Positions 1 through 64,000 of a stretch of 64,000 nucleotides of DNA are shown here, in pieces (the stretch's first letter is position 1; each line of letters begins with the position of its first letter). The notes under the pieces were generated by a model. It was not told where the DNA came from and did no database searches. It saw only the letters and a program-made list of their open reading frames with translations. This stretch comes from Amia ocellicauda (Eukaryota; Chordata; Actinopteri; Amiiformes; Amiidae), in the NCBI RefSeq assembly GCF_036373705.1, contig NC_089866.1, positions 20,374,501-20,438,500 on the forward strand, written 5' to 3'. The translations under genes were made by a program, and so were the position numbers.

Positions 1-935
1 TGACCTGGAGTGTATTCGATAAGGAGATCTTTTAAGTAGGGAGGTGCCAGTCCCTTTAGTGCTTTAAATGCTAGTAAGAGAACTTTAAAATCTATTCTGT
101 AGCGCACAGGCAGCCAGTGAAGAGAAGCCAATACTAGAGTGATGTAGTCATGTTTTTTGTTTTAGTTCTGAACTAACTGAAGTGCAGAAAAAGCTCTGTT
201 TGTGCTGCCTGACAGAATGGCATTGCAATAATCAAATCTAGATGGAACAAATGCGTGTATCAATTTCTCACTGTCATTTAATGAGAGGAATTGTCTCAGT
301 CTAGCAATGTTTCTAAGCTGGAGGAAGGAAGATCTCGACACATTCTGAATGTGTAATTCAAAGGATTGATTATGATCACAGATGACATGCAGGTTTCATG
401 ACATCTCTATAGGGGAGAAATTAAAGTTATCATTACTCAGTTTTTCAGTGTATGATGAACAGTTAGATTTTTGTCCCCTAAAATTAGGACTTCTGTTTTA
501 ACAGAATTAAGCATAAGAAAATTACTTGTCAAACAAGTTTTAATCTCAGACAGACAGCAGATTAGTTTTTCTATGTCTATGGTATTGTTAGGATTTACTG
601 ACAGATATAATTGTGTGTCATCTGCGTAACTGTGAAAATTAATATTATGTTGTTGAATGATATCATATATGATAAGGGAGCATGTACAGTGAAAACAGTA
701 TGGGTCCGAGGACTGAGCCCTGAGGTACTCCGTATTTGAGTGTTTTTCATTAATCTGTACATATTGGAGTCTGTTTGACAGATATGATTTAAACCAGCAT
801 AGAACATTGTTAGACAGGCCAACAAGGTTTTCTAAGCGGCGTATCAAGATTTGGTGTTCAATTGTGTCAAAAGCCGCACTTAAGTCTAGTAAAATAATAA
901 CAGTGGTGTGCCCTAAGTCGGAGGACTGAAACACG
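1..935 (-). mobile_element. L2/CR1-type LINE reverse-transcriptase remnant
   Basis: Read on the minus strand, this encodes the second half of a non-LTR retrotransposon ORF2. An open stretch at 437-934 holds the finger/palm block LLDLSAAFDTIEH and the catalytic YADD box (SYADDTQLYL). Further downstream, about 300-130, the translation gives FDYCNAILSG, and about 120-10 gives LHWLPVRYRIDFKVL; both are typical of the C-terminal part of L2/Rex/CR1-like fish LINEs. Frames are broken between these blocks, so the copy is dead. Its 3' end runs off the left edge of the window. The exact clade (L2 versus Rex1/CR1) cannot be settled by eye. Confidence 0.85.
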
Positions 936-1054
936 TGGCTGGGGCAGAAGCAGAAGATTTAAATTTTTCATAAAGATGTTTATCAGTTAAAAAAGCTTGC
1001 AACTGGTTTGCAGCTACTTTCTCTAGAACCTTAGAAAGGAAAGGAGGTCTGAAA

Positions 1055-1885
1055 TATGGCACAACTGTGAATCTGCCTAGACCAGGACATCCTCAAAAAG
1101 TGAGTATCTGGGCAAAAAGGGCTCAGGGAGGCCACCAAGAGGCCTATGGCAACTCTAAAGGAGTTACAGTCTTCCACGGTTGAGCTGGGAGACACTGTGC
1201 ATACTGCAACAATAGCCCGGGTGCTTCACAAAAGTGGCCTTTATGGGAGACCCACATAAAAACTAACACAAATCTTGACAAAAGTTTGCCAGAAGGCATG
1301 TGGGAGACTCTGGGATCAAGTGGAAGAAGATTCAATGGTCTGATGAGACCAAAATAGAGCATTTTGGCCTCAACACTAAGAGCTATGTTTTGCGCAAGCC
1401 TAAAACCGCACATCATCCTGAGAACACCATCCCTACCATGAAGCATGGTGGTGGTAGCATCATGCTCTGGGGATGTTTCTCTGCATCAGGGCCTGGAAAC
1501 CTTGTAAAGTTAGAGGACAAAATAAATGCAGCAAAGTACAGAGAAATCCTAGAAGAAAACCTGCTGAAGTCTGCAAGAGACCTGGGACTTGGGAGAAGAT
1601 TAACCTTCCAGCAGGACAGTGCCCCCAAACATACAGCCAAAGCCACACTGGAGTGGCCCAGTCAAAGCCTGGACCTCAATCCCATTGAGAATATGTGGAA
1701 AGAGTTGAAAATTCAACTTGATGGATCTTGAGCAATTTTGCTAATAATAATGTGCAAAAATAAGCCGGTGTCCAGAAAAGCTGGTAGAGACTTATCCACA
1801 TAGACTCATGGCTGTAATTGCTGCCAAAGGTGCCTCTACCAAATATTGACTGAAGTGGGTGATTACTTATGCATTCAATTATATT
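1055..1885 (+). mobile_element. Degenerate Tc1-like transposon (plus strand)
   Basis: This is a truncated Tc1/mariner copy. The translation at 1300-1731 contains WSDETKIEHF (first catalytic Asp), [24 protein letters not shown] (second Asp) and [15 protein letters not shown] (the Glu of the DD34E triad). The region just upstream, 1055-1290, still resembles the transposase N-terminal half but is frameshifted. Between the second Asp and the Glu, residues are missing (TLEWPSQSLDL follows directly), so the enzyme cannot be functional. The 3' end near 1830-1880 has the usual Tc1 non-coding tail (ATTGCTGCCAAAGGTGCC, then GTGATTACTTATGCATTCAA). Confidence 0.85.
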
Positions 1886-2223
1886 GCCCAAGGGATATTC
1901 AAGGACCTTTCTATACTTTGCTCCATTCATTTTCCCTTCTATCCTGACAAGTGCCCCAGTCTCTGCCGATGGGAAATATCCCCATAACATGATGCTGCCA
2001 CCACCATGCTTCACAGTAGGGATGGTGTTCTTTGGCTGATGTGCTGTGTTGTGTTTGTCCCAAAAACCAGACCACAAAACTTTTTGCACAGTCTTGGTTA
2101 TAAAAACCTGTAGCTCTTGCATAGTTGCCATTGACGTCTTGGTAGCCTCTCTGATCAGTATCCTTTAGTATAATTCAGTTTGGAGGTATGGCCAAATCTA
2201 GGCAGGGTCTAGGTGGTGCCATA
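1886..2223 (-). mobile_element. Older Tc1-like fossil, part 1 (minus strand, interrupted)
   Basis: The minus-strand translation shows transposase pieces: [35 protein letters not shown] and [16 protein letters not shown]. It is a different Tc1 subfamily from the neighbour at 1055-1885. The copy stops at the TA target of the intact element that begins at 2224, and text like that of the same fish Tc1 consensus resumes at 3446. The two parts are best read as one old element split by a younger insertion. Confidence 0.75.
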
Positions 2224-3445
2224 TACACTCACCTAAAGGATTATTAGGAACACCTGTTCAATTTCTCATTAATGCAATTATCTAACCAACCAATCACATG
2301 GCAGTTGCTTCAATGCATTTAGGGGTGTGGTCCTGGTCAAGACAATCTCCTGAACTCCAAACTGAATGTCTGAATGGGAAAGAAAGGTGATTTAAGCAAT
2401 TTTGAGCATGGCATGGTTGTTGGTGCCAGACGGGCCGGTCTGAGTATTTCACAATCTGCTCAGTTACTGGGATTTTCACGCACAACCATTTCTAGGGTTT
2501 ACAAAGAATGGTGTAAAAAGGGAAAAACATCCAGTATGCGGCAGTCCTGTGGGCGAAAATGCCTTGTTGATGCTGGAGGTCAGAGGAGAATGGGCCTGAT
2601 TCAAGCTGATAGAAGAGCAACTTTGACTGAAATAACCACTCGTTACAACCGAGGTATGCAGCAAAGCATTTGTGAAGCCACAACACGTACAACCTTGAGG
2701 CGGATGGGCTACAACAGCAGAAGACCCCACCGGGTACCACTCATCTCCACTACAAACAGGAAAAAGAGGCTACAATTTGCACAAGCTCACCAAAATTGGA
2801 CAGTTGAAGACTGGAAAAATGTTGCCTGGTCTGATGAGTCTCGATTTCTGTTGAGACATTCAGATGCTAGAGTCAGAATTTGGCGTAAACAGAATGAGAA
2901 CATGGATCCATCATGCCTTGTTACCACTGTGCAGGCTGGTGGTGGTGGTGTAATGGTGTGGGGGATGTTTTCTTGGCACACTTTAGGCCCCTTAGTGCCA
3001 ATTGGGCATCGTTTAAATGCCACGGCCTACCTGAGCATTGTTTCTGACCATGTCCATCCCTTTATGACCACCATGTACCCATCCTCTGATGGCTACGTCC
3101 AGCAGGATAATGCACCATGTCACAAAGGTGGAATCATTTCAAATTGGTTTCTTGAACATGACAATGAGTTCACTGTACTAAACTGGCCCCCACAGTCACC
3201 AGATCTCAACCCAATAGAGCATCTTTGGGATGTGGTGGAACGGGAGCTTCGTGCCCTGGATGTGCATCCCACAAATCTCCATCAACTGCAAGATGCTATC
3301 CTATCAATATGGGCCAACATTTCTAAAGAATGCTTTCAGCACCTTGTTGAATCAATGCCACGTAGAATTAAGGCAGTTCTGAAGGCGAAAGGGGGTCAAA
3401 CACAGTATTAGTATGGTGTTCCTAATAATCCTTTAGGTGAGTGTA
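2224..3445 (+). mobile_element. Intact Tc1-like DNA transposon with perfect terminal inverted repeats
   Basis: The element is 1222 bp including TA at both ends. The left repeat (2224-2254) and right repeat (3415-3445) are perfect 31-bp inverted copies; the inner sequence begins CACTCACCTAAAGGATTATT. Flanking TA dinucleotides are the target-site duplication expected for Tc1/mariner. One uninterrupted transposase gene lies inside. Short simple inverted repeats, perfect ends and an open reading frame all point to a young copy. It sits inside an older minus-strand Tc1-like copy. The family resembles one I recall as shared between lampreys and many fishes, for which horizontal transfer has been proposed; that is memory, not tested here. 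Confidence 0.95.
2374..3411 (+). CDS. Tc1-like transposase, full length (345 aa)
   Basis: This single-exon transposase cuts and pastes the surrounding transposon. The N-terminal paired-type helix-turn-helix domain (about residues 5-60) contains AGLSISQSAQLLGFSRTTIS. A second DNA-binding region follows, with TTRTTLRRMGYNSRRP at about 105-120. The DDE catalytic core carries all three acidic residues: Asp in VAWSDESRF (about 153), Asp in [10 protein letters not shown] (about 245) and Glu in PDLNPIEHLWD (about 280). The last two are about 34 residues apart, which defines DD34E. Total length of about 340 aa is normal for the family. The start ATG at 2374 is the first in frame after the left repeat, and the stop at 3409-3411 lies just before the right repeat. 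No frameshift or internal stop is present, so the enzyme may be active. Confidence 0.95.
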   Translation: MGKKGDLSNFEHGMVVGARRAGLSISQSAQLLGFSRTTISRVYKEWCKKGKTSSMRQSCGRKCLVDAGGQRRMGLIQADRRATLTEITTRYNRGMQQSICEATTRTTLRRMGYNSRRPHRVPLISTTNRKKRLQFAQAHQNWTVEDWKNVAWSDESRFLLRHSDARVRIWRKQNENMDPSCLVTTVQAGGGGVMVWGMFSWHTLGPLVPIGHRLNATAYLSIVSDHVHPFMTTMYPSSDGYVQQDNAPCHKGGIISNWFLEHDNEFTVLNWPPQSPDLNPIEHLWDVVERELRALDVHPTNLHQLQDAILSIWANISKECFQHLVESMPRRIKAVLKAKGGQTQY

Positions 3446-3910
3446 CTTCACACTTCTTAATATTCATTGTGACCGTGCTCCAAGAGATATTCAAGGCCTT
3501 TTCAATTGTTTATACCCATGATGACCCTGATCTGTGCCGTTCAACAACTTTGTCCCGGAGTTCTTTTGAAAGCTCCTTTGTGCTCGTAGTTGAGTCTGTG
3601 CTTTGAAATGCACTACCCAGCAGAGGGAACCTCTGGAACTGCTGAATTTATGTGAATCACTTCAATTTAGCACAGGTGGAGGTCACTGTGATTTTGAAGG
3701 CTTATACTTGAGGGGGGTGGACACTTATCCAACCAAAATATTTCAGTTTTTATTTTTAATACATTTTATACAAATTTCTCCTTTTCACCCCGAAGTGGTA
3801 GGGTAGGATGTTTAGATAAATGAAAAAACAACTATTTTCATGTATTTTAATTCTAGATTATAAGGCAACAAAAGATGAACATTTTGGAAGGGGTACTAAT
3901 TTTCAGTTTC
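3446..3910 (-). mobile_element. Older Tc1-like fossil, part 2 (continuation after nested insertion)
   Basis: The text after the intact element matches the non-coding and N-terminal-coding end of a fish Tc1-like consensus in minus orientation: GTGCTCCAAGAGATATTCAA, CAACAACTTTGTCCCGGAG, ATGCACTACCCAGCAGAGGG and a terminal AT-rich segment with GGACACTTATCCAACCAA. No coding capacity remains. The outer end, near 3900, is diffuse, and no clean inverted repeat was found. Confidence 0.65.
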
Positions 3911-4680
3911 AATAAACTTTGGAGAAGTGCTTTTTAAAACGTGAGCTAAAATGTTTTATATTTATTGGGTAGGTTGGCTTCAGGTTCTTTCCCAATCATC
4001 CTCAGGTGTCCTTGATGTGTGAATTTGTAGAGGTGTGACAAAAATACTACAGAGTATAAAAACAACAGCAAACTGAAACAAGCAGGATTCAAATAAATAT
4101 ATATATTCACGTGTTAGCATTCACAATATTTAACACACTCTATAAATTATAAAACCTCTGCCAAAATTACCTAACAGAAAAAGTATGTCCTGGGACTCCT
4201 AAAGTGACTTTAATGTGGTTCAGAGTGTACATCTTGCTTTCTGGGGAATCCAGTTGGCTTGCGGTTATCATGAGCATTGAAACAGGACGTGGTTTCTTGC
4301 AAAGCAGGCCTAGACCATGTCAGCAAAATCAGAAAATCTGTTCTTCATCCCACTCTCAAATATACGTATGTATGGTGCGACCTTGAAAGTCCACTTAGCA
4401 TCTTCACAGTCTTACGTTTCATCTCTAAAGCCAGTGAGTGCCCTGAAGGATATCAGAGCCATCACAAACTGACACAATTCTGTCCGTCACAAAACAACAC
4501 AATTTTGTCTGTCATACAAATCAACACAAAATCAATGGACTCTTACTCACTTCCTGGAAAGCCTGTGTCTTCTGGAGTTCTCAATGACTTAATGTTCTGG
4601 ATGTTAATATTTTATCAATCCAGGAAGACATACTTTTACAGTTTGGTAAAAACATTGGAGGTGCACAAGCTTCATATTTA
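3911..4680. other. Intergenic AT-rich sequence, no gene seen
   Basis: This is AT-rich sequence between the Tc1 cluster and the 3' end of the cytokine gene. Two open stretches (about 4204-4386 and 4277-4681) have no recognisable domain, splice context or coding bias and look like chance ORFs. Confidence 0.6.
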
Positions 4681-5024
4681 GTTTTTATTTGCCAATCATT
4701 AATGGCCAAACAGTGGGAAAATAAATGAATGCAGTGGTGAATCCATATTTGTTCTTACAATATACAGTATATAGTATTTTTAATGTGAATAACAATACAA
4801 TGAGCATGTGCACGTGGCAGTGTTCTCCAGTATCTACATTTCTCTGTTTCTTATAGTCTGTATAAATATGTTTTAAAATATATAGGAATAAATAAACATA
4901 AACTAACAAACAAAAATCAATAATCAGACTAGGAGATGGGAAAATGCAAAACAAACATTATGTAAATGTATTAGTGTGCTACAAACTCCAGAAATTATAT
5001 ATATATATAATATATATAAATATG

Positions 5025-5042
5025 TAAATAAATAAATAAATA
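5025..5042 (-). promoter_or_regulatory. AU-rich element in 3' untranslated region of the cytokine gene
   Basis: On the minus strand this reads as four overlapping ATTTA pentamers (TATTTATTTATTTATTTA). It starts about 160 nt after the cytokine stop codon at 5201. Such clustered AUUUA pentamers are the class II instability signals of short-lived cytokine mRNAs. The stretch borders a tetranucleotide microsatellite, so it may partly be a by-product of repeat drift. Confidence 0.45.
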
Positions 5043-5078
5043 CATACATACATACATACATACATACATACATACATC
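5041..5078. repeat. (TACA)n tetranucleotide microsatellite
   Basis: Nine near-perfect TACA units lie within the predicted 3' untranslated region of the cytokine gene. A second, shorter run of the same unit is at about 5105-5124. Confidence 0.9.
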
Positions 5079-5200
5079 AAACAATCAATCATAATAAAAT
5101 AAATACATGCATACATACATACATGAATTGGCACTGATACAAGGTAACTTGTTTTTTGAAGTAAAGAGAGTCAGACACTGGAAAATCATTCTGTTTACAT

Positions 5201-6853
5201 TCATTTTAAGTTGCACAGCCACTGTATGAGCAGTTTAATCACTTTATAACCAAGAACTTTCTTGTCCCAGGTGTTCGTGCATACCTTTATCTGAACATTC
5301 TGACAAGCTTTGGGTTCGGTGTTTAATTTTTCCATTACTTTTTTGATAGCGTTAAAATTCTGAAGAAGCTCCAGCTCAGGACTGAGCTCCTGCAGGCTGT
5401 CCTTGATAGCATTGAGGTATCTGTTGAACACACAGATAGTCCTGTCCTTCGCTGTGGTATTTAGTGTAAGTCCTGCCACCTGTAAATCACTGTCCGGAAA
5501 GACAGCAAAGTTGACCTGTGTCTGGAAAAATATATATATATATATATGCACATATTATTACTACATAACAAAGACGACAACAACAATAATCATAACAATA
5601 ATAATGTTTTTAGTATTTATTTCTTGTAAAAAAGAAGAAGAAGATTAATAAATTGTATATTTACAGGTGACGTTTGGTTAAACAGATGAACCACACATAT
5701 TCACTGTCCAATGTTAATGTTAGGTTGTGTATGTATACTTTCTTGCATTGTTCTGCAATTGTTTCATTTTTTTAAGTATGCTTTTTGGTTGGTTTGTTTA
5801 TTTATTTTTTACCAACTCATGAGCTATATTTGGAGTTTGTGTTAAATACAAGATATTAACAACAGGTGGATAGAAACTCTATTTCTACTTACATACATCT
5901 CCAGTAAATCTTCAGCCACTGAAATAGTAATATTTATATCCCTTTTTGAGAAGTGTGTGACAGATGCAGAGAAGGGAAGACACAATGACAGAACCAGCAG
6001 ATATACCCCTGCACAGAGAGAACAAATGTATACGGGTTATACATACATTTTGCATTACCACAGTGTCATTTTGTTTTAAGTTAATTGTAATAAAATGTTG
6101 CCACAATGTTGTTTGGTTAGGGGCAGTCCCCAATGCTCTGAAAGACTGCCAAAACCCAGTTAAAAGGTATAAACTGTAAAGTGATGTTAAGAATTTGTTT
6201 TCAAAAGAATAACTAATCTAAAGAGTAGAAAAAAGTACTTAACATAACTATATAAGAAAAAATGTAAGTAAGGAAGTATACTTATTATTGTGTGGGAGGC
6301 GGTGACCATTTTTAACAATGTATCCTGTCATGAACTAACCCAATTTATGACATTTTTCACACTTTAAGGAGTTAAATTACCAAAGGAAACCATATCTTTG
6401 AGTATCAGCTCAGTATATCAATGTGTGTGGGTACAGTATCTAATGATTAAGCCAATTGCAAGTTGTGTTTTGTTTCAGATGTGAGTTTAGATGTAGAAAA
6501 CCATGAGAGAAATGGTTTAACACCTTTGTCTACAGATACTAAGTGAGCAACAGTTTGGTATTTGGGGTTAAGGTGAAAGATTAAACTGAAAAAGAATAAC
6601 ACTAATTCCTTTCAAAACACTAGAGTGGCTTTTCAATAGCTTTGAACTACAGCCAGTTTGACAAAAGGAAAAAAATGTCAATTAAACAAGACAATGGAGA
6701 TTTTTTTTTTCCTTCAAAGAAAATCTGTTCTGTATTAAGAAAAAGTAAAATAATACACATGATAATATATATTAACATACATACAGTCATACACACATAT
6801 GTATATATGGGTGTGTTTAAAGTGGCAGAATTCTTACCTGTTGTATGGTCCAT
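5201..6853 (-). CDS. il31: Secreted four-helix cytokine, candidate fish interleukin-31
   Basis: The gene has three exons on the minus strand: 6838-6853 (16 nt), 5893-6008 (116 nt) and 5521-5201 (321 nt with stop). All introns are GT-AG with phases 1 and 0, and the joined frame is 150 aa. It starts MDHTTGVYLL and has a hydrophobic signal peptide to about residue 20. Helix A is about 30-46, helix B about 70-90, helix C about 93-110 and helix D about 127-149 (ending VIKLLIQWLCNL). The mature chain has four Cys (74, 117, 125, 147) and N-glycosylation sites at Asn31 and Asn65. A tiny first exon plus two larger exons is the layout of LIF/OSM/IL31-type cytokines. RYLNAIKDSL (78-87) resembles AYLKTIRQLD of human IL31. 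The gene lies head-to-head with LRRC43, as IL31 does in mammals. The family call rests on synteny and architecture, because overall identity is low. Other IL-6-family members remain possible. Confidence 0.65.
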
Positions 6854-6924
6854 TGTGCTGGATATGTGCTCTGACAGTGTGCCAAGGTGAGAAAAAATGA
6901 CTGAAGGTTTAATGTCTGGGCCCA

Positions 6925-6932
6925 TATTTATA
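6925..6932 (-). promoter_or_regulatory. TATA box of the cytokine gene
   Basis: The minus strand reads TATAAATA about 75 nt upstream of the start codon at 6853. This spacing leaves a short 5' untranslated region, typical of inducible cytokine genes. No competing TATA-like sequence is closer. Confidence 0.5.
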
Positions 6933-6964
6933 TTCAAAACTGGGACTTTTTAAGAAGGGATTTA

Positions 6965-6971
6965 TGAGTCA
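6965..6971. promoter_or_regulatory. AP-1 consensus site upstream of the cytokine TATA box
   Basis: TGAGTCA is a perfect AP-1 (Fos/Jun) site about 35 bp upstream of the TATA box. AP-1 control is common for T-cell and mast-cell cytokines. A 7-bp match can occur by chance, so position is the main support. Confidence 0.35.
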
Positions 6972-7860
6972 AAGTGTTTTTTCCTTATTTTTTGAAAATT
7001 ATTCATGAATAAACCAGTAAACCATAGCTATTATATATCTGCCCACAATCAAACTTTCCTCTTAGCAGCATCGGTAATATGTAGATAATATCACAGATTC
7101 TAGGTCTAATGACGTTTGACACTAACAGAATAATGAGAATTTCACATTTTTGGTTTATTGAAGTAAAGAGCATTCTTTTTGGGGAGTTCCTCAATGAAAG
7201 AATACATTATTTCAGATGAATGTGATCATAATTTCCAGCAGTAATCCTAACTTCCCCTCCCCCAATAGATGATTGTGCACATTCTCTATCTGCTATGTTG
7301 GAGTGGAGTACTCTTAAAAAGTAGCAGGCTAAACAAATTAAACCATTCAAAAGTTTGCTGATAGTGCCTTTATCCAATTGAATTAGATTTAATAAAATAT
7401 AAAATTAAAATTAAAATTATTAATATTACTAACCAAAACAAAATGAGAAGTTACAAATGTGTTTAAAAACAAATCCTTTACCAATATAATCTTGCCCGAG
7501 ACATTGTACCTTTCATTACCACCCATTGATGCCGCCGAAATCTGCAGGAGCCATACAGTTTAAAAGCAGGACAATAAAGTAAGACATTTGGTTTAAAAGA
7601 TGCCTGCCTTGCCCATTGTTAGGATTTTGCTCCATTTGGCAACCTCAAATAACCTGAAATAAATTCTAACATTCCAAACTCTAACTCTAGATCTACATTT
7701 TTGCGATTATGTTGCCAGTTTAGTGATGTGGTGGATTATGTTACATATTACGGTAAAAACTATGTGATTTGTCACTAGTGATGGGTTAGTAGCCAATACT
7801 GCCATTGAAACCCTGCATACAGAAGTCATAGTCTGCCTTTCATTCACAGCTCCTTCCCAG
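6972..7860. other. Intergenic region between divergent cytokine gene and LRRC43
   Basis: The two start codons are 1.17 kb apart on opposite strands. Apart from the promoter-proximal sites listed separately, the stretch is AT-rich and shows no ORF with recognisable content. Confidence 0.6.
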
Positions 7861-7902
7861 TGGAAGTGCAGACCGTGTCAGAGTCAGGGAACGGTTACTC
7901 CC

Positions 7903-7915
7903 GTTACTTAGCAAC
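7903..7915 (+). promoter_or_regulatory. RFX X-box upstream of LRRC43
   Basis: GTTACTTAGCAAC matches the RFX X-box pattern of two inverted half-sites (GTTAC and GCAAC) with a short spacer. It lies 110 bp upstream of the LRRC43 start codon. RFX factors drive motile-cilium genes, and LRRC43 orthologues are expressed in ciliated tissue as far as I know, so site and gene fit each other. Confidence 0.55.
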
Positions 7916-8024
7916 CTCTGAGGACAGGCCTGTTGTAAACTGAGAGTAAACAGCAGGAGACACATAGATATATTGCATTTTGTTTGTTTGTTTTACTGGT
8001 TGATACTTTCTGAACTATTCTGGG

Positions 8025-11000
8025 ATGAGCTCATCCACTGTTTCTACTGCTTTTGAAGAGCAGCTCCGGACTTTGTGTTTGAAGGATTTTCCTTGTGGAC
8101 TTGTAAACTGGGTAAGCTGTCAAACATTTACTGAGAATGCATTGAAGCGTGTGATATGCTTTGTGTGCCAACGTTTTGCTCTGGTCTTGTTCTGGTACGA
8201 GGCAAACAGCGATCCAGAGAGGGGGAGCAGCTCGGGGCGCAGAGGGCAGGAGAAAGCCCAGTGGGAGGCCGGGAGGGAGGATCCGGAGGCCCTGATCGAG
8301 TACCTAAACAGTAACCTGTCACCATGGAAAATGGAGGCGCTCTGGAGCCCGCAGGCAGGTGGACTGAGGGAGCTGGCTGTGAGGAGTCCGGGCTGTATCC
8401 ACTGGGACTTCGTCTTCGCTTACTTTACAACACTGCGCATTGTGGACAAGGGAGTGAGTGCTGGGGCTCTTATTCTTATGTCTTCATTGTTATTATTATT
8501 GGCATTTGTTTTTAATCCAAATATGTCCACTTTGAGCATTGGTCTCCTATGCAAACAAGATGTCCTGCACAAGGTGGTCCCACTTAAAGCATCATATTAA
8601 TAAAACAGTCACCTCCCTGCTGAATGCAGGCAATACTGAGAGTCTAAGAGCTGCGCAAGTGTGCAGCGTGTGTGATGACGTACGTGTTGCAGGTGTCGGC
8701 TGTGGACGCTGGTCTGCTCAGGTTCGTCAATCTGGAGGAGCTCATACTGAGCGCAAACCGCATCTGCGACATAGACTCACATCACCTGCCCAGGACACTG
8801 AAGGTGAGGGTTTTCATGAACATGTAGCACTGCCTCTCATTTGACATACTGCATTAACCGTCAATCAATCAATCAAGTTAGTGATCAGTTTATATTATGA
8901 CGTGATAAACACATTGGAAACGTTCGCTAAAGCTAAAACAAAAAAGACGACAGTTATGTTTCCTATATTTATGTTTATCTCAGCACTGCAGAATGACCTG
9001 GTAGGGATTTTGAGATATCTTTTCTATTAAAGCTTATTTGAATGTGTCATGCTGATGAGGTGGAAAGGCGGTGCGGTGTGGAGGGGATACACAGCAGGAG
9101 GAAGCGAGGGGCAGGGCAGTCTGCTCACTGTCTGTGCTCCGCCTGTATCGCGGTGCCTACAAATTCATAATTTATTTTTTTATAATAACGTTTTAGTTCT
9201 CACTATTTGGAAACCCCGGCGAATGATCATACCAATGATTTTGCGGCAGCACGTACGTCAGTGATTCACTCCTCTGTCTCAGCAGAAGTGTCACTCATAG
9301 GATGATGAATATCATTATTATTGATAATAAAACTAATCATGTTTCTGGTCAGGTGCTTGAGCTGTGTGCCAATGCGATCTCCAGTATGAGCGGCCTCTGC
9401 AGTGACCCCCCTCCCGGGTTGCAGCACCTGGGTCTGGGCTACAGCAAGCTCTCGTCCCCCGCGGATTACAGATGCCTCACAGCAGCCTTCTGGTTAGTTG
9501 GAGACTGCTGGGTGGTTTTCACATAGTGGAGCTTGTTGGTTGACAGTTGACACTATAGGCGGGAATGTCTATGAGCTTTTCATCTCTGCTTACACTGAGT
9601 GGCGGTGTAATTCCCGAAGTGGCCAATAGGCGGAGACAGAAACTTGCCAATTGAAGTTTCATGGTTTCCACTTACTGTACCACGTTTTCAGTTTCTCTGA
9701 TATCACTTATATTGCACCTGGTCACTGCCAAACAAATGCATAGCCTTCTCTATCTGGACAGTGCGAGAAATAAAAACAAGACCAACACTATTGTGGGTTT
9801 CTATATACAAATAAACACAAAATTGCACTTCCTGAAAACCCAAACAGCAGGCAAGTCTGTGGCAGTGTTCTAGACATGTGTTCAGATAACCCCTTCTCAA
9901 TTCTTTTCCCTTATCTTTGCAGGCCCAGGTTGGTCTCTCTGGATCTGAGCTTCTCTGGGTTTGTGGAGCAGCTGGGCCTGCTGGACGCTCTCGCCACCCT
10001 GCCCTGCCTCCGGAGCCTGGTGCTGCAGGGGAGCCCGCTCACCCTCACCCCCTCCTACCCCGGCTTCACCCTGGACAACCTGCCTCGCCTCACCTTCCTG
10101 GATGATGTTCGCATCTCCCCTGATGACCGGCACTGCTTCTCTGGACTGGCCAGGAGGAGAGGTGAGTGTGCAGCTCTCATTAGTAATGCTCTTATAAACT
10201 GCCCTCACTGCCCTGACTGGGTTATTATTACTGGAAGGCCATGACACCCTGAGGATGCTACCCAGAACATTGTCATTGTAACTACTATGCAAACTTTCAA
10301 GCATTATCACGCATTTATATTTTAAAGACCTTGACATGTTTGTTTTTCTTTGTGGTTCCATTTGCATTTCAACACTTAGTTCACCCTTTTTCAAAATCTT
10401 GATTGTTGACCTTTCTTAATCATCACACATTGCTGGTGTGAGTTTAAGAAGACTCTTAGTCTAGTAGACTGCAGCCTGGGCACTCTGCCATGGATTTTTA
10501 TTTGACCTACTACATTTGCACAGGTGTGATATATTAACAGCCTAGATATTTGCACATTTGTATTAAAGGGGCACAGTCTTGTTGGAACGGTTGGCAGTAG
10601 TGACCCTTTAAAGGAACTAGTCTCGGGTGGTCAACATGTTAAGACACCCAAGCTAGTGCTGTATTTCTGGACGAGGCACCTGCTTCCTAAATTTTGGCAA
10701 TAGAGCAATGATGTCAGTCTTGCTTTCTTCTTATCACTGTTAATGTGTATTTGTTTATTTGGCCACTTCCAACCCTGGGTATGCATCCCAGGCCAGAGTT
10801 GGAATGAAAACAGTGTGTACGATTCCAGCAGGGTGGCTTACTGTTTTCACAAGAAACCTGTGCAAAGCTTAACAAAGCAGAATAAATGCAATCAGGGCAC
10901 AACACAATAAGCATGTTGTACAGTGCAAATTAGCTTAAACAAGTACAGAACATAATAGGGTCCCCTCCCTGGTGTGTGCCTAGGGTGAGGCCAGGCAGAA

Positions 11001-11821
11001 ATACAGAAGAATGATTCAAAGTGCAAAAATACCGAAACGTAATCAGAGCACACAGGAACATATCAGTTCGATCAGATGACAGTCAGGTATGTGGGAATGT
11101 GATGCAGCTCGGGTGTGGTTTCAGATGTGATTGCAAATGAAGCTGTGGTGATTGTGACGATTGGGAAAATGAAGGGGGTTCCTGATCCCCATCTGCCTTC
11201 AGAAGACACCACCGTCGAGTTTCCTCTCGTCACTTACAGCTACTATGTGACCTACGAGTTCCTCGGTAGCTGTCCCCAGGCTGCCCCCCAACACACAGAG
11301 GAGCAATCGAACAACTTCCCTGTGAGTCAGTCACCACACGAGTGGAACAATAGATAAAGTGTGTAAATGGTGCCATTATTACGGAAGAGCATTAGGGCCA
11401 CTTAAGAGAGAGAAAAGAGAGAGAAAAAGTCAAATCTTTTGAGAAAATAAGGCAAAAATTTTGAGATTTAAAGTCAAAATAAACTTTTGAGAAAAAAAAG
11501 CCGAAAGTTTTGAGATTTAAAGTCGAAATAAACTTTTGAGAAAAAACGTTGAAAGATTTGAGATTTAAGGGCGAAATAAACTTTTGAGAAAAAAAGTTGA
11601 AAGTTCAGGTTCAAACACCAACAGCGTCGATATGGCGTCGATAGGGGACTGGGTAAAATCCAAAACACAGGAACAGTGGAAAGATTTACAAAGACGTCTA
11701 AAACAGAAAAATACTTATTCTGTGCTTTCAGAAACTTGTGTTTTAATTGAAAATATTGTATTACATAATGTAAATAATATTAATAATGAACTTTAATACT
11801 AATAATAACAATAACATCACC

Positions 11822-11879
<58 letters not shown>

Positions 11880-14800
11880 TATACACATTTTCTACAATTT
11901 GTTAAACTGAACAGAATTTGTAAAAGTAATAGTGGCATTAACGTGCAATAATGCTACAGCAGTTTCATGCTGGGGAGCCATTTGTTGCACTGGGAAGAGA
12001 CAACCAAATAAGTGTCCCCAATGCCACAAGTTTGTGTCTTAGATTGGGTTGCTTTCTAATATTGAAAAGACAACGTAGTCCTTTTTAAGGTACAGTAGTT
12101 TTTATCTGGGTAGTTATTTTTGGAACTGTAAACATACACCCAACATAGTTTGCACTATTTGTCAATTTGATCGATTAATAAGGCTTATTAGCGTTCCAAG
12201 GCATACTTTTCAGTAATTTAGACATCAATAATTCCCTTCTCTACCTACATTTCAGTTCAATACAGCTCTACACAGTCTTTTTAACTTCACGATAACCTTC
12301 TCCTCATCTAGAACCCATTTCAGGTTTTACCCAGTCCCCTTATAAACCATATCGACGCTGTTGTGTTTGAACCTGAACTTTCAACTTTTTTTCTCAAAAG
12401 TTTATTTCGACTGTAAATCTCAAAACTTTTGACTTTGTTTTCTCAAAAGTCTATTTTTTCTCTCTCTTAAGTGGCCCTAATGGTCTTCCGTACATTATAA
12501 AGCAGGGGGGGAAGTGAAATTATAATAAATGATTTAGATCTGCTCAGTCTTTCGATCACTATGAACTGCAAAACCCTTAACCTCAACCTTTTGAGAACAG
12601 CAGGACCGCGGGAGCCCGGTCGACACAGCTGAGTGTGCGGCATCAGCAGGAACCAGGAAGACACTTCCAGAGCCCCCGTCGACACTAAGGAACAGTCATG
12701 GGGAGACCTGCACCCCCTCACTGAAGACAGCACGAGCTAGTGAAAGAAAAGACAGAAGATCTCCAGAACACCCACAATCTCATCTGCCATGCTGTGGTCA
12801 TAATCATGAGTCATATTTGCCTCATATTCTGGTGGACAGGAGTGGTTGGGGTTCAGGTCAGGCAGCAGCCACAGGGGGAGCATGGAGGGCAGTCCTTTAA
12901 ACAGAAATGAGAGAGGGTCGGCACCCTGTAAACACAAGGGGCACAGCAGCCACAAAATATCTCAACAGCCTTAATTGTGAGATTCGATGTTAATGACACA
13001 CCTGTACACTCAGATACAAATCTTTGCACCACGATGCTTAAGTTAATAAGAATAATGCAGCAGGACCAGCTTCTATAATCTTAGCCCCCAGAAAGCATAC
13101 ATACTGAGCTAAAATAACACCTCGCTCCCATGCATTTGACTACAATATGCAGTCACATTCAAATAGAAAATGGCATTTCAGTGTTGCCTCGAAGAGAGAG
13201 AGAGACCAAAGCCATCACATTTTAGTCTAATGTTGTGGGCAGGTGATGTGGAACATTAGTACAGTGGTTCTGCAGTGTGACTCATTTTTTTTGCATAAGC
13301 ACCCAACACTTCTGTTTTTGTTTGCAGAATTAGTACGAATCTGCTTATTGTAACCTAGTGCAAATTCAGCATCAGCAACCCTACCTTGGCAGAACATTGA
13401 ATAGATATTGTGGGGCTGGCGCAGGGGCGTTTCTGGCCAATCTGGCACCCTAGGCGAGATCTCTAAAAATCACACCCCCCCCTCCCCCCCAAGGCAAATA
13501 CTAGCTAAGGGGAAATAACACTTTTTATTTTCAGGGTTAGCTAGTTAGCTATCTTAGCTATTTAGCATGCTACATTTCAAATAGCTAAAACCAGAGACAG
13601 ACAGATGCTTTTAAAAATGTCCATAAAAAACATACCACTATACTTAAGGCTAACAAGTTCCATGCATTTCTCTTGCTTACACAGTGGATATTCACCGTAC
13701 ACCTGGACTAGCCTGGGCTGAGGTGATGGACCACGAGTACAAAGCTGTCCATCAGACCAGGGACTTGACAGCCCTGAGAGCTTTCTTCTTGAGGGGTTTG
13801 CAAGTGACAGTGGAGGAACAGAAGGTACTGCACAGGAGCTATGCGCCAGGCAGAGATCTTCAATCTTTATCACTTTGTCTCTGGCACGACAGGCCCTTTC
13901 TAGAATTTCACTCTAATCTCTTGGTGACCTGAACTAGACTCATCAAAACAAAACACAGAATGTAATACCCTTTAAAGCATCACCCTGGCCTTGTGTTCCT
14001 ACAGTCCTTTCATCAGCTGCCTGTCTCTATAGGCGCTTTCATGGCCCGTCGGCCCAGCAGAAAATTCCATTGCAAAACCTGCTTCTGACAAGAGAGGAGG
14101 GGGCAAGGAAAAAGAGGTAAATACATGAATCACCTTGAACTGTCTCATGAACTCTTGACTTTGAGTGTCCACTGATGACCATCCCACAGTGCAGAGTAAG
14201 AATAAAACCGACCTGAAGCAGAATTTACTGTAAAATACACCTGATGTGATTGTTTTAATGTGCTGACTTTATGACAGAGTGTATGTAACGTAGGACTCCT
14301 CCTAGGTGCTCAAGTCACTGTCACTGTTTGTTCCAGGAAGGCAAACGCAAACCCAAGGACAAGAAGAAGCAGAAGGAGCCCCAGGTGGAGATGAGGCAGG
14401 ACCCTCCAGTGCGCAGAACTCTGGGCTGTGTCAGTGTGGAGCTGCAGGCACTGCTGTGTGGAGAGAGTCACACTGGCACTGTGTGTGACTTTGGAGTCCT
14501 GCACACTCCGCACAGCTCGTTTCTCACCAGGGAAAAGGTACAGCACCAACTGATAGAGATTACAGGTACTCCAGGATGCATGTTTCCATTTACACAGGCA
14601 CTTGTGTAACAGGAAACAGGTGACAGTGCATCTTTCATCATATCTTGCTAGAGTCATGATTGAGGGCAGCGCTTTGTAATATGAAAGAAAGAAAGGGAGG
14701 GAATATTTTTATCAATAGCATTAAAAGTAGTTAATGTTGCATTCAAAACAAATAATTGTTGCATGCAAAACTGAAAGTGGATTTGTTTCTCCTTTGTGAT

Positions 14801-15545
14801 GTATTTTTTATTTTACTTTGTTATTCCAAGCAATCATTTCTGGCCTTCTGTGTGTTTGATACAGGTTTGTGTCTAATCTCCTGGCATTGTTGCTTCCTTC
14901 CAGGAGGTCAAGAAAACAAAAGAAGATAGAAAGAGGGAGGAGAAGAAAGCCGATTCTGGACGAGACAGCACAGCCAGTCAGAGGGCTTGCACCTCTTCCA
15001 AAGGTAAATGGGAACAGTATAGTATTGTTACAATACCCATTGGAGGTTCAGATGGAAGGACACTCCTTTGTTTACTGCCTTTCAGAGCTGTGGAGCGGAC
15101 CCGGTTAATTGTACACACACACACACACTCTGTTCTGGAGATTTGTTGTTTAAAACAAATGGTTGCTACATTTCTTCCTCATGGGCAGACCAAATGCAAA
15201 TTCCCCTCGCCATAGTAAACAAAGCAGAGGAACCATTTCCCCATGGTGAACCATCAACCCCATTAGCGTTTGTTTGCCCATTTCATATTTCAAACATGGT
15301 GGCCATCAATGTCCTGTTGGGTTAATCTTGGCCGTGCAAGGATCCAATTACCTGTTGAGCAGTTTTGACCTCCTTGACTTCCTTCTGCTGTTGTTTCAGG
15401 TAAGGCCAGAACTAAAAAGAACTCTGAGGCTGACGTTGTGACAGATACAGCGCCCAGCCCACCCGATCCCCTGACACTGGAGTTCACTGTCAAGTTAGAC
15501 AAATGGCTGACGGCAGCAGAAGCCTGCAATTCCCAGTATGCCTGA
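8025..15545 (+). CDS. lrrc43: Leucine-rich repeat-containing protein 43
   Basis: Exons: 8025-8111, 8202-8453, 8693-8803, 9353-9492, 9923-10161, 11125-11321, 12601-12856 (tentative), 13685-13824, 14033-14116, 14337-14537, 14904-15003, 15400-15545. With the tentative exon the frame closes at 650 aa, against about 656 in human as I recall. Clear human-like blocks are EEQLRTLCLKDFPCG, LRELAVRSPG, LEELILSANRI, PPGLQHLGLGYSKLSS, RLVSLDLSFSGF, WAEVMDHEYKAVHQ, RQDPPVRRTLG and TVCDFGVLHT. Leucine-rich repeats cover about residues 110-260. A basic Lys-rich linker lies at about residues 460-495, just ahead of the RQDPPVRRTLG block, with a second basic stretch near 570-585. The biochemical role is not established; expression data known to me point to motile cilia. 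All junctions are GT-AG with matching phases. The seventh exon has a weak GTCAGG donor, and an inverted-repeat transposon sits in the intron just before it. Confidence 0.93.
11380..12492. mobile_element. Non-autonomous DNA transposon with long terminal inverted repeats, 6-bp target duplication
   Basis: The element is 1113 bp and lies in an LRRC43 intron. Both ends read TACGGAAGA/G-C-CATTAGGGCCACTT inward and continue as inverted repeats: about 286 bp on the left (to about 11665) and about 171 bp on the right (from about 12322). The left arm is longer because a unit of about 48-49 bp (TGAGATTTAAAGTC...CTTTTGAGAAAA) is repeated three times at 11462-11606. The 6-bp CATTAT occurs directly at both edges (11374-11379 and 12493-12498) and is the target-site duplication. 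No transposase is encoded inside. A 6-bp duplication would suit IS3EU or Dada-type superfamilies; this assignment is a guess from duplication length only. Confidence 0.8.
11822..11878. repeat. (AAT)n trinucleotide microsatellite
   Basis: About 19 uninterrupted AAT units lie inside the long-inverted-repeat transposon. Confidence 0.95.
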
Positions 15546-15556
15546 TCACGCAAGAG

Positions 15557-15562
15557 AATAAA
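15557..15562 (+). terminator. LRRC43 polyadenylation signal
   Basis: AATAAA begins 12 nt after the LRRC43 stop codon. This would give a very short 3' untranslated region, so a second downstream signal may also be used. Confidence 0.55.
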
Positions 15563-18500
15563 CCCCTTAATATCCATTGCTGAAGCACACAAGATCTGCA
15601 TTTCATCCATTCATTGTTATTGTTTTATTTTGAGATCTTGCTTTTTTTTTGCCCACGTACCCTTTGCTTTCACACCTTTTCACCTCGAAATAGCAGGAAA
15701 GTAGCTTTTTCTTTTAGTGACCCGATTACCTTATTTATCTTTGCTGATCACTTTTCATGTTCAAAAAGGAAACAGGAACACTACGTTTAGTCAAGCTATT
15801 AATTACTCAGAACTCAATAATGCCATGATACTAATAATTATTTGTTTAAATAAACAAAACAAACAACCAACCTGAAAACTGACACTAAGGGTATCAAGAC
15901 AACAAAAGAGAAGTTGAAACCAATGACTGCATTAAGTAAGTGTCCAAGTGCAATCTACTCTAGAAGGAAGTAGGGCTTACTGGTATCAGTCAGAACACTC
16001 AGGCAAAATGCGAACAAGGTAACTTGCTCATATGAGTCTACTGATCTGTAATTCATTACTAAAAAAATTACAAGAAATATGCTTTCCTTTGGTAGTGGTA
16101 GATTACGTTTACTTTATCATTATCTGGTGTTCTACTTTTAATGATCAATACATAAAAGAAAGCGTCACCTGAACTTTCCTTGTGCTGCATCACACTCAGG
16201 GAAAAGTGGATTTGAACCCATCCCTGACACCATCTCTCTATCAGATCATCTAATTTGTTCAGTATTAGTCACTGTTCAGCAGAGCCTCACATATAGTGCA
16301 ACACGGTGGCTCCTTTCCTTTCCCAGCCCCCAATCTCTGTCTCAATCTCTGAATCCTAATGACAGTATGAATCCTCCCTTCCTTGGTTTTTTGCTTTTGG
16401 TTTGTCCAAAGAAGACCATGGTGCAAAGAAGGGGAATACCTTAGGGCCTACCTTAAGTATTTTCACTACTGCTGTCCCCGAAACTTTCATCACTTTTATG
16501 CTTTTTTGTGATTCTAAGAACATTGTTCAATATTGACTGAACTGATTATAAAGGCTTCATTTTATTTTTTAGTTTGTTTGTATTAGCTCATGGAATTAAC
16601 TGGAAAAACATTTGTAGGAAGGCTTTTTTGCAGCTAACCCCTTCCACTGCACCTATTTTTAATCTGCTAACTCCTGGTGTGTCTCAAGGTTTGGCATCAG
16701 GATTCCTGGGAACCAGGATCTGTGAAAATAGATGAGCCCAATATAAGGACATCATTTAAACAATACATTTGTCAATGTATTTATTTATTTTTCATGTGTC
16801 TTCAGGGAGGTAATTGCCCCTTTCTCGTCATGCAAATATCTCCAAATCGCCATTTGTGTTCCTTGTGTTTGTGTTTGAGTTTCAAATTCAGCTTCATCAG
16901 ATATAAAGAGACTGCAAACATCCTTTAAATACAGAAGTGTAAGATATACTAGTCTGTAAGCTATTCACCCAGACAGCAATATTTAAAATTGACCAGACAC
17001 TTTACCACATCCTGGATTCTCCAGCAAGCACTCTTTTACTTCATGAAAAGTCACAGAACATAATTTAGAAACAGAGGTGCCAAACTGTCTTAGACTTCAA
17101 GAATGAAGTCGTTACTTGTTGAACTCGCTAGTTTGGTTGTCTGTCATCCCCCTGTGTCTCCTGTCTGCCTAGAAACAGGCCTTAAATTCCACCTGTTTTC
17201 CTTGTTTATAAATGACATTGATACGAATGACATTGCCTGGATTTCTAAAGACATGGGGAAACACATTCTAGTCCTCATAAATTAAAATTTAGGTTTGTCC
17301 TGACATATAACCACAATCAAAGGTTTACAGGTAATATGAAAACAATGTTGCCTTAAGAAATAAGCTGTGAAATATCTATGAAAACAAGGAAAACAGGGAT
17401 TTAAATGAGGCAAAGACACCCAATAGTCTAGGAATTAGACACAGAGAAACTGCAGGCAGAATTTGTGTGCTGCAAGAAAAGACAAATCTATCATTCACTG
17501 ACCAGGAGAGGATGATGTTGACATAAAGTAAAAGGCATTTTACTACGTAGACTATGAAAGTTCCTCTTTGTGTCACTTAGCCCTATCATATAAAGATTTC
17601 TCATGTAAGGCTTTTGCATAAAAAAAATAATAAAGGCTTTTGCATAAAAAAAATAATCACAGAGACAGACACAACAGACATGCTGGCGTGGAGTCATTAA
17701 TTGGTGGGAGTACCTGCTTCTTGGACATTCACTGAGACAGCAACATTTCTCCTTGTGAAGTATTGCTACAAAGTGGTACATTGTAGGTGATGTACACTCA
17801 CTCACTGACAAAGAGTTTACTTTATAATAAAATAAATAACGCCGCTTTGACCGCTACAAAAATACATAATAAAAAACACCCTTTATCCATAGTAAGGGAA
17901 AAATACCTAAAACATTTTAATCAGTTAAACTTATATAATCTGAAACTATTCTTAAAAGCCATCATTTTATATCCTACAACTGTTTCAGTGTCTGAAGTAC
18001 TGATAAAATGTAATATCTGAAATGTTTGTGGTATAAAGTAGACATAAGGACAGATAAGGCATTACTATTCCTACAGATTTGTTTCTCATTCGAGATCAGC
18101 CTGCACAATGAAGGTACAACAAAGTTTCAAGGTTTTATTTCTTAAAAATAAACAATGAACAATGAATCTCTGCGAACATTGCATGTGTAAAAATAAGTAG
18201 ACCTATATAAATACATAAAGTGCAGGCTATTGAGTTTTGAGGGATTTCTATTTGATATAAGATGTTTCTTTCTAGCTACTGGTGCTTTTAGTATTTCCAC
18301 TCTGTCCTGGTGGCCTCACATTTTTTGTATAGAGGAGTAGCCAATTCAAGGGGTACACTGGCGCAAGAAAAGCCTTGTGTGTGAAGCCTTCATCACCAGG
18401 GAAACAACATGCATGGGCTCCACATCAGGAGCAGCTGAGCTCCACAATCCACTGGTTACCAGGGAGACCTTTCAGCCCGGCCATCATTCCAAAAGATTTG

Positions 18501-20850
18501 CAATTGCAGTTGACTGAATTATGAACGTGTGTGTTACAAATTCACACACACACAAACACACACACACACATAAATGGAAGTATTAAGAAAGGTACTATTT
18601 GTTCCATAAAAGCGTCATCAAATGTATGATGTCAAATGTTGTAATGTTCAGAGTGCAAGTCTCTTCTGTTTATGTCTTTATGTATGTGTACATTTAACAT
18701 GGGAAACGACCCTGCTTCCTTGACTAGAACATTCTTTCACTAGAACCCTTACAGTAACTGAGAATTGTATCTAATCTAAAATACAATTTACAGGTGGAAA
18801 TAGACGGGGTTTTTTTTGTTTGTTTTGTTTGTTTTTTTCTCCAGGACTGGTTTACATTCCAGTGTATTCTTGTAAATCTGAGCAAACATATTAAAGAGAA
18901 AAACAAATACCGTGAATTTATATATCACAGGCAATCATATAGAAATGCTAAAATACAGTGTATAGAGATGTATTTATTTATATAGTCTAGCCAAATGTAT
19001 TGTGCTTTTGAAGATTATTTGTTGACAGGAAGGACAGGGTTTCGACTCTTTCAATTGCAGCAGCAATCTCCGCCCTTCGACAAATTGGCATATGATCTCC
19101 CTGGAGTTGTAACGCGCAAAATGGGTACATTAAATATCCAGAATCATTTACCAGTTGAGAACCAGCAGAAGTGCTGCTGATATCCCTTTTTAATGTTCAG
19201 TCTGCGTTCTGCTGGAAACGTTATTTGCAAGATACACGGTAAGTAGCCTACTATGGGGAAAGTGTCTTTTGTGTGTGATTGGCGCAATCTGCTCTGTATT
19301 TTATCAGTGTGTGTGTGTGTGTGTTTGTAAAAAGGCTTCTTTACTTTCACTATGACAAAAAATAATTCTCTGTCTGTGATCCGTGACAGTACACCACAAT
19401 ACATGGTGTAATCTATGCACTATTTCATTTGTGTCAATTTTATAAGGACGTTTTATTGTGTAATGTACATCGCTCTGGGTGTTAGCATCAGGCAGTAAAA
19501 ATGAATAGTTCAATTGAAGACTTCAGTTAATTAAGTAATTATTATGCAACTAATTAGAGGTAATTAAGAGCTATGTTGGAATGGACACTAATACAGTGTC
19601 CACAGGTATGTCCACAAATATTCATAAAAATAAATAGAACAATAAATAGAACCACCTGAATTAATTAAACAAACAAATAAATAAATAATACTCGTGGTAT
19701 TCTTTACCTTGTTCTTTACGAGGCCAGTTTTACTCCTAAGATCATGATCGCAATTTGATAGGAAAAATCATTGTCAGACACCATGACTTAAATAACTTCG
19801 TTAATCTTTAAAGCATAGAGTAAGGAAACAACCCGTTTATTTTTCCTCTGACTTTGGCAAGGTGTTTTGCATAGCCACTCAAGTGCAGAAGGACTTTGGT
19901 TTTATTGGTATTGCCTCAATATGTATTTGTCAGATATAGAATAGCTTGTTGAGGGTTAAAATGTATTGTCTTTCTCTCTGACACTTTTATTTTAGTCCGT
20001 CACCAAGAATGATGAATGAAATATCCACATTTGGCCAAATAACCAACTGCACTTATATCTGACTCATGCAATGGAACATAAATCAAGATGTTTGTTCAGA
20101 TATCAGTATCATTTGTGTTTTTAGTCACACTTACTGACTAGGTTTGGGGTTGGGGCTGACGTGTGATCAACACCAGAGCTCAGTGGTCTTTCGTATGTTA
20201 TTCCCCTGAGATTCAGATAGTCATGTATTAAGAATTGGTGCTCATTATTGTGAAGTGTTACAGTTTGTTTCTCATTGCATGGGTGAGTATTTGAAGTGAT
20301 CGATAATACTGTAAAGCTAAAGTGTTTTGTAGCTTCAGCCAACTTATCAGAAGTTCCTGGAGGCGTAAGAGTATTGGACTTTTCTGCACATTTTGCCATA
20401 TCCAATGATTATAAGCTGTAATTGAAGATAACATTTTACTGTATGACTTGAAAAATAAACATTATCCAAGGAGGATGTTAATGTTTGTTCTCTCTTGCCC
20501 TGCCCAACACACTTTTTAGAGTTGTTCAAACAACAGTGCAATACCTATGTCGCGTATTTCATAGTGGCAAAGAAACGTTGATTACACTTGCGGCTGGTAT
20601 AATGATTGCGACACAGCGTGCCAATATAGAGCCTCATTGCAATTACACTAAGACAATGTAATATCTGCAAGAAAGTGTAACATTTCTGGCTTGATTTAAC
20701 TTTTGGTCAACAGCTATGTGAAAACAAATGAGATTTTAAGTATGAATAGAAAGTTATACAAGTTAACTACTATAGCAATAGCGGATTTTTAGTGGCTAAT
20801 ACGTCTTAAGGGCAATTGGCAGGTCCTGGCGAACCGATTAGGGATTCAAT
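15563..20850. other. Long intergenic stretch between LRRC43 and B3GNT4
   Basis: No gene was recognised. The region is AT-rich with scattered simple repeats: CA runs at about 18541-18571, a GT run at about 19309-19324, and a tandem duplication of a 23-25-bp unit (AGGCTTTTGCATAAAAAAAAT) at 17611-17658. Several open frames of 60-106 codons lack domains, splice context or plausible starts. A GC-richer patch at about 18340-18480 contains GGTTACCAGGGAGACC, reminiscent of an X-box, without an obvious gene beside it. Confidence 0.5.
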
Positions 20851-21065
20851 TCTTTTTTAGCGCCGTCGCCCACGGCAACGACCTTCCCTTTAACGAGCCG
20901 GGGTCAACGCGGTCGGCGTAGTCACCCCAACTAGCTGGCCAGAGAGATGTGCATTAGAAAATATTAGAAAAATATGAACGGGCTGCTGGAAATGGAAAGA
21001 AATGCTCCTAAAAATGAGTCCGGTTTCACGTCTTGCCTCGTCTCTTTTCAGAAGGTCGAGTAAGT
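20850..21065 (+). promoter_or_regulatory. CpG-rich promoter and probable non-coding first exon of the B3GNT4-type gene
   Basis: This is a local CpG-dense patch in AT-rich surroundings. An exon-like stretch ends at 21059 with a perfect donor (GTCGA then GTAAGTA). The B3GNT4 coding exon has its own acceptor (TTTTCTCTTCCAG) at 22773, so an upstream untranslated exon is required, and this is the best candidate. A sequence matching the X-box pattern (GTCGCCCACGGCAAC) lies at 20865-20879. Confidence 0.45.
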
Positions 21066-22363
21066 ACCCTGGGTTAGCTGTTCGTGTTTGCTGTGCGGGG
21101 TGTAGTTGGTAGCGCCTGTCCCTGTGCGTGCATGTTTCACTGCGCTCAAAATGACCCGTTTTTACGAGGCTGCAGGTCCAGCAACCAAAACCGATTAGGA
21201 AAGGTTTGCACAGACACGGCGGATGTTCACATTGTAGTGTTGTGAGCTACTGTTCGTGTTATTTCCACAGCCGATGCGTGATCTGTTGGTCAAACACTAC
21301 TTCGAATCGGTCTGTATTTGCTCTCATTTGAAAACCGCTACAAAAAGTATTGGCGATGTGAGTTGTATGTGTTGATACCGGCTGCGACATATTTTCTGTC
21401 CTAGTCATACCTGTTATTCTTCCCCTCCTTAATCTGTCTGCAGATGATGCACTTGAATGGCATGTAAGTGTCTCATTGTAACTACATGACAACTTGTTCA
21501 GTGTTTCGTTTTCTTACATTTTAGTTGGTTGATGGCATGAACAGTGGGGCTAGAGACATACATTGTCACTGGGTTTAAATGGTAGTACGTAGAGAGGGAT
21601 TAGGCCACACGGCAGATAAAACCCAAGGGCATCCACAACAACTGAATTATAATCTAATCTAAGTAGCTGGTGTCTAAAAGATGTTGCACAACAAACTTGA
21701 TGTCCTAACCATGGCCTGTAATAAAGTGCGTGGTCAAGGGATAAGGGACAAAGGTTGGCATGATATAGTATTTTGCAAGAGGTTCTGTAGTTTTTTGTTG
21801 TTTGTTTGCTTTTTCTTGATTGCATAGTGGAGTCCTTGATTTATACATTGTTAAAATGATTATAATCAAACGGAAGGGAAAAAAAAAAAAAAAGCTGTGT
21901 GTGCTTTGAAGTTAATCATCAGTGCAGATTATTGTTTAACTATACAGATTTGAGTTCTGACATTTTTTAGTACTGTATTTTTCCTCTTTTGCTGTAGTAA
22001 TGGAATATAGAGCAGTGCAAAGTGGGCTAACTACCAGCTGAAAACTGAATTTGAATAAACCATTAAGTTAATAATCTGTTAATCATAGAACACCTTTCTG
22101 CTGTCCATAGTACAGTTTGTAAGTGTTCAATGAAATACAATTTTGGCATTTCCTGCATCTGGGCATGGTAGATCCAGTCAATGCTTAATTTATTATCTGT
22201 AATGCCAAACTTTTTTAGACTGAGTTTCCTGTATAGATTCATTTTGTTGATTTTAGTTTTTAGTTATGTATAAATATAGAAAAGCTAAATCTTATAACTA
22301 CCTGCTGAGTTTAAATATCCATAAAGAATACCAAATTGATAACATGAACCACAGACATCAGGG

Positions 22364-22560
22364 TCAGTTTGGCTCAATTCCACTTTTTCAACTCAATTCC
22401 CTTTTTCAGACTCATTCCGAATTCCAATTCCAGTTATTTTTGCCACAGATCGAATTGGCTCTGCTGGAATTGGAATTTAATTGCAAACGGAAATGTGATT
22501 GCAAAACGGAATTGGAATGGAAAAACTGGAATTGACTCCAATGGTGACTGACAGAAAAAG
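22364..22560. repeat. GAATTCC-rich hairpin-like repeat
   Basis: The stretch contains many inverted copies of AATTCC and GGAATT, with arms such as GAATTCCAATTCCAG and CTGGAATTGGAATT facing each other. It resembles degenerate dispersed fish repeats of this composition. The open frames here are by-products of the repetition. Confidence 0.5.
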
Positions 22561-22777
22561 CATTCAGGTTTGTTTGAGTTCTAATTGTCAATCCATCCAG
22601 GGCATTTTTGCTTTGACTTGCCTACTATCAAGGTGAAGGTGATTTTAGGTCTGTCTCTACTCTTTATGTAATGTCTTCTCATGGTATTATGGTGCTGTGA
22701 AATGCTAATGGAACTAACAGTATTGGTTACATCTAATGGACTGATAATTCCATGTTGCTGTTTTCTCTTCCAGAGTC

Positions 22778-23917
22778 ATGAGGACCCTCTATATATCTCG
22801 AAGAGCACGCTTGTCTGCCTGGACAGTCCTCTTGATTTCAGGGTTTTGCATCCTAGTCATGAGTGTACAATTCAACTTCACTGTGGTACCAGCATCAACA
22901 GATGGAACGCAGAAACAGATTTTTAGATTTTGGAGACATAGCTCTCCTGCAAACCCTGCCAGTGCAGCATCGCAGCCCCCGGACATCAATTTCAAATGCG
23001 AGGGAAATGTCAGCAACCAAGACATCCCAGAAAATCTCCCTGAAAGCCACCGCGAGTTCCTAAAATACAAACACTGTCGCAGATTCCTTACTCTGAAGAA
23101 GCCCAAGAAGTGTGAGGACAACCTTCGCCTCTTGCTGGCAATCAAATCGACCGCCATTAATGTGGACCGGAGAGCAGCCATCAGGAACACATGGGGCAAA
23201 GAGGTGGTCATCAGGGGGAAGAAGGTCAAGCTTGTGTTTCTTGTTGGCCAATCGTCAGATACAGTCAAAGGCAAGCCCCTCCACCAGCTCCTGTCGTATG
23301 AAAGTAGGGAATTTGGAGACATCCTACAGTGGGACTTCGTGGACAACTTCTTTAACCTAACCCTAAAGGAGATCCATTTTCTATCGTGGTTCAGCCAAGA
23401 GTGCCAGAGCGCAGAGTTTGTGCTGAAGGGGGACGATGATGTCTTTGTAAACACAGGAAACATTGTGGAGTACATCCGGGATTTCAGTCCCGAGGCCCAC
23501 CTTTTCGTTGGCGATGTCATTTTTTCAGCCTTTCCCATCAGAAACGACAAAGTCAAGTACTATATACCCACGGAAATGTACTCTGCAAAGCACTATCCGC
23601 CGTACGCAGGTGGTGGAGGGTATGTCATGTCCAGGAAGACTGTGATAAGTTTAGATCGTGCTGCGCAAGACATTGATCTTTTCCCCATCGATGATGTCTT
23701 TGTCGGGATGTGCCTCGAGAAGTTGAACGTGACTCTGGTTTTCCACCACGGCTTCAAAACCTTCGGCATCAAGAACCACGTCAACCCCTTCGACCCATGC
23801 ATATACAAGGAGCTGATGATTGTTCACAAACTGAATCCCACAGAGATGTGGATCATGTGGACTTTAGTGAATGATGAAGACATGAAATGTGCCAGGAATA
23901 TAGTGGTGAAGGGCTGA
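22778..23917 (+). CDS. b3gnt4: UDP-GlcNAc:betaGal beta-1,3-N-acetylglucosaminyltransferase, B3GNT4-type
   Basis: This is a 379-aa single-coding-exon type II Golgi membrane enzyme that adds GlcNAc in beta-1,3 linkage to galactose and so extends poly-N-acetyllactosamine chains. A short cytoplasmic tail precedes one membrane span (about residues 12-31), then a stem, then the GT31 catalytic domain. Hallmarks are LLLAIKS and [10 protein letters not shown] (about 115-145), the metal-binding DDD at 219-221 in [18 protein letters not shown] (about 276-284) and [10 protein letters not shown] (about 304). A single coding exon and this length are usual for B3GNT2/4-type genes. The ATG lies 4 bp after a splice acceptor. 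Assignment to B3GNT4 among the paralogues rests on the position next to LRRC43. Confidence 0.9.
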
Positions 23918-23994
23918 AGCTCAGTTCAGTGACAGGGTTGCAGTTGTCTTCCTTGTGTTTCCAGGCAGCCCTGACTATTTATTTGGGGGACAAA

Positions 23995-24000
23995 AATAAA
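23995..24000 (+). terminator. B3GNT4 polyadenylation signal
   Basis: AATAAA lies 78 nt after the stop codon and is followed by a GT-rich stretch (TTGTTGTTGTGGTTGTT) of the kind that binds cleavage factors. Confidence 0.75.
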
Positions 24001-24049
24001 ACGTTTCAATTGTATTTTGTTGTTGTGGTTGTTATGTTTTAACCTGGGG

Positions 24050-26362
24050 CTGTCTGTGGTGATGTTCGAATACGTTATTGGTTCACGGGCTTATATTAAT
24101 CTTTAAGGGGCTGAATGATGCCCATAAGGGTGGCCATTTAATAGCCTGAAAAACGTATTACAACCAGTGATTTTTCCTGGCTTTGTTAAAGGATCGAATT
24201 CACCTATATGATTGGCAACACTCCTTGCTAGAAGTGCCAAGTCACACGTTTGGGCCAGACTTTATGATGTGCTAATTGAGGTGCAATGGATGGATGCAAG
24301 TGATGTCCCTTTTGTCGCAATCAGAGGTGCTGTCCTCACTTCACCCTACTGATTTCTGTTAACAGTTTGAACTTTTAATTTGTGTTCTGAAACTCTCCAG
24401 GAGAGTGAGTTCAGTCCTGCCTCTAATCTCTTCACTTTGTATGTGTCTTTATATTGTGTGTCCCTTGTTTTTCAAAGCCATCTGGTAAATCAGTGTACAT
24501 ACAATGTGATTAAAAGTGAGGGGTTGAGCAAAAATGATAAATATTTATGAAGAGCTTGCCTTCATTTAGTTGGTGCTTGTAAGTATCAATGTATGTGAAT
24601 GGTAGGCTTGTTACTGATACAAATGTTGCCAGAAACTCTTGCCACTTTGCCATCTTGACAACCAAGTTCTCATTCACCGATTTAGAATTAGAATGATTTG
24701 AATAAGCATTGACTATAGTGATACACAATCAGAGTGTATACATTGTGTAAATGCTATTAACTCTTTATGTTCTTTAATGTAAAATAGTAATTTCTGTGCA
24801 ATAAGGTGGGGGTAAAACCCTGCTTCTCAAGTAATACTGTTTTAGTCACCTGAAGCTTTGCTAACAGACAAATCTACATTTTTCTAAAAAATCAAAAACA
24901 TACAAATTTAAATTGGGGATGGTTATTGTGACAATCGGCTCCTCTGTTACGGCTTATATCTTTACTGTAGTTATTTGGAGAGGAGGATATGGCTTTCAAT
25001 AAAGCGTCCTTTTAGCCAACATTCATCTTTAGAGTAACTTTTCAGAGACAATCTTCACATTTCTACTGTAACGTAACTATAATAATGTTAAATGAATTGC
25101 TCTCTTGGCATGATTAAGCAAAACTGATGTGCTTAAATGTCACCTGAGCAGTACCACTTAAAAAACAAAAATGTTTGCTTTGTCCTGTTCCGGGACTGCA
25201 GACTCTCTTTTCATTGCTCAGGGAGCGACTCCATTCCCCTAAAACAAATGTATCTATAAATTATTTTGTTATTGTTAATTAAAAATAGACCTTTGTGATG
25301 TTGTAAAGCAAATAAAGGTTACAGGAATAAAGGGTATTATCTTTATAACAATATGGAAATGTGTAAAGAATTGGACAATCAAAGGCTTTTCTACTGACCT
25401 GCATTATTTTAGTTTCTCTGCTGTTGTGTGTGGTTATTTGTTTCCCATGACAGCTGGGTAAGGTCTGAGTCATGTAGCCACATTAACAGGAAATGGAAAG
25501 GACTTATTTATCAACTTATTTTACAACTGCAGAACACGAGTGCTACTGTGCATTACCATGCAACATTTGTAATGATTGACTGGATTAAGTGGTTCCAGTT
25601 TCTGGGTGTTTGAAACTCTACAATATATTTAATCTCCTTGAGTATCTGTGTTGATTTGTGCCATGTTTTTGGCACTAGATGGAAAATAACATTGAGAACC
25701 ACTATTTTTCCTATTGATAGGACTTTTAGAAATAACAAATGCACTAGCGTGATTGTTGATCGTGATCAAACTGTAAGACATGTAGCTGGATTAGTGTATT
25801 TTCTCACAACAAGGTTCAACTGTCAACTCCAGGCCTTCTGAGATGAACATGAGTATCAAAGCAATAAAGATGTTCCAACATATAACTGATTCTGTGATTT
25901 ATCTTCCCAGCATGCCTTAGTGTTGCAGTATGATGCCAGCCTGGGCACATGTTTGGGGAAACATTCACTTAATGTTTGTTAGTTGTTTTTTTTTTATGCA
26001 ATTTAACTGATAATCCTTGGATAACTTTTTTTACATCCAAGTTCTAATTTGGATATTCCAGTTCCTGTTACAGCACACTGAACTCCTGCAGAGCATTCTT
26101 TTCAGTCACGGAAAGGCTCTTTGGTAAGGTGACCGTTCCCTAAAAGTTTAATGCTTTATCTAAAAGTAATCTGATAACGCTTGATTTACATGCAGGAACT
26201 GTTGAAATCTGATTCCCATGTGGGCCGGTTATGTAGACACCCGCACCGCACATAGCCAACACACCCTGCCCCCACCCCCCCGGACCACACTTCGTCGGCA
26301 CCCAGAAACGCACTGTAGAATGGTGCAAATGACAGATTCCCTTATTTGTTATTGAGGTGTTA
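24050..26362. other. Intergenic, no gene seen
   Basis: This is AT-rich sequence downstream of B3GNT4. Only short ORFs without domains or splice context are present. No DIABLO-like coding sequence was found. Confidence 0.5.
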
Positions 26363-26370
26363 ATTTAAAG

Positions 26371-26678
26371 CAGTGGTGCCCAAAAATGGTCCTGGAGAGC
26401 CCCAATCAAGTAAGTTTTGTCAGTCACCCTAAAGACTCGGACAACATGGGAGTTATTGATCAATTAAGCAATTAACTTGTTCAATGAACGGAATCCTGGT
26501 CAGTGAGGGCTGAAAAGGCTAGTTAATTTTCTTTATACCAATTCTCTAAACTTACTTTCACAAGTCACCTGCTTAATTGATCACATTGAAATGGTTACAG
26601 GTGTTAAGAAATTTAAATGTAATGGTTATAAAACCTGTTGGATAGGGGACCCTCCAGGATTGGGTTTGGGCAGCACTG
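26371..26678. mobile_element. hAT-type miniature inverted-repeat element
   Basis: The element is 308 bp with terminal inverted repeats CAGTGGTGCCCAAA and its complement TTTGGGCAGCACTG. It is flanked by 8-bp duplications that match at 7 of 8 positions (ATTTAAAG and ATTTAAAT). The 8-bp duplication and CAGTG ends are hAT hallmarks. It has the same length and inner text (CTCCAGGATTGG near the right end) as the copy at 33149-33456, so the two are one family. Confidence 0.8.
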
Positions 26679-26686
26679 ATTTAAAT

Positions 26687-28840
26687 CAACTTGTAAGCAC
26701 TTGACTGCACTGCAAAATGTAATGGTATGCAATTTGCTCATCAGCTTGTGTCTTGATGTTTTATTAAATTGGTTTAAAATGTTAAATGTTATTGCTTCTT
26801 TTTCCAACTCATAAATGTAGCATCTATGAAATATAGATCTGTAGTTGGCTCTTCGAGAGTGTGTCACACTTTTCATTCAATCTGGCCGAAAGTAGATTTT
26901 CTTTTTTACAACTGATGTTTTAGTATTTTATAACATAGTAGGGCTGAAAAGTGTCTCGGCTAATCGGATCACAGGGGTTACAGGGTGCTTGGCTTAGAGT
27001 TTTCCAGGAATTTAATTTGAGATGCTTGTCTTTACAGCACTGTAGTGTTTTTAAGTCCCTCACAATTGTATTTGTTTATGCTGTTTTCGGGGGGTGCTCA
27101 TTTGAGTGCCTGTTGCTGAATTTATGAATACAAGACTGGTGTAAGAAAATATTGAGTAGTATGTTTGATTTATTAAAGTTAATCTGTACTTTGTTCCTAA
27201 TACGGTTTTGTTGATGTACAAGCTAATATTAATCATTAAATACTGATAAACATATAATAGAATATAATCATTGTGATGTGTTCAAATATTTGAAGGTGAA
27301 GTCCTTAATACTGACAACAAATAATCACTAGTGTTATTTATATTAGAAAATGGCAGGTGATTAAAATTATGCAGATAAGAGGAATATTGCAATAACTTAA
27401 CATGAGTATTTTGCAATGCAAATTATTAAGGGTTGATTTTAAATCTTTCTACTCATTATTTCAATATCTTACACTATGAGATTACTATTTCATTATAAAC
27501 TATCCCTACTAGACACCTTGGTGAACCTGATGTCAGAAGAGGAGTTTAAAGCCTGGCCAACACAGACGACGGAAGGACCTGTGAGATCCAGAAACAGTTC
27601 AACATCTGCTGTAGAGCCACAGATTTGAAACGGTGAAAGATTACAGAGAGTCTTCTACATATCTCTTCCTGCACAAGAAATTCCAGGAGGGTGGGAAAAC
27701 TGCAACTAAAGTAAAATACAAAAATGACTACAAAAGATTTAGAAGTGAGTCGTTTTTCGAGATTAACAATTATACTGTAAATACAGTATAATCATAAATC
27801 TAAAAAAAATATACTCCCTTCTAAATCTAAATCTTTTGTAGTCATTTTTGTATTACTTGAGTATAAATACATGTTAATTTGGATTCCTATGTTGTTTTTT
27901 TCTGACTTTATGTGAACGAAAAGACAAATTCATCCGTATTCTCATTGGAAATACTTAAATTTCAAAATATCACTGTCCTGGTCACGAAAGCAAAGTTTGT
28001 GGGGAATAATAGCCATTTTCTATACTTTTGAGGCATAAGCAATTAGGAAATAACACTTACTATCCAGGAACAAAAATTGTGTTACATATTGTTATCAACT
28101 ATACATTTGCATGTCCACTGAGTTCAAATTGGGGCCACAGTCACAAATGGGGAATTGACAAGTTCCTTTAATGGCTGTAAAGAAAATGCATAAAAAACTG
28201 AACCAAAAGAATATAGCATGTTCAAATCTACACCTTTTAGGAAACACTGAGAAATATATATACAAATTGCCTTTTAAAAAGGCATTTTTATTTTTCATAT
28301 CAAATCTGGTTAAGGTTGTCCTGGATTCATGTGCATCGCATGCTCAGTCCAGCTCTCATATATCAGGGTCTCATATACATGTATATAGCTTTTACAAATT
28401 AATACATATGTGGCCCCTCAGTGCTGATCATGAGTTAATGCATTAACTTAAACGTGTAAAGTGTTTAAAAACATAATACTAATCGTTGATGTGATTTACT
28501 GCTTTTATGTTATTGATTGTTATTGTAAGTTATGTTTTAGCACACAACTTTTTTTTTCGTGGTAAAACATGTTTGTCAGTTTTTCATTTTACCTATTTTA
28601 TGTATGTGCACTGTATTTTTTTTTTTGTTTTCCTTGAATTTCAATATTATTTGGAGGTAACACCTGGCTGTTTACAGCACCCGACCTCTTCTTTGAAAGT
28701 TTTCACTTTTTGGGGTGGTTCATTTTAGCTGTTTTTTTGTGAATTTTACAGTTTATCCTTGTAATCCTTCAATCTTATCTTTGAAACACAGTTTTAAAAG
28801 CCATTTCACTGTACATACACACACGCCATTGCCGCTGGGA
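26687..28840. other. Intergenic, AT-rich, with one small palindromic element
   Basis: No gene was recognised. A 144-bp imperfect palindrome lies at 27712-27855 and is listed separately. The rest is low-complexity AT-rich sequence. Confidence 0.5.
27712..27855. repeat. Small palindromic element
   Basis: The left arm (27712-27745) and right arm (27818-27855) are inverted copies that include ATGACTACAAAAGATTTAG and its complement. The right arm carries an extra TAAATC. Between them sits a second perfect hairpin (ATTATACTGTAA/TTACAGTATAAT type) at about 27768-27792. It is probably a miniature transposon remnant. Confidence 0.65.
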
Positions 28841-29017
28841 AATGAAGTGTGCGCATGAGTTCTCCTGTTTAAAAAACACGCATGCGCAGCATTGCGTAGA
28901 CACGTAAGACACGGAACCGCAAATAGGGCTGGAAACATGCGTGTCCTACACAGCCGGATCCCCTGGCAGCTGTGGCCCCTCTGGCAGCTGTGGCCCCTCA
29001 GTGCTGATCTCGGCTCT

Positions 29018-30571
29018 CTACCCCCCCAGTTCACTCAGCCCGGCTCTGCTCAGCTGCCCCCCACCCCGCAGCGCCTCGAGCCGCTCCCGCGCGGCCTGCT
29101 GCACCCTCGCGCCCTCCTCGGGGAACCGCGCGAGCAGCTTCCTGTAGCCGCGCGCGGGCAGGCGGTACACGCGGCAGGGCGTCAGCGCCGTCACAGTGGC
29201 GCCGCGCCGCCCGCCGGACAGCAGGCACAGCTCCCCGAAGAAAGCGCCGTCGCCCAGCGTGTGCCTGAAGTCCGCCGCCTCCACCAGCACCGTCCCTCTC
29301 TGGAGGAAGTACGCGCACTGTCCGACGGCGCCCTTCCGCTGGATCACGTCTCCCGTGTGATACATCTCCGACTGCAGCTCCGCCAGCAGCGCGGAGAGGA
29401 AGAGCGGCTCTGCGTCTCGAAAGAAGGCCGCGCCGGACACCAGGGTCTCGCAGTTGTGGGCGATGACGGCCTGTCGGAGCGGCTCCGAGAGATCCTTGAG
29501 GATCGCGTCCTCGTCGAACCACTTCCCGCGGTGCGTGTTCTCCAGGTGCTCCAGGACGCGGCCGCGGAGCTGGTTGGGCAGGTGATGGTGGCGCAGGTAC
29601 TCCTTCAGCTCGTTGTGCTTCCGATCAAACATCCGCTCGCTGGTCCCGGACTCTGTGGACAGCGCGATCATTTTCGCCAGGATCAGCGCGTACATAACGG
29701 AGCCCACCAGCATGCTCACGATCACCACCCAGATCTCAGCGGTCGCTTTCGGGACCCCTCTCGACCCATAATTCAGGGTCATGATGTGGCACAGGGCCCG
29801 AAACATCGCCTTCGTGTACTGGCGGCTGATCGGCTGGTCGATTAATCCGTCCAGAGCCACCCAGGTGTTGCCCTCGAAGCCCATCAGATCCGCCGCCAGG
29901 AACTGGAAACAGGCATTCCAGTGGCAGATGACGAAGATGAGCAGCAGGGCGAAGACGGAGCGCAGGACCACGTCGATCCCGCCGACGTCCCAGCCGTGCG
30001 TTTCCTCCCAGTAGCGGGCGTAGCGCAGCAGCCGAGACAGGCGCAATAAGCGCAACAAGGCGAACAGCCGCATCAGCTTCATCATGCGCACTATGCGCAC
30101 GCCGCTGTATCCGGCTGCGGAAGGTGCGAGGGCCCCCACAGCTCTGCTGATCAGAAAGCAGTAGTCCACGGGCATCACTGCGAGCAGATCCACGATGAAC
30201 CACGACTTAAGGTAGCGATTGCGGATGAGCCTCAGATCCAGAACTACCACGTCCTCTTCGTTGGTGTAGCCGGTCCGGAAACTCAAAGCCAGGTCCAAGA
30301 TGAAGATGCAGTCGGCGATGACATTGAAGACGATCCACGCCGTGCTCTCCTGCACTGTGTCCGTGAAGAAGCTGACGCCCAGCGGGGTCATCACCACATT
30401 GACCACCGTGGCCAGGAGCATCAGCATGAGCCAGCCTTTCCGGAATGACCCGTGCGGGTGGATGACGAACTGCTTCTTCCTCTCAGCCATTTCAGCTCGG
30501 ACTGTGACCTCGTCCTCGATGGTGATCCTGACGTCGCCTGTTTCCATCCGATGCGCGTCGCTGGACTTCAT
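29018..30571 (-). CDS. hcnl1: Intronless HCN-like (HCNL1-type) cyclic-nucleotide-binding channel
   Basis: This is a 517-aa uninterrupted channel. Membrane spans: S1 about 46-68, S2 77-97, S3 121-142, S4 157-184 (many Arg/Lys, ending LLRLLRLSRLLRY as in HCN channels), S5 201-222, pore helix 254-266, S6 281-304. A C-linker and a cyclic-nucleotide-binding domain (about 388-485) follow, with cassette GAFFGELCLLSGGRRGATV retaining the Gly-Glu and Arg. The HCN filter CIGYG is replaced by TLNYG (265-269). True HCN genes have several introns and are longer; this one is compact and intronless. It best fits the fish HCNL1 group, whose zebrafish member was reported as a sperm proton channel conducting through its voltage sensor. 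The gene is strongly GC- and CpG-rich, unlike its surroundings. Orthology to HCNL1 is inferred, not searched. Confidence 0.82.
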   Translation of the reverse strand: MKSSDAHRMETGDVRITIEDEVTVRAEMAERKKQFVIHPHGSFRKGWLMLMLLATVVNVVMTPLGVSFFTDTVQESTAWIVFNVIADCIFILDLALSFRTGYTNEEDVVVLDLRLIRNRYLKSWFIVDLLAVMPVDYCFLISRAVGALAPSAAGYSGVRIVRMMKLMRLFALLRLLRLSRLLRYARYWEETHGWDVGGIDVVLRSVFALLLIFVICHWNACFQFLAADLMGFEGNTWVALDGLIDQPISRQYTKAMFRALCHIMTLNYGSRGVPKATAEIWVVIVSMLVGSVMYALILAKMIALSTESGTSERMFDRKHNELKEYLRHHHLPNQLRGRVLEHLENTHRGKWFDEDAILKDLSEPLRQAVIAHNCETLVSGAAFFRDAEPLFLSALLAELQSEMYHTGDVIQRKGAVGQCAYFLQRGTVLVEAADFRHTLGDGAFFGELCLLSGGRRGATVTALTPCRVYRLPARGYRKLLARFPEEGARVQQAARERLEALRGGGQLSRAGLSELGG

Positions 30572-30642
30572 TTACAAAGTCCGATCTGCAAAATCGTCGA
30601 TTTTCTTCCTAGCAGGTGAGTCTGGTCGCTGTTGGTCGTTGC

Positions 30643-30650
30643 TTTTATAG
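30643..30650 (-). promoter_or_regulatory. TATA box of the HCN-like gene
   Basis: The minus strand reads CTATAAAAGC across 30641-30650, about 75 nt upstream of the start codon at 30571. It would place the transcription start about 45 nt before the ATG. Confidence 0.55.
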
Positions 30651-30664
30651 GCGTCCGTAACGCC

Positions 30665-30715
30665 GTTACTAGGCGACTCATTATTCCGTGTTGCTAGGCG
30701 ACTCATTTATTCCGT
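30665..30715. promoter_or_regulatory. Tandem X-box-like pair upstream of the HCN-like gene
   Basis: Two direct copies of a 25-26-bp unit stand side by side (30665-30689 and 30690-30715). Their cores are GTTACTAGGCGAC and GTTGCTAGGCGAC, close to the RFX X-box (two inverted half-sites with a short spacer). They lie just upstream of the TATA box. RFX2-type factors control spermatogenic and ciliary genes, which fits a sperm channel. Confidence 0.5.
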
Positions 30716-30755
30716 ATTTGTGTCGCAGTGCTAAAACTGCTGAAGCGTGTATGTA

Positions 30756-30787
30756 TAATAACTACGTAGCCCTGTCTATGCCTTATA

Positions 30788-30843
<56 letters not shown>

Positions 30844-30865
30844 AGGCAGGGCTACGTAGTTATTA
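30756..30865. repeat. Perfect-arm hairpin around a (TA)n core
   Basis: Two 27-bp inverted arms (30756-30782 and 30839-30865; TAATAACTACGTAGCCCTG and onward) differ at one base and enclose about 54 bp of TA repeat. It could be a MITE whose centre expanded, or a cruciform-forming palindrome. It lies about 40 bp beyond the X-box pair. Confidence 0.85.
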
Positions 30866-30869
30866 GCTT

Positions 30870-31170
30870 TTATTTTATATTGTTTTTTTCAGGTTGACAG
30901 AAACACAAACAGACAATAACAATACAGACGATACAACAACTCAGCTCAACAACTACGCGCCCCGCCGCTAAGGCGGCTGGTTTTGTCAGCTGGCCGGTTT
31001 CAGTCACCGCTTTTTTAATGTTAAAAATCTCACGCATTGATGTGTCCAGTTCAGTGTAGCTCACTTGATGGTATTTTTACATCAATGGCCCATTTATTAG
31101 CATTTTGATTAAATACATTCCCAGTACCTTAGTATATTATAAAAACAACTACTTGGGAACTGCATCACTA
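30870..31170. other. Intergenic, no gene seen
   Basis: This mixed-composition sequence lies between the TA hairpin and the SINE-like block. No feature was recognised. Confidence 0.4.
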
Positions 31171-31174
31171 GTTT

Positions 31175-31390
31175 CAAAACTAGAAAGTCTTGAGTTCAAA
31201 TATTGGCGGAGAACATGTGTCTTCTGAAGATCTGCTGCTTGTGAGTAGCGCTAGAAGGGGTAGTGTGAGGTTGCTATACCAGATGTAGTACTAGGAGGTG
31301 ACTTCGTGGCTCATTGCATGCAGTGCTTGCCTGGAAGCTGGCAGGACCCATGTTCAAATTGTGGTGCAGCATCTGTTTCTCATAACTGTT
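31175..31390 (+). mobile_element. tRNA-headed SINE-like copy (plus strand)
   Basis: Two tRNA-like box-B stretches (GAGTTCAAATATTGG near 31190 and TGTTCAAATTGTGGTGCAGC near 31355) flank a body containing GGTAGTGTGAGGTTGCTATACCA. An A-box-like TGGCTCATTGCATGCAGTG precedes the second. The same modules recur at 32745-32909 and 33465-33662. They are RNA polymerase III promoter relics in SINEs rather than functional tRNA genes, since no cloverleaf stem set was found. Confidence 0.55.
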
Positions 31391-31439
31391 CCTGCTGGCT
31401 TACTCCATAGTAGTTTATTCGCCGTGTGGCTCAGCTTGT

Positions 31440-32280
31440 AACACTAACAATGTTATACAAGTGGGTGGTTAAACACCCACCTGTCCCTTTAACTAGAGAC
31501 AGTAGCCTGTCCCCCCCCCCTATATACTAGCTATATACTTTTTTTTCTATTTGAACTGTTGATTATGTATGTGTTTATTGTTTTGTCTAGTGTGGAATCC
31601 TGTTGTATTGTTTTACAGTTTGTGTGTTGGCCAGTTTTGGACTTTCCTTAAAACTGCTGCATTCATTTCCACTCCTCATACCTGGATTATTCACCAAGAC
31701 CATTGCAACACTCTCAGTTTTTCCAGTCAGTCTCCTCAACATTCATTGCTGTTTTCACTACACTTCTGCTGGGTGAGCTCACTCCATTCTGTTGACATCA
31801 TTTTTCATCAAGACTTGGACATTGTTAATTTATTTTGTTACATTGCAAGATAATTCATTTTACCTTCTACTTTGTTACTTTTCTTCAGCCTGTTTTCAAT
31901 AGTTTTTTCTGGACTGTGTGCATCCATTTCAATTTCATTTATCCCCATTCCAAGTGTTCTAATTGTTTTGTACAGGGTGTGTTTGTTGGGCAGTTTGTCT
32001 GTGGATGGTCTGAATCTTAGTGAGTGTTTTGGGCTCCTGCGTCAGCTCAAGATTTTCTTTCTCTTTTCTTTTTCTCCTGTTATATTCCAAGTACTTTTCT
32101 ATTTTTACCAAGTTATTTTCCATATATCAATTAATCTCCCTTCTTTATCGTCACTATACTTGTACTCTGCAGTCTTTCTTTTGTCCTATATTCTATACTT
32201 CACTTATTTCATGGCTTCTTTCCGATTGATCCTATTTCCTTTTCTGTCATACTGACTCCCCACGATAAACTGCGTTGGTT
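31440..32280. other. Pyrimidine-rich repeat-like intergenic stretch
   Basis: This long T- and TC-rich stretch has several frames open by composition alone (ORFs at 31569-31853 and 31872-32255 are Phe/Leu/Ser-rich with no domain). It may be the 5' part of the LINE whose 3' end lies at 32730, but no reverse transcriptase was seen. Confidence 0.4.
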
Positions 32281-32730
32281 AAGAATTAACACATCTGATG
32301 TCCCTGGGTTCATGGTTTGTCACCCTTACTGATGTACTTTAATTGTATTTAAAGTGGGCCGGTAATAGCTCTGTTTGGAGGACAGTGTGACTGCTTAGCA
32401 GTTGTAAAACTGCACTTTATATAACGTTTCATCATCCTACTTGCTTTTACATTGCTAGTACTTGTGTTAAATGTTTTGATTTCCCCTATGCCCCCTCCCC
32501 CTTAGCTCTTAAATCTGACTTCAAAAATTTTCTGCACTTATTAGCTATTACAATCTAGAATGTAGGGCTTGTATTTTGTATGAACTGTATATTTTTTCCT
32601 ATGCACTTGTGTAATTTTGAACTTGATCTGTAATTTTATACTTTATTATTGCACTTTTGTATTGCTTTTATATTTTGTAAGTTGAACTGGATAAGGGCAT
32701 CTGCTCATAATTAAATAAATAATAATAAAG
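32281..32730 (+). mobile_element. LINE 3' end (L2/CR1-type tail)
   Basis: The segment ends with GTTGAACTGGATAAGGGCAT and CTGCTCATAATTAAATAAAT, followed by AATAATAA repeats. This is the conserved 3' tail of fish L2/CR1-type LINEs and the SINEs they mobilise. Upstream is the usual T-rich untranslated region. No reverse-transcriptase coding remains in this copy. Confidence 0.7.
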
Positions 32731-32744
32731 TTCTGTTCTACATC

Positions 32745-32909
32745 CTGGTAAGGTCTGAGTTCAAATCCTGTTGGAGCACCTGTCTTCTGAAAATCTCTTG
32801 ATCATGTACTAGTACTTTGTTTTAGAGTTAGGAGGGCAGTGTGAGGTTGATATTTCAGAAGGAAGATACTGCACCAGGATTTGAACCTAGGTCCTGTTAG
32901 CCTCTAGAC
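32745..32909. mobile_element. Inverted pair of SINE-like modules
   Basis: A plus-strand module (GAGTTCAAATCCTGTTGG, then GCACCTGTCTTCTGAAAA, then AGGGCAGTGTGAGGTTGATAT) is followed directly by a minus-strand module (CTGCACCAGGATTTGAACC). The second continues beyond two inserted hAT elements at 33465. The two face each other as a head-to-head inverted repeat. Confidence 0.55.
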
Positions 32910-33140
32910 CAGTGCGGGCCATTAGCACCCTTCCCCTAAAATAAAATAAAGAATAAAGTAGTATATTTCTGACAACTGATACAAAATAAGCAATGTGTTA
33001 CTCTTACATTATATTGCTATTTTTTAATTAAAATGTAACATTTGTGACTTGTAATTGTGGTGAAGGGGGTCGTGCGGCCCAGGCAGTTATTTGACACTTG
33101 GACAGGCAGCCCAGTGATTAATTTAGGTTGCCCACCACTG
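32910..33140. mobile_element. hAT-type miniature element, first of an adjacent pair
   Basis: The element is 231 bp with ends CAGTGCGGGCC and the inverted GGTTGCCCACCACTG. It is flanked by CTCTAGAC on the left (32902-32909) and CACTAGAC on the right (33141-33148), an 8-bp target duplication with one mismatch. Confidence 0.7.
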
Positions 33141-33148
33141 CACTAGAC

Positions 33149-33456
33149 CAGTGGTCTCCAACCTTGGTCATTTGGAGACCCAGTGCACTTAATCTTATAG
33201 GTCACCTTAAATAACCAATTTCTAGGTACACATGGGAGTAATTAATCAAAAAAGCACCTCAACCAAGGGATTTCTTGACTCAAGAGGCTGAAGGTGTTCA
33301 GAGGATTGCTCCAATGCTTTCTAAATTACTGAATTTACCACACAACAACTTGCTTAATTGTTTTGAATTAAATACTTTCAGATGTTTAAAAATGGTGATA
33401 GAAGGGTGATCTCCAAAACCTGCTGGATAGGAGCTCTCCAGGATTGGAGACCACTG
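33149..33456. mobile_element. hAT-type miniature element, second of an adjacent pair
   Basis: The element is 308 bp with terminal repeats CAGTGGTCTCCAACC and GGATTGGAGACCACTG. It is flanked by CACTAGAC (33141-33148, shared with the neighbour) and CTCTAGAC (33457-33464). Its length equals that of the copy at 26371-26678. Confidence 0.85.
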
Positions 33457-33464
33457 CTCTAGAC

Positions 33465-33662
33465 CAACAGACCATGCAGTGAGCCACTTGCTTTATCAAA
33501 GATGTGGTATATCAACCTTACACTGCGCCCTCTGATACTAAAACAAACAACAAACAATACACAAACAACAGATTTTTTTAGAAGACAGGTGCTGCACCAG
33601 GATTTGAATCCAGATCCTTTTAGCTTTTAGACCGCAGATGCAGTGAGCCACAAACTAAAAAA
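33465..33662 (-). mobile_element. tRNA-headed SINE-like copy (minus strand)
   Basis: On the minus strand, GTGGCTCACTGCAT (A-box-like) and GGATTCAAATCCTGGTGCAG (B-box) form the head at 33662-33590. A body with GTTTTAGTATCAGAGGGCGC and GTAAGGTTGATATACCA follows. A second head then begins and is interrupted by the hAT pair at 32910-33456. It sits beside an (AAAC)n run at 33657-33690. Confidence 0.55.
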
Positions 33663-33715
33663 ACAAACAAACAAACAAACAAACAAAACAAAAAAAACGG
33701 ACTAGCTGTTTAAAT

Positions 33716-34018
33716 CAGGGGTTCCCAACCCTCGTCCTGGAGGACCCCCTGGTTTTTGTTCCAACCAAGCTCTCAATTTCTTAATTGAACCCTTAATTGA
33801 ACTACATTTTGATTAGTTATTTTTATAATTATAAACTTATGTTAAAGCCCTACTGTTTAAAATAATTAAAGAAACAACTATTTTATTACAACAATATAAA
33901 AAGTCAAATCTAAGCAGATTGTTACTTCAATTAAGGTTTAATTAAGTAATTGAGAGCTTAGCTGGAACAAACAGCAGCAGGGTAGGGGCTCCTCCAGGAC
34001 CAGGGTTGAGAACCCCTG
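33716..34018. mobile_element. hAT-type miniature element (CAGGGGTTC ends)
   Basis: The element is 303 bp with ends CAGGGGTTCCCAACCCTCG and the inverted copy GGTTGAGAACCCCTG. CCTGGAGGAC on the left pairs with CTCCAGGACC on the right. The flanking 8-mers (GTTTAAAT and CATTCAAT) match at only 5 positions, so the insertion is old. Confidence 0.75.
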
Positions 34019-34029
34019 CATTCAATTAT

Positions 34030-34567
34030 CAAAGATCTGGTATATGAAAGTTACACTGACCATTCTGAGACTAACATAAACATCTATGCTAAATACAATA
34101 ATAATTGCAAGGATATTAATAACGACCTCAGAAAAAAAAAAACATCAATATCTCCTACGAAAACTAAAAACACAGGTTCTTGGACGAAAAAGCCATTTTT
34201 GTAAGGGCAGACGCAAGTTTGTACAGAATTAAAGGGAAATACTAAATAATAAAAAAGTTAGATAATAACTCAACAGATTTAATGTATTAGTTTTTTAATA
34301 CAGAGCGCACTAAACATGGAAAATATTACTGCAGATTATAAGTCGTTCATTCTGGACTGGGGACAACAAATGTAATGTATGAGTTGACCCATAGACTGCA
34401 AATTGTGCCAGAAAACAACATGATTTTCAAAAAAGTCAATCGTGATGTAAACTTTTCTTAAAAAATAATTAAAAGTCCACAACATATTTTAAAATCAAAG
34501 ACCATAAAAAGTAAATGTTAAAACATTAAACATTACTTTTAAAGTAAAACAAAATATTACCTGCAAT

Positions 34568-34602
<35 letters not shown>

Positions 34603-35110
34603 GTTTTGAAGGAGTATTGAAATAAAGCATGTAGCCTATTCAAAGATTGGAGTCTTGTTAGGCATTTAAAATAAAATTTTCTATTGTTTTTAGATGCTTT
34701 TTATTTCTAGGGATTATATCGAGCTGTGCTCCCCTCCGGACTGTCCATCTTAATACGTCCATAACAGACTTGGGTGCTACTGTAAAGCCATTACTTCTTC
34801 CAACTTGTCGCCATATTTATTCACCAAACTGAATTCACCCAACATTTTAAACCCGTCAGCGGTAGTTGATAAATTTGCAGTGGTTAATAACATAACTTTT
34901 CAATCATGAAACAAAGCACAAACCGATGAAGGCACATATACATTTTAATCCAAATAAAGCAGTCAGCTATGCTCAATTGATTACATTCCTGACACTGGTT
35001 ATGTACAAAGCTTTTGTTTTAGCATATATGCGTTTGTACATATTTTTTCAAAACCATTAACAAAAAGGTCAACTACTTTTTACATTTGGTAGTGTTTTAT
35101 GGATCATAAT
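34030..35110. other. Intergenic AT-rich sequence
   Basis: No gene was seen. A (TA)n(CA)n microsatellite lies at 34569-34601. The right part may be the 3' untranslated region of the small minus-strand ORF at 35119-35310. Confidence 0.5.
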
Positions 35111-35118
35111 TACACTAT

Positions 35119-35310
35119 TTATTTGGCAACCATAAAGTACGTAGTCCATCCAGCTAAGAGCAACGCTCCCAACAAAACGGTGTAACTGAACAGCACAAAT
35201 TTGAGCAGCTCCTTTAAGACCCAGAGAAAGCGCAGTGTGAAGGGCTCTCTCCCCAGGCGCTGCTCCATCTCCAGGCGGTGTCTACAGGGCTGACCTGCTG
35301 ACATGGGCAT
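35119..35310 (-). CDS. Small tail-anchored membrane protein, unrecognised (63 aa)
   Basis: The start ATG lies 5 nt inside an exon that begins after a good acceptor (CTTATATTTAG at 35316). A matching upstream untranslated exon ends at 36378 with a GTGAGTAC donor. The protein has a polar N-terminal half (MPMSAGQPCRHRLEMEQ) and one hydrophobic span near the C-terminus (about 32-58, with LLKFVLFSYTVLLGALLLAG), ending TTYFMVAK. This is the shape of regulin-like or other single-pass micropeptides, but no family motif was recognised. The stop overlaps AATAAA. It lies where DIABLO would be expected from mammalian synteny but is unrelated to it in sequence. A chance ORF is possible. Confidence 0.4.
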   Translation of the reverse strand: MPMSAGQPCRHRLEMEQRLGREPFTLRFLWVLKELLKFVLFSYTVLLGALLLAGWTTYFMVAK

Positions 35311-36439
35311 CTCGGCTAAATATAAGGAAACGGAAGGATTATCAGCATGGCATTTGATATTAACAAGTGTGTATATTATAAATATATTTTGATTTTAATG
35401 TATAATTTTGAAAATATGAAAATCTGTATATGTAATATTACTCGGACAGACAACTTCTCATATGTTTGCCAGGCAAAATGAAAACAAGATTGTTTGCGCA
35501 GTCTAAATGTCCAAAATCAATCACCCAGTCAAAAGTAAAGTGCTCTCAGGCTCTCCCAGCATTAATATTTAATGCATTAATTGCTCATAATGTACTTCTT
35601 AGATAGATTTTCCATGGGCAAACGACGTTTATATCAACAAACAAACCGCTCAATAAACATCTTACAAAGACGGTGATTGCTTCTGTATAGTCATGAACAC
35701 CAACTACCGGTAGCTACTTGTGGAGCAGGCTGGAGAGCAGGCTGGAAAGCGTGCAGTCCCTCACATTGTCACACAAACTGGCTTCAGTGAGCGTGTCTTA
35801 CACTGACACCGTTACTGGGTGGTTATTGTTGCGCTCACGATCAGTGCGCACGGGAAGTCCGCGCAGTGCCTCTCCGGCTCTGTCCATGGTGCTGAAAGCA
35901 TTTCAGTTCATTCTCTACTTTTTTTCTCTTTCAAATAAGGTTTTCCCCAATTTGAAAAACGAAACAATGTGTTCAATAGCATGTCATCTTAGAAGTCATG
36001 AAGAGAGGAATAACCGTTCTGAGCTTGAGCTGACACGTGTTTATTTTTTCAGCATGATTCGAGTTTATAGTTAAAACAATTGATCATTTTATTCGTAAGT
36101 TATATATAGTAAAAATAACCCCGAAGTAAACTATTCGCCAATGATTACTCTCTGTCTGAATCTAAACACGTTGCGTGTTCATGAAATCAAAAAAATCCAT
36201 TCACATTAATACTGTCGATTATAAAATCGTAAAAACAGTAAAATATGTACATCATGCATATGTATGTATATAAACATATAATCCTTTCCCCACCCACCCA
36301 ACAAACAAAAACATATACATAAAACAATCGTACATTATGTCGTTCTTTGCGTGTTTTAATAAATTAAGTGTACTCACTTTAATTCCAAGTTCCCTCCAAT
36401 GAAGCAAATGCAAAGTTTCTACCAGAGCGCATGAATCCA

Positions 36440-38260
36440 CATTGGTCTCGTCTTCCAGATGGATACAGGGTAATACTCGCTGTCAGAACAAGTACTAATG
36501 GCATAGGTGTGGCCGGGAGCTATTAAATTGATTACCAGAGACTTAAACCCATGGGTTTTTCTAATGGAAAATAAAGCCACGTCATACACCTGCTTCTTCT
36601 ACAAGAAGCCGCATTGAATATAACTGTATGTAACAAACTATTTAAACCCTTTCCGCATAGAGTAGACATTAGTGATATTCATAATACAATAATGACAGCA
36701 TAATATTTGTTTCACATTAAAGATAAGTCACCTACGTTTAATTATCCCCAAATATAATAATATAAACTAAGGTGAATGGTAAATAACATGTATTTAGTTG
36801 CTTTGCCCTTTATAAACAAAACGTGACGAAGTAAGCTAAATAAAAAATATTTTAAGTATTTTAACCATTACCATTTTAGAGGTACTCACAGTAATGAATC
36901 ATATCATACTCTAAGATCTGTGTTTGTAGTGCTCATGAAACCAGATAGATTCATGTTCTGAAAACACAGTTCTTAATGAGTACAACCCTATCCCTCAGTA
37001 ATTAAGACACCCTGTTTCGGTGTGAGAAATACTTGGAACTTGCATATTAATTCAATGGTGCTGTATATATGAATTTACTTGTGTGGTATTGATCCTTTAG
37101 ATTTTCCTCCTATATATCTCAGATAAATTATATACATTTTATATACCCACACACATATATAACTAACATTTATTTGCATGTTAATATAAATGTGTGTATC
37201 AATTCATTTGTTTACATGCTATTTTATTTATTTTTACGCATATATTGAGAACACAAAAAATATTTTCAATCCTTTAGCTGAAGTGACTGAAGTCAAAATC
37301 GGCTCCCACAGCGGCCGGACATTACTGTCCCTGCCCTCACACACTAACAGTCAGTCGCCAAGCGGACGGAAAGATGATCGATCCATCCAAGATCAAACTG
37401 CACTGCCCGCCCAGGCATCCTTCACCAGGAACATGAAGCAAAATGGCAACTTAATTTAATCAGCGTCCTCTGCTATCAAATCATTGCCTCATCCACTGCA
37501 AGCCCTCCAGACAAGAGCAGGCCATTATCTGCTGATCAGGAAGCCAGTTAGTGCTAATTGCTACTCAGGAGAGCTAGGCTGCTGAAGGATGACTGTACTG
37601 CTGTTTTCTGTGACCTGTCAATAAGCTGTACAGCACTGACTGAAGGAGCGTTTCCGTGTTTCAGTACCACCTGCTATTTTATCATTTGTTTTAGTATAAG
37701 TTTTGAAGGCTGGTAAGCCTGTATGTCCTTTTAACAACCTGCTGTACAGTGGTGTTGGTCAATGTGTTATTAATGACGAAGGCAAAATGGGGTTAGTGAA
37801 ACATACCATGTAGGTTTGTTGTGTTTTTAAAGCACATTTTGTTCAAGGCCAGGAGGTTTATATATACATTTATTTATTCAAAGAGACAGAAGAAATGCTG
37901 GATTCTTTTGTAAATATGACAAAATGAAAGGAGCAATAGTGTTATAGCTTTTATCACTCTTTATACCTGCATTAGTTTAACATGAACTTGCCTTAACAAA
38001 GGACAGGCAAGCAGCCTTGAGCTAACAGAGACCAGAAACATAACAGTATGCAAAATTACAGGAGACGCAGGAAATGCTGCTTATGTACAAAGAATTTTCT
38101 TGATTCCCACTAGCTACCTCCTTCACATAATTTCGCAGGAACATGTAAGCTACAAAGCACTATGCCAAACCCACATGCTGGCAAATGTGCTGCCCTTTCG
38201 AGTTTTCCACACCCTCTGTGTGACCAACTCCGTCCCCCAGTCCGGATTCCAAGAGCCCAG
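36440..38260. other. Intergenic between small ORF and VPS33A, possible conserved non-coding patch
   Basis: No gene was recognised. The patch at about 37290-37580 has balanced composition and dense homeodomain-like words (TTAATTTAATCAGC, GTGCTAATTGC) amid AT-rich surroundings, unlike its neighbours. The nearest minus-strand poly(A) signals for VPS33A (two overlapping AATAAA at 37869-37878) are here. Confidence 0.4.
37869..37878 (-). terminator. Probable VPS33A polyadenylation signal
   Basis: Two overlapping AATAAA hexamers on the minus strand lie about 400 nt after the VPS33A stop. Confidence 0.45.
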
Positions 38261-38279
38261 TCCTACCGGCCAGCGCACT

Positions 38280-41200
38280 CTAGAAGGGCGGCGCCTCCAG
38301 CCTGTCCATCAGAGACTTGATCCAGCTGGTGCCGTTGATGAGCTTGGTGGTGGCGATGATGTATTCAGTGCCTCCGTCTTCCATCTGCGAGAGGAACCTC
38401 AGGGCGGCAATCTCAGCGTAGGTCACCCCCCCCAGGAAGAACACCAGTGTGGTCCTGTTCTCTCCCTGCTGGCCTGTATGCAGGATCACAGAAACCCCCC
38501 CTGTCGTCAGAGCTGCACAGCGCGTGATTACCAGACACTCACTTCAATTTGCACCTCTCAGGAACATAGGTGGAGCTGGCAGGCAGAGACACATTCATCT
38601 AATTATTTATTTTCTGCAATCAGGGAATTGCTTGGTGAAAGACATAATACAAATGAATAGACCTAGTTATAAATTCTGAGTGCCAGCAAATAACTGCGAA
38701 GCACACAGAATTATTGACCTTTCAACAATCAGAAAGACTCCCGAGGGTGTCACTGCACTACACAGACTTCATATGAAGCCCCTTCCAATTACAACTTGCT
38801 ACCGCAAAGAGATTTTTAAAATGTGCCCTACTGTAATGCGAAAGACCGTGTTCTGTCCACTACTACCTGAAAAGCACCCTTCTATACTAAACACCCAACT
38901 AGCCCAGTCTGCTGTAAGAACCCTCCATTGTGTATGAATATAAAGGCAGGCAAGGCCCAGCACTGACCACACATTACTCCTGGGGCCCGGGCTGCAGCTG
39001 CCTGTTGTACGTACGTTTTTTGTGCAGCCCAGAGGGGAGCTGCTGCCTCTCCTCAAAGTGGGGCCCGGGCAACATCTTCAGCACCTCCTCGATGCTGCGC
39101 CAGCCAGGCCGGGCCAGCAGCTGTGTGAGGCGCACGCTCAGGGGGGCGTAGCCACTGTACACATAGGAGATATCATTGGGGTTCTGCAAGAGGAGACACC
39201 CGCAAACCCAGTTACAAAGTCCTAGTATCAACACTACTGCCGCTACAATAAATATTCATAGTAATAACTAGACTTACTACCATATATATATATATATGTG
39301 TGTTTGTGTCTTTTGCACGTGCAGAGCTGACCATACAAAAACAAAACACTAGAGTGTATGAATTTGAACCTCTTATCTGACCAGCACATTTGAGTGCTTA
39401 AGCATTTTACCCTTTGATTTTCAGCCACTGACAGCAAATAGCACTGCCACAGCAGAACAAAGCAGATCATATCAACTAGTTCATGGTAGTTTTCTTGTTT
39501 ACAAATAACAGCTTTATACCAAGATTCCTGCTTCCCTATTTAAAATTTCAGCCTAATCCCCTGCCCCAGGAACATGGCCCACCTGCTCATTGACATCCTC
39601 CATCCACAGCTTGAGGGTCTTCCTGATGGTGGGGTAGTTGTTTCGGGTGCTGGTCTGTGGCTTCAGCAGCCCAGTCTTCTCCAGGTTATTGAGGGTCAGC
39701 AGATGCTCATAGCCGTACGTCTGGCGGAGAAAATTGTTTAAAGCGCTTCCAACAGCCATGATTTGTGTGGCATTGTTACGGCTTGTTACAGACAAGGACA
39801 AGCATGACTGCAGCAGAATGCAAACTTAGAAAGTATAACCACAATTACCTTAACTTTTAAAGAGAAGGAGAGTGGCTTAACGTCACCATTGACAGGAGTC
39901 CCGTACCTGCAGTATCTCGCGCTTGTAGTGGTCCAGCACTTTCTGCTTCAGGCCGTTGTTGCAGACAGACTGCATGCACACAAGACGCAGGATCTTAATC
40001 AGTGGGTCCTTCTGGGCGATGCAGTCCTCGATGTACGAATTCACCTGTTAAACATGGCACAGACCATGCTTCAGCAATCATTTAATATCAAGTTGCAATT
40101 TATTGTGTAGACAAACACAAGAAACACCAGATTGCAGTACTTGATTACATGAGAGAAAGCACTGCTGCACTGAAACTTTAAGCAACAAGACAGCTTTGTC
40201 AAACGTGCAATTCTGGTTGAGCTTGTGGACGATGTACCTTATCCGTATCCACTCCGGTCATGAACTCCTGTTCAACCGTCAGATTATCAAAGAATGCTTC
40301 TGAGGCTGAAACAAAACATCGCAATTTATCAGAAATCATAATCAATTCAAAATGTATACATAACATAAGCACATTATAGGTACCAAATAAACAGAGCCTT
40401 ACTATAATACTGTCAAAACTAAGCCTAGCAATTCGATCATACAAAAATGTATTTTTACAAGCATTCATTTTGTTTTTGGGATTCTTTTTACAGATTTGTA
40501 CAATAGCACAGCAATAATAAAATAAAAATAATAATAATGATAATAAAGATGCGTCTCTCTTACTGGTGATGTCTTTGATGAGCTCAGCGATGGATGTGTG
40601 GTTTGCTAGGGAGCTCCTGGCTGCCTGCATATGTGGCAGCTGTGACACAAACTGTTTGATTTCCCCCACTGTTTTAGCATTATGTCTCTCCTGGAAAACA
40701 AAGAACTGTGAAACTGGCTGTGCATTGAAGACTTTAGCAAACCATTATTTAAAAAATATGGGAAAAATAAAAACAAGGAAGCAAACAGCAACTGTGTTTG
40801 ATTTTACAGTCAAAACTATTCTGTAGGGTTTGATTCAGTTCAGGTTTGAGGATTTCTCAAGAAACTAAGTTACTTTAAAGAAAGCAGGTGATATCATCAG
40901 TTTACATTTTCTACATGCAGTACTGATCTCACAACCCTCACAACAATGGAAACTCATTGTGGAATAGGAGCTTTATTTAAAACAAGTCTGGGCATGGGAC
41001 TGATAATGAGTTTCTTAACCAACTTCTATATGGGTCCAGGGTATCAGTAAGCACAATATTTGCTTTCATTAGCACATTCTCCAGCTGTGAAAAAATATTG
41101 CTTTTTTAATTAGCATGTCCCATTCTGTTTCCTTACTCCACAACAGAAGGTCAAAGTGAAAGGGCTAGATGACTGACAATACTGCGAGTGGCGGTGTGAT

Positions 41201-44200
41201 AGTGTGCTAATCAGAGCGAGTCCCGACTACAGGACTGCACAACCACTACAATGTCATCGCATATAAGCCAACATTTCTCATAGCATAGATTGCAAAAAAG
41301 CAACATGAGCAGTAGAGCCTGATCTGGGAGTTGTCTGATGACAATCCACATTTCTATACCACTAGAACATCCATTTTATTTATATAGAAGCAGTGTGTAG
41401 CTGTCAGGCACTGCAGTGGGAAGCTGAGTAGGGTGTCACCTCAAAAGCAGCAGAGATGATTTTGGCCTTCTTGCTCAGCACAGCTCCAACTGCATTGAAG
41501 TTCTTGTCCCGGATCTCGGCATACAGCTCCTCCGCGGAGTTCAGCTGCAGCTTTTTGGGCTCTGTGGGCAGGTCCTTGCCCGCCTCGCCCTGCTTCTTCT
41601 GGGAGAACTTCTCCGGAGGGAGCTTTACGTAGCCTGACAAGAGAACAGCGGAGTGACTGGTGGATCTCAAAATCAAAATCTCTTCTGCGCTCTTACATGG
41701 ATGCATTTTGCTCTTTATCCAGAGAGTGGTGCTCACCATTGGTGATGCCGTATATCTCATCTATGAGGCCCTCGTAGGTGAGCTGCGTGGCTAATGGAGT
41801 GAGCAGGTCCACGTTGCGGTCCAGAAGAAGCAGCGTGTCAAACACGGGCAGGATCTGGTTCTGACTGCCTGCAAACTCCCTCTTCATCCTCAGCATCATG
41901 TTGGCTACATGCTAAATAAAACAGGCAGCTCCCATTCAGTGGACCAGCAGAGGGGGATAAACTATTTATACATATAAACTATATTTATACTAATTTGTTT
42001 AAGCCTATCACTAATGTTATTGCTCCAGACAGCATTACTGTGAAAAGAATAACAAAACAAAAATCACAGGAAGATTCCCCAAGATTTGTCACAGGTGTAT
42101 TATTATTGTATAAAGCATGCAAGTCAGTCCAGTGTGACTGAAGGAGATGTTGAGACGCACCCGGGCACACTCCCCTTTGCCAAAGATCATAGGGATGGTT
42201 CCATAGAGAGCCTGCAGAGTCATCAGCCCCTTTGCTGTGTGGTAAAGGCTGGTCTGGTCATTCTCCAGGTAACACTCCTGTCCATCAGAAACAGTCATTT
42301 TTCAGAATCTACAAGTAGCAGATGATTTCGTAAGCGCTGAATAAAGACTGGACAATTTTTCAGGAATTGCAATAACATTGAAGTGTTCTTGTGTGTAATT
42401 TATGTGGACCTCATGTTGCAACACTAAAGGGTTAAATTACACAAGATTTTAGTTTTATTTTATGAAAGGGGGTAAACGTAATCCTAGTGAAAGCTAAATT
42501 AATTTAACAAGCAATGGGACGTCATTCATCCTGATTTGACCATTCGGTTTCCAGTAGCATGTTGATCCATTTGATGATCCTACACAACACAAATAGGGAA
42601 CAGCTACGATTGGATTTAGGCAGAAAATGGGGAGAAAAAAAAATCGAGGAGCGATGTCGAGGAGCCGACATTTGTAGCGAAATACCAAATTGCACTGTGG
42701 AAGCACATTCACTGGGATCTCTCAGATTACATCTCTATGAAGCAACCAAATGGGCAAGATGTCTGGCCACTCATGTCGGCAGCTATTCTCATGTAGTGGA
42801 GCAGTCAGGCACGTACCCGGAAGGCGCTCTCCGACTCCATGGACAGCAGGTCTCCGTCGTAGGGGATGAGATCCAGGATGTATTCGTCGATGTTGATGAA
42901 GGAGCCCAGTACTCCCTGCTCCTTCAGGCGCTGCTCACACAGCAGGCTGTGGCGCGGCACGAACAGGATGTGGAAATCCCGGTGTGAACGCATCTTCTCC
43001 TCACTGCCACACCAGAAACACACAGACAGACACAGACCTTTATTAGCAACCCCCATGGCCAGCAATCAATCCTGCCAATAATTTCCTGCTGTACCAATTT
43101 CACTTACATCTGGCTTCCCCAAATTTTGTTTTAAATCATACTGTGGCCGACCTTCTTATTTTCAGGGAGTAAATAATCTGATATTTTGTTTATTTATATA
43201 CGGGCAGGAAAAGGATCTTTATTACTGAAGAAGGCAATGCAATTTGTATTTGTAATCTTTTTTAGAAGCTTTTAGCATCTTCTTAAATTTGTAATCATTC
43301 TGTAAATACTTGGACATTGAAAAAGCTTTGCTCTGGGTCCTATTTCTATAATTAAGTATGTTAATTAAATTTAGTTTTCACACATGCCCATAACTCAATT
43401 GTTCTTTCTATATATAGATCCTTTGATCTTGTGCAGATACAGAGAGGGCCGGGGCGAATCTGATCCCAGAACAGTCTCCTGCACAATTTGGTTCCAGTAA
43501 ATTCAATTACAGCCCTCCACCAGAATGAGATAATGGACCTCATCACGTTGTCAGCAATGATGTCCATTAGTTCCAGTCTGGGCCGCACGAAGAAGATAAT
43601 ATTTTTCACGTCCGCAGCGGGAAGGCGTCCAGGCTTGAGTGTGAACATCTTCTCTACCTCATGTTCCTGAAAGGGAAGGTGCACACCGTTAAAACACATT
43701 CACAGTCCCACCAGAATAAAATGGCATAATGGCAAAATGAAATATGCTCAGAGATTAGAATACTACACCACTTAAAAAGGCATTTAGTATTGGGACAACA
43801 GATGGGAATGATGTGTGAAATGAGAAACACAAATCCAGTTTACCTTTAGAAGAGAATACTGGGCAATTAACCCAAACGGTCCCGTAAGGTACTCATCCCA
43901 CACAATTGCCTAAACAGGAAGAATCAGAAACAACACACTGACGTCTGGACAGAGTTGACAGTCTGGACACAACTTTGAACAGCTTGGATAAGAACTGTGG
44001 CATCTAATAATAATGCAATGGTTTTGACTGAAAGGCAAGATAGATTTCGGTACAATACAAACAGACAGTTAAGTAAAATACAGTCAGCAATTCGGTGGTT
44101 TACATTAATATATAATAATATCAATCACTGTGGGAATTTTACAGTCGTGTTATGAATGCCAAATATTTGCACCAAATAATGTATCAATTTCAAAAACATG

Positions 44201-44428
44201 TTTCGTGTTTACAGTTGACTAGCTCATGTCTTCCCATGGCTCCGGACACCTCGTAGTTCGTATTTAATGACAGCACGCCTCCCACTGCGGGCCGTTTGAA
44301 TTCTGCAGTCTATGCCGGTGAACTACCTTAGTCCCGGCGCATTTATCCAGGAATTCACGCAGCTCCTTCCTCGCAGCCTCTCTCAATATGTTGAGATTGA
44401 CTCTTCCGTAAGACAAGTGCGCCGCCAT
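38280..44428 (-). CDS. vps33a: Vacuolar protein sorting-associated protein 33A
   Basis: VPS33A is the Sec1/Munc18-type subunit of HOPS and CORVET tethers. It binds VPS16 and assembled SNAREs to drive late endosome and lysosome fusion. Thirteen exons, high to low coordinate: 44327-44428, 43844-43909, 43539-43666, 42817-43003, 42161-42277, 41737-41911, 41440-41633, 40564-40690, 40238-40305, 39907-40044, 39583-39720, 39015-39183, 38280-38473. All junctions are GT-AG, the phases fit throughout, and the frame closes at 600 aa (human about 596). It starts [13 protein letters not shown]. Conserved blocks include [58 protein letters not shown] and [19 protein letters not shown]. The C-terminus is a few residues longer than in human (ending RLEAPPF). 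The gene looks fully functional. Confidence 0.98.
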
Positions 44429-44580
44429 CTTTACCCCGTCTGACAGCGAGGTCATGTGACGCGCAGCAGGCGTGGGGTCATGTGACACAGGAAACACGGG
44501 CGCTGTGCTGCTGAGGCTGCGCGCCGGAGGAGAAGGAGCTGGGCTGGCGTTTCTATAAGCGAGCAGTTAAGACAATGCAT
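44429..44580 (-). promoter_or_regulatory. CpG-rich VPS33A promoter
   Basis: A GC- and CpG-rich patch with no TATA box lies directly upstream of the VPS33A start codon, as expected for a housekeeping gene. The sequence turns AT-rich beyond about 44580. Confidence 0.5.
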
Positions 44581-45089
44581 TACACAAATAGCAGCTTTTG
44601 CGATGTGTTAAGTTGCCCCACAGGGTTATGCTGTTCTCACAATTTAAAGACAAATCTGTAGATGTAGAGTCATGTGATGTATGTCATATTTAAACACCTA
44701 GTTTTTCATATATTCGTTTGTATGCACTTAATGTTACTATTGTTATTACTATTTTATTATATAATCTGCTGGTTATGTTAAAATCCTCCTAAGGGAACAT
44801 TTGGCTCAATGTTTTTAAATATAAGAACATTTTCTGTTTCACCCAGTTCCACCCTGCACAAGCATGTAGTTATGCCTAATTCCCAACCCATCTTAAAGTT
44901 AATCAGGTAGAAATGTATCAGTGTTGACTGGTTATGTAACCCTAAACATAAAGCCAAACCATGCCTATCTATCCCTACATTTATTTCTAAATTATGTTAA
45001 ACTAGTACAAATATTACTCCTGAACAACTCAATTTATATACCTTTATTACCTGTTCCTAATTACACCTAACTGAGCCCACCCAGACAGC

Positions 45090-45250
45090 AATCTTAGGTT
45101 GGGCCAATGTTGGACTCAAGTTAGCAGTTTGGTTGGCCCAATGTAGATAACTGACGGTGGACCAACATTTTTCCCAAAGTTGGCATGTTGTCATCATTCC
45201 CAGGTGTCATTATTATAACCATTATACCAATGTTGGGTCAACTTAGTTTG
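45090..45250. repeat. Dispersed repeat with CCAATGTTGG-type inverted words
   Basis: The words GGGCCAATGTTGG, GGCCCAATGTAG, GGACCAACATT and CCAATGTTGGGTC recur within 160 bp, in a style common among fish miniature elements. Ends with GACAGCAA and TTTGCTGTC mark a possible inverted-repeat boundary (about 45085 and 45253). Confidence 0.45.
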
Positions 45251-45699
45251 CTGTCGTGGCAGACATATACAACAGTTAGCAGTTAATGTCCTGGTCATGT
45301 ATTAGAATTGTGAATAGGGTTAAAAATAGGGTTACTGCAGTTTTAAAAAGTTCATTTGCCGACTTATTTTTTATCATCCTCCAGAACCAAATGATTCAGG
45401 CATGTGTCCCAACCTGTTTTCAGATTTGATGGATATTGTACCCGAGACTGTGATCAAACCCACAATGTCCGGAGTCCTCTACTCCCCAGAGCAGCAGCTG
45501 TCTGTGCCTGTCTTGGCCAGGCAGCGCTATCGACTCCCCAGCTCTCTGCAGACGCCACTGTCAACACTGACAAAACCCCGAAGGATTACACAATCCCACC
45601 AGGACTGTATTAAAAGGATAAACCATGATGTCTACTGTTCCTGCTCTCCTGAAATAATAATACAAAAAAAACTAAGCCTGTAAGTAGATTTACTTTAAT

Positions 45700-48457
45700 C
45701 ATCCATAGTTTCTGATTCTGCACAGAAAAAAATGGGAGTAGGTTTTATTTATAGTACATAGCCAAACTAAAGGTTTAAAGTTGCATATTAAGTGATACGG
45801 TGTGTATTTTTTGTTTTTGTAATTTCAAAGTAATTTGTATTTGTTTAGTTTTATTTGGTTTCATAAGCACCGAATAGCCTTCATCAAAAATTCATCAAGC
45901 TATTTCTGTATTCTCATCTGAATCCGACAAGATCTTGCAGTTGAATAAAACATGAGATGCACAAATAGGGATTCTCCAGTGGAGCAGAAACAAACACCGA
46001 GGTAAAATTGTGCAGACGTGTACATCGAAACAACGGGGATAGATAGCATTAATAACGCAGAAGAAGAGGACAGAATGTGATGAACATTTTCTATTTTTCT
46101 GGTCCAGTTTGGAAACGTTTCAGCATGTCACCATGTAACAAAACATCCAGTCGTAGATGACACCTGAATGCAGATAAGTGCTCTGCTATAAAAATAAATC
46201 AACCAAAGTAGAACATTTCACAGATTATTATTTCTATACAAGATCAAAAATAGAAAATAGCAGTGGTCAAAAGTGCTGGTTTTCTCCACTTGAGCACTTC
46301 CAGCACTTTAAGAACAGATTCACTAACAAATAAAATGTGGTGTCTATAATACATTATTGTTGGCTTTGTTTCTTCTTAAATACAGTGTGTGGAGAGGATC
46401 TCTCTTTCCTCACATATTTCTATATATCCATTATTCCTAAAAACACCGTTACTAGCTGTCTCTTCACCACACAGCAGTCTTTTTTTTTGTATCCAGCTCT
46501 CCGGCAACGTTAAATATAAAGCTTGATCAAAATCCTCGTCCCAATTAATTGGGCAGCAACTCTTATCCTGTGGTTTTGCATTGACCAGCCATGCCAGACT
46601 GAGAGGAAATAACAGTATGGCACTATGTAACCTCAAGGGTCCCTTAAGTGACTGAACAGCTTTATCATGTGGTGCCCAGTTATACTTTTGGGATAACAGG
46701 GGATTAAGGCAAAGTTAATGGAGCCTTATGGCTGGAAAAAGCCATCTGAAAACCGCTTTATGAATCATTGTATTAATCCCTGTAAAGGGAGATATGAAGA
46801 CTCAAAATCAGGGTTGGCTTGAAACAGGATGACACCTCTCCATTCTCTGGTACCACAATATTTAATGGCAGTATTTCCAAATGGGTGCCCAAGGCATCTT
46901 TCTCAAGAGGATCAGAGAAATCCAGGCCAACAAGGTTTCTTAAATGTTACAGCTGAGGTCAGGGGATCCAGGGAATCAATAAGGGGGCACATCTGGTTAG
47001 AAGTCTGCCATGCCCTGCCTAAACGTGTCAGCAGGCACAAATCACAAAATAAAAAAATAGTTTTGAAACCGCAAAAGCAGGCAAGACAGATTGTACTTTT
47101 TTTTTTTTGGAAGGAATATGAAGCTTTTAAAATGCTGTCACACAATCTTTAGTAAAACAGAGATACATGTAAGCTTAAAACCATCATTACACAGGCTGAT
47201 GTCAACAGATGAAATAAGACCTGGGATGTGAAAGATGGGATATGAAAAACTTTGCAGAGATGACACTGAAAAGAGAAGCTATAGATCAAAGCAAGTGGAA
47301 ACTAGATGAGGAGAGAGAAATATTGAAATAATTGAGTGAAGAGTATCCATTTTAAATTCTAGTAAACCATGACTAACTCCAGCAGTTGTTAAAGATTATA
47401 ATAACCATTTATTAAAGTAGATACAGTCCACACTGTGCCTGGATTAATACTGTCTTTACATGTGCCTTTCTCCCTGCAACAGTCATATTACTATACATTC
47501 AATACAGAACCCAAACTTAATAACAAGGGAAAAAAAAATATTCTTCATATCCATGTGTCACGTTGAGTACAGTTTCAGAAAAATACAGCAGGTATTTACA
47601 GATATATAGGTCTAGTTTCCTTTCCACATATATTTTACAGTTATAATGGAAGATACAATATGATCCATGTCCATGGTATTAGGTTTCTTTTTTTATACAG
47701 ATGCTAAATTTAAAAAAAAAAAAAAGGAAAAGGGAAAAAAAAAAAAAAGCGATACATAAAATCATTTGACAGGATTACCATTTCTTGAGGTGAAACTTTA
47801 AAAATGCCTCGATAATTTAAACATATTTATATAAAGGCAATTAAAAGGAGACAAGTACTTAAAAAGGGGAGAAGAGCAGTAGTATAAAGTGTGCAGTGCA
47901 ATAGGATATTATTCGATCCTGGCTTTACCGGCCTGGTTTGATTTCCCCTGCAGTTCTGTACTCAGTCATTCGAGTCACTGTTGGAACTCACACAGACACT
48001 GAAGCAACATGCATGTCAAACACAACATGACAATTCCACACAATTACCCACAATACCCTACTCCTATAGGTACTGATGTGTATTTCCCAATAAACATTTG
48101 GATTCAGGAGAAAGAGAGTATTAGCTTCTGTAAATAAAAACAAGCAACCCACCTCCCTTGTAATAGAAATAAAAATAATTATAATTGGTAAAGGGAATTT
48201 TTCAGTTTTTATTCCCCCCCCCCTTCTTGTTTTACATTTTGCAAGGAATTTTTTTATTTTTATGGACCACTCTTACAAATATGGTCATACAATTAAATAA
48301 AATCTTGGGATTTGTCTGTGACTATTTGGCAAATTGTACCAGTCTGCCCATGTGGGGGGCTTGGGTTCAAAGCATAACAAAAACAATGCAAAAACAAGAG
48401 ACGGAACAGCTCTGCACACTCCAGTGCTTGTCGGGAGTCTTGCCGGGTGAGAGGACT
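45700..48457 (-). other. Probable CLIP1 3' untranslated region and intergenic sequence
   Basis: The stretch lies downstream of the CLIP1 stop (48458) on its strand. It contains several A-rich runs (47100, 47710-47748) and candidate AATAAA signals on the minus strand, for example near 47408. No coding exon was recognised. An open frame at 46376-46636 begins with TTG and is not considered a gene. Confidence 0.4.
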
Positions 48458-51400
48458 TTAGAAGGTCTCGTCATCGTTGCAGCTGTTGGTCCAGTGTCCG
48501 AACACCTCACAGATGTTGCAGTAGGGCCGCTCGTCCCCCCGGCTGCCATGGTAGGTGGTGTGTGGTGGGGAGTCGGGCACCTGGGCCTGGGTGGGGCAGT
48601 CCTCAGTGTCGTGGAGGTCAAAGCAGTCACAGATGTCGCAGAACAGCCGAGGGGCTGGCTTCTTCTTGGACATGCCTTCATTGAAACTGTAAACAAAACA
48701 TATGAAACGAAACAATAACCACTGGTAAAATGGATGACGGATGCAGCAAATTTTGTAGGTCCCAAACAAGGAGAAAGCATCAGGCTCATTAGACTGCTTA
48801 CATGCTGACAAAAAGCCACGAGAGTAGATGGAGTCTCAGGACTTTAAAGTGGCATGGCTGGATTCAGAATAATAATTACTGCGGTGGACATGAGTTTTGG
48901 TTTAACCACTTCAACTCCAGATTAAAAAATTAAATCCCTTCTCAAGGTACCAGATTTTGAAAATAATTATAATGTTTTAACATCTGAAATTGCTTTAAAA
49001 TGTAAATATATGATGACTGAAATACAAAACATTTACCAATTTGTGTTTGTTTTTCATTAACCGTTGAGGTGATCCCATGTACTACATATTCATGTTCAAT
49101 AAAGAGATAAGATTTTTTGTTTTTGTTTGAACAAAAGAAAACAATGCAAATGCAATATAAATAATTTTAGTTTACAATATTATTCTTTAGAATAAATATT
49201 GGACTTTTGTAATAATAAAAACAACACACAATCGCAAATAAAAATAATACTTAGTACACAAACTCATGAAAATAATAAACACAAATCGCAAATACAATAA
49301 CACTGAAAAGCTATAATAAACAATGAACAGTAAATATGAACTAAAACTCAAAATCAAAACCTGTGCTGTCACCGGCTTGCTCTGTGCCATTTATTGAAAT
49401 ATTCAATACAACAAGCTTGAAAGACTGTGCTACAAATTCACTATAGGGCTTCATTGCCTTGTATTCAGCACTGTTTTCTGAATGTATGTCAGCACAGCAC
49501 TGTATAGCTACATAAACTACAACTAACAATACTAGCAACAATAATATAAAAACTATTTATATACTTGTAAAAGGTGAATGGATTGCCGCAATAGACATAA
49601 GACTTCTAGGCGCGCACAGGTACATTGGAAGATCTAAATGACATGCGATTGTATAAATATGCCACACGATCACCCTCCCCAGCTTTCAATACACATTCCA
49701 CAGTATCAGCACTGCCTTTGTGAACAAAACCCGAAACGCTAGCCTGAGAAGCCGCAAACACAATATGAATCTTGATGTACGCAGGTATGGCAAGGTACTA
49801 CGCGAGGGTTTTCATTTGACGCATGTGCCTACATCATGGTGCTGAAGTGGTTCAATTGGCATTCAAACAAACCAAAACTATATTTAAAATCATAACCGTA
49901 ACCACATGACTTAATTACCAGCACTTAAAACTAAGCCACTGTAGCCAGATTTGATGTGACCCTGTCCTAGCATCTTGAGTACAGGATTAACCCATTTAAT
50001 TTCAGTAGAGTTACTGAATAACCAAATCAAAAGACTCTGAAACTGGTCATGTCCTACTTCCTTTGATCTAAAGTTTAAGTTTTGGGGAACTCTTTTGTGA
50101 GTCACATCCAGCAAACAGTGTCCAGTGTCATATGCAGGATTAAAGGAGATGCTAGCGTAGATATGTACGTCTTTACTGGTTACTTATTGTTCCACTTGTT
50201 TATTCTAGCAGGATGCCAATATTTTATGAGGTCAACCCACACAATTTCACAATGTGGCTCCGTTTCAGCCCTCTGTAAACAAAATGTATATATTGCAAGT
50301 GGATTTAGGTCACTGAATTCCGTTTCATTTCAGGTCAATGGGTTAATGATTTCCTTCAGTCCCAATTCAATATGAAAATACACATTTGTTTAATGTACAG
50401 ATATTTAACAGGGAAGGGGAGGGTCTTTGGAAGTGTAAAGCCAATGGTGGATTCATGGCTGTATCCACCATTGAGGACACCGAGGTCCGGACCTCAGTAT
50501 TTTTTTTTTTTTCGAGGTGTATATTAAAAGTCATAAAATAATTGCCTAATAATAACTCTTGGGTGCCGCAAAGATTGTACAACGCAAATATAACCGACCT
50601 TCTCAAGTGACTGCTTGCTTGAGTTGACCAATGAAATGGGTGGGGGGCGGGCTTTGCGCTCCATTGTGCTGGACTCAGAGCCAGAGATTTCTCTATATGA
50701 TTATCGACTGTGTCAACACACCGGGCAGGGCAGCACCTTAATCCGCCCAAGCGTTATGAGGTAACTAGAGAAGTTTACTAGTCGTCTTTTTGTAGTTCAT
50801 TGCCATGATTCATCCCCACCCAGTCACACATCACCTGACAAATAGCTCCAGTGCGCAGTCACGCTTCATTAAACAGTGGCCGTCTATTAGCTTTAACATT
50901 AATTCCATCCATCCAATGACGGACTGATATTATGATATGCTTTTCTTTCATATCAGTTTGTGTAGGGTTGAAATGCATGTTAAAATGATGAGGTACTACT
51001 ATATAATTTTTATTTTCATTGCAAGATTATCCTAGCCGAGGCCAGTAACATTTGCAAATAAATATCAATTTACCCTGTGTTCACTTTCTTTACTGACACA
51101 GATGAAAATGAAAAGACTATCAATTAAAGCTCAGCTTTGGGAAGGGAAGCAACAGGGAACAACGAGATGAGAAAGAAAAAGAAGATGATGGAGATGAGAG
51201 GAAGAGCAGGTACTACCCACTGTGCCCAAAATATGATTAGCATTATGTTACTGTGCTGTTAAACACAAACAAAAACTGACCTGATCTCATTCAAACAATG
51301 TCGGCTAATTACCACAGAGAAATGTGTTCTTTGGTAATTACAGTGACGCCTATAGGTTCAAATTATTGGGTAAATTATTTTTACTACACTTTGGCAGGAG

Positions 51401-54400
51401 ACACAAGTGAGGAGTCACAAAGGGACAGGCAGCGTGCTACTGCACACTGACATGGTTTTAAAGCTATTATCCAACGTCTTAAAATGCACGTCAATCAGGG
51501 AAAAAAATCAATATTCTTCGCCTCCCAACCCCGCTAGCAAACTTAGTTTTTGGACCTTGGTATTTTTTAAACCATGCATATGGCCATGGGTGAATTTGAA
51601 CCCAGAGAAAATAGTCTCCTTTCTCAGAGGGTCTCTCTCTCTCGGACCACAGGGAAAGCTGCGATTGCTCACCCGTCATAGTTGTCCAGCTCACTGGCGT
51701 TATTCCCATTGAGCGCTGCCTCCGCCATCTTCTCCAGTTTGGTCTTCAGCTCTTCGTTCTTCCTCTGCAGATCGACGATCACCGAATTGAGGAAATCAAG
51801 CTGAACCAAATGAGAAGAGGGAGGAAAAACAACATTACTCAGAGGTAATGGCCACTAATGAAAGCTGTGTAGAAATCTGAATGTATTAATATACAATCGT
51901 TTGTATTAAATTACTTCTATGTGCAAAGTGACACTTTGGGTACAAATAATTACAGGGGACCGCAATCTGTGTCAGTATATCAAACAGACCAGTGTTAGCA
52001 AACACACACATCTTTTGTTAGTAGTATATTCTCAACCGCATGTTTAACAGTCTTTAACCCCCCCCCACCCCACTTCCTATCTACACCTCCTCAACACAAG
52101 CTCCATCTTCATGACCCTTAGTGAGTATAATGAACCACTGACACGAAAATCAAAAACCCAAACCCAGCAGTGAAGACAAATGGGCTACGGCACCCTGCAC
52201 CTTGACACCCGAAGGTGAACAGGAGAGTAACAGTACACAAACCAAATCGGATTAAATACCAACTAAGAATCTGTTTGTAGGCGTGCAGTTCTGACATGGT
52301 TAGAATTTCTGGTAATGTGGTGCGCCATCTGGTTTCTGCTTTGTCTTGTTGAACAAATCTAGCAGGGGACGCTCATACTGTTTTTTTGTTTGTTTTATCC
52401 ATTAAGGTCTGTATTAGAATTACCCTATTTTGCATCTTAGAAACGCAGTAAAACAGTTTTGCGATTGCTGGTCAACGAGGTGCGAGGGAGGGTTGCTCAG
52501 AGGCTTTCTACACAGAAGACAGACTGCAATCAGAAGTAGGGAAACATCCAGCATTCGCTAGACAAGACATCCAAGCATGAAAAGCAGAATAACCATTCAT
52601 GTGTGGATCTGCAGCAGTGAGACTGGAGAGGAGAGATTCTTATTTGGTAGGAAACCAGAAGTTGAGGAAATAAAAAAAAATAATAAAAAAATAAAAAAAA
52701 ATCGGCATGCTGTAACAGACAAGATGAGAGACAGTAACAAACCATGTCCTGATTGTAGGGAAGGATTGCCAACATCAGGGATAGGGGAGAAGGAGGAAAC
52801 AAAACAGCAGTTAAAATTCAGAAGGGATACTGACGACGAATACATGCTGTACTTTTAAACTGGGCTTTGAGCCGACACGAACGACCCGTGGGTCAGCATG
52901 GGAGACCATGGGAGCGTTCGGTTCTACATTTAACACATATTCATGAAATGGGGAAAAAAAGACAGGTGATCAAAACACAGTAATTCTGTATCTGAAAACA
53001 GAAAGCTTGCGTATACAGCTCTGGAAAAACTTAGAGACCACTGCAAAAGTATCAGTTTCTCTGGTTTTACTATGAATAAAAATTAACATTTTTGTTTTAA
53101 TTTTATAAACTACTGACATTTCTCCCAAATTCCAAATAAAAATATTGTCATTTAGAGCATTTATTTGCAGAAATTGACAACTGGTAAAAATTACAAAAAA
53201 GATGCAAAGTTGTCAGACCTTGAATAATGCAAAGAAAATAAGTTATTATTTTTTAAACACAATACTAAGGTTATAACTTAGGAAGAGTTCAGCAAATCAA
53301 TATTTGGTGGAATAACCCTGATTTTCAATCACAGCTTTCATGCGTCGTGGCATGCTCTCCACCAGTCTTTCACATTGATGTTGGGTAACTTTATGCCACT
53401 CGTGGTGCAGAAATTCAAGCTTTGATGGCTTGTGACATCCATCTTCCTCTTGATCACATTCCAGAGGTTTTCAATGGGGTTCAGGTCTGGAGATTGGGCT
53501 GGCCATGACAGGGTCTTGATCTGGTGGTCCTCCATCCACACCTTGATTGATCTGGCTGTGTGGCATGGAGCATTGTCCTGCTGAAAAAACAATCCTCAGA
53601 GTTGGGGAACATTGTCAGAGCAGAAGGTAGCAAGTTTTCTTCCAGGACAACCTTGTATGTGGCTTGATTCATGCGTCCTTCACAAAGACAAATCTGCCCG
53701 ATTCCAACCTTGCTGAAGCACCCCCAGACCTCCACCACATTTCACAGTGGGTGCGAGACACTGTGGCTTGTAGGCCTCTCCAGGTCTCCGTCTAACCATT
53801 AGACGACCAGGTGTTGGGCAAAGCTGAAAATTGGACTCAGAGAAGATGATCCAGTCCTCGCCGTGCGCTTCACCCCAGCTGCCGTCTGCCATTCTTTTTG
53901 TAGGTCATCTGATGTCATCCTATGGTTGTTGAGTGACATTCAAATGAGTTGGCGGTCATCCGGTCAGTGAAGAGTTGTTTTTGCCCTCTGCCAGTCTGTA
54001 GCTTTGTTGTCCCCAATGTCTGCTGCTTGACCTTGTTGTTATGAACCGCAGTCTTTGAAATTTTAAGGATGGAAGCAACCTGACGCTCACTGTATCCCTC
54101 TGCCAGCAAAGCCAGAATCGAACCCTTCTTTTCCTCACTCAAAACTTTCCTTTTCAACTCTTTTGGCATTGGTCATAGTTATTTTTTTATTCCAATTACT
54201 TTAGAGTTACTACTAGTACTGTTTTTGCCATCCAGCTGGTCCTATTGCAAGAGGATAGTGATGACCACAGCAGTGGTTTTAATACTTTTCCTCATTAAAT
54301 AAGATTTGGTTCAGGTGATTACCTAATCAGTACCTCATTCAGTAGAATGAGGAGTGCCTGTGTCAGAATTCAACAGACACTGGAATGGAATGGCTGCCAT

Positions 54401-57400
54401 ACGTGTAGAGATGTTGATTTAAGAAAGAATTGCAGTGGTCTCAATTTTTTCCAGAGCTGTATATTGCGACAAGATAGCAAGGCATGGTACCTGAGGGGAG
54501 ATCCAGAGGTAGCAAATTGCTCCCCCTCCTGGAGGTCTCGGGCGATGACCGACTGGGTGGCGCTGGACCTACGCCTGATTGTTTTGATCGAGAGGCTTAC
54601 AGCCCCTTTCATCTCTCCCTGGCCTACGACTTGCAACCCAGATCCTTAGACACATTTCCCACTCTGTCACTACATACACACATGTATATGTATATATATG
54701 TATATGTATGTATACATCACATACATGCATACATACATATATACACATACACACACACACACGCACACACACACACTAGAGGATAGTTATCTGAAGCTCT
54801 GTTTAAAAAAATAAAATAATACTATTGTTTTCACAGTGTCTGAATTTTCATATTACAGCCTATGGTTCCTGCACAGACAGACATTGGGCTTTGGCACTGG
54901 AATAATAAAGACCGTACGGAAGTGTTTCACCGGTTGCCTGGGGTTTCCAGTCTTACCTGATTCACTGCAGACTCCTTCTCCTCTCTGAGCTGCTCAAGAG
55001 CCACGTCACCTGAAAAACACAGTGAAAACAGCCATGAGAAATCCCTTCCCCACACTCTCAAACATATGGATCCTTTTCAGACTGCCACGCACGTTACAGC
55101 AATTTCAGATGTCAGATCAGTCAATGCTAGATTTAAATCACTCAGTAAAAATGCAAATACACTTTAATTACTGTTCCCGGTGGCCTTTTTTGGGAGATTG
55201 AATTCTGCTAGTTTTATATAATGGCTAGAGAATTTGCATGGAGTTAATTAATCAGAGAAAACATCCAAAATCTTGAGGTGCAAAAATACACGGCATCCAA
55301 ACATTTGGGGCCTTAATCTGTAGTTCATTCCAGCATTGCATGAGAGACAAAAAACCTATCAAAATGACAAAAAACAAGATGTTGATCCTCAGATCCTAGC
55401 ACACATTACCCGAGGAGCCACTGCTGTCTGTCCGGCCGTGGCTGTCAGACAGTTTCTTCTCTAGAGTCTGGACCCTCTCCTGTAGACGTGTCTTGTCACT
55501 CTCCAAGGTCTTCACTGCAGACTGCAAGGTCTTAGCCATGGCGTTCTCCCCCCTCAGCACTGCGATCTGCACACACACACAGACAACCCAAGCAAAATAT
55601 TTAAATGTGCATTTCCATTTCAAGGTGGGCACATGCATTTTTGGCTGAATTAAATACATTCTGGTTAGAGGTTTCAATAAAATTCAAGGTCTTCATTTTA
55701 TTGAATTTACATAGATTTGTAAAGAGTTAATTTGACTTTCACTTTCTAAGAGTGAAGTGAAAATCTCCTGTTCATGAAAAAACAGATTAAACAATTTATA
55801 AATTTATTTTATGCGAGTTACCTAGGAGAAAGACATCAGCCAAATAAATAGATTACCATATTCATAATCTCCCTTGTTAATAAGGTTCCTGTAAAGAATA
55901 ATAAATGAAGGACTCGCCTCATTGCGGAGCGTCTCCAGCTCTTTGTCTTTCTCAGAGATCAAGGCACTCGTTTTTTGGATGGATTTCTGTAAGGAAGTTT
56001 TCTCTTCATTGGATCCTTTCTTTAATAAAGACTCTCTGCAGAGAAACAAATTGCCTCAGAAAATGATCAGCAGGAAGGACACACCGCACTACTGCACAGT
56101 GTTTTTGTAAGCAACATCTCTCTGGCTTCTGGGAGAATTTGTGAGGAGTGTGAGCTTTAAACATGTGCCTGTTCTTAATCTCTACAGAGAAGGAAGGTAG
56201 ACTAGGACAAGATAGACTTCTGTATGCAAAGGGGATGAGTTTCATATGTGTACAAAATGTCGCCTTTTGAACTGGTTTTTGAATGTACACAAAGGAAATT
56301 TAGGAATAGCCAGCAATGAAAAGGTAGCCCTATGGAACAGTGGGACACCATGTTACTACAGATTTGTTCCATGTAGGAGCAGGATGTTAGTAGGCCCATA
56401 GCAGTTTATCATCGGTTATCATGGACTGTGCGTCTCTAACATCTGTACAGATGGACGTTAGACACATTATAATAAATATATTATAATAAACTCAACTGTG
56501 TTCTGTAACTACACCACAAATGATGGTGATGCTATTTTTTCCCTCTGAACTCTTGGAAGTAATTTTCCTAGATTTCAAAGCTCCTAGATTTTCAAGGACT
56601 GTATGTAGACCGTTTTTAAAGAGACATGATTGGTGTATGCATGTCTACAGGAAATCTTTCTGTTGGAGTCTACAGTAGGGCACACACACACATACAGACA
56701 CACACATCTCTCCAGCACTGCTAAATTTGGGCCACACAAACTAGAATATTCAAAGCTGATAATTAGTTCATTGGAAATGTGGGAATGGATTTGTAGAGGG
56801 TTTACACATGGGATTAATTAGGGGACTCTGGGAAAGTTTTCCCTCGCAATTAAAGATTTTTGTTTTTACATCACTATCAGATGCAGATTTAAAATCAGGC
56901 CCAAAACAGAAATTCCCAATAAGGAATTTAATAATCTGGTTAAGTGCCATGTACATCAATTCACATCCATTAACGCTATATCCAGGGCACAAGAAGGGGA
57001 AATATCTAATTTCCAGTCATTCACTTACGTGTGGCTTTTCACATTCAATTTTGGAGTAAGTGTTTTGAAACATTCAGCATATCAAAGCAGATGACAAAGA
57101 AATTAAAAACTTTTTTCCAGCACAAACAGTATCTAACGGTTTTAAACCAATGTCATGCTAGCACAACTAAAACGGTAGATAATGACAGATAAGCAAAGAA
57201 TCTGGGACCATTGCCAAGTTCAAACAGTAGTGGATCAACTGAAATTATAACTTTTATGATCTGAAGTAAATGACTGATAGCTCGCCATCTCATTAATTAA
57301 CTCGATCCTTATTAAAAATCGACAATATTACTCCATGATGTTCCCAGATTCTTGTCATATCATGAAAGCAATAAAAATGATAATAAAACAATGAAGGTAC

Positions 57401-60400
57401 CTTAAGGTATTATTGGGCAAGCTTTAAAAATGCAAGATAACAAGAAGCACACGTTAGAAACATGGAAGAGAAATGCCAAGTACATTAAAAGGAAGAGATC
57501 CAAGTCTGCCATTAATGTTCTGGGAAAAACAAATTTTGCTTGGAATAAAGTACAAATAAATAAAATAAATCCGATCCAATACAAAATTATAAAGCAAGAC
57601 ATTGTAAGGAAAGGCAGCAGCCAAAAAATATGTACAACAAGTTATTTGTAAATAAATAATATACAAACGAAGAAAAACAAAAATCATTTATTATAACGTG
57701 GATAGACTTTCTTCAGTCTTACCATCAAAGACAGACACACATAGCAAGGGAGGCAATATTAGGAGAGGGAGAGAGAGGAGTCCAATGAGAAGGGTTGGTA
57801 AGTAGTATGGCGTTCTAGTCAATAATAACAACAACATACAAGGTTAGGATGAACAGTTTGGGTTAATACTTAAAAATCAGCAAGCTACTGTACACTACTG
57901 TAACAAAACACAGTTCGCTTGTAATGTCGACACCTGCTAATTGCACATCGGTCCGACCAGATGGTGGGGGCATTTTTTTATTAAAGGGTGTTAACACCTC
58001 AACCTCACAGGACTTTAGGCAAGTCAGGAGAAAGTGAGTTCTGGGAGATTCCCCCCCTGACACTGTTGCTAAGGTACTAAAGGGAAATAAATGACGCTAG
58101 CATTTTCTGAATATAGTTCATGTGTAGGAATCTTAATCTCTTGCAGCCATGCTAGTGCTTTGAGATAGGATTTGTAACTCCGGTGTAAAAAAAAACACCT
58201 TAGGAGAAAATAAATTTTAGGAAGCTGGCGTTTTATTACGGTAATAACAGTACAGTAATTTGCGGTAATCATTTATAGCATTTTCCAGGTGGAAAAAAAA
58301 TCAAAGAGTTGAAAAAGAGCAAGACTAGACTAGAGCAAGCATGACAATCATCACAGGGCCTCACACATCACACCTAGAAATGCAACATTCAGTCCTTGAA
58401 ACAGTAACAATTTCAACAGAAACACTGCTGCTGTTGGCAATACCAAAATGGGAACACTGCTAAGTTGAGTCCAACTGTTTACATTTCTGCTAGAGATCTT
58501 TTTATTTCTCCCAGTAACCTAAAGAGATTTCCCACGTTACAGGAAAGCATTTAGTCCAGTTCTGCCCACATCTGTTGTGCAAAAGTGCCATGCTTCAGAT
58601 GAAATAAACGGATAAACAGTGAAGTCCAAGGTTATCCTGGTGTTCACATTTCCGCAGTGTGTTGGATACACACGTTGCATTAGTCATACTGAGGGACAGC
58701 AGTGTGTACAACTGCTGTAACGCTGGTCTTGAAAAACCAACCTGCATCTGTAACTTGACATTAAAAGATGCATCCCAGTGCTTATGTGCTTGTAACAGCA
58801 TGTGGACTTAAAACAGCCGGTCTTAGGCCGTTGGTCTTTTGTGAAGACCACCAGCAATTTCAGCACATTCCTCCTCGCTATAGCTTTAAACCTTAGTGCT
58901 TAGCGTTTCATTAATAGAGCTTTACCTAAAATATGCGCGTCAATAAAAAGTGTCAATTTACATATTATAGTTAATTCAGACCTCTGACCATGCCCTGCTC
59001 ACCTAACCAAACCAAGCAGAATCCCTGCTCTTTTCAAAGCTAAATATTGTCTAAACGAATGCTCTCCCCCACAACAATAATCCATAATGAAAGTGCATAG
59101 GGAAAAGACATTTTGCTTTCAAGATATACAACAGCCGAGACTGTCTTAATTAAATTGGTTCAGGAAGTAACGGTAATGAGGGAATAAGGCGAGATGGAGA
59201 ATGGAAGGAAATAAGACATGCTGTTAAGGAAATGGACACAAAAGAAATGTGGTTATTTGATGACAAAATCCAACCCTAGAATACAGCCGACTAAGATATC
59301 TGGGTAGGTTTTGTTTCCAGCTAAAACAGGCTAGAGACCTTGCTTCATGCAATCCTTTATCAAAGTCTAAAATATCCAGTGGAGTGTAATTTATTTGGGA
59401 ACGGATTAAAATCTCAGATGTTCTTCAGGTCAAGCAAACTAATTAAAAGCACTACTGGAAACTAGAGTACTGACAACTACAAATCTACTTCTATGGCCCC
59501 TCACCACTCAACAGCTGATTAAAATAAAACAACAATTCTCTCTCCTCCTCCATCAGTTAGGCTCTTTCCACAGCCCAAATGTATTCTAGGCACACTCGAA
59601 CACTCCTCTTCACAAATGTGTAATTTCCATCAGTAGATTCACTAGACCGTTTCCCCAAGTGACATTTTCTGCTCAAGGTTACAAGAGATGGTTCAGTTGT
59701 TTAAGATTTCTTACCTCTTCTTCATCTCTAGCAGCTGATTGTTGAGGGCAGATCGCTCTTCTTCAAGCTGTAAACAAGAAAGGGGATTCGGGGATTAATT
59801 GTGTCCAGCTCTCTCCACAAGCCTCCCTGCAACAGAACTATCTTGCGGCTGAAATAGTGTTTAAACTGTTAATCTAATCAGCAAAACACTTAATGAAGGA
59901 TGTGCTGATGTTAAGTTATAATAATAATCATACAAATTACAAGAAAATCTATATTTGAAGAAGCTCTGTCCTGTCAGCTCATCAGTAGAAGCTGGAATAA
60001 AATTGAAGCATTCTTCTCACTGCAACTTGTACTGTAATTGGGATAAAAGTGTCCCTCAAATTATGATTTAGTCCAAAACATTCACCTCTACAAACGTATA
60101 TATTTACTCATTACTGACAATACTGCTTCAACTAATTTCCAGATGACAAGTATAATCAGGCCTAATATCTTGTGAGAAATCCATTTAATTTAATTAAACC
60201 GTTACAAATTTCCTCAATTTGAGAATAACATCATGAAGGTGAAAGTGTTGTATAAAAAAATGTATATATTCACGGTTGCCAACTGAAGCTTTCCTTTGGG
60301 CAAAAGTTGAAAGATTTGGTTCCGATTTTGCAAAATTGGAAGACTATTTTATTACCAATTATTTATTATTAATTAAAAGTTAGCTTGAATAATTCCCCAT

Positions 60401-61001
60401 CATGTTTTAAAGCAGCTCACTCTTGGTGTTTCCTAATGTCTACCTCCTGTAAGCACCTCTGCAGGAGTCTCAGCGACTCATTGAAGATTCCACACATGCC
60501 ATGTACCGTTGGGTTTCTGATCAAGAGGCGAACTCACACCTGACCTATAAGTGTGTGTGAATGACCCTACCCGGGGTCTGAAAGCCTATGTCTGCAGTCA
60601 CACTGACACCTTCTACAGTTCGGTCAGTTGAGGTGACCCGTGTTTGGAATGCACACACATGAAGAGTCACAGTAATCTTTTCCACCAAGTCCAGGTGTGT
60701 GGAAACTAGAAAAACACTAGGAAGCCTGCTCAGAGTCTTAAAAACACTTAAATGTTTTGTTACCTTAGGGGGAAAAAAACCTCAAAAACCAAAGAGGTGT
60801 AAGTTGTAAGTAAACACTGTCTCTCCGTGTGCTGCCTGTACTTGCTGCAGACACCCCAGTGCTCTCCCTGCAGTGCATACCTTATGGTGACTGCTGACTT
60901 CCTCCCGGCTGCGGCCGAGCTCCTCAGCCAGCTTGACGTTCTCGTCCTGCAGGGTGGCCAGGCGCTGAGACTTCTGACTGGCCGCCAGCTTCATCTCCTC
61001 A
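48458..61001 (-). CDS. clip1: CLIP1 (CLIP-170), C-terminal part, seven exons; 5' part outside the window
   Basis: CLIP1 is a microtubule plus-end tracking protein that links microtubules to endosomes and dynactin. Exons, high to low: 60881-61001, 59715-59767, 55918-56035, 55410-55566, 54957-55009, 51673-51800, 48458-48686; phases match at every join. The upstream six encode heptad-rich coiled coil (e.g. [38 protein letters not shown]), ending with [18 protein letters not shown]. The last exon carries two zinc knuckles ([15 protein letters not shown] and [14 protein letters not shown]) and the acidic-aromatic end NDDETF that binds CAP-Gly domains. These match human CLIP1 closely. The N-terminal CAP-Gly exons lie beyond 64000. 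The intron after exon 55918-56035 has a GC donor (GAG then GCGAGT). The start given is the stop codon; the high end is the most upstream exon seen. Confidence 0.96.
53014..54461 (-). mobile_element. Degenerate Tc1-like transposon in a CLIP1 intron
   Basis: The element is 1448 bp between TA dinucleotides. Terminal inverted repeats at 53014-53045 and 54431-54461 share TACAGCTCTGGAAAAA and GAGACCACTGCA with two mismatches. The minus-strand transposase is broken into pieces: the helix-turn-helix part at 53915-54169 ([19 protein letters not shown]), the middle at about 53680-53890 and 53481-53738 (GGLGV and [11 protein letters not shown]), and the C-terminal part at 53338-53592 ([29 protein letters not shown]). 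Frameshifts separate the pieces, so it cannot move on its own. The family differs from the intact element at 2224-3445. Confidence 0.92.
54662..54776. repeat. Compound (TA/TG/CA)n microsatellite
   Basis: Alternating purine-pyrimidine tracts (ACACATGTATATGTATATAT, then CATACATACA, then ACACACACAC) fill the stretch. It lies in a CLIP1 intron directly next to the Tc1 fossil. Confidence 0.9.
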
Positions 61002-64000
61002 CTGCCAAGACAAGGGAGGCCACCGTCACCACGGCAACTGCACAGGAGCACAGCTGCAGGGGCGAAGCGGGGAGGGATACTGGGAGAGGGGAGTAGGGAT
61101 GCATTTGTGTGGGTGCGTAGGGGGTGGGCCAATAGAGTGGGGGCTGGTCTTGGGATTTGAGCAGAAAAGAGAAATCCTCATCCAGGTCAATATATGGTAA
61201 TGGGATGATAATCGCTTTTCCCCATATTCACAGGTTTGGTTCTACAGAGACAAAGCTCGATTGTGACACCTTAGACTATTTTTTGGTTTTAAATATTAAA
61301 AATGATACACTCCTAACAAAAAAAAACTAAAATAAAAGATCTGTTCATTCTGATTCACCCCGGGAAACACTGCAGCCCAAACCCACTAGGTCGCCATTGC
61401 AAGCCGAATTGAAAATCCATCTCCCATGACAAAACACAAAGCACGAGTCAGGAGGCGGGGAGAGGGAAAAAAAAAAGCCTGTGCTCTGTGGACAGCTACA
61501 GAGCAAGCAAAAGCACAGCAAGTCAAAGTGGCAGGGGCTCAGGGACCCAAGTCTATTGGCATTTCATTACAGCCTGCCATTTTTGAAGCTGCAGGGTGCC
61601 AGGCAGAGCAAGCCCTTCCAGCCTCGAAGATGACGTGAAGAGACGGGGAAGTGTTTGTTGTTGTGGCTTTGTGTGAAAATGTGTGAAAGAGCAGATGCAG
61701 GTGAGATTTGTTCAAGGCGAGATGCAGTCTGTCTGTATCGGTATCTGTAATCTCGGATCTTAGTGACAGAAGTTCATTTTGTTATTGTTCATATCTGAGC
61801 TTTGGGAAAAGTGTGCGTTTGTGAATGAGGATGTAGTGGAGAAAAGACAGAAGAGGAGCAGGGGTCATAACAGAGCTCAGCGTGGTGCTTCTGGGTAATT
61901 TAGCAGTCATATTTCCCTGCTAGGACATAAACGATCAGGTGTGAGGTAGAAAACTTTACACAGTGATCTGGACAAGAGCAACGTGCATAATATTGACTGG
62001 CCCAATATTTCGAAACACTACCTCATGTTCAGTACACATGCCACAATGCCCCATATAACAGAAAACCCTTATGTCACTTACTGACAAGTTCCCTTTTCTC
62101 TCACTCAGATTATCCTTTTCAAATGCCTATACCCTGTAACTGCACACAACTGACCCCAGCTTGAAATACTGTAACACATGCCCATCTGAGTTTATTGTGG
62201 TCGGGGGGACAATTTTGACTGGACCATAGCTACTAAAGTCAAATTATGGTGAAAGTTCTGCCATAAAAAAAAAAAAAGTCAAATTTATTTGTAAAACAAA
62301 GCACCACCTATACGAGGTAGGGGTGTCACCAGAGGTGATTCTAGGGTATGTGGGGGTCCCAGGCAAAACAATTCCTGACGGTGATGCCATGGGGGGGGGG
62401 GGGGGGTTTTCTCCCGTGAGAGCAGGGGGGGTGAGTTTCCCCATTTGGGGGCCCGTTTGGGGGCCCGGGCTGAGGATACCTACCCCCTTGCGACACCCCT
62501 GGGTGTCTTAAACTGCATAGAGGATAAAATCCTTCCTGTGAAAGCCCGGAGATGCCAGCACGTGCCTAATCAAGTGGACTGACAGCAAACTAGACAGGAA
62601 TGGACTGCGTGTGCTGCTTAGTGTTCATTTCACGTGGTCACGTCTTCATCACTTGTAGACCACTTGAGCAGCCTCTGTCTATGGTCAAAGAAATATGCCA
62701 CAGGTAAAAGGAGTTCAATTAAATAAAAAAATTAAATAAATGCAGCAACTGTCTGAACCTGGACAGACCCCCCCTGCCACTGAAAATAAATAAATAAAAC
62801 GGAATAGAAAAATATAAATAATTTGCACATCCTATCTGACAAGCTAAGTACTTCAGCAGAAGAGATGACATTTTGTAAACTGCTCAGGGACAAACCTCTG
62901 GGAATAGTGCTCAGAACATTTCTAAAAGAAGCCTTCATCGTAATATAAAAAAGCAGCTCTAAAAAGAGACCAAACATCTCATTTGTTGACAGCTAGAGGG
63001 CGTATATGGGTATTTCAGCCCATTAATGTATTAATAGGTATTGTAGATGAATTACAGGCCTTTCTAAATGCCTAAAGACAGAGATCCTTAAAGCTGGTTA
63101 GGCAGTGGATCTGTAAAAAGGGGTGCTTACTGGAAACATTTCTATTAACCATTTTAAACCCTTACGTTGCAATGGTAGAACACACACCTGCTGTGGTGCT
63201 GATCTTTAAACTTTAAAAAGATTTGATTGGTTGTGAATCTTTCGCTCCATGGACAAATCCAGCACAGCGTTGATTATTTGCTACTATGCTAGAGACATTT
63301 GATCCTCGGTAAGCATGCCTCTTTGATATAAGAATTGGCCTGTTGTAATTACCAGTCGTCTGGCAGGGCTATGCACGTGTGCTGGGAGATGGCAATCGAT
63401 AGCACTGTAATGCCAAGCAGGGTCACACATCAGAACGTGTACAACGGTGGTGTGACACTGAATAGGCTATTCCTCTTGTAAGCTAACGCACTCGAGAATA
63501 GGCATCAATTGGTTATGGGAAACTACTTTAAATAATAAAAGTGTCTCCCTCTGTATAGAATAAGATCTCTGCCTTTTGAACTTCAGTGGCACATTTCTGT
63601 CTTTTTAGTAGATCAAGTTCAGTATAGTTGAATACCTTTGACTGGGGGATAGTTACAGCTCAGAATTTGAATACCAAAACAGTTTGCCAAAACAACCATA
63701 CGATGTTGCATCTTTGGAGCGCACTCATTAGAAAAATGCACTAAGCTATGCAAGAGGTGGGGGGTGGGAATAATGGCAAAATCAATGCATTAGCTTATTC
63801 AGAATTGATGGTGTTGGAGCTTCATCAAGGGTGTCTGGAAGTGAACCATCCCGGTGTTGGGTTTCATTCAGAATTGTTTCCCTAGTAGGTCTGTTCTGCT
63901 CTTCTGCACTTACATTAGAAGACCATGGGTCAGCTTGCAGCCCTCAGCTCTGCCTAGTTTAAGGGCATTGGGCTCTGAAACGTGACTAGAATGTCTCTCC
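61002..64000 (-). other. CLIP1 intronic sequence, no exon recognised
   Basis: This should be the intron upstream of the 60881-61001 exon. A possible miniature element with inverted words (AGGGGTGTCACC at about 62320 and GCGACACCCCTG at about 62490) encloses a G13 run at 62391-62406. No further coiled-coil exon could be identified. Confidence 0.45.

Follow-up and report, generated by a model that had tools for sequence, protein, structure and literature searches.

The candidate gene and its neighbourhood

The candidate gene lies within the analysed stretch of 64,000 nucleotides, referred to here as the window and located at C23:20374501-20438500; it consists of three minus-strand exons (6853-6838, 6008-5893 and 5521-5201) that, as read from the letters, encode a product of 150 aa. 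The features of the gene and of its neighbours, in window coordinates, are:

6838..6853, minus strand: coding exon 1, 16 nt (MDHTT plus one base), ATG at 6853, GTAAG donor, phase 1
5893..6008, minus strand: coding exon 2, 116 nt, AG acceptor, signal peptide and predicted helix A, ends LLEMY at a phase-0 GTAAG donor
5201..5521, minus strand: coding exon 3, remaining 106 residues, WDKKVLGYKV at the predicted helix D start, TGA stop at 5203-5201
5017..5041, minus strand: overlapping ATTTA run, AU-rich-element-like, in the candidate 3' flank and inside a simple repeat
4684..4689, minus strand: AATAAA, 512 nt past the candidate stop
6925..6932, minus strand: TATAAATA-like box, about 72-79 bp upstream of the candidate ATG, by eye
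8025..10244, plus strand: start of the putative LRRC43 (first ATG and leucine-rich-repeat exon), head-to-head with the candidate, sub-threshold leucine-rich-repeat match
22748..23917, plus strand: B3GNT4-like glycosyltransferase ORF, Galactosyl_T 159.4 bits
38283..44428, minus strand: VPS33A exons, match to a VPS33A protein query

The gene structure is as described in the sequence-only reading, i.e., three exons with a tiny first exon and a 150-aa product, with clean splice borders (AG/GT) in phases 1 and 0 and a predicted hydrophobic signal peptide. The cysteines are residues 15, 74, 117, 125 and 147. Within 500 nt, the candidate 3' flank holds 10 ATTTA motifs, some of which fall in the simple repeat; as many or more occur in 0.08% of 1270 window stretches. 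Codon bias is no discriminator, as the score of exon 3 is equalled or exceeded by 21 of 115 null ORFs. Upstream, at 7071 on the minus strand, there is a possible alternative start, an ATG exon (MLLRGKFDW...) that joins exon 2 in frame.

When the window and 18 further loci are scanned blindly for such a gene structure, 3 of 198 overlapping 4-kb stretch-strands match, and these are the candidate and two copies of the K genes described below. A looser scan of 318 kb on both strands gives eight start codons: two belong to the candidate, one each to K1, K2, K3 and a LIF/OSM-type gene (gene A), and two are apparently spurious. The looser scan missed a second LIF/OSM-type gene (gene B).

The gene order on contig C23 is BCL7A-MLXIP-candidate-LRRC43-B3GNT4-VPS33A-CLIP1, where the candidate lies between MLXIP and LRRC43, on the minus strand relative to the latter. 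BCL7A (C23:20301156-20303607), MLXIP, VPS33A and CLIP1 were located with protein queries; CLIP1 is represented by two CAP-Gly matches right of the window. The MLXIP match, near C23:20323278-20324392, was obtained with an MLXIPL query, and because of the neighbouring genes it is probably MLXIP rather than this paralogue. We take the head-to-head neighbour at 8025..10244 to be LRRC43 and the Galactosyl_T ORF at 22748..23917 to be B3GNT4.

The head-to-head LRRC43 followed by B3GNT4, VPS33A and CLIP1, which had been proposed from the letters, is found, with LRRC43 identified weakly. The proposed likeness to the neighbourhood of IL31, the itch cytokine of mammals, also holds and extends to MLXIP and BCL7A on the other side. 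Except for DIABLO, order and strands presumably equal those of the mammalian IL31 slot at human 12q24.31; a protein query gave no DIABLO in the searched C23 stretch around the candidate. The candidate is a real cytokine-like gene in this slot.

Two other elements are seen in the window. Between B3GNT4 and VPS33A, at 29021-30571 on the minus strand, there is an intronless 517-aa ORF with ion-channel and cyclic-nucleotide-binding domains (HCN/CNG-like), which is not known to be part of the human gene order at this place. To the left of the candidate (437-3411), there are ORFs that, by eye, resemble a reverse transcriptase (437-958) and Tc1-like transposases (1279-3411).

The stretch between MLXIP and the candidate also contains three tandem three-exon genes for secreted proteins, K3, K2 and K1 (C23:20345798-20366358), on the strand of the candidate. 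They are a second type of secreted-protein gene with candidate-like architecture and are new here. K1 encodes 180 aa and K3 190 aa, with a 16-nt phase-1 exon 1, a 146-nt exon 2 carrying the signal peptide and a long exon 3, and K2 has a decayed look. Genome-wide, the K genes are unique to this gap: six of seven matches are here and the remaining one has E 4.3. Between K1 and K3, exon 2 is identical (146/146 nt) and 91-94% of the aligned intron bases agree, whereas exon 3 has diverged strongly (dN 0.31, dS 0.47), a pattern that points to recombination or to diversification of exon 3. As the K genes occupy the same gap, position alone does not single out the candidate.

Similarity to the LIF, CNTF and IL31 cytokines

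The Pfam search of the candidate gives no match, including none to LIF_OSM or CNTF and no IL31 at E <= 10. The Pfam IL31 model PF15209 has 0 matches in the candidate's own genome, and control genomes also gave none. No PDB sequence matches the candidate. In a database of 5.8 billion proteins, none of 15 candidates is found at E <= 10, a silence that carries little weight since the database is presumed to be poor in vertebrate proteins. Two weak matches to the candidate elsewhere on its chromosome (E 0.8 and 2.3) were rejected as chance; one includes a stop codon and has a kringle-like exon nearby, and the other has no visible gene-like context.

Local profiles, all built without the candidate, reveal a weak similarity. 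The IL31 profile consists of human, mouse and one further mammalian sequence and the group profile of seven LIF/OSM/CNTF-type sequences. The candidate scores 11.9 bits on the IL31 profile (reached by 0/5000 and 1/2000 shuffles and by 0/497 ORFs), 13.4 bits on the group profile (0/2000 and 1/5000 shuffles, 0/497 ORFs), 13.5 bits on a CNTF/CLCF1/CTF1 profile (0/5000 shuffles, 1/2000 in another run) and 10.1 bits on a human-only group profile (1/5000 shuffles). A LIF/OSM profile including the genome's own genes gives 2.6 bits and 271/5000 shuffles, which is not significant. The alignments are in register, from helix A to helix D in two pieces on the group profile and from helix A to the helix D start on the IL31 profile. 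The stretch RYLNAIK, earlier singled out as the best match to human IL31, is placed by the profile alignment on the same IL31 columns (yLkkir).

K1 and K3 serve as a negative control for this match. On the IL31 profile they score -0.4 and -0.7 bits (217/2000 and 317/2000 shuffles), and against the candidate itself 376/1000 and 233/1000 shuffles reach their scores. On the IL31, LIF and CNTF profiles the K genes score at most 2.7 bits, with a single nominal match, K3 on LIF/OSM (16/2000 shuffles), and they match no Pfam family and no PDB chain.

Ten other human cytokines were used as a control of specificity. G-CSF scores above the candidate on both the group profile (13.7) and its human-only version (18.8), and IL-11, at 12.7, is just under it on the CNTF profile, while the best of the ten on the IL31 profile is IL3 with 9.1 bits. 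Leave-one-out tests give true members of the group 29-69 bits versus 6.5-12.8 for the candidate, and true IL31s 69-134 bits versus 3.1-4.9 (two-sequence IL31 profiles). True members thus score far higher, and the similarity of the candidate is at twilight level; judged by sequence, membership in the IL31 family is not established. The profile-profile comparison that had been proposed as a check gives P 9e-6 for the group, with a probability of no more than 63.5%, and P 0.0024 for IL31, with no more than 4.9%. On the group profile, the IL31s of mammals themselves get scores close to zero, and the candidate could therefore be a bridge between IL31 and the group.

Pairwise, the candidate was compared with eight cytokines. 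The best of the eight are CTF1 (score reached by 1/2000 shuffles) and CNTF (12/2000), both at helix D, followed by the third mammalian IL31 (53), CLCF1 (247) and LIF (272), each out of 2000. The low identity to human IL31 that had been stated earlier is borne out, as this comparison is at chance (498/2000), as is that with mouse IL31 (395/2000); for OSM the count is 1152/2000.

The matches to CTF1 and CNTF lie at the corner where helix D is predicted to start. Here WDKKVLGYKVIKLLIQW of the candidate aligns with FEKKLWGLKVLQELSQW of CNTF, and CTF1 aligns likewise. When the corner is removed, the scores are 9.9 bits for the group (1/2000 shuffles), 6.2 bits for IL31 (22/2000) and 1.2 bits for CNTF (82/2000). 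The IL31 profile columns at the WDKK corner read DTHECK/DTFECK, in which we take the lysine, K134 in human IL31, to be the one at the OSMR-contact corner. Two of the three IL31 cysteines (LPC and HEC/FEC) face non-cysteines in the candidate and the third is beyond the aligned part. WDKK aligns with the FXXK motif, with W replacing F, and by sequence resembles this receptor-contact motif. For OSM, a passage of PMC8355150 describes the FXXK motif at the helix D corner as indispensable for binding to LIFR and OSMR/gp130.

The same genome contains a LIF/OSM-type pair, found with PF01291. Genes A and B at C23:17.94 Mb score 29.1 and 27.3 bits, above the cut-off, and one additional sub-threshold match is on C4. 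Gene A exceeds the Pfam cut-offs of LIF_OSM and CNTF alike and gene B that of LIF_OSM; neither of these searches of the genome hits the candidate. On the same chromosome, 2.4 Mb separate the pair from the candidate. In genes A and B, exon 2 closes with LLRTY and LLETY at a phase-0 donor, and in the candidate with LLEMY, so the LIF/OSM/IL31-group architecture claimed in the sequence-only reading agrees with the genome's own LIF/OSM-type genes in exon 2 end and phase. The modelled exons 1-2 of gene A, the first of them putative, are 16 and 116 nt, the same as in the candidate; for gene B no first exon was found. In mammals, we take this group to have three coding exons, with a short phase-1 first exon and a phase-0 second intron after helix A. 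Neither gene A nor gene B is significantly similar to the candidate (861/2000 and 158/2000 shuffles). As a side observation, the tandem pair (C23:17919277-17949568) lies beside CASTOR1, and SF3A1 was not found near it.

Compared with known systems, the candidate shares with mammalian IL31 (PF15209; PDB 22pl, 9uk5) the genomic slot, a similar small size (150 aa versus 164 aa in human), an in-register profile alignment from helix A to the helix D start and a lysine at the OSMR-contact corner. It differs in having no Pfam match, two of three cysteines unaligned and a pairwise identity at chance. With CNTF, CTF1 and CLCF1 it shares the helix D start (WDKKVLGYKV versus FEKKLWGLKV), the strongest single-sequence matches (CNTF/CTF1) and the match to the CNTF/CLCF1/CTF1 profile. 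However, these proteins are about 200-225 aa long in the sequences compared, the candidate has no Pfam CNTF match, and they presumably occupy another genomic slot; CNTF and CTF1 have no classical signal peptide, whereas the candidate is predicted to have one. As to LIF/OSM (M17 in fish), the genome's own pair has a candidate-like exon 2 end and phase-0 intron and is on the same chromosome. However, these own genes pass the Pfam LIF_OSM model, which the candidate does not, and its LIF/OSM profile score is not significant.

Receptor genes and the published record

On contig C8, il6st is found on the plus strand at 42154945-42163344, followed by two gp130-like receptors (R1 and R2) with WSXWS motifs on the minus strand, near 42168359-42171273 and 42193430-42199290, and, after both, ddx4/vasa on the minus strand at 42207130-42209953. 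By human gene order, we take the place between il6st and ddx4 to be the IL31RA slot. IL31RA partners had been named as something to look for, and this slot holds the two gp130-like receptors. Across C8:42140001-42220000 the two receptors are convergent with il6st. Upstream of R2 there is a weak extra Ig-domain match of 20.6 bits, below cut-off.

The name GLMR, used in part of the literature, presumably refers to IL31RA. In zebrafish, a passage of PMC1963337 reports osmr, states that GLMR was not found and calls it tetrapod-specific. According to a passage of PMC9222667, spotted gar, striped catfish and cavefish have il31ra and il6st next to vasa, whereas a pufferfish and two groupers have lost both genes. 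An IL31RA/IL6ST duplication is part of an account that, in an excerpt of PMC12162339, traces these genes to cartilaginous fish.

For the ligand, an excerpt of PMC4929537 (2016) states that IL-31 'is unknown in fish to date', in line with the earlier remark that no accepted IL31 was known to its author in ray-finned fish. According to a passage of PMC8226699, 'IL31 first appeared in rodents' and IL31R 'first appeared in lampreys', and an excerpt of PMC13203501 describes IL31 sequences gathered across animals. Among the matches listed in the open-access literature, no title or abstract opening names an IL31 ligand of ray-finned fish.

Origin of the candidate and rival explanations

We suggest that the candidate, in what would be a holostean fish, probably corresponds by position to mammalian IL31, and that its product is a small, secreted helical cytokine of class I that belongs with LIF, CNTF and IL31. 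This is supported as the best explanation by the gene structure, the position, the in-register similarity to the IL31 and CNTF/CT-1 profiles and the receptors in the IL31RA slot. The IL31 identity proposed in the sequence-only reading is partly supported: the position, the receptor slot and the in-register profile speak for it, while Pfam, the pairwise comparisons and the cysteine pattern speak against it and the K genes share the gap. With a gene that faintly resembles IL31 and its relatives in this slot, next to three K copies, the locus may already have existed before land vertebrates arose.

The candidate could also be a LIF/CNTF-group class I cytokine that is not an IL31 orthologue, i.e., a LIF/OSM- or cardiotrophin-type duplicate that arrived independently in the gap, with the true IL31 counterpart lost. 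The best single matches, to CTF1 and CNTF, the slightly higher score of the CNTF/CLCF1/CTF1 profile compared with the IL31 profile, and the LIF/OSM-type genes 2.4 Mb away all fit such an origin. However, it needs a chance landing between the genes that flank IL31, the own LIF/OSM genes are not the nearest relatives by score, and the IL31 profile score is reached by 0/5000 shuffles; we consider this origin rather unlikely. It is distinctly unlikely that the K genes are the IL31 counterpart instead, or that both gene types are co-orthologues that diverged past recognition after a tandem duplication. K1-K3 do lie in the same gap, on the same strand and nowhere else in the genome, and have a 16-nt first exon and the same phases, but K1 and K3 match neither the IL31 profile nor the candidate, and the match of K3 to the LIF/OSM profile (2.7 bits, 16/2000) is nominal only.

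That the candidate is no cytokine at all, being an unrelated small secreted protein or a non-coding coincidence, would agree with the missing homologue in Pfam, the protein database and PDB and with the uninformative codon bias. This appears highly improbable, as the architecture is rare in the scans, where the other gene-like matches are K1-K3 and a LIF/OSM-type gene, and two profiles built without the candidate each give 0/5000 shuffles.

As the counterpart of IL31, the candidate protein would be secreted by immune cells and fold as a four-helix bundle. Its receptor could be one of the two gp130-like proteins encoded beside il6st (R1 or R2), while the WDKK corner at the helix D start might recruit a chain of the OSMR/LIFR type, and receptor engagement would then activate JAK-STAT. 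If the IL31 assignment is true, a holostean ligand in the matching slot closes the gap between the late IL31 ligand and its early receptor, the fish il31ra genes gain a ligand partner, and a bridge is obtained between IL31 and the CNTF/cardiotrophin group.

It can be speculated, tentatively and with somewhat less than even confidence, that the MLXIP-LRRC43 interval of this holostean is an ancient two-ligand cluster. It would comprise an IL31 counterpart, whose CNTF/cardiotrophin-like corner links IL31 to the LIFR-binding cytokines, and the undescribed, fast-changing K family, both maybe serving the tandem gp130-like receptors. If both ligands serve the receptors beside il6st, the IL31 system would therefore predate the split between ray-finned and lobe-finned fishes. 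One idea, taken from the BCL7A and BCL7C neighbourhoods, is that IL31 and CTF1 may be sisters from a whole-genome duplication.

As regards the genome itself (988 Mb), a Hox13 homeodomain query gives 25 matches. Of these, 24 fall on the contigs C3, C7, C10 and C22, and each of the four carries one strong Hox13 with 83-97% identity. With four Hox13 genes, no teleost whole-genome duplication is seen, and the genome is therefore taken as non-teleost.
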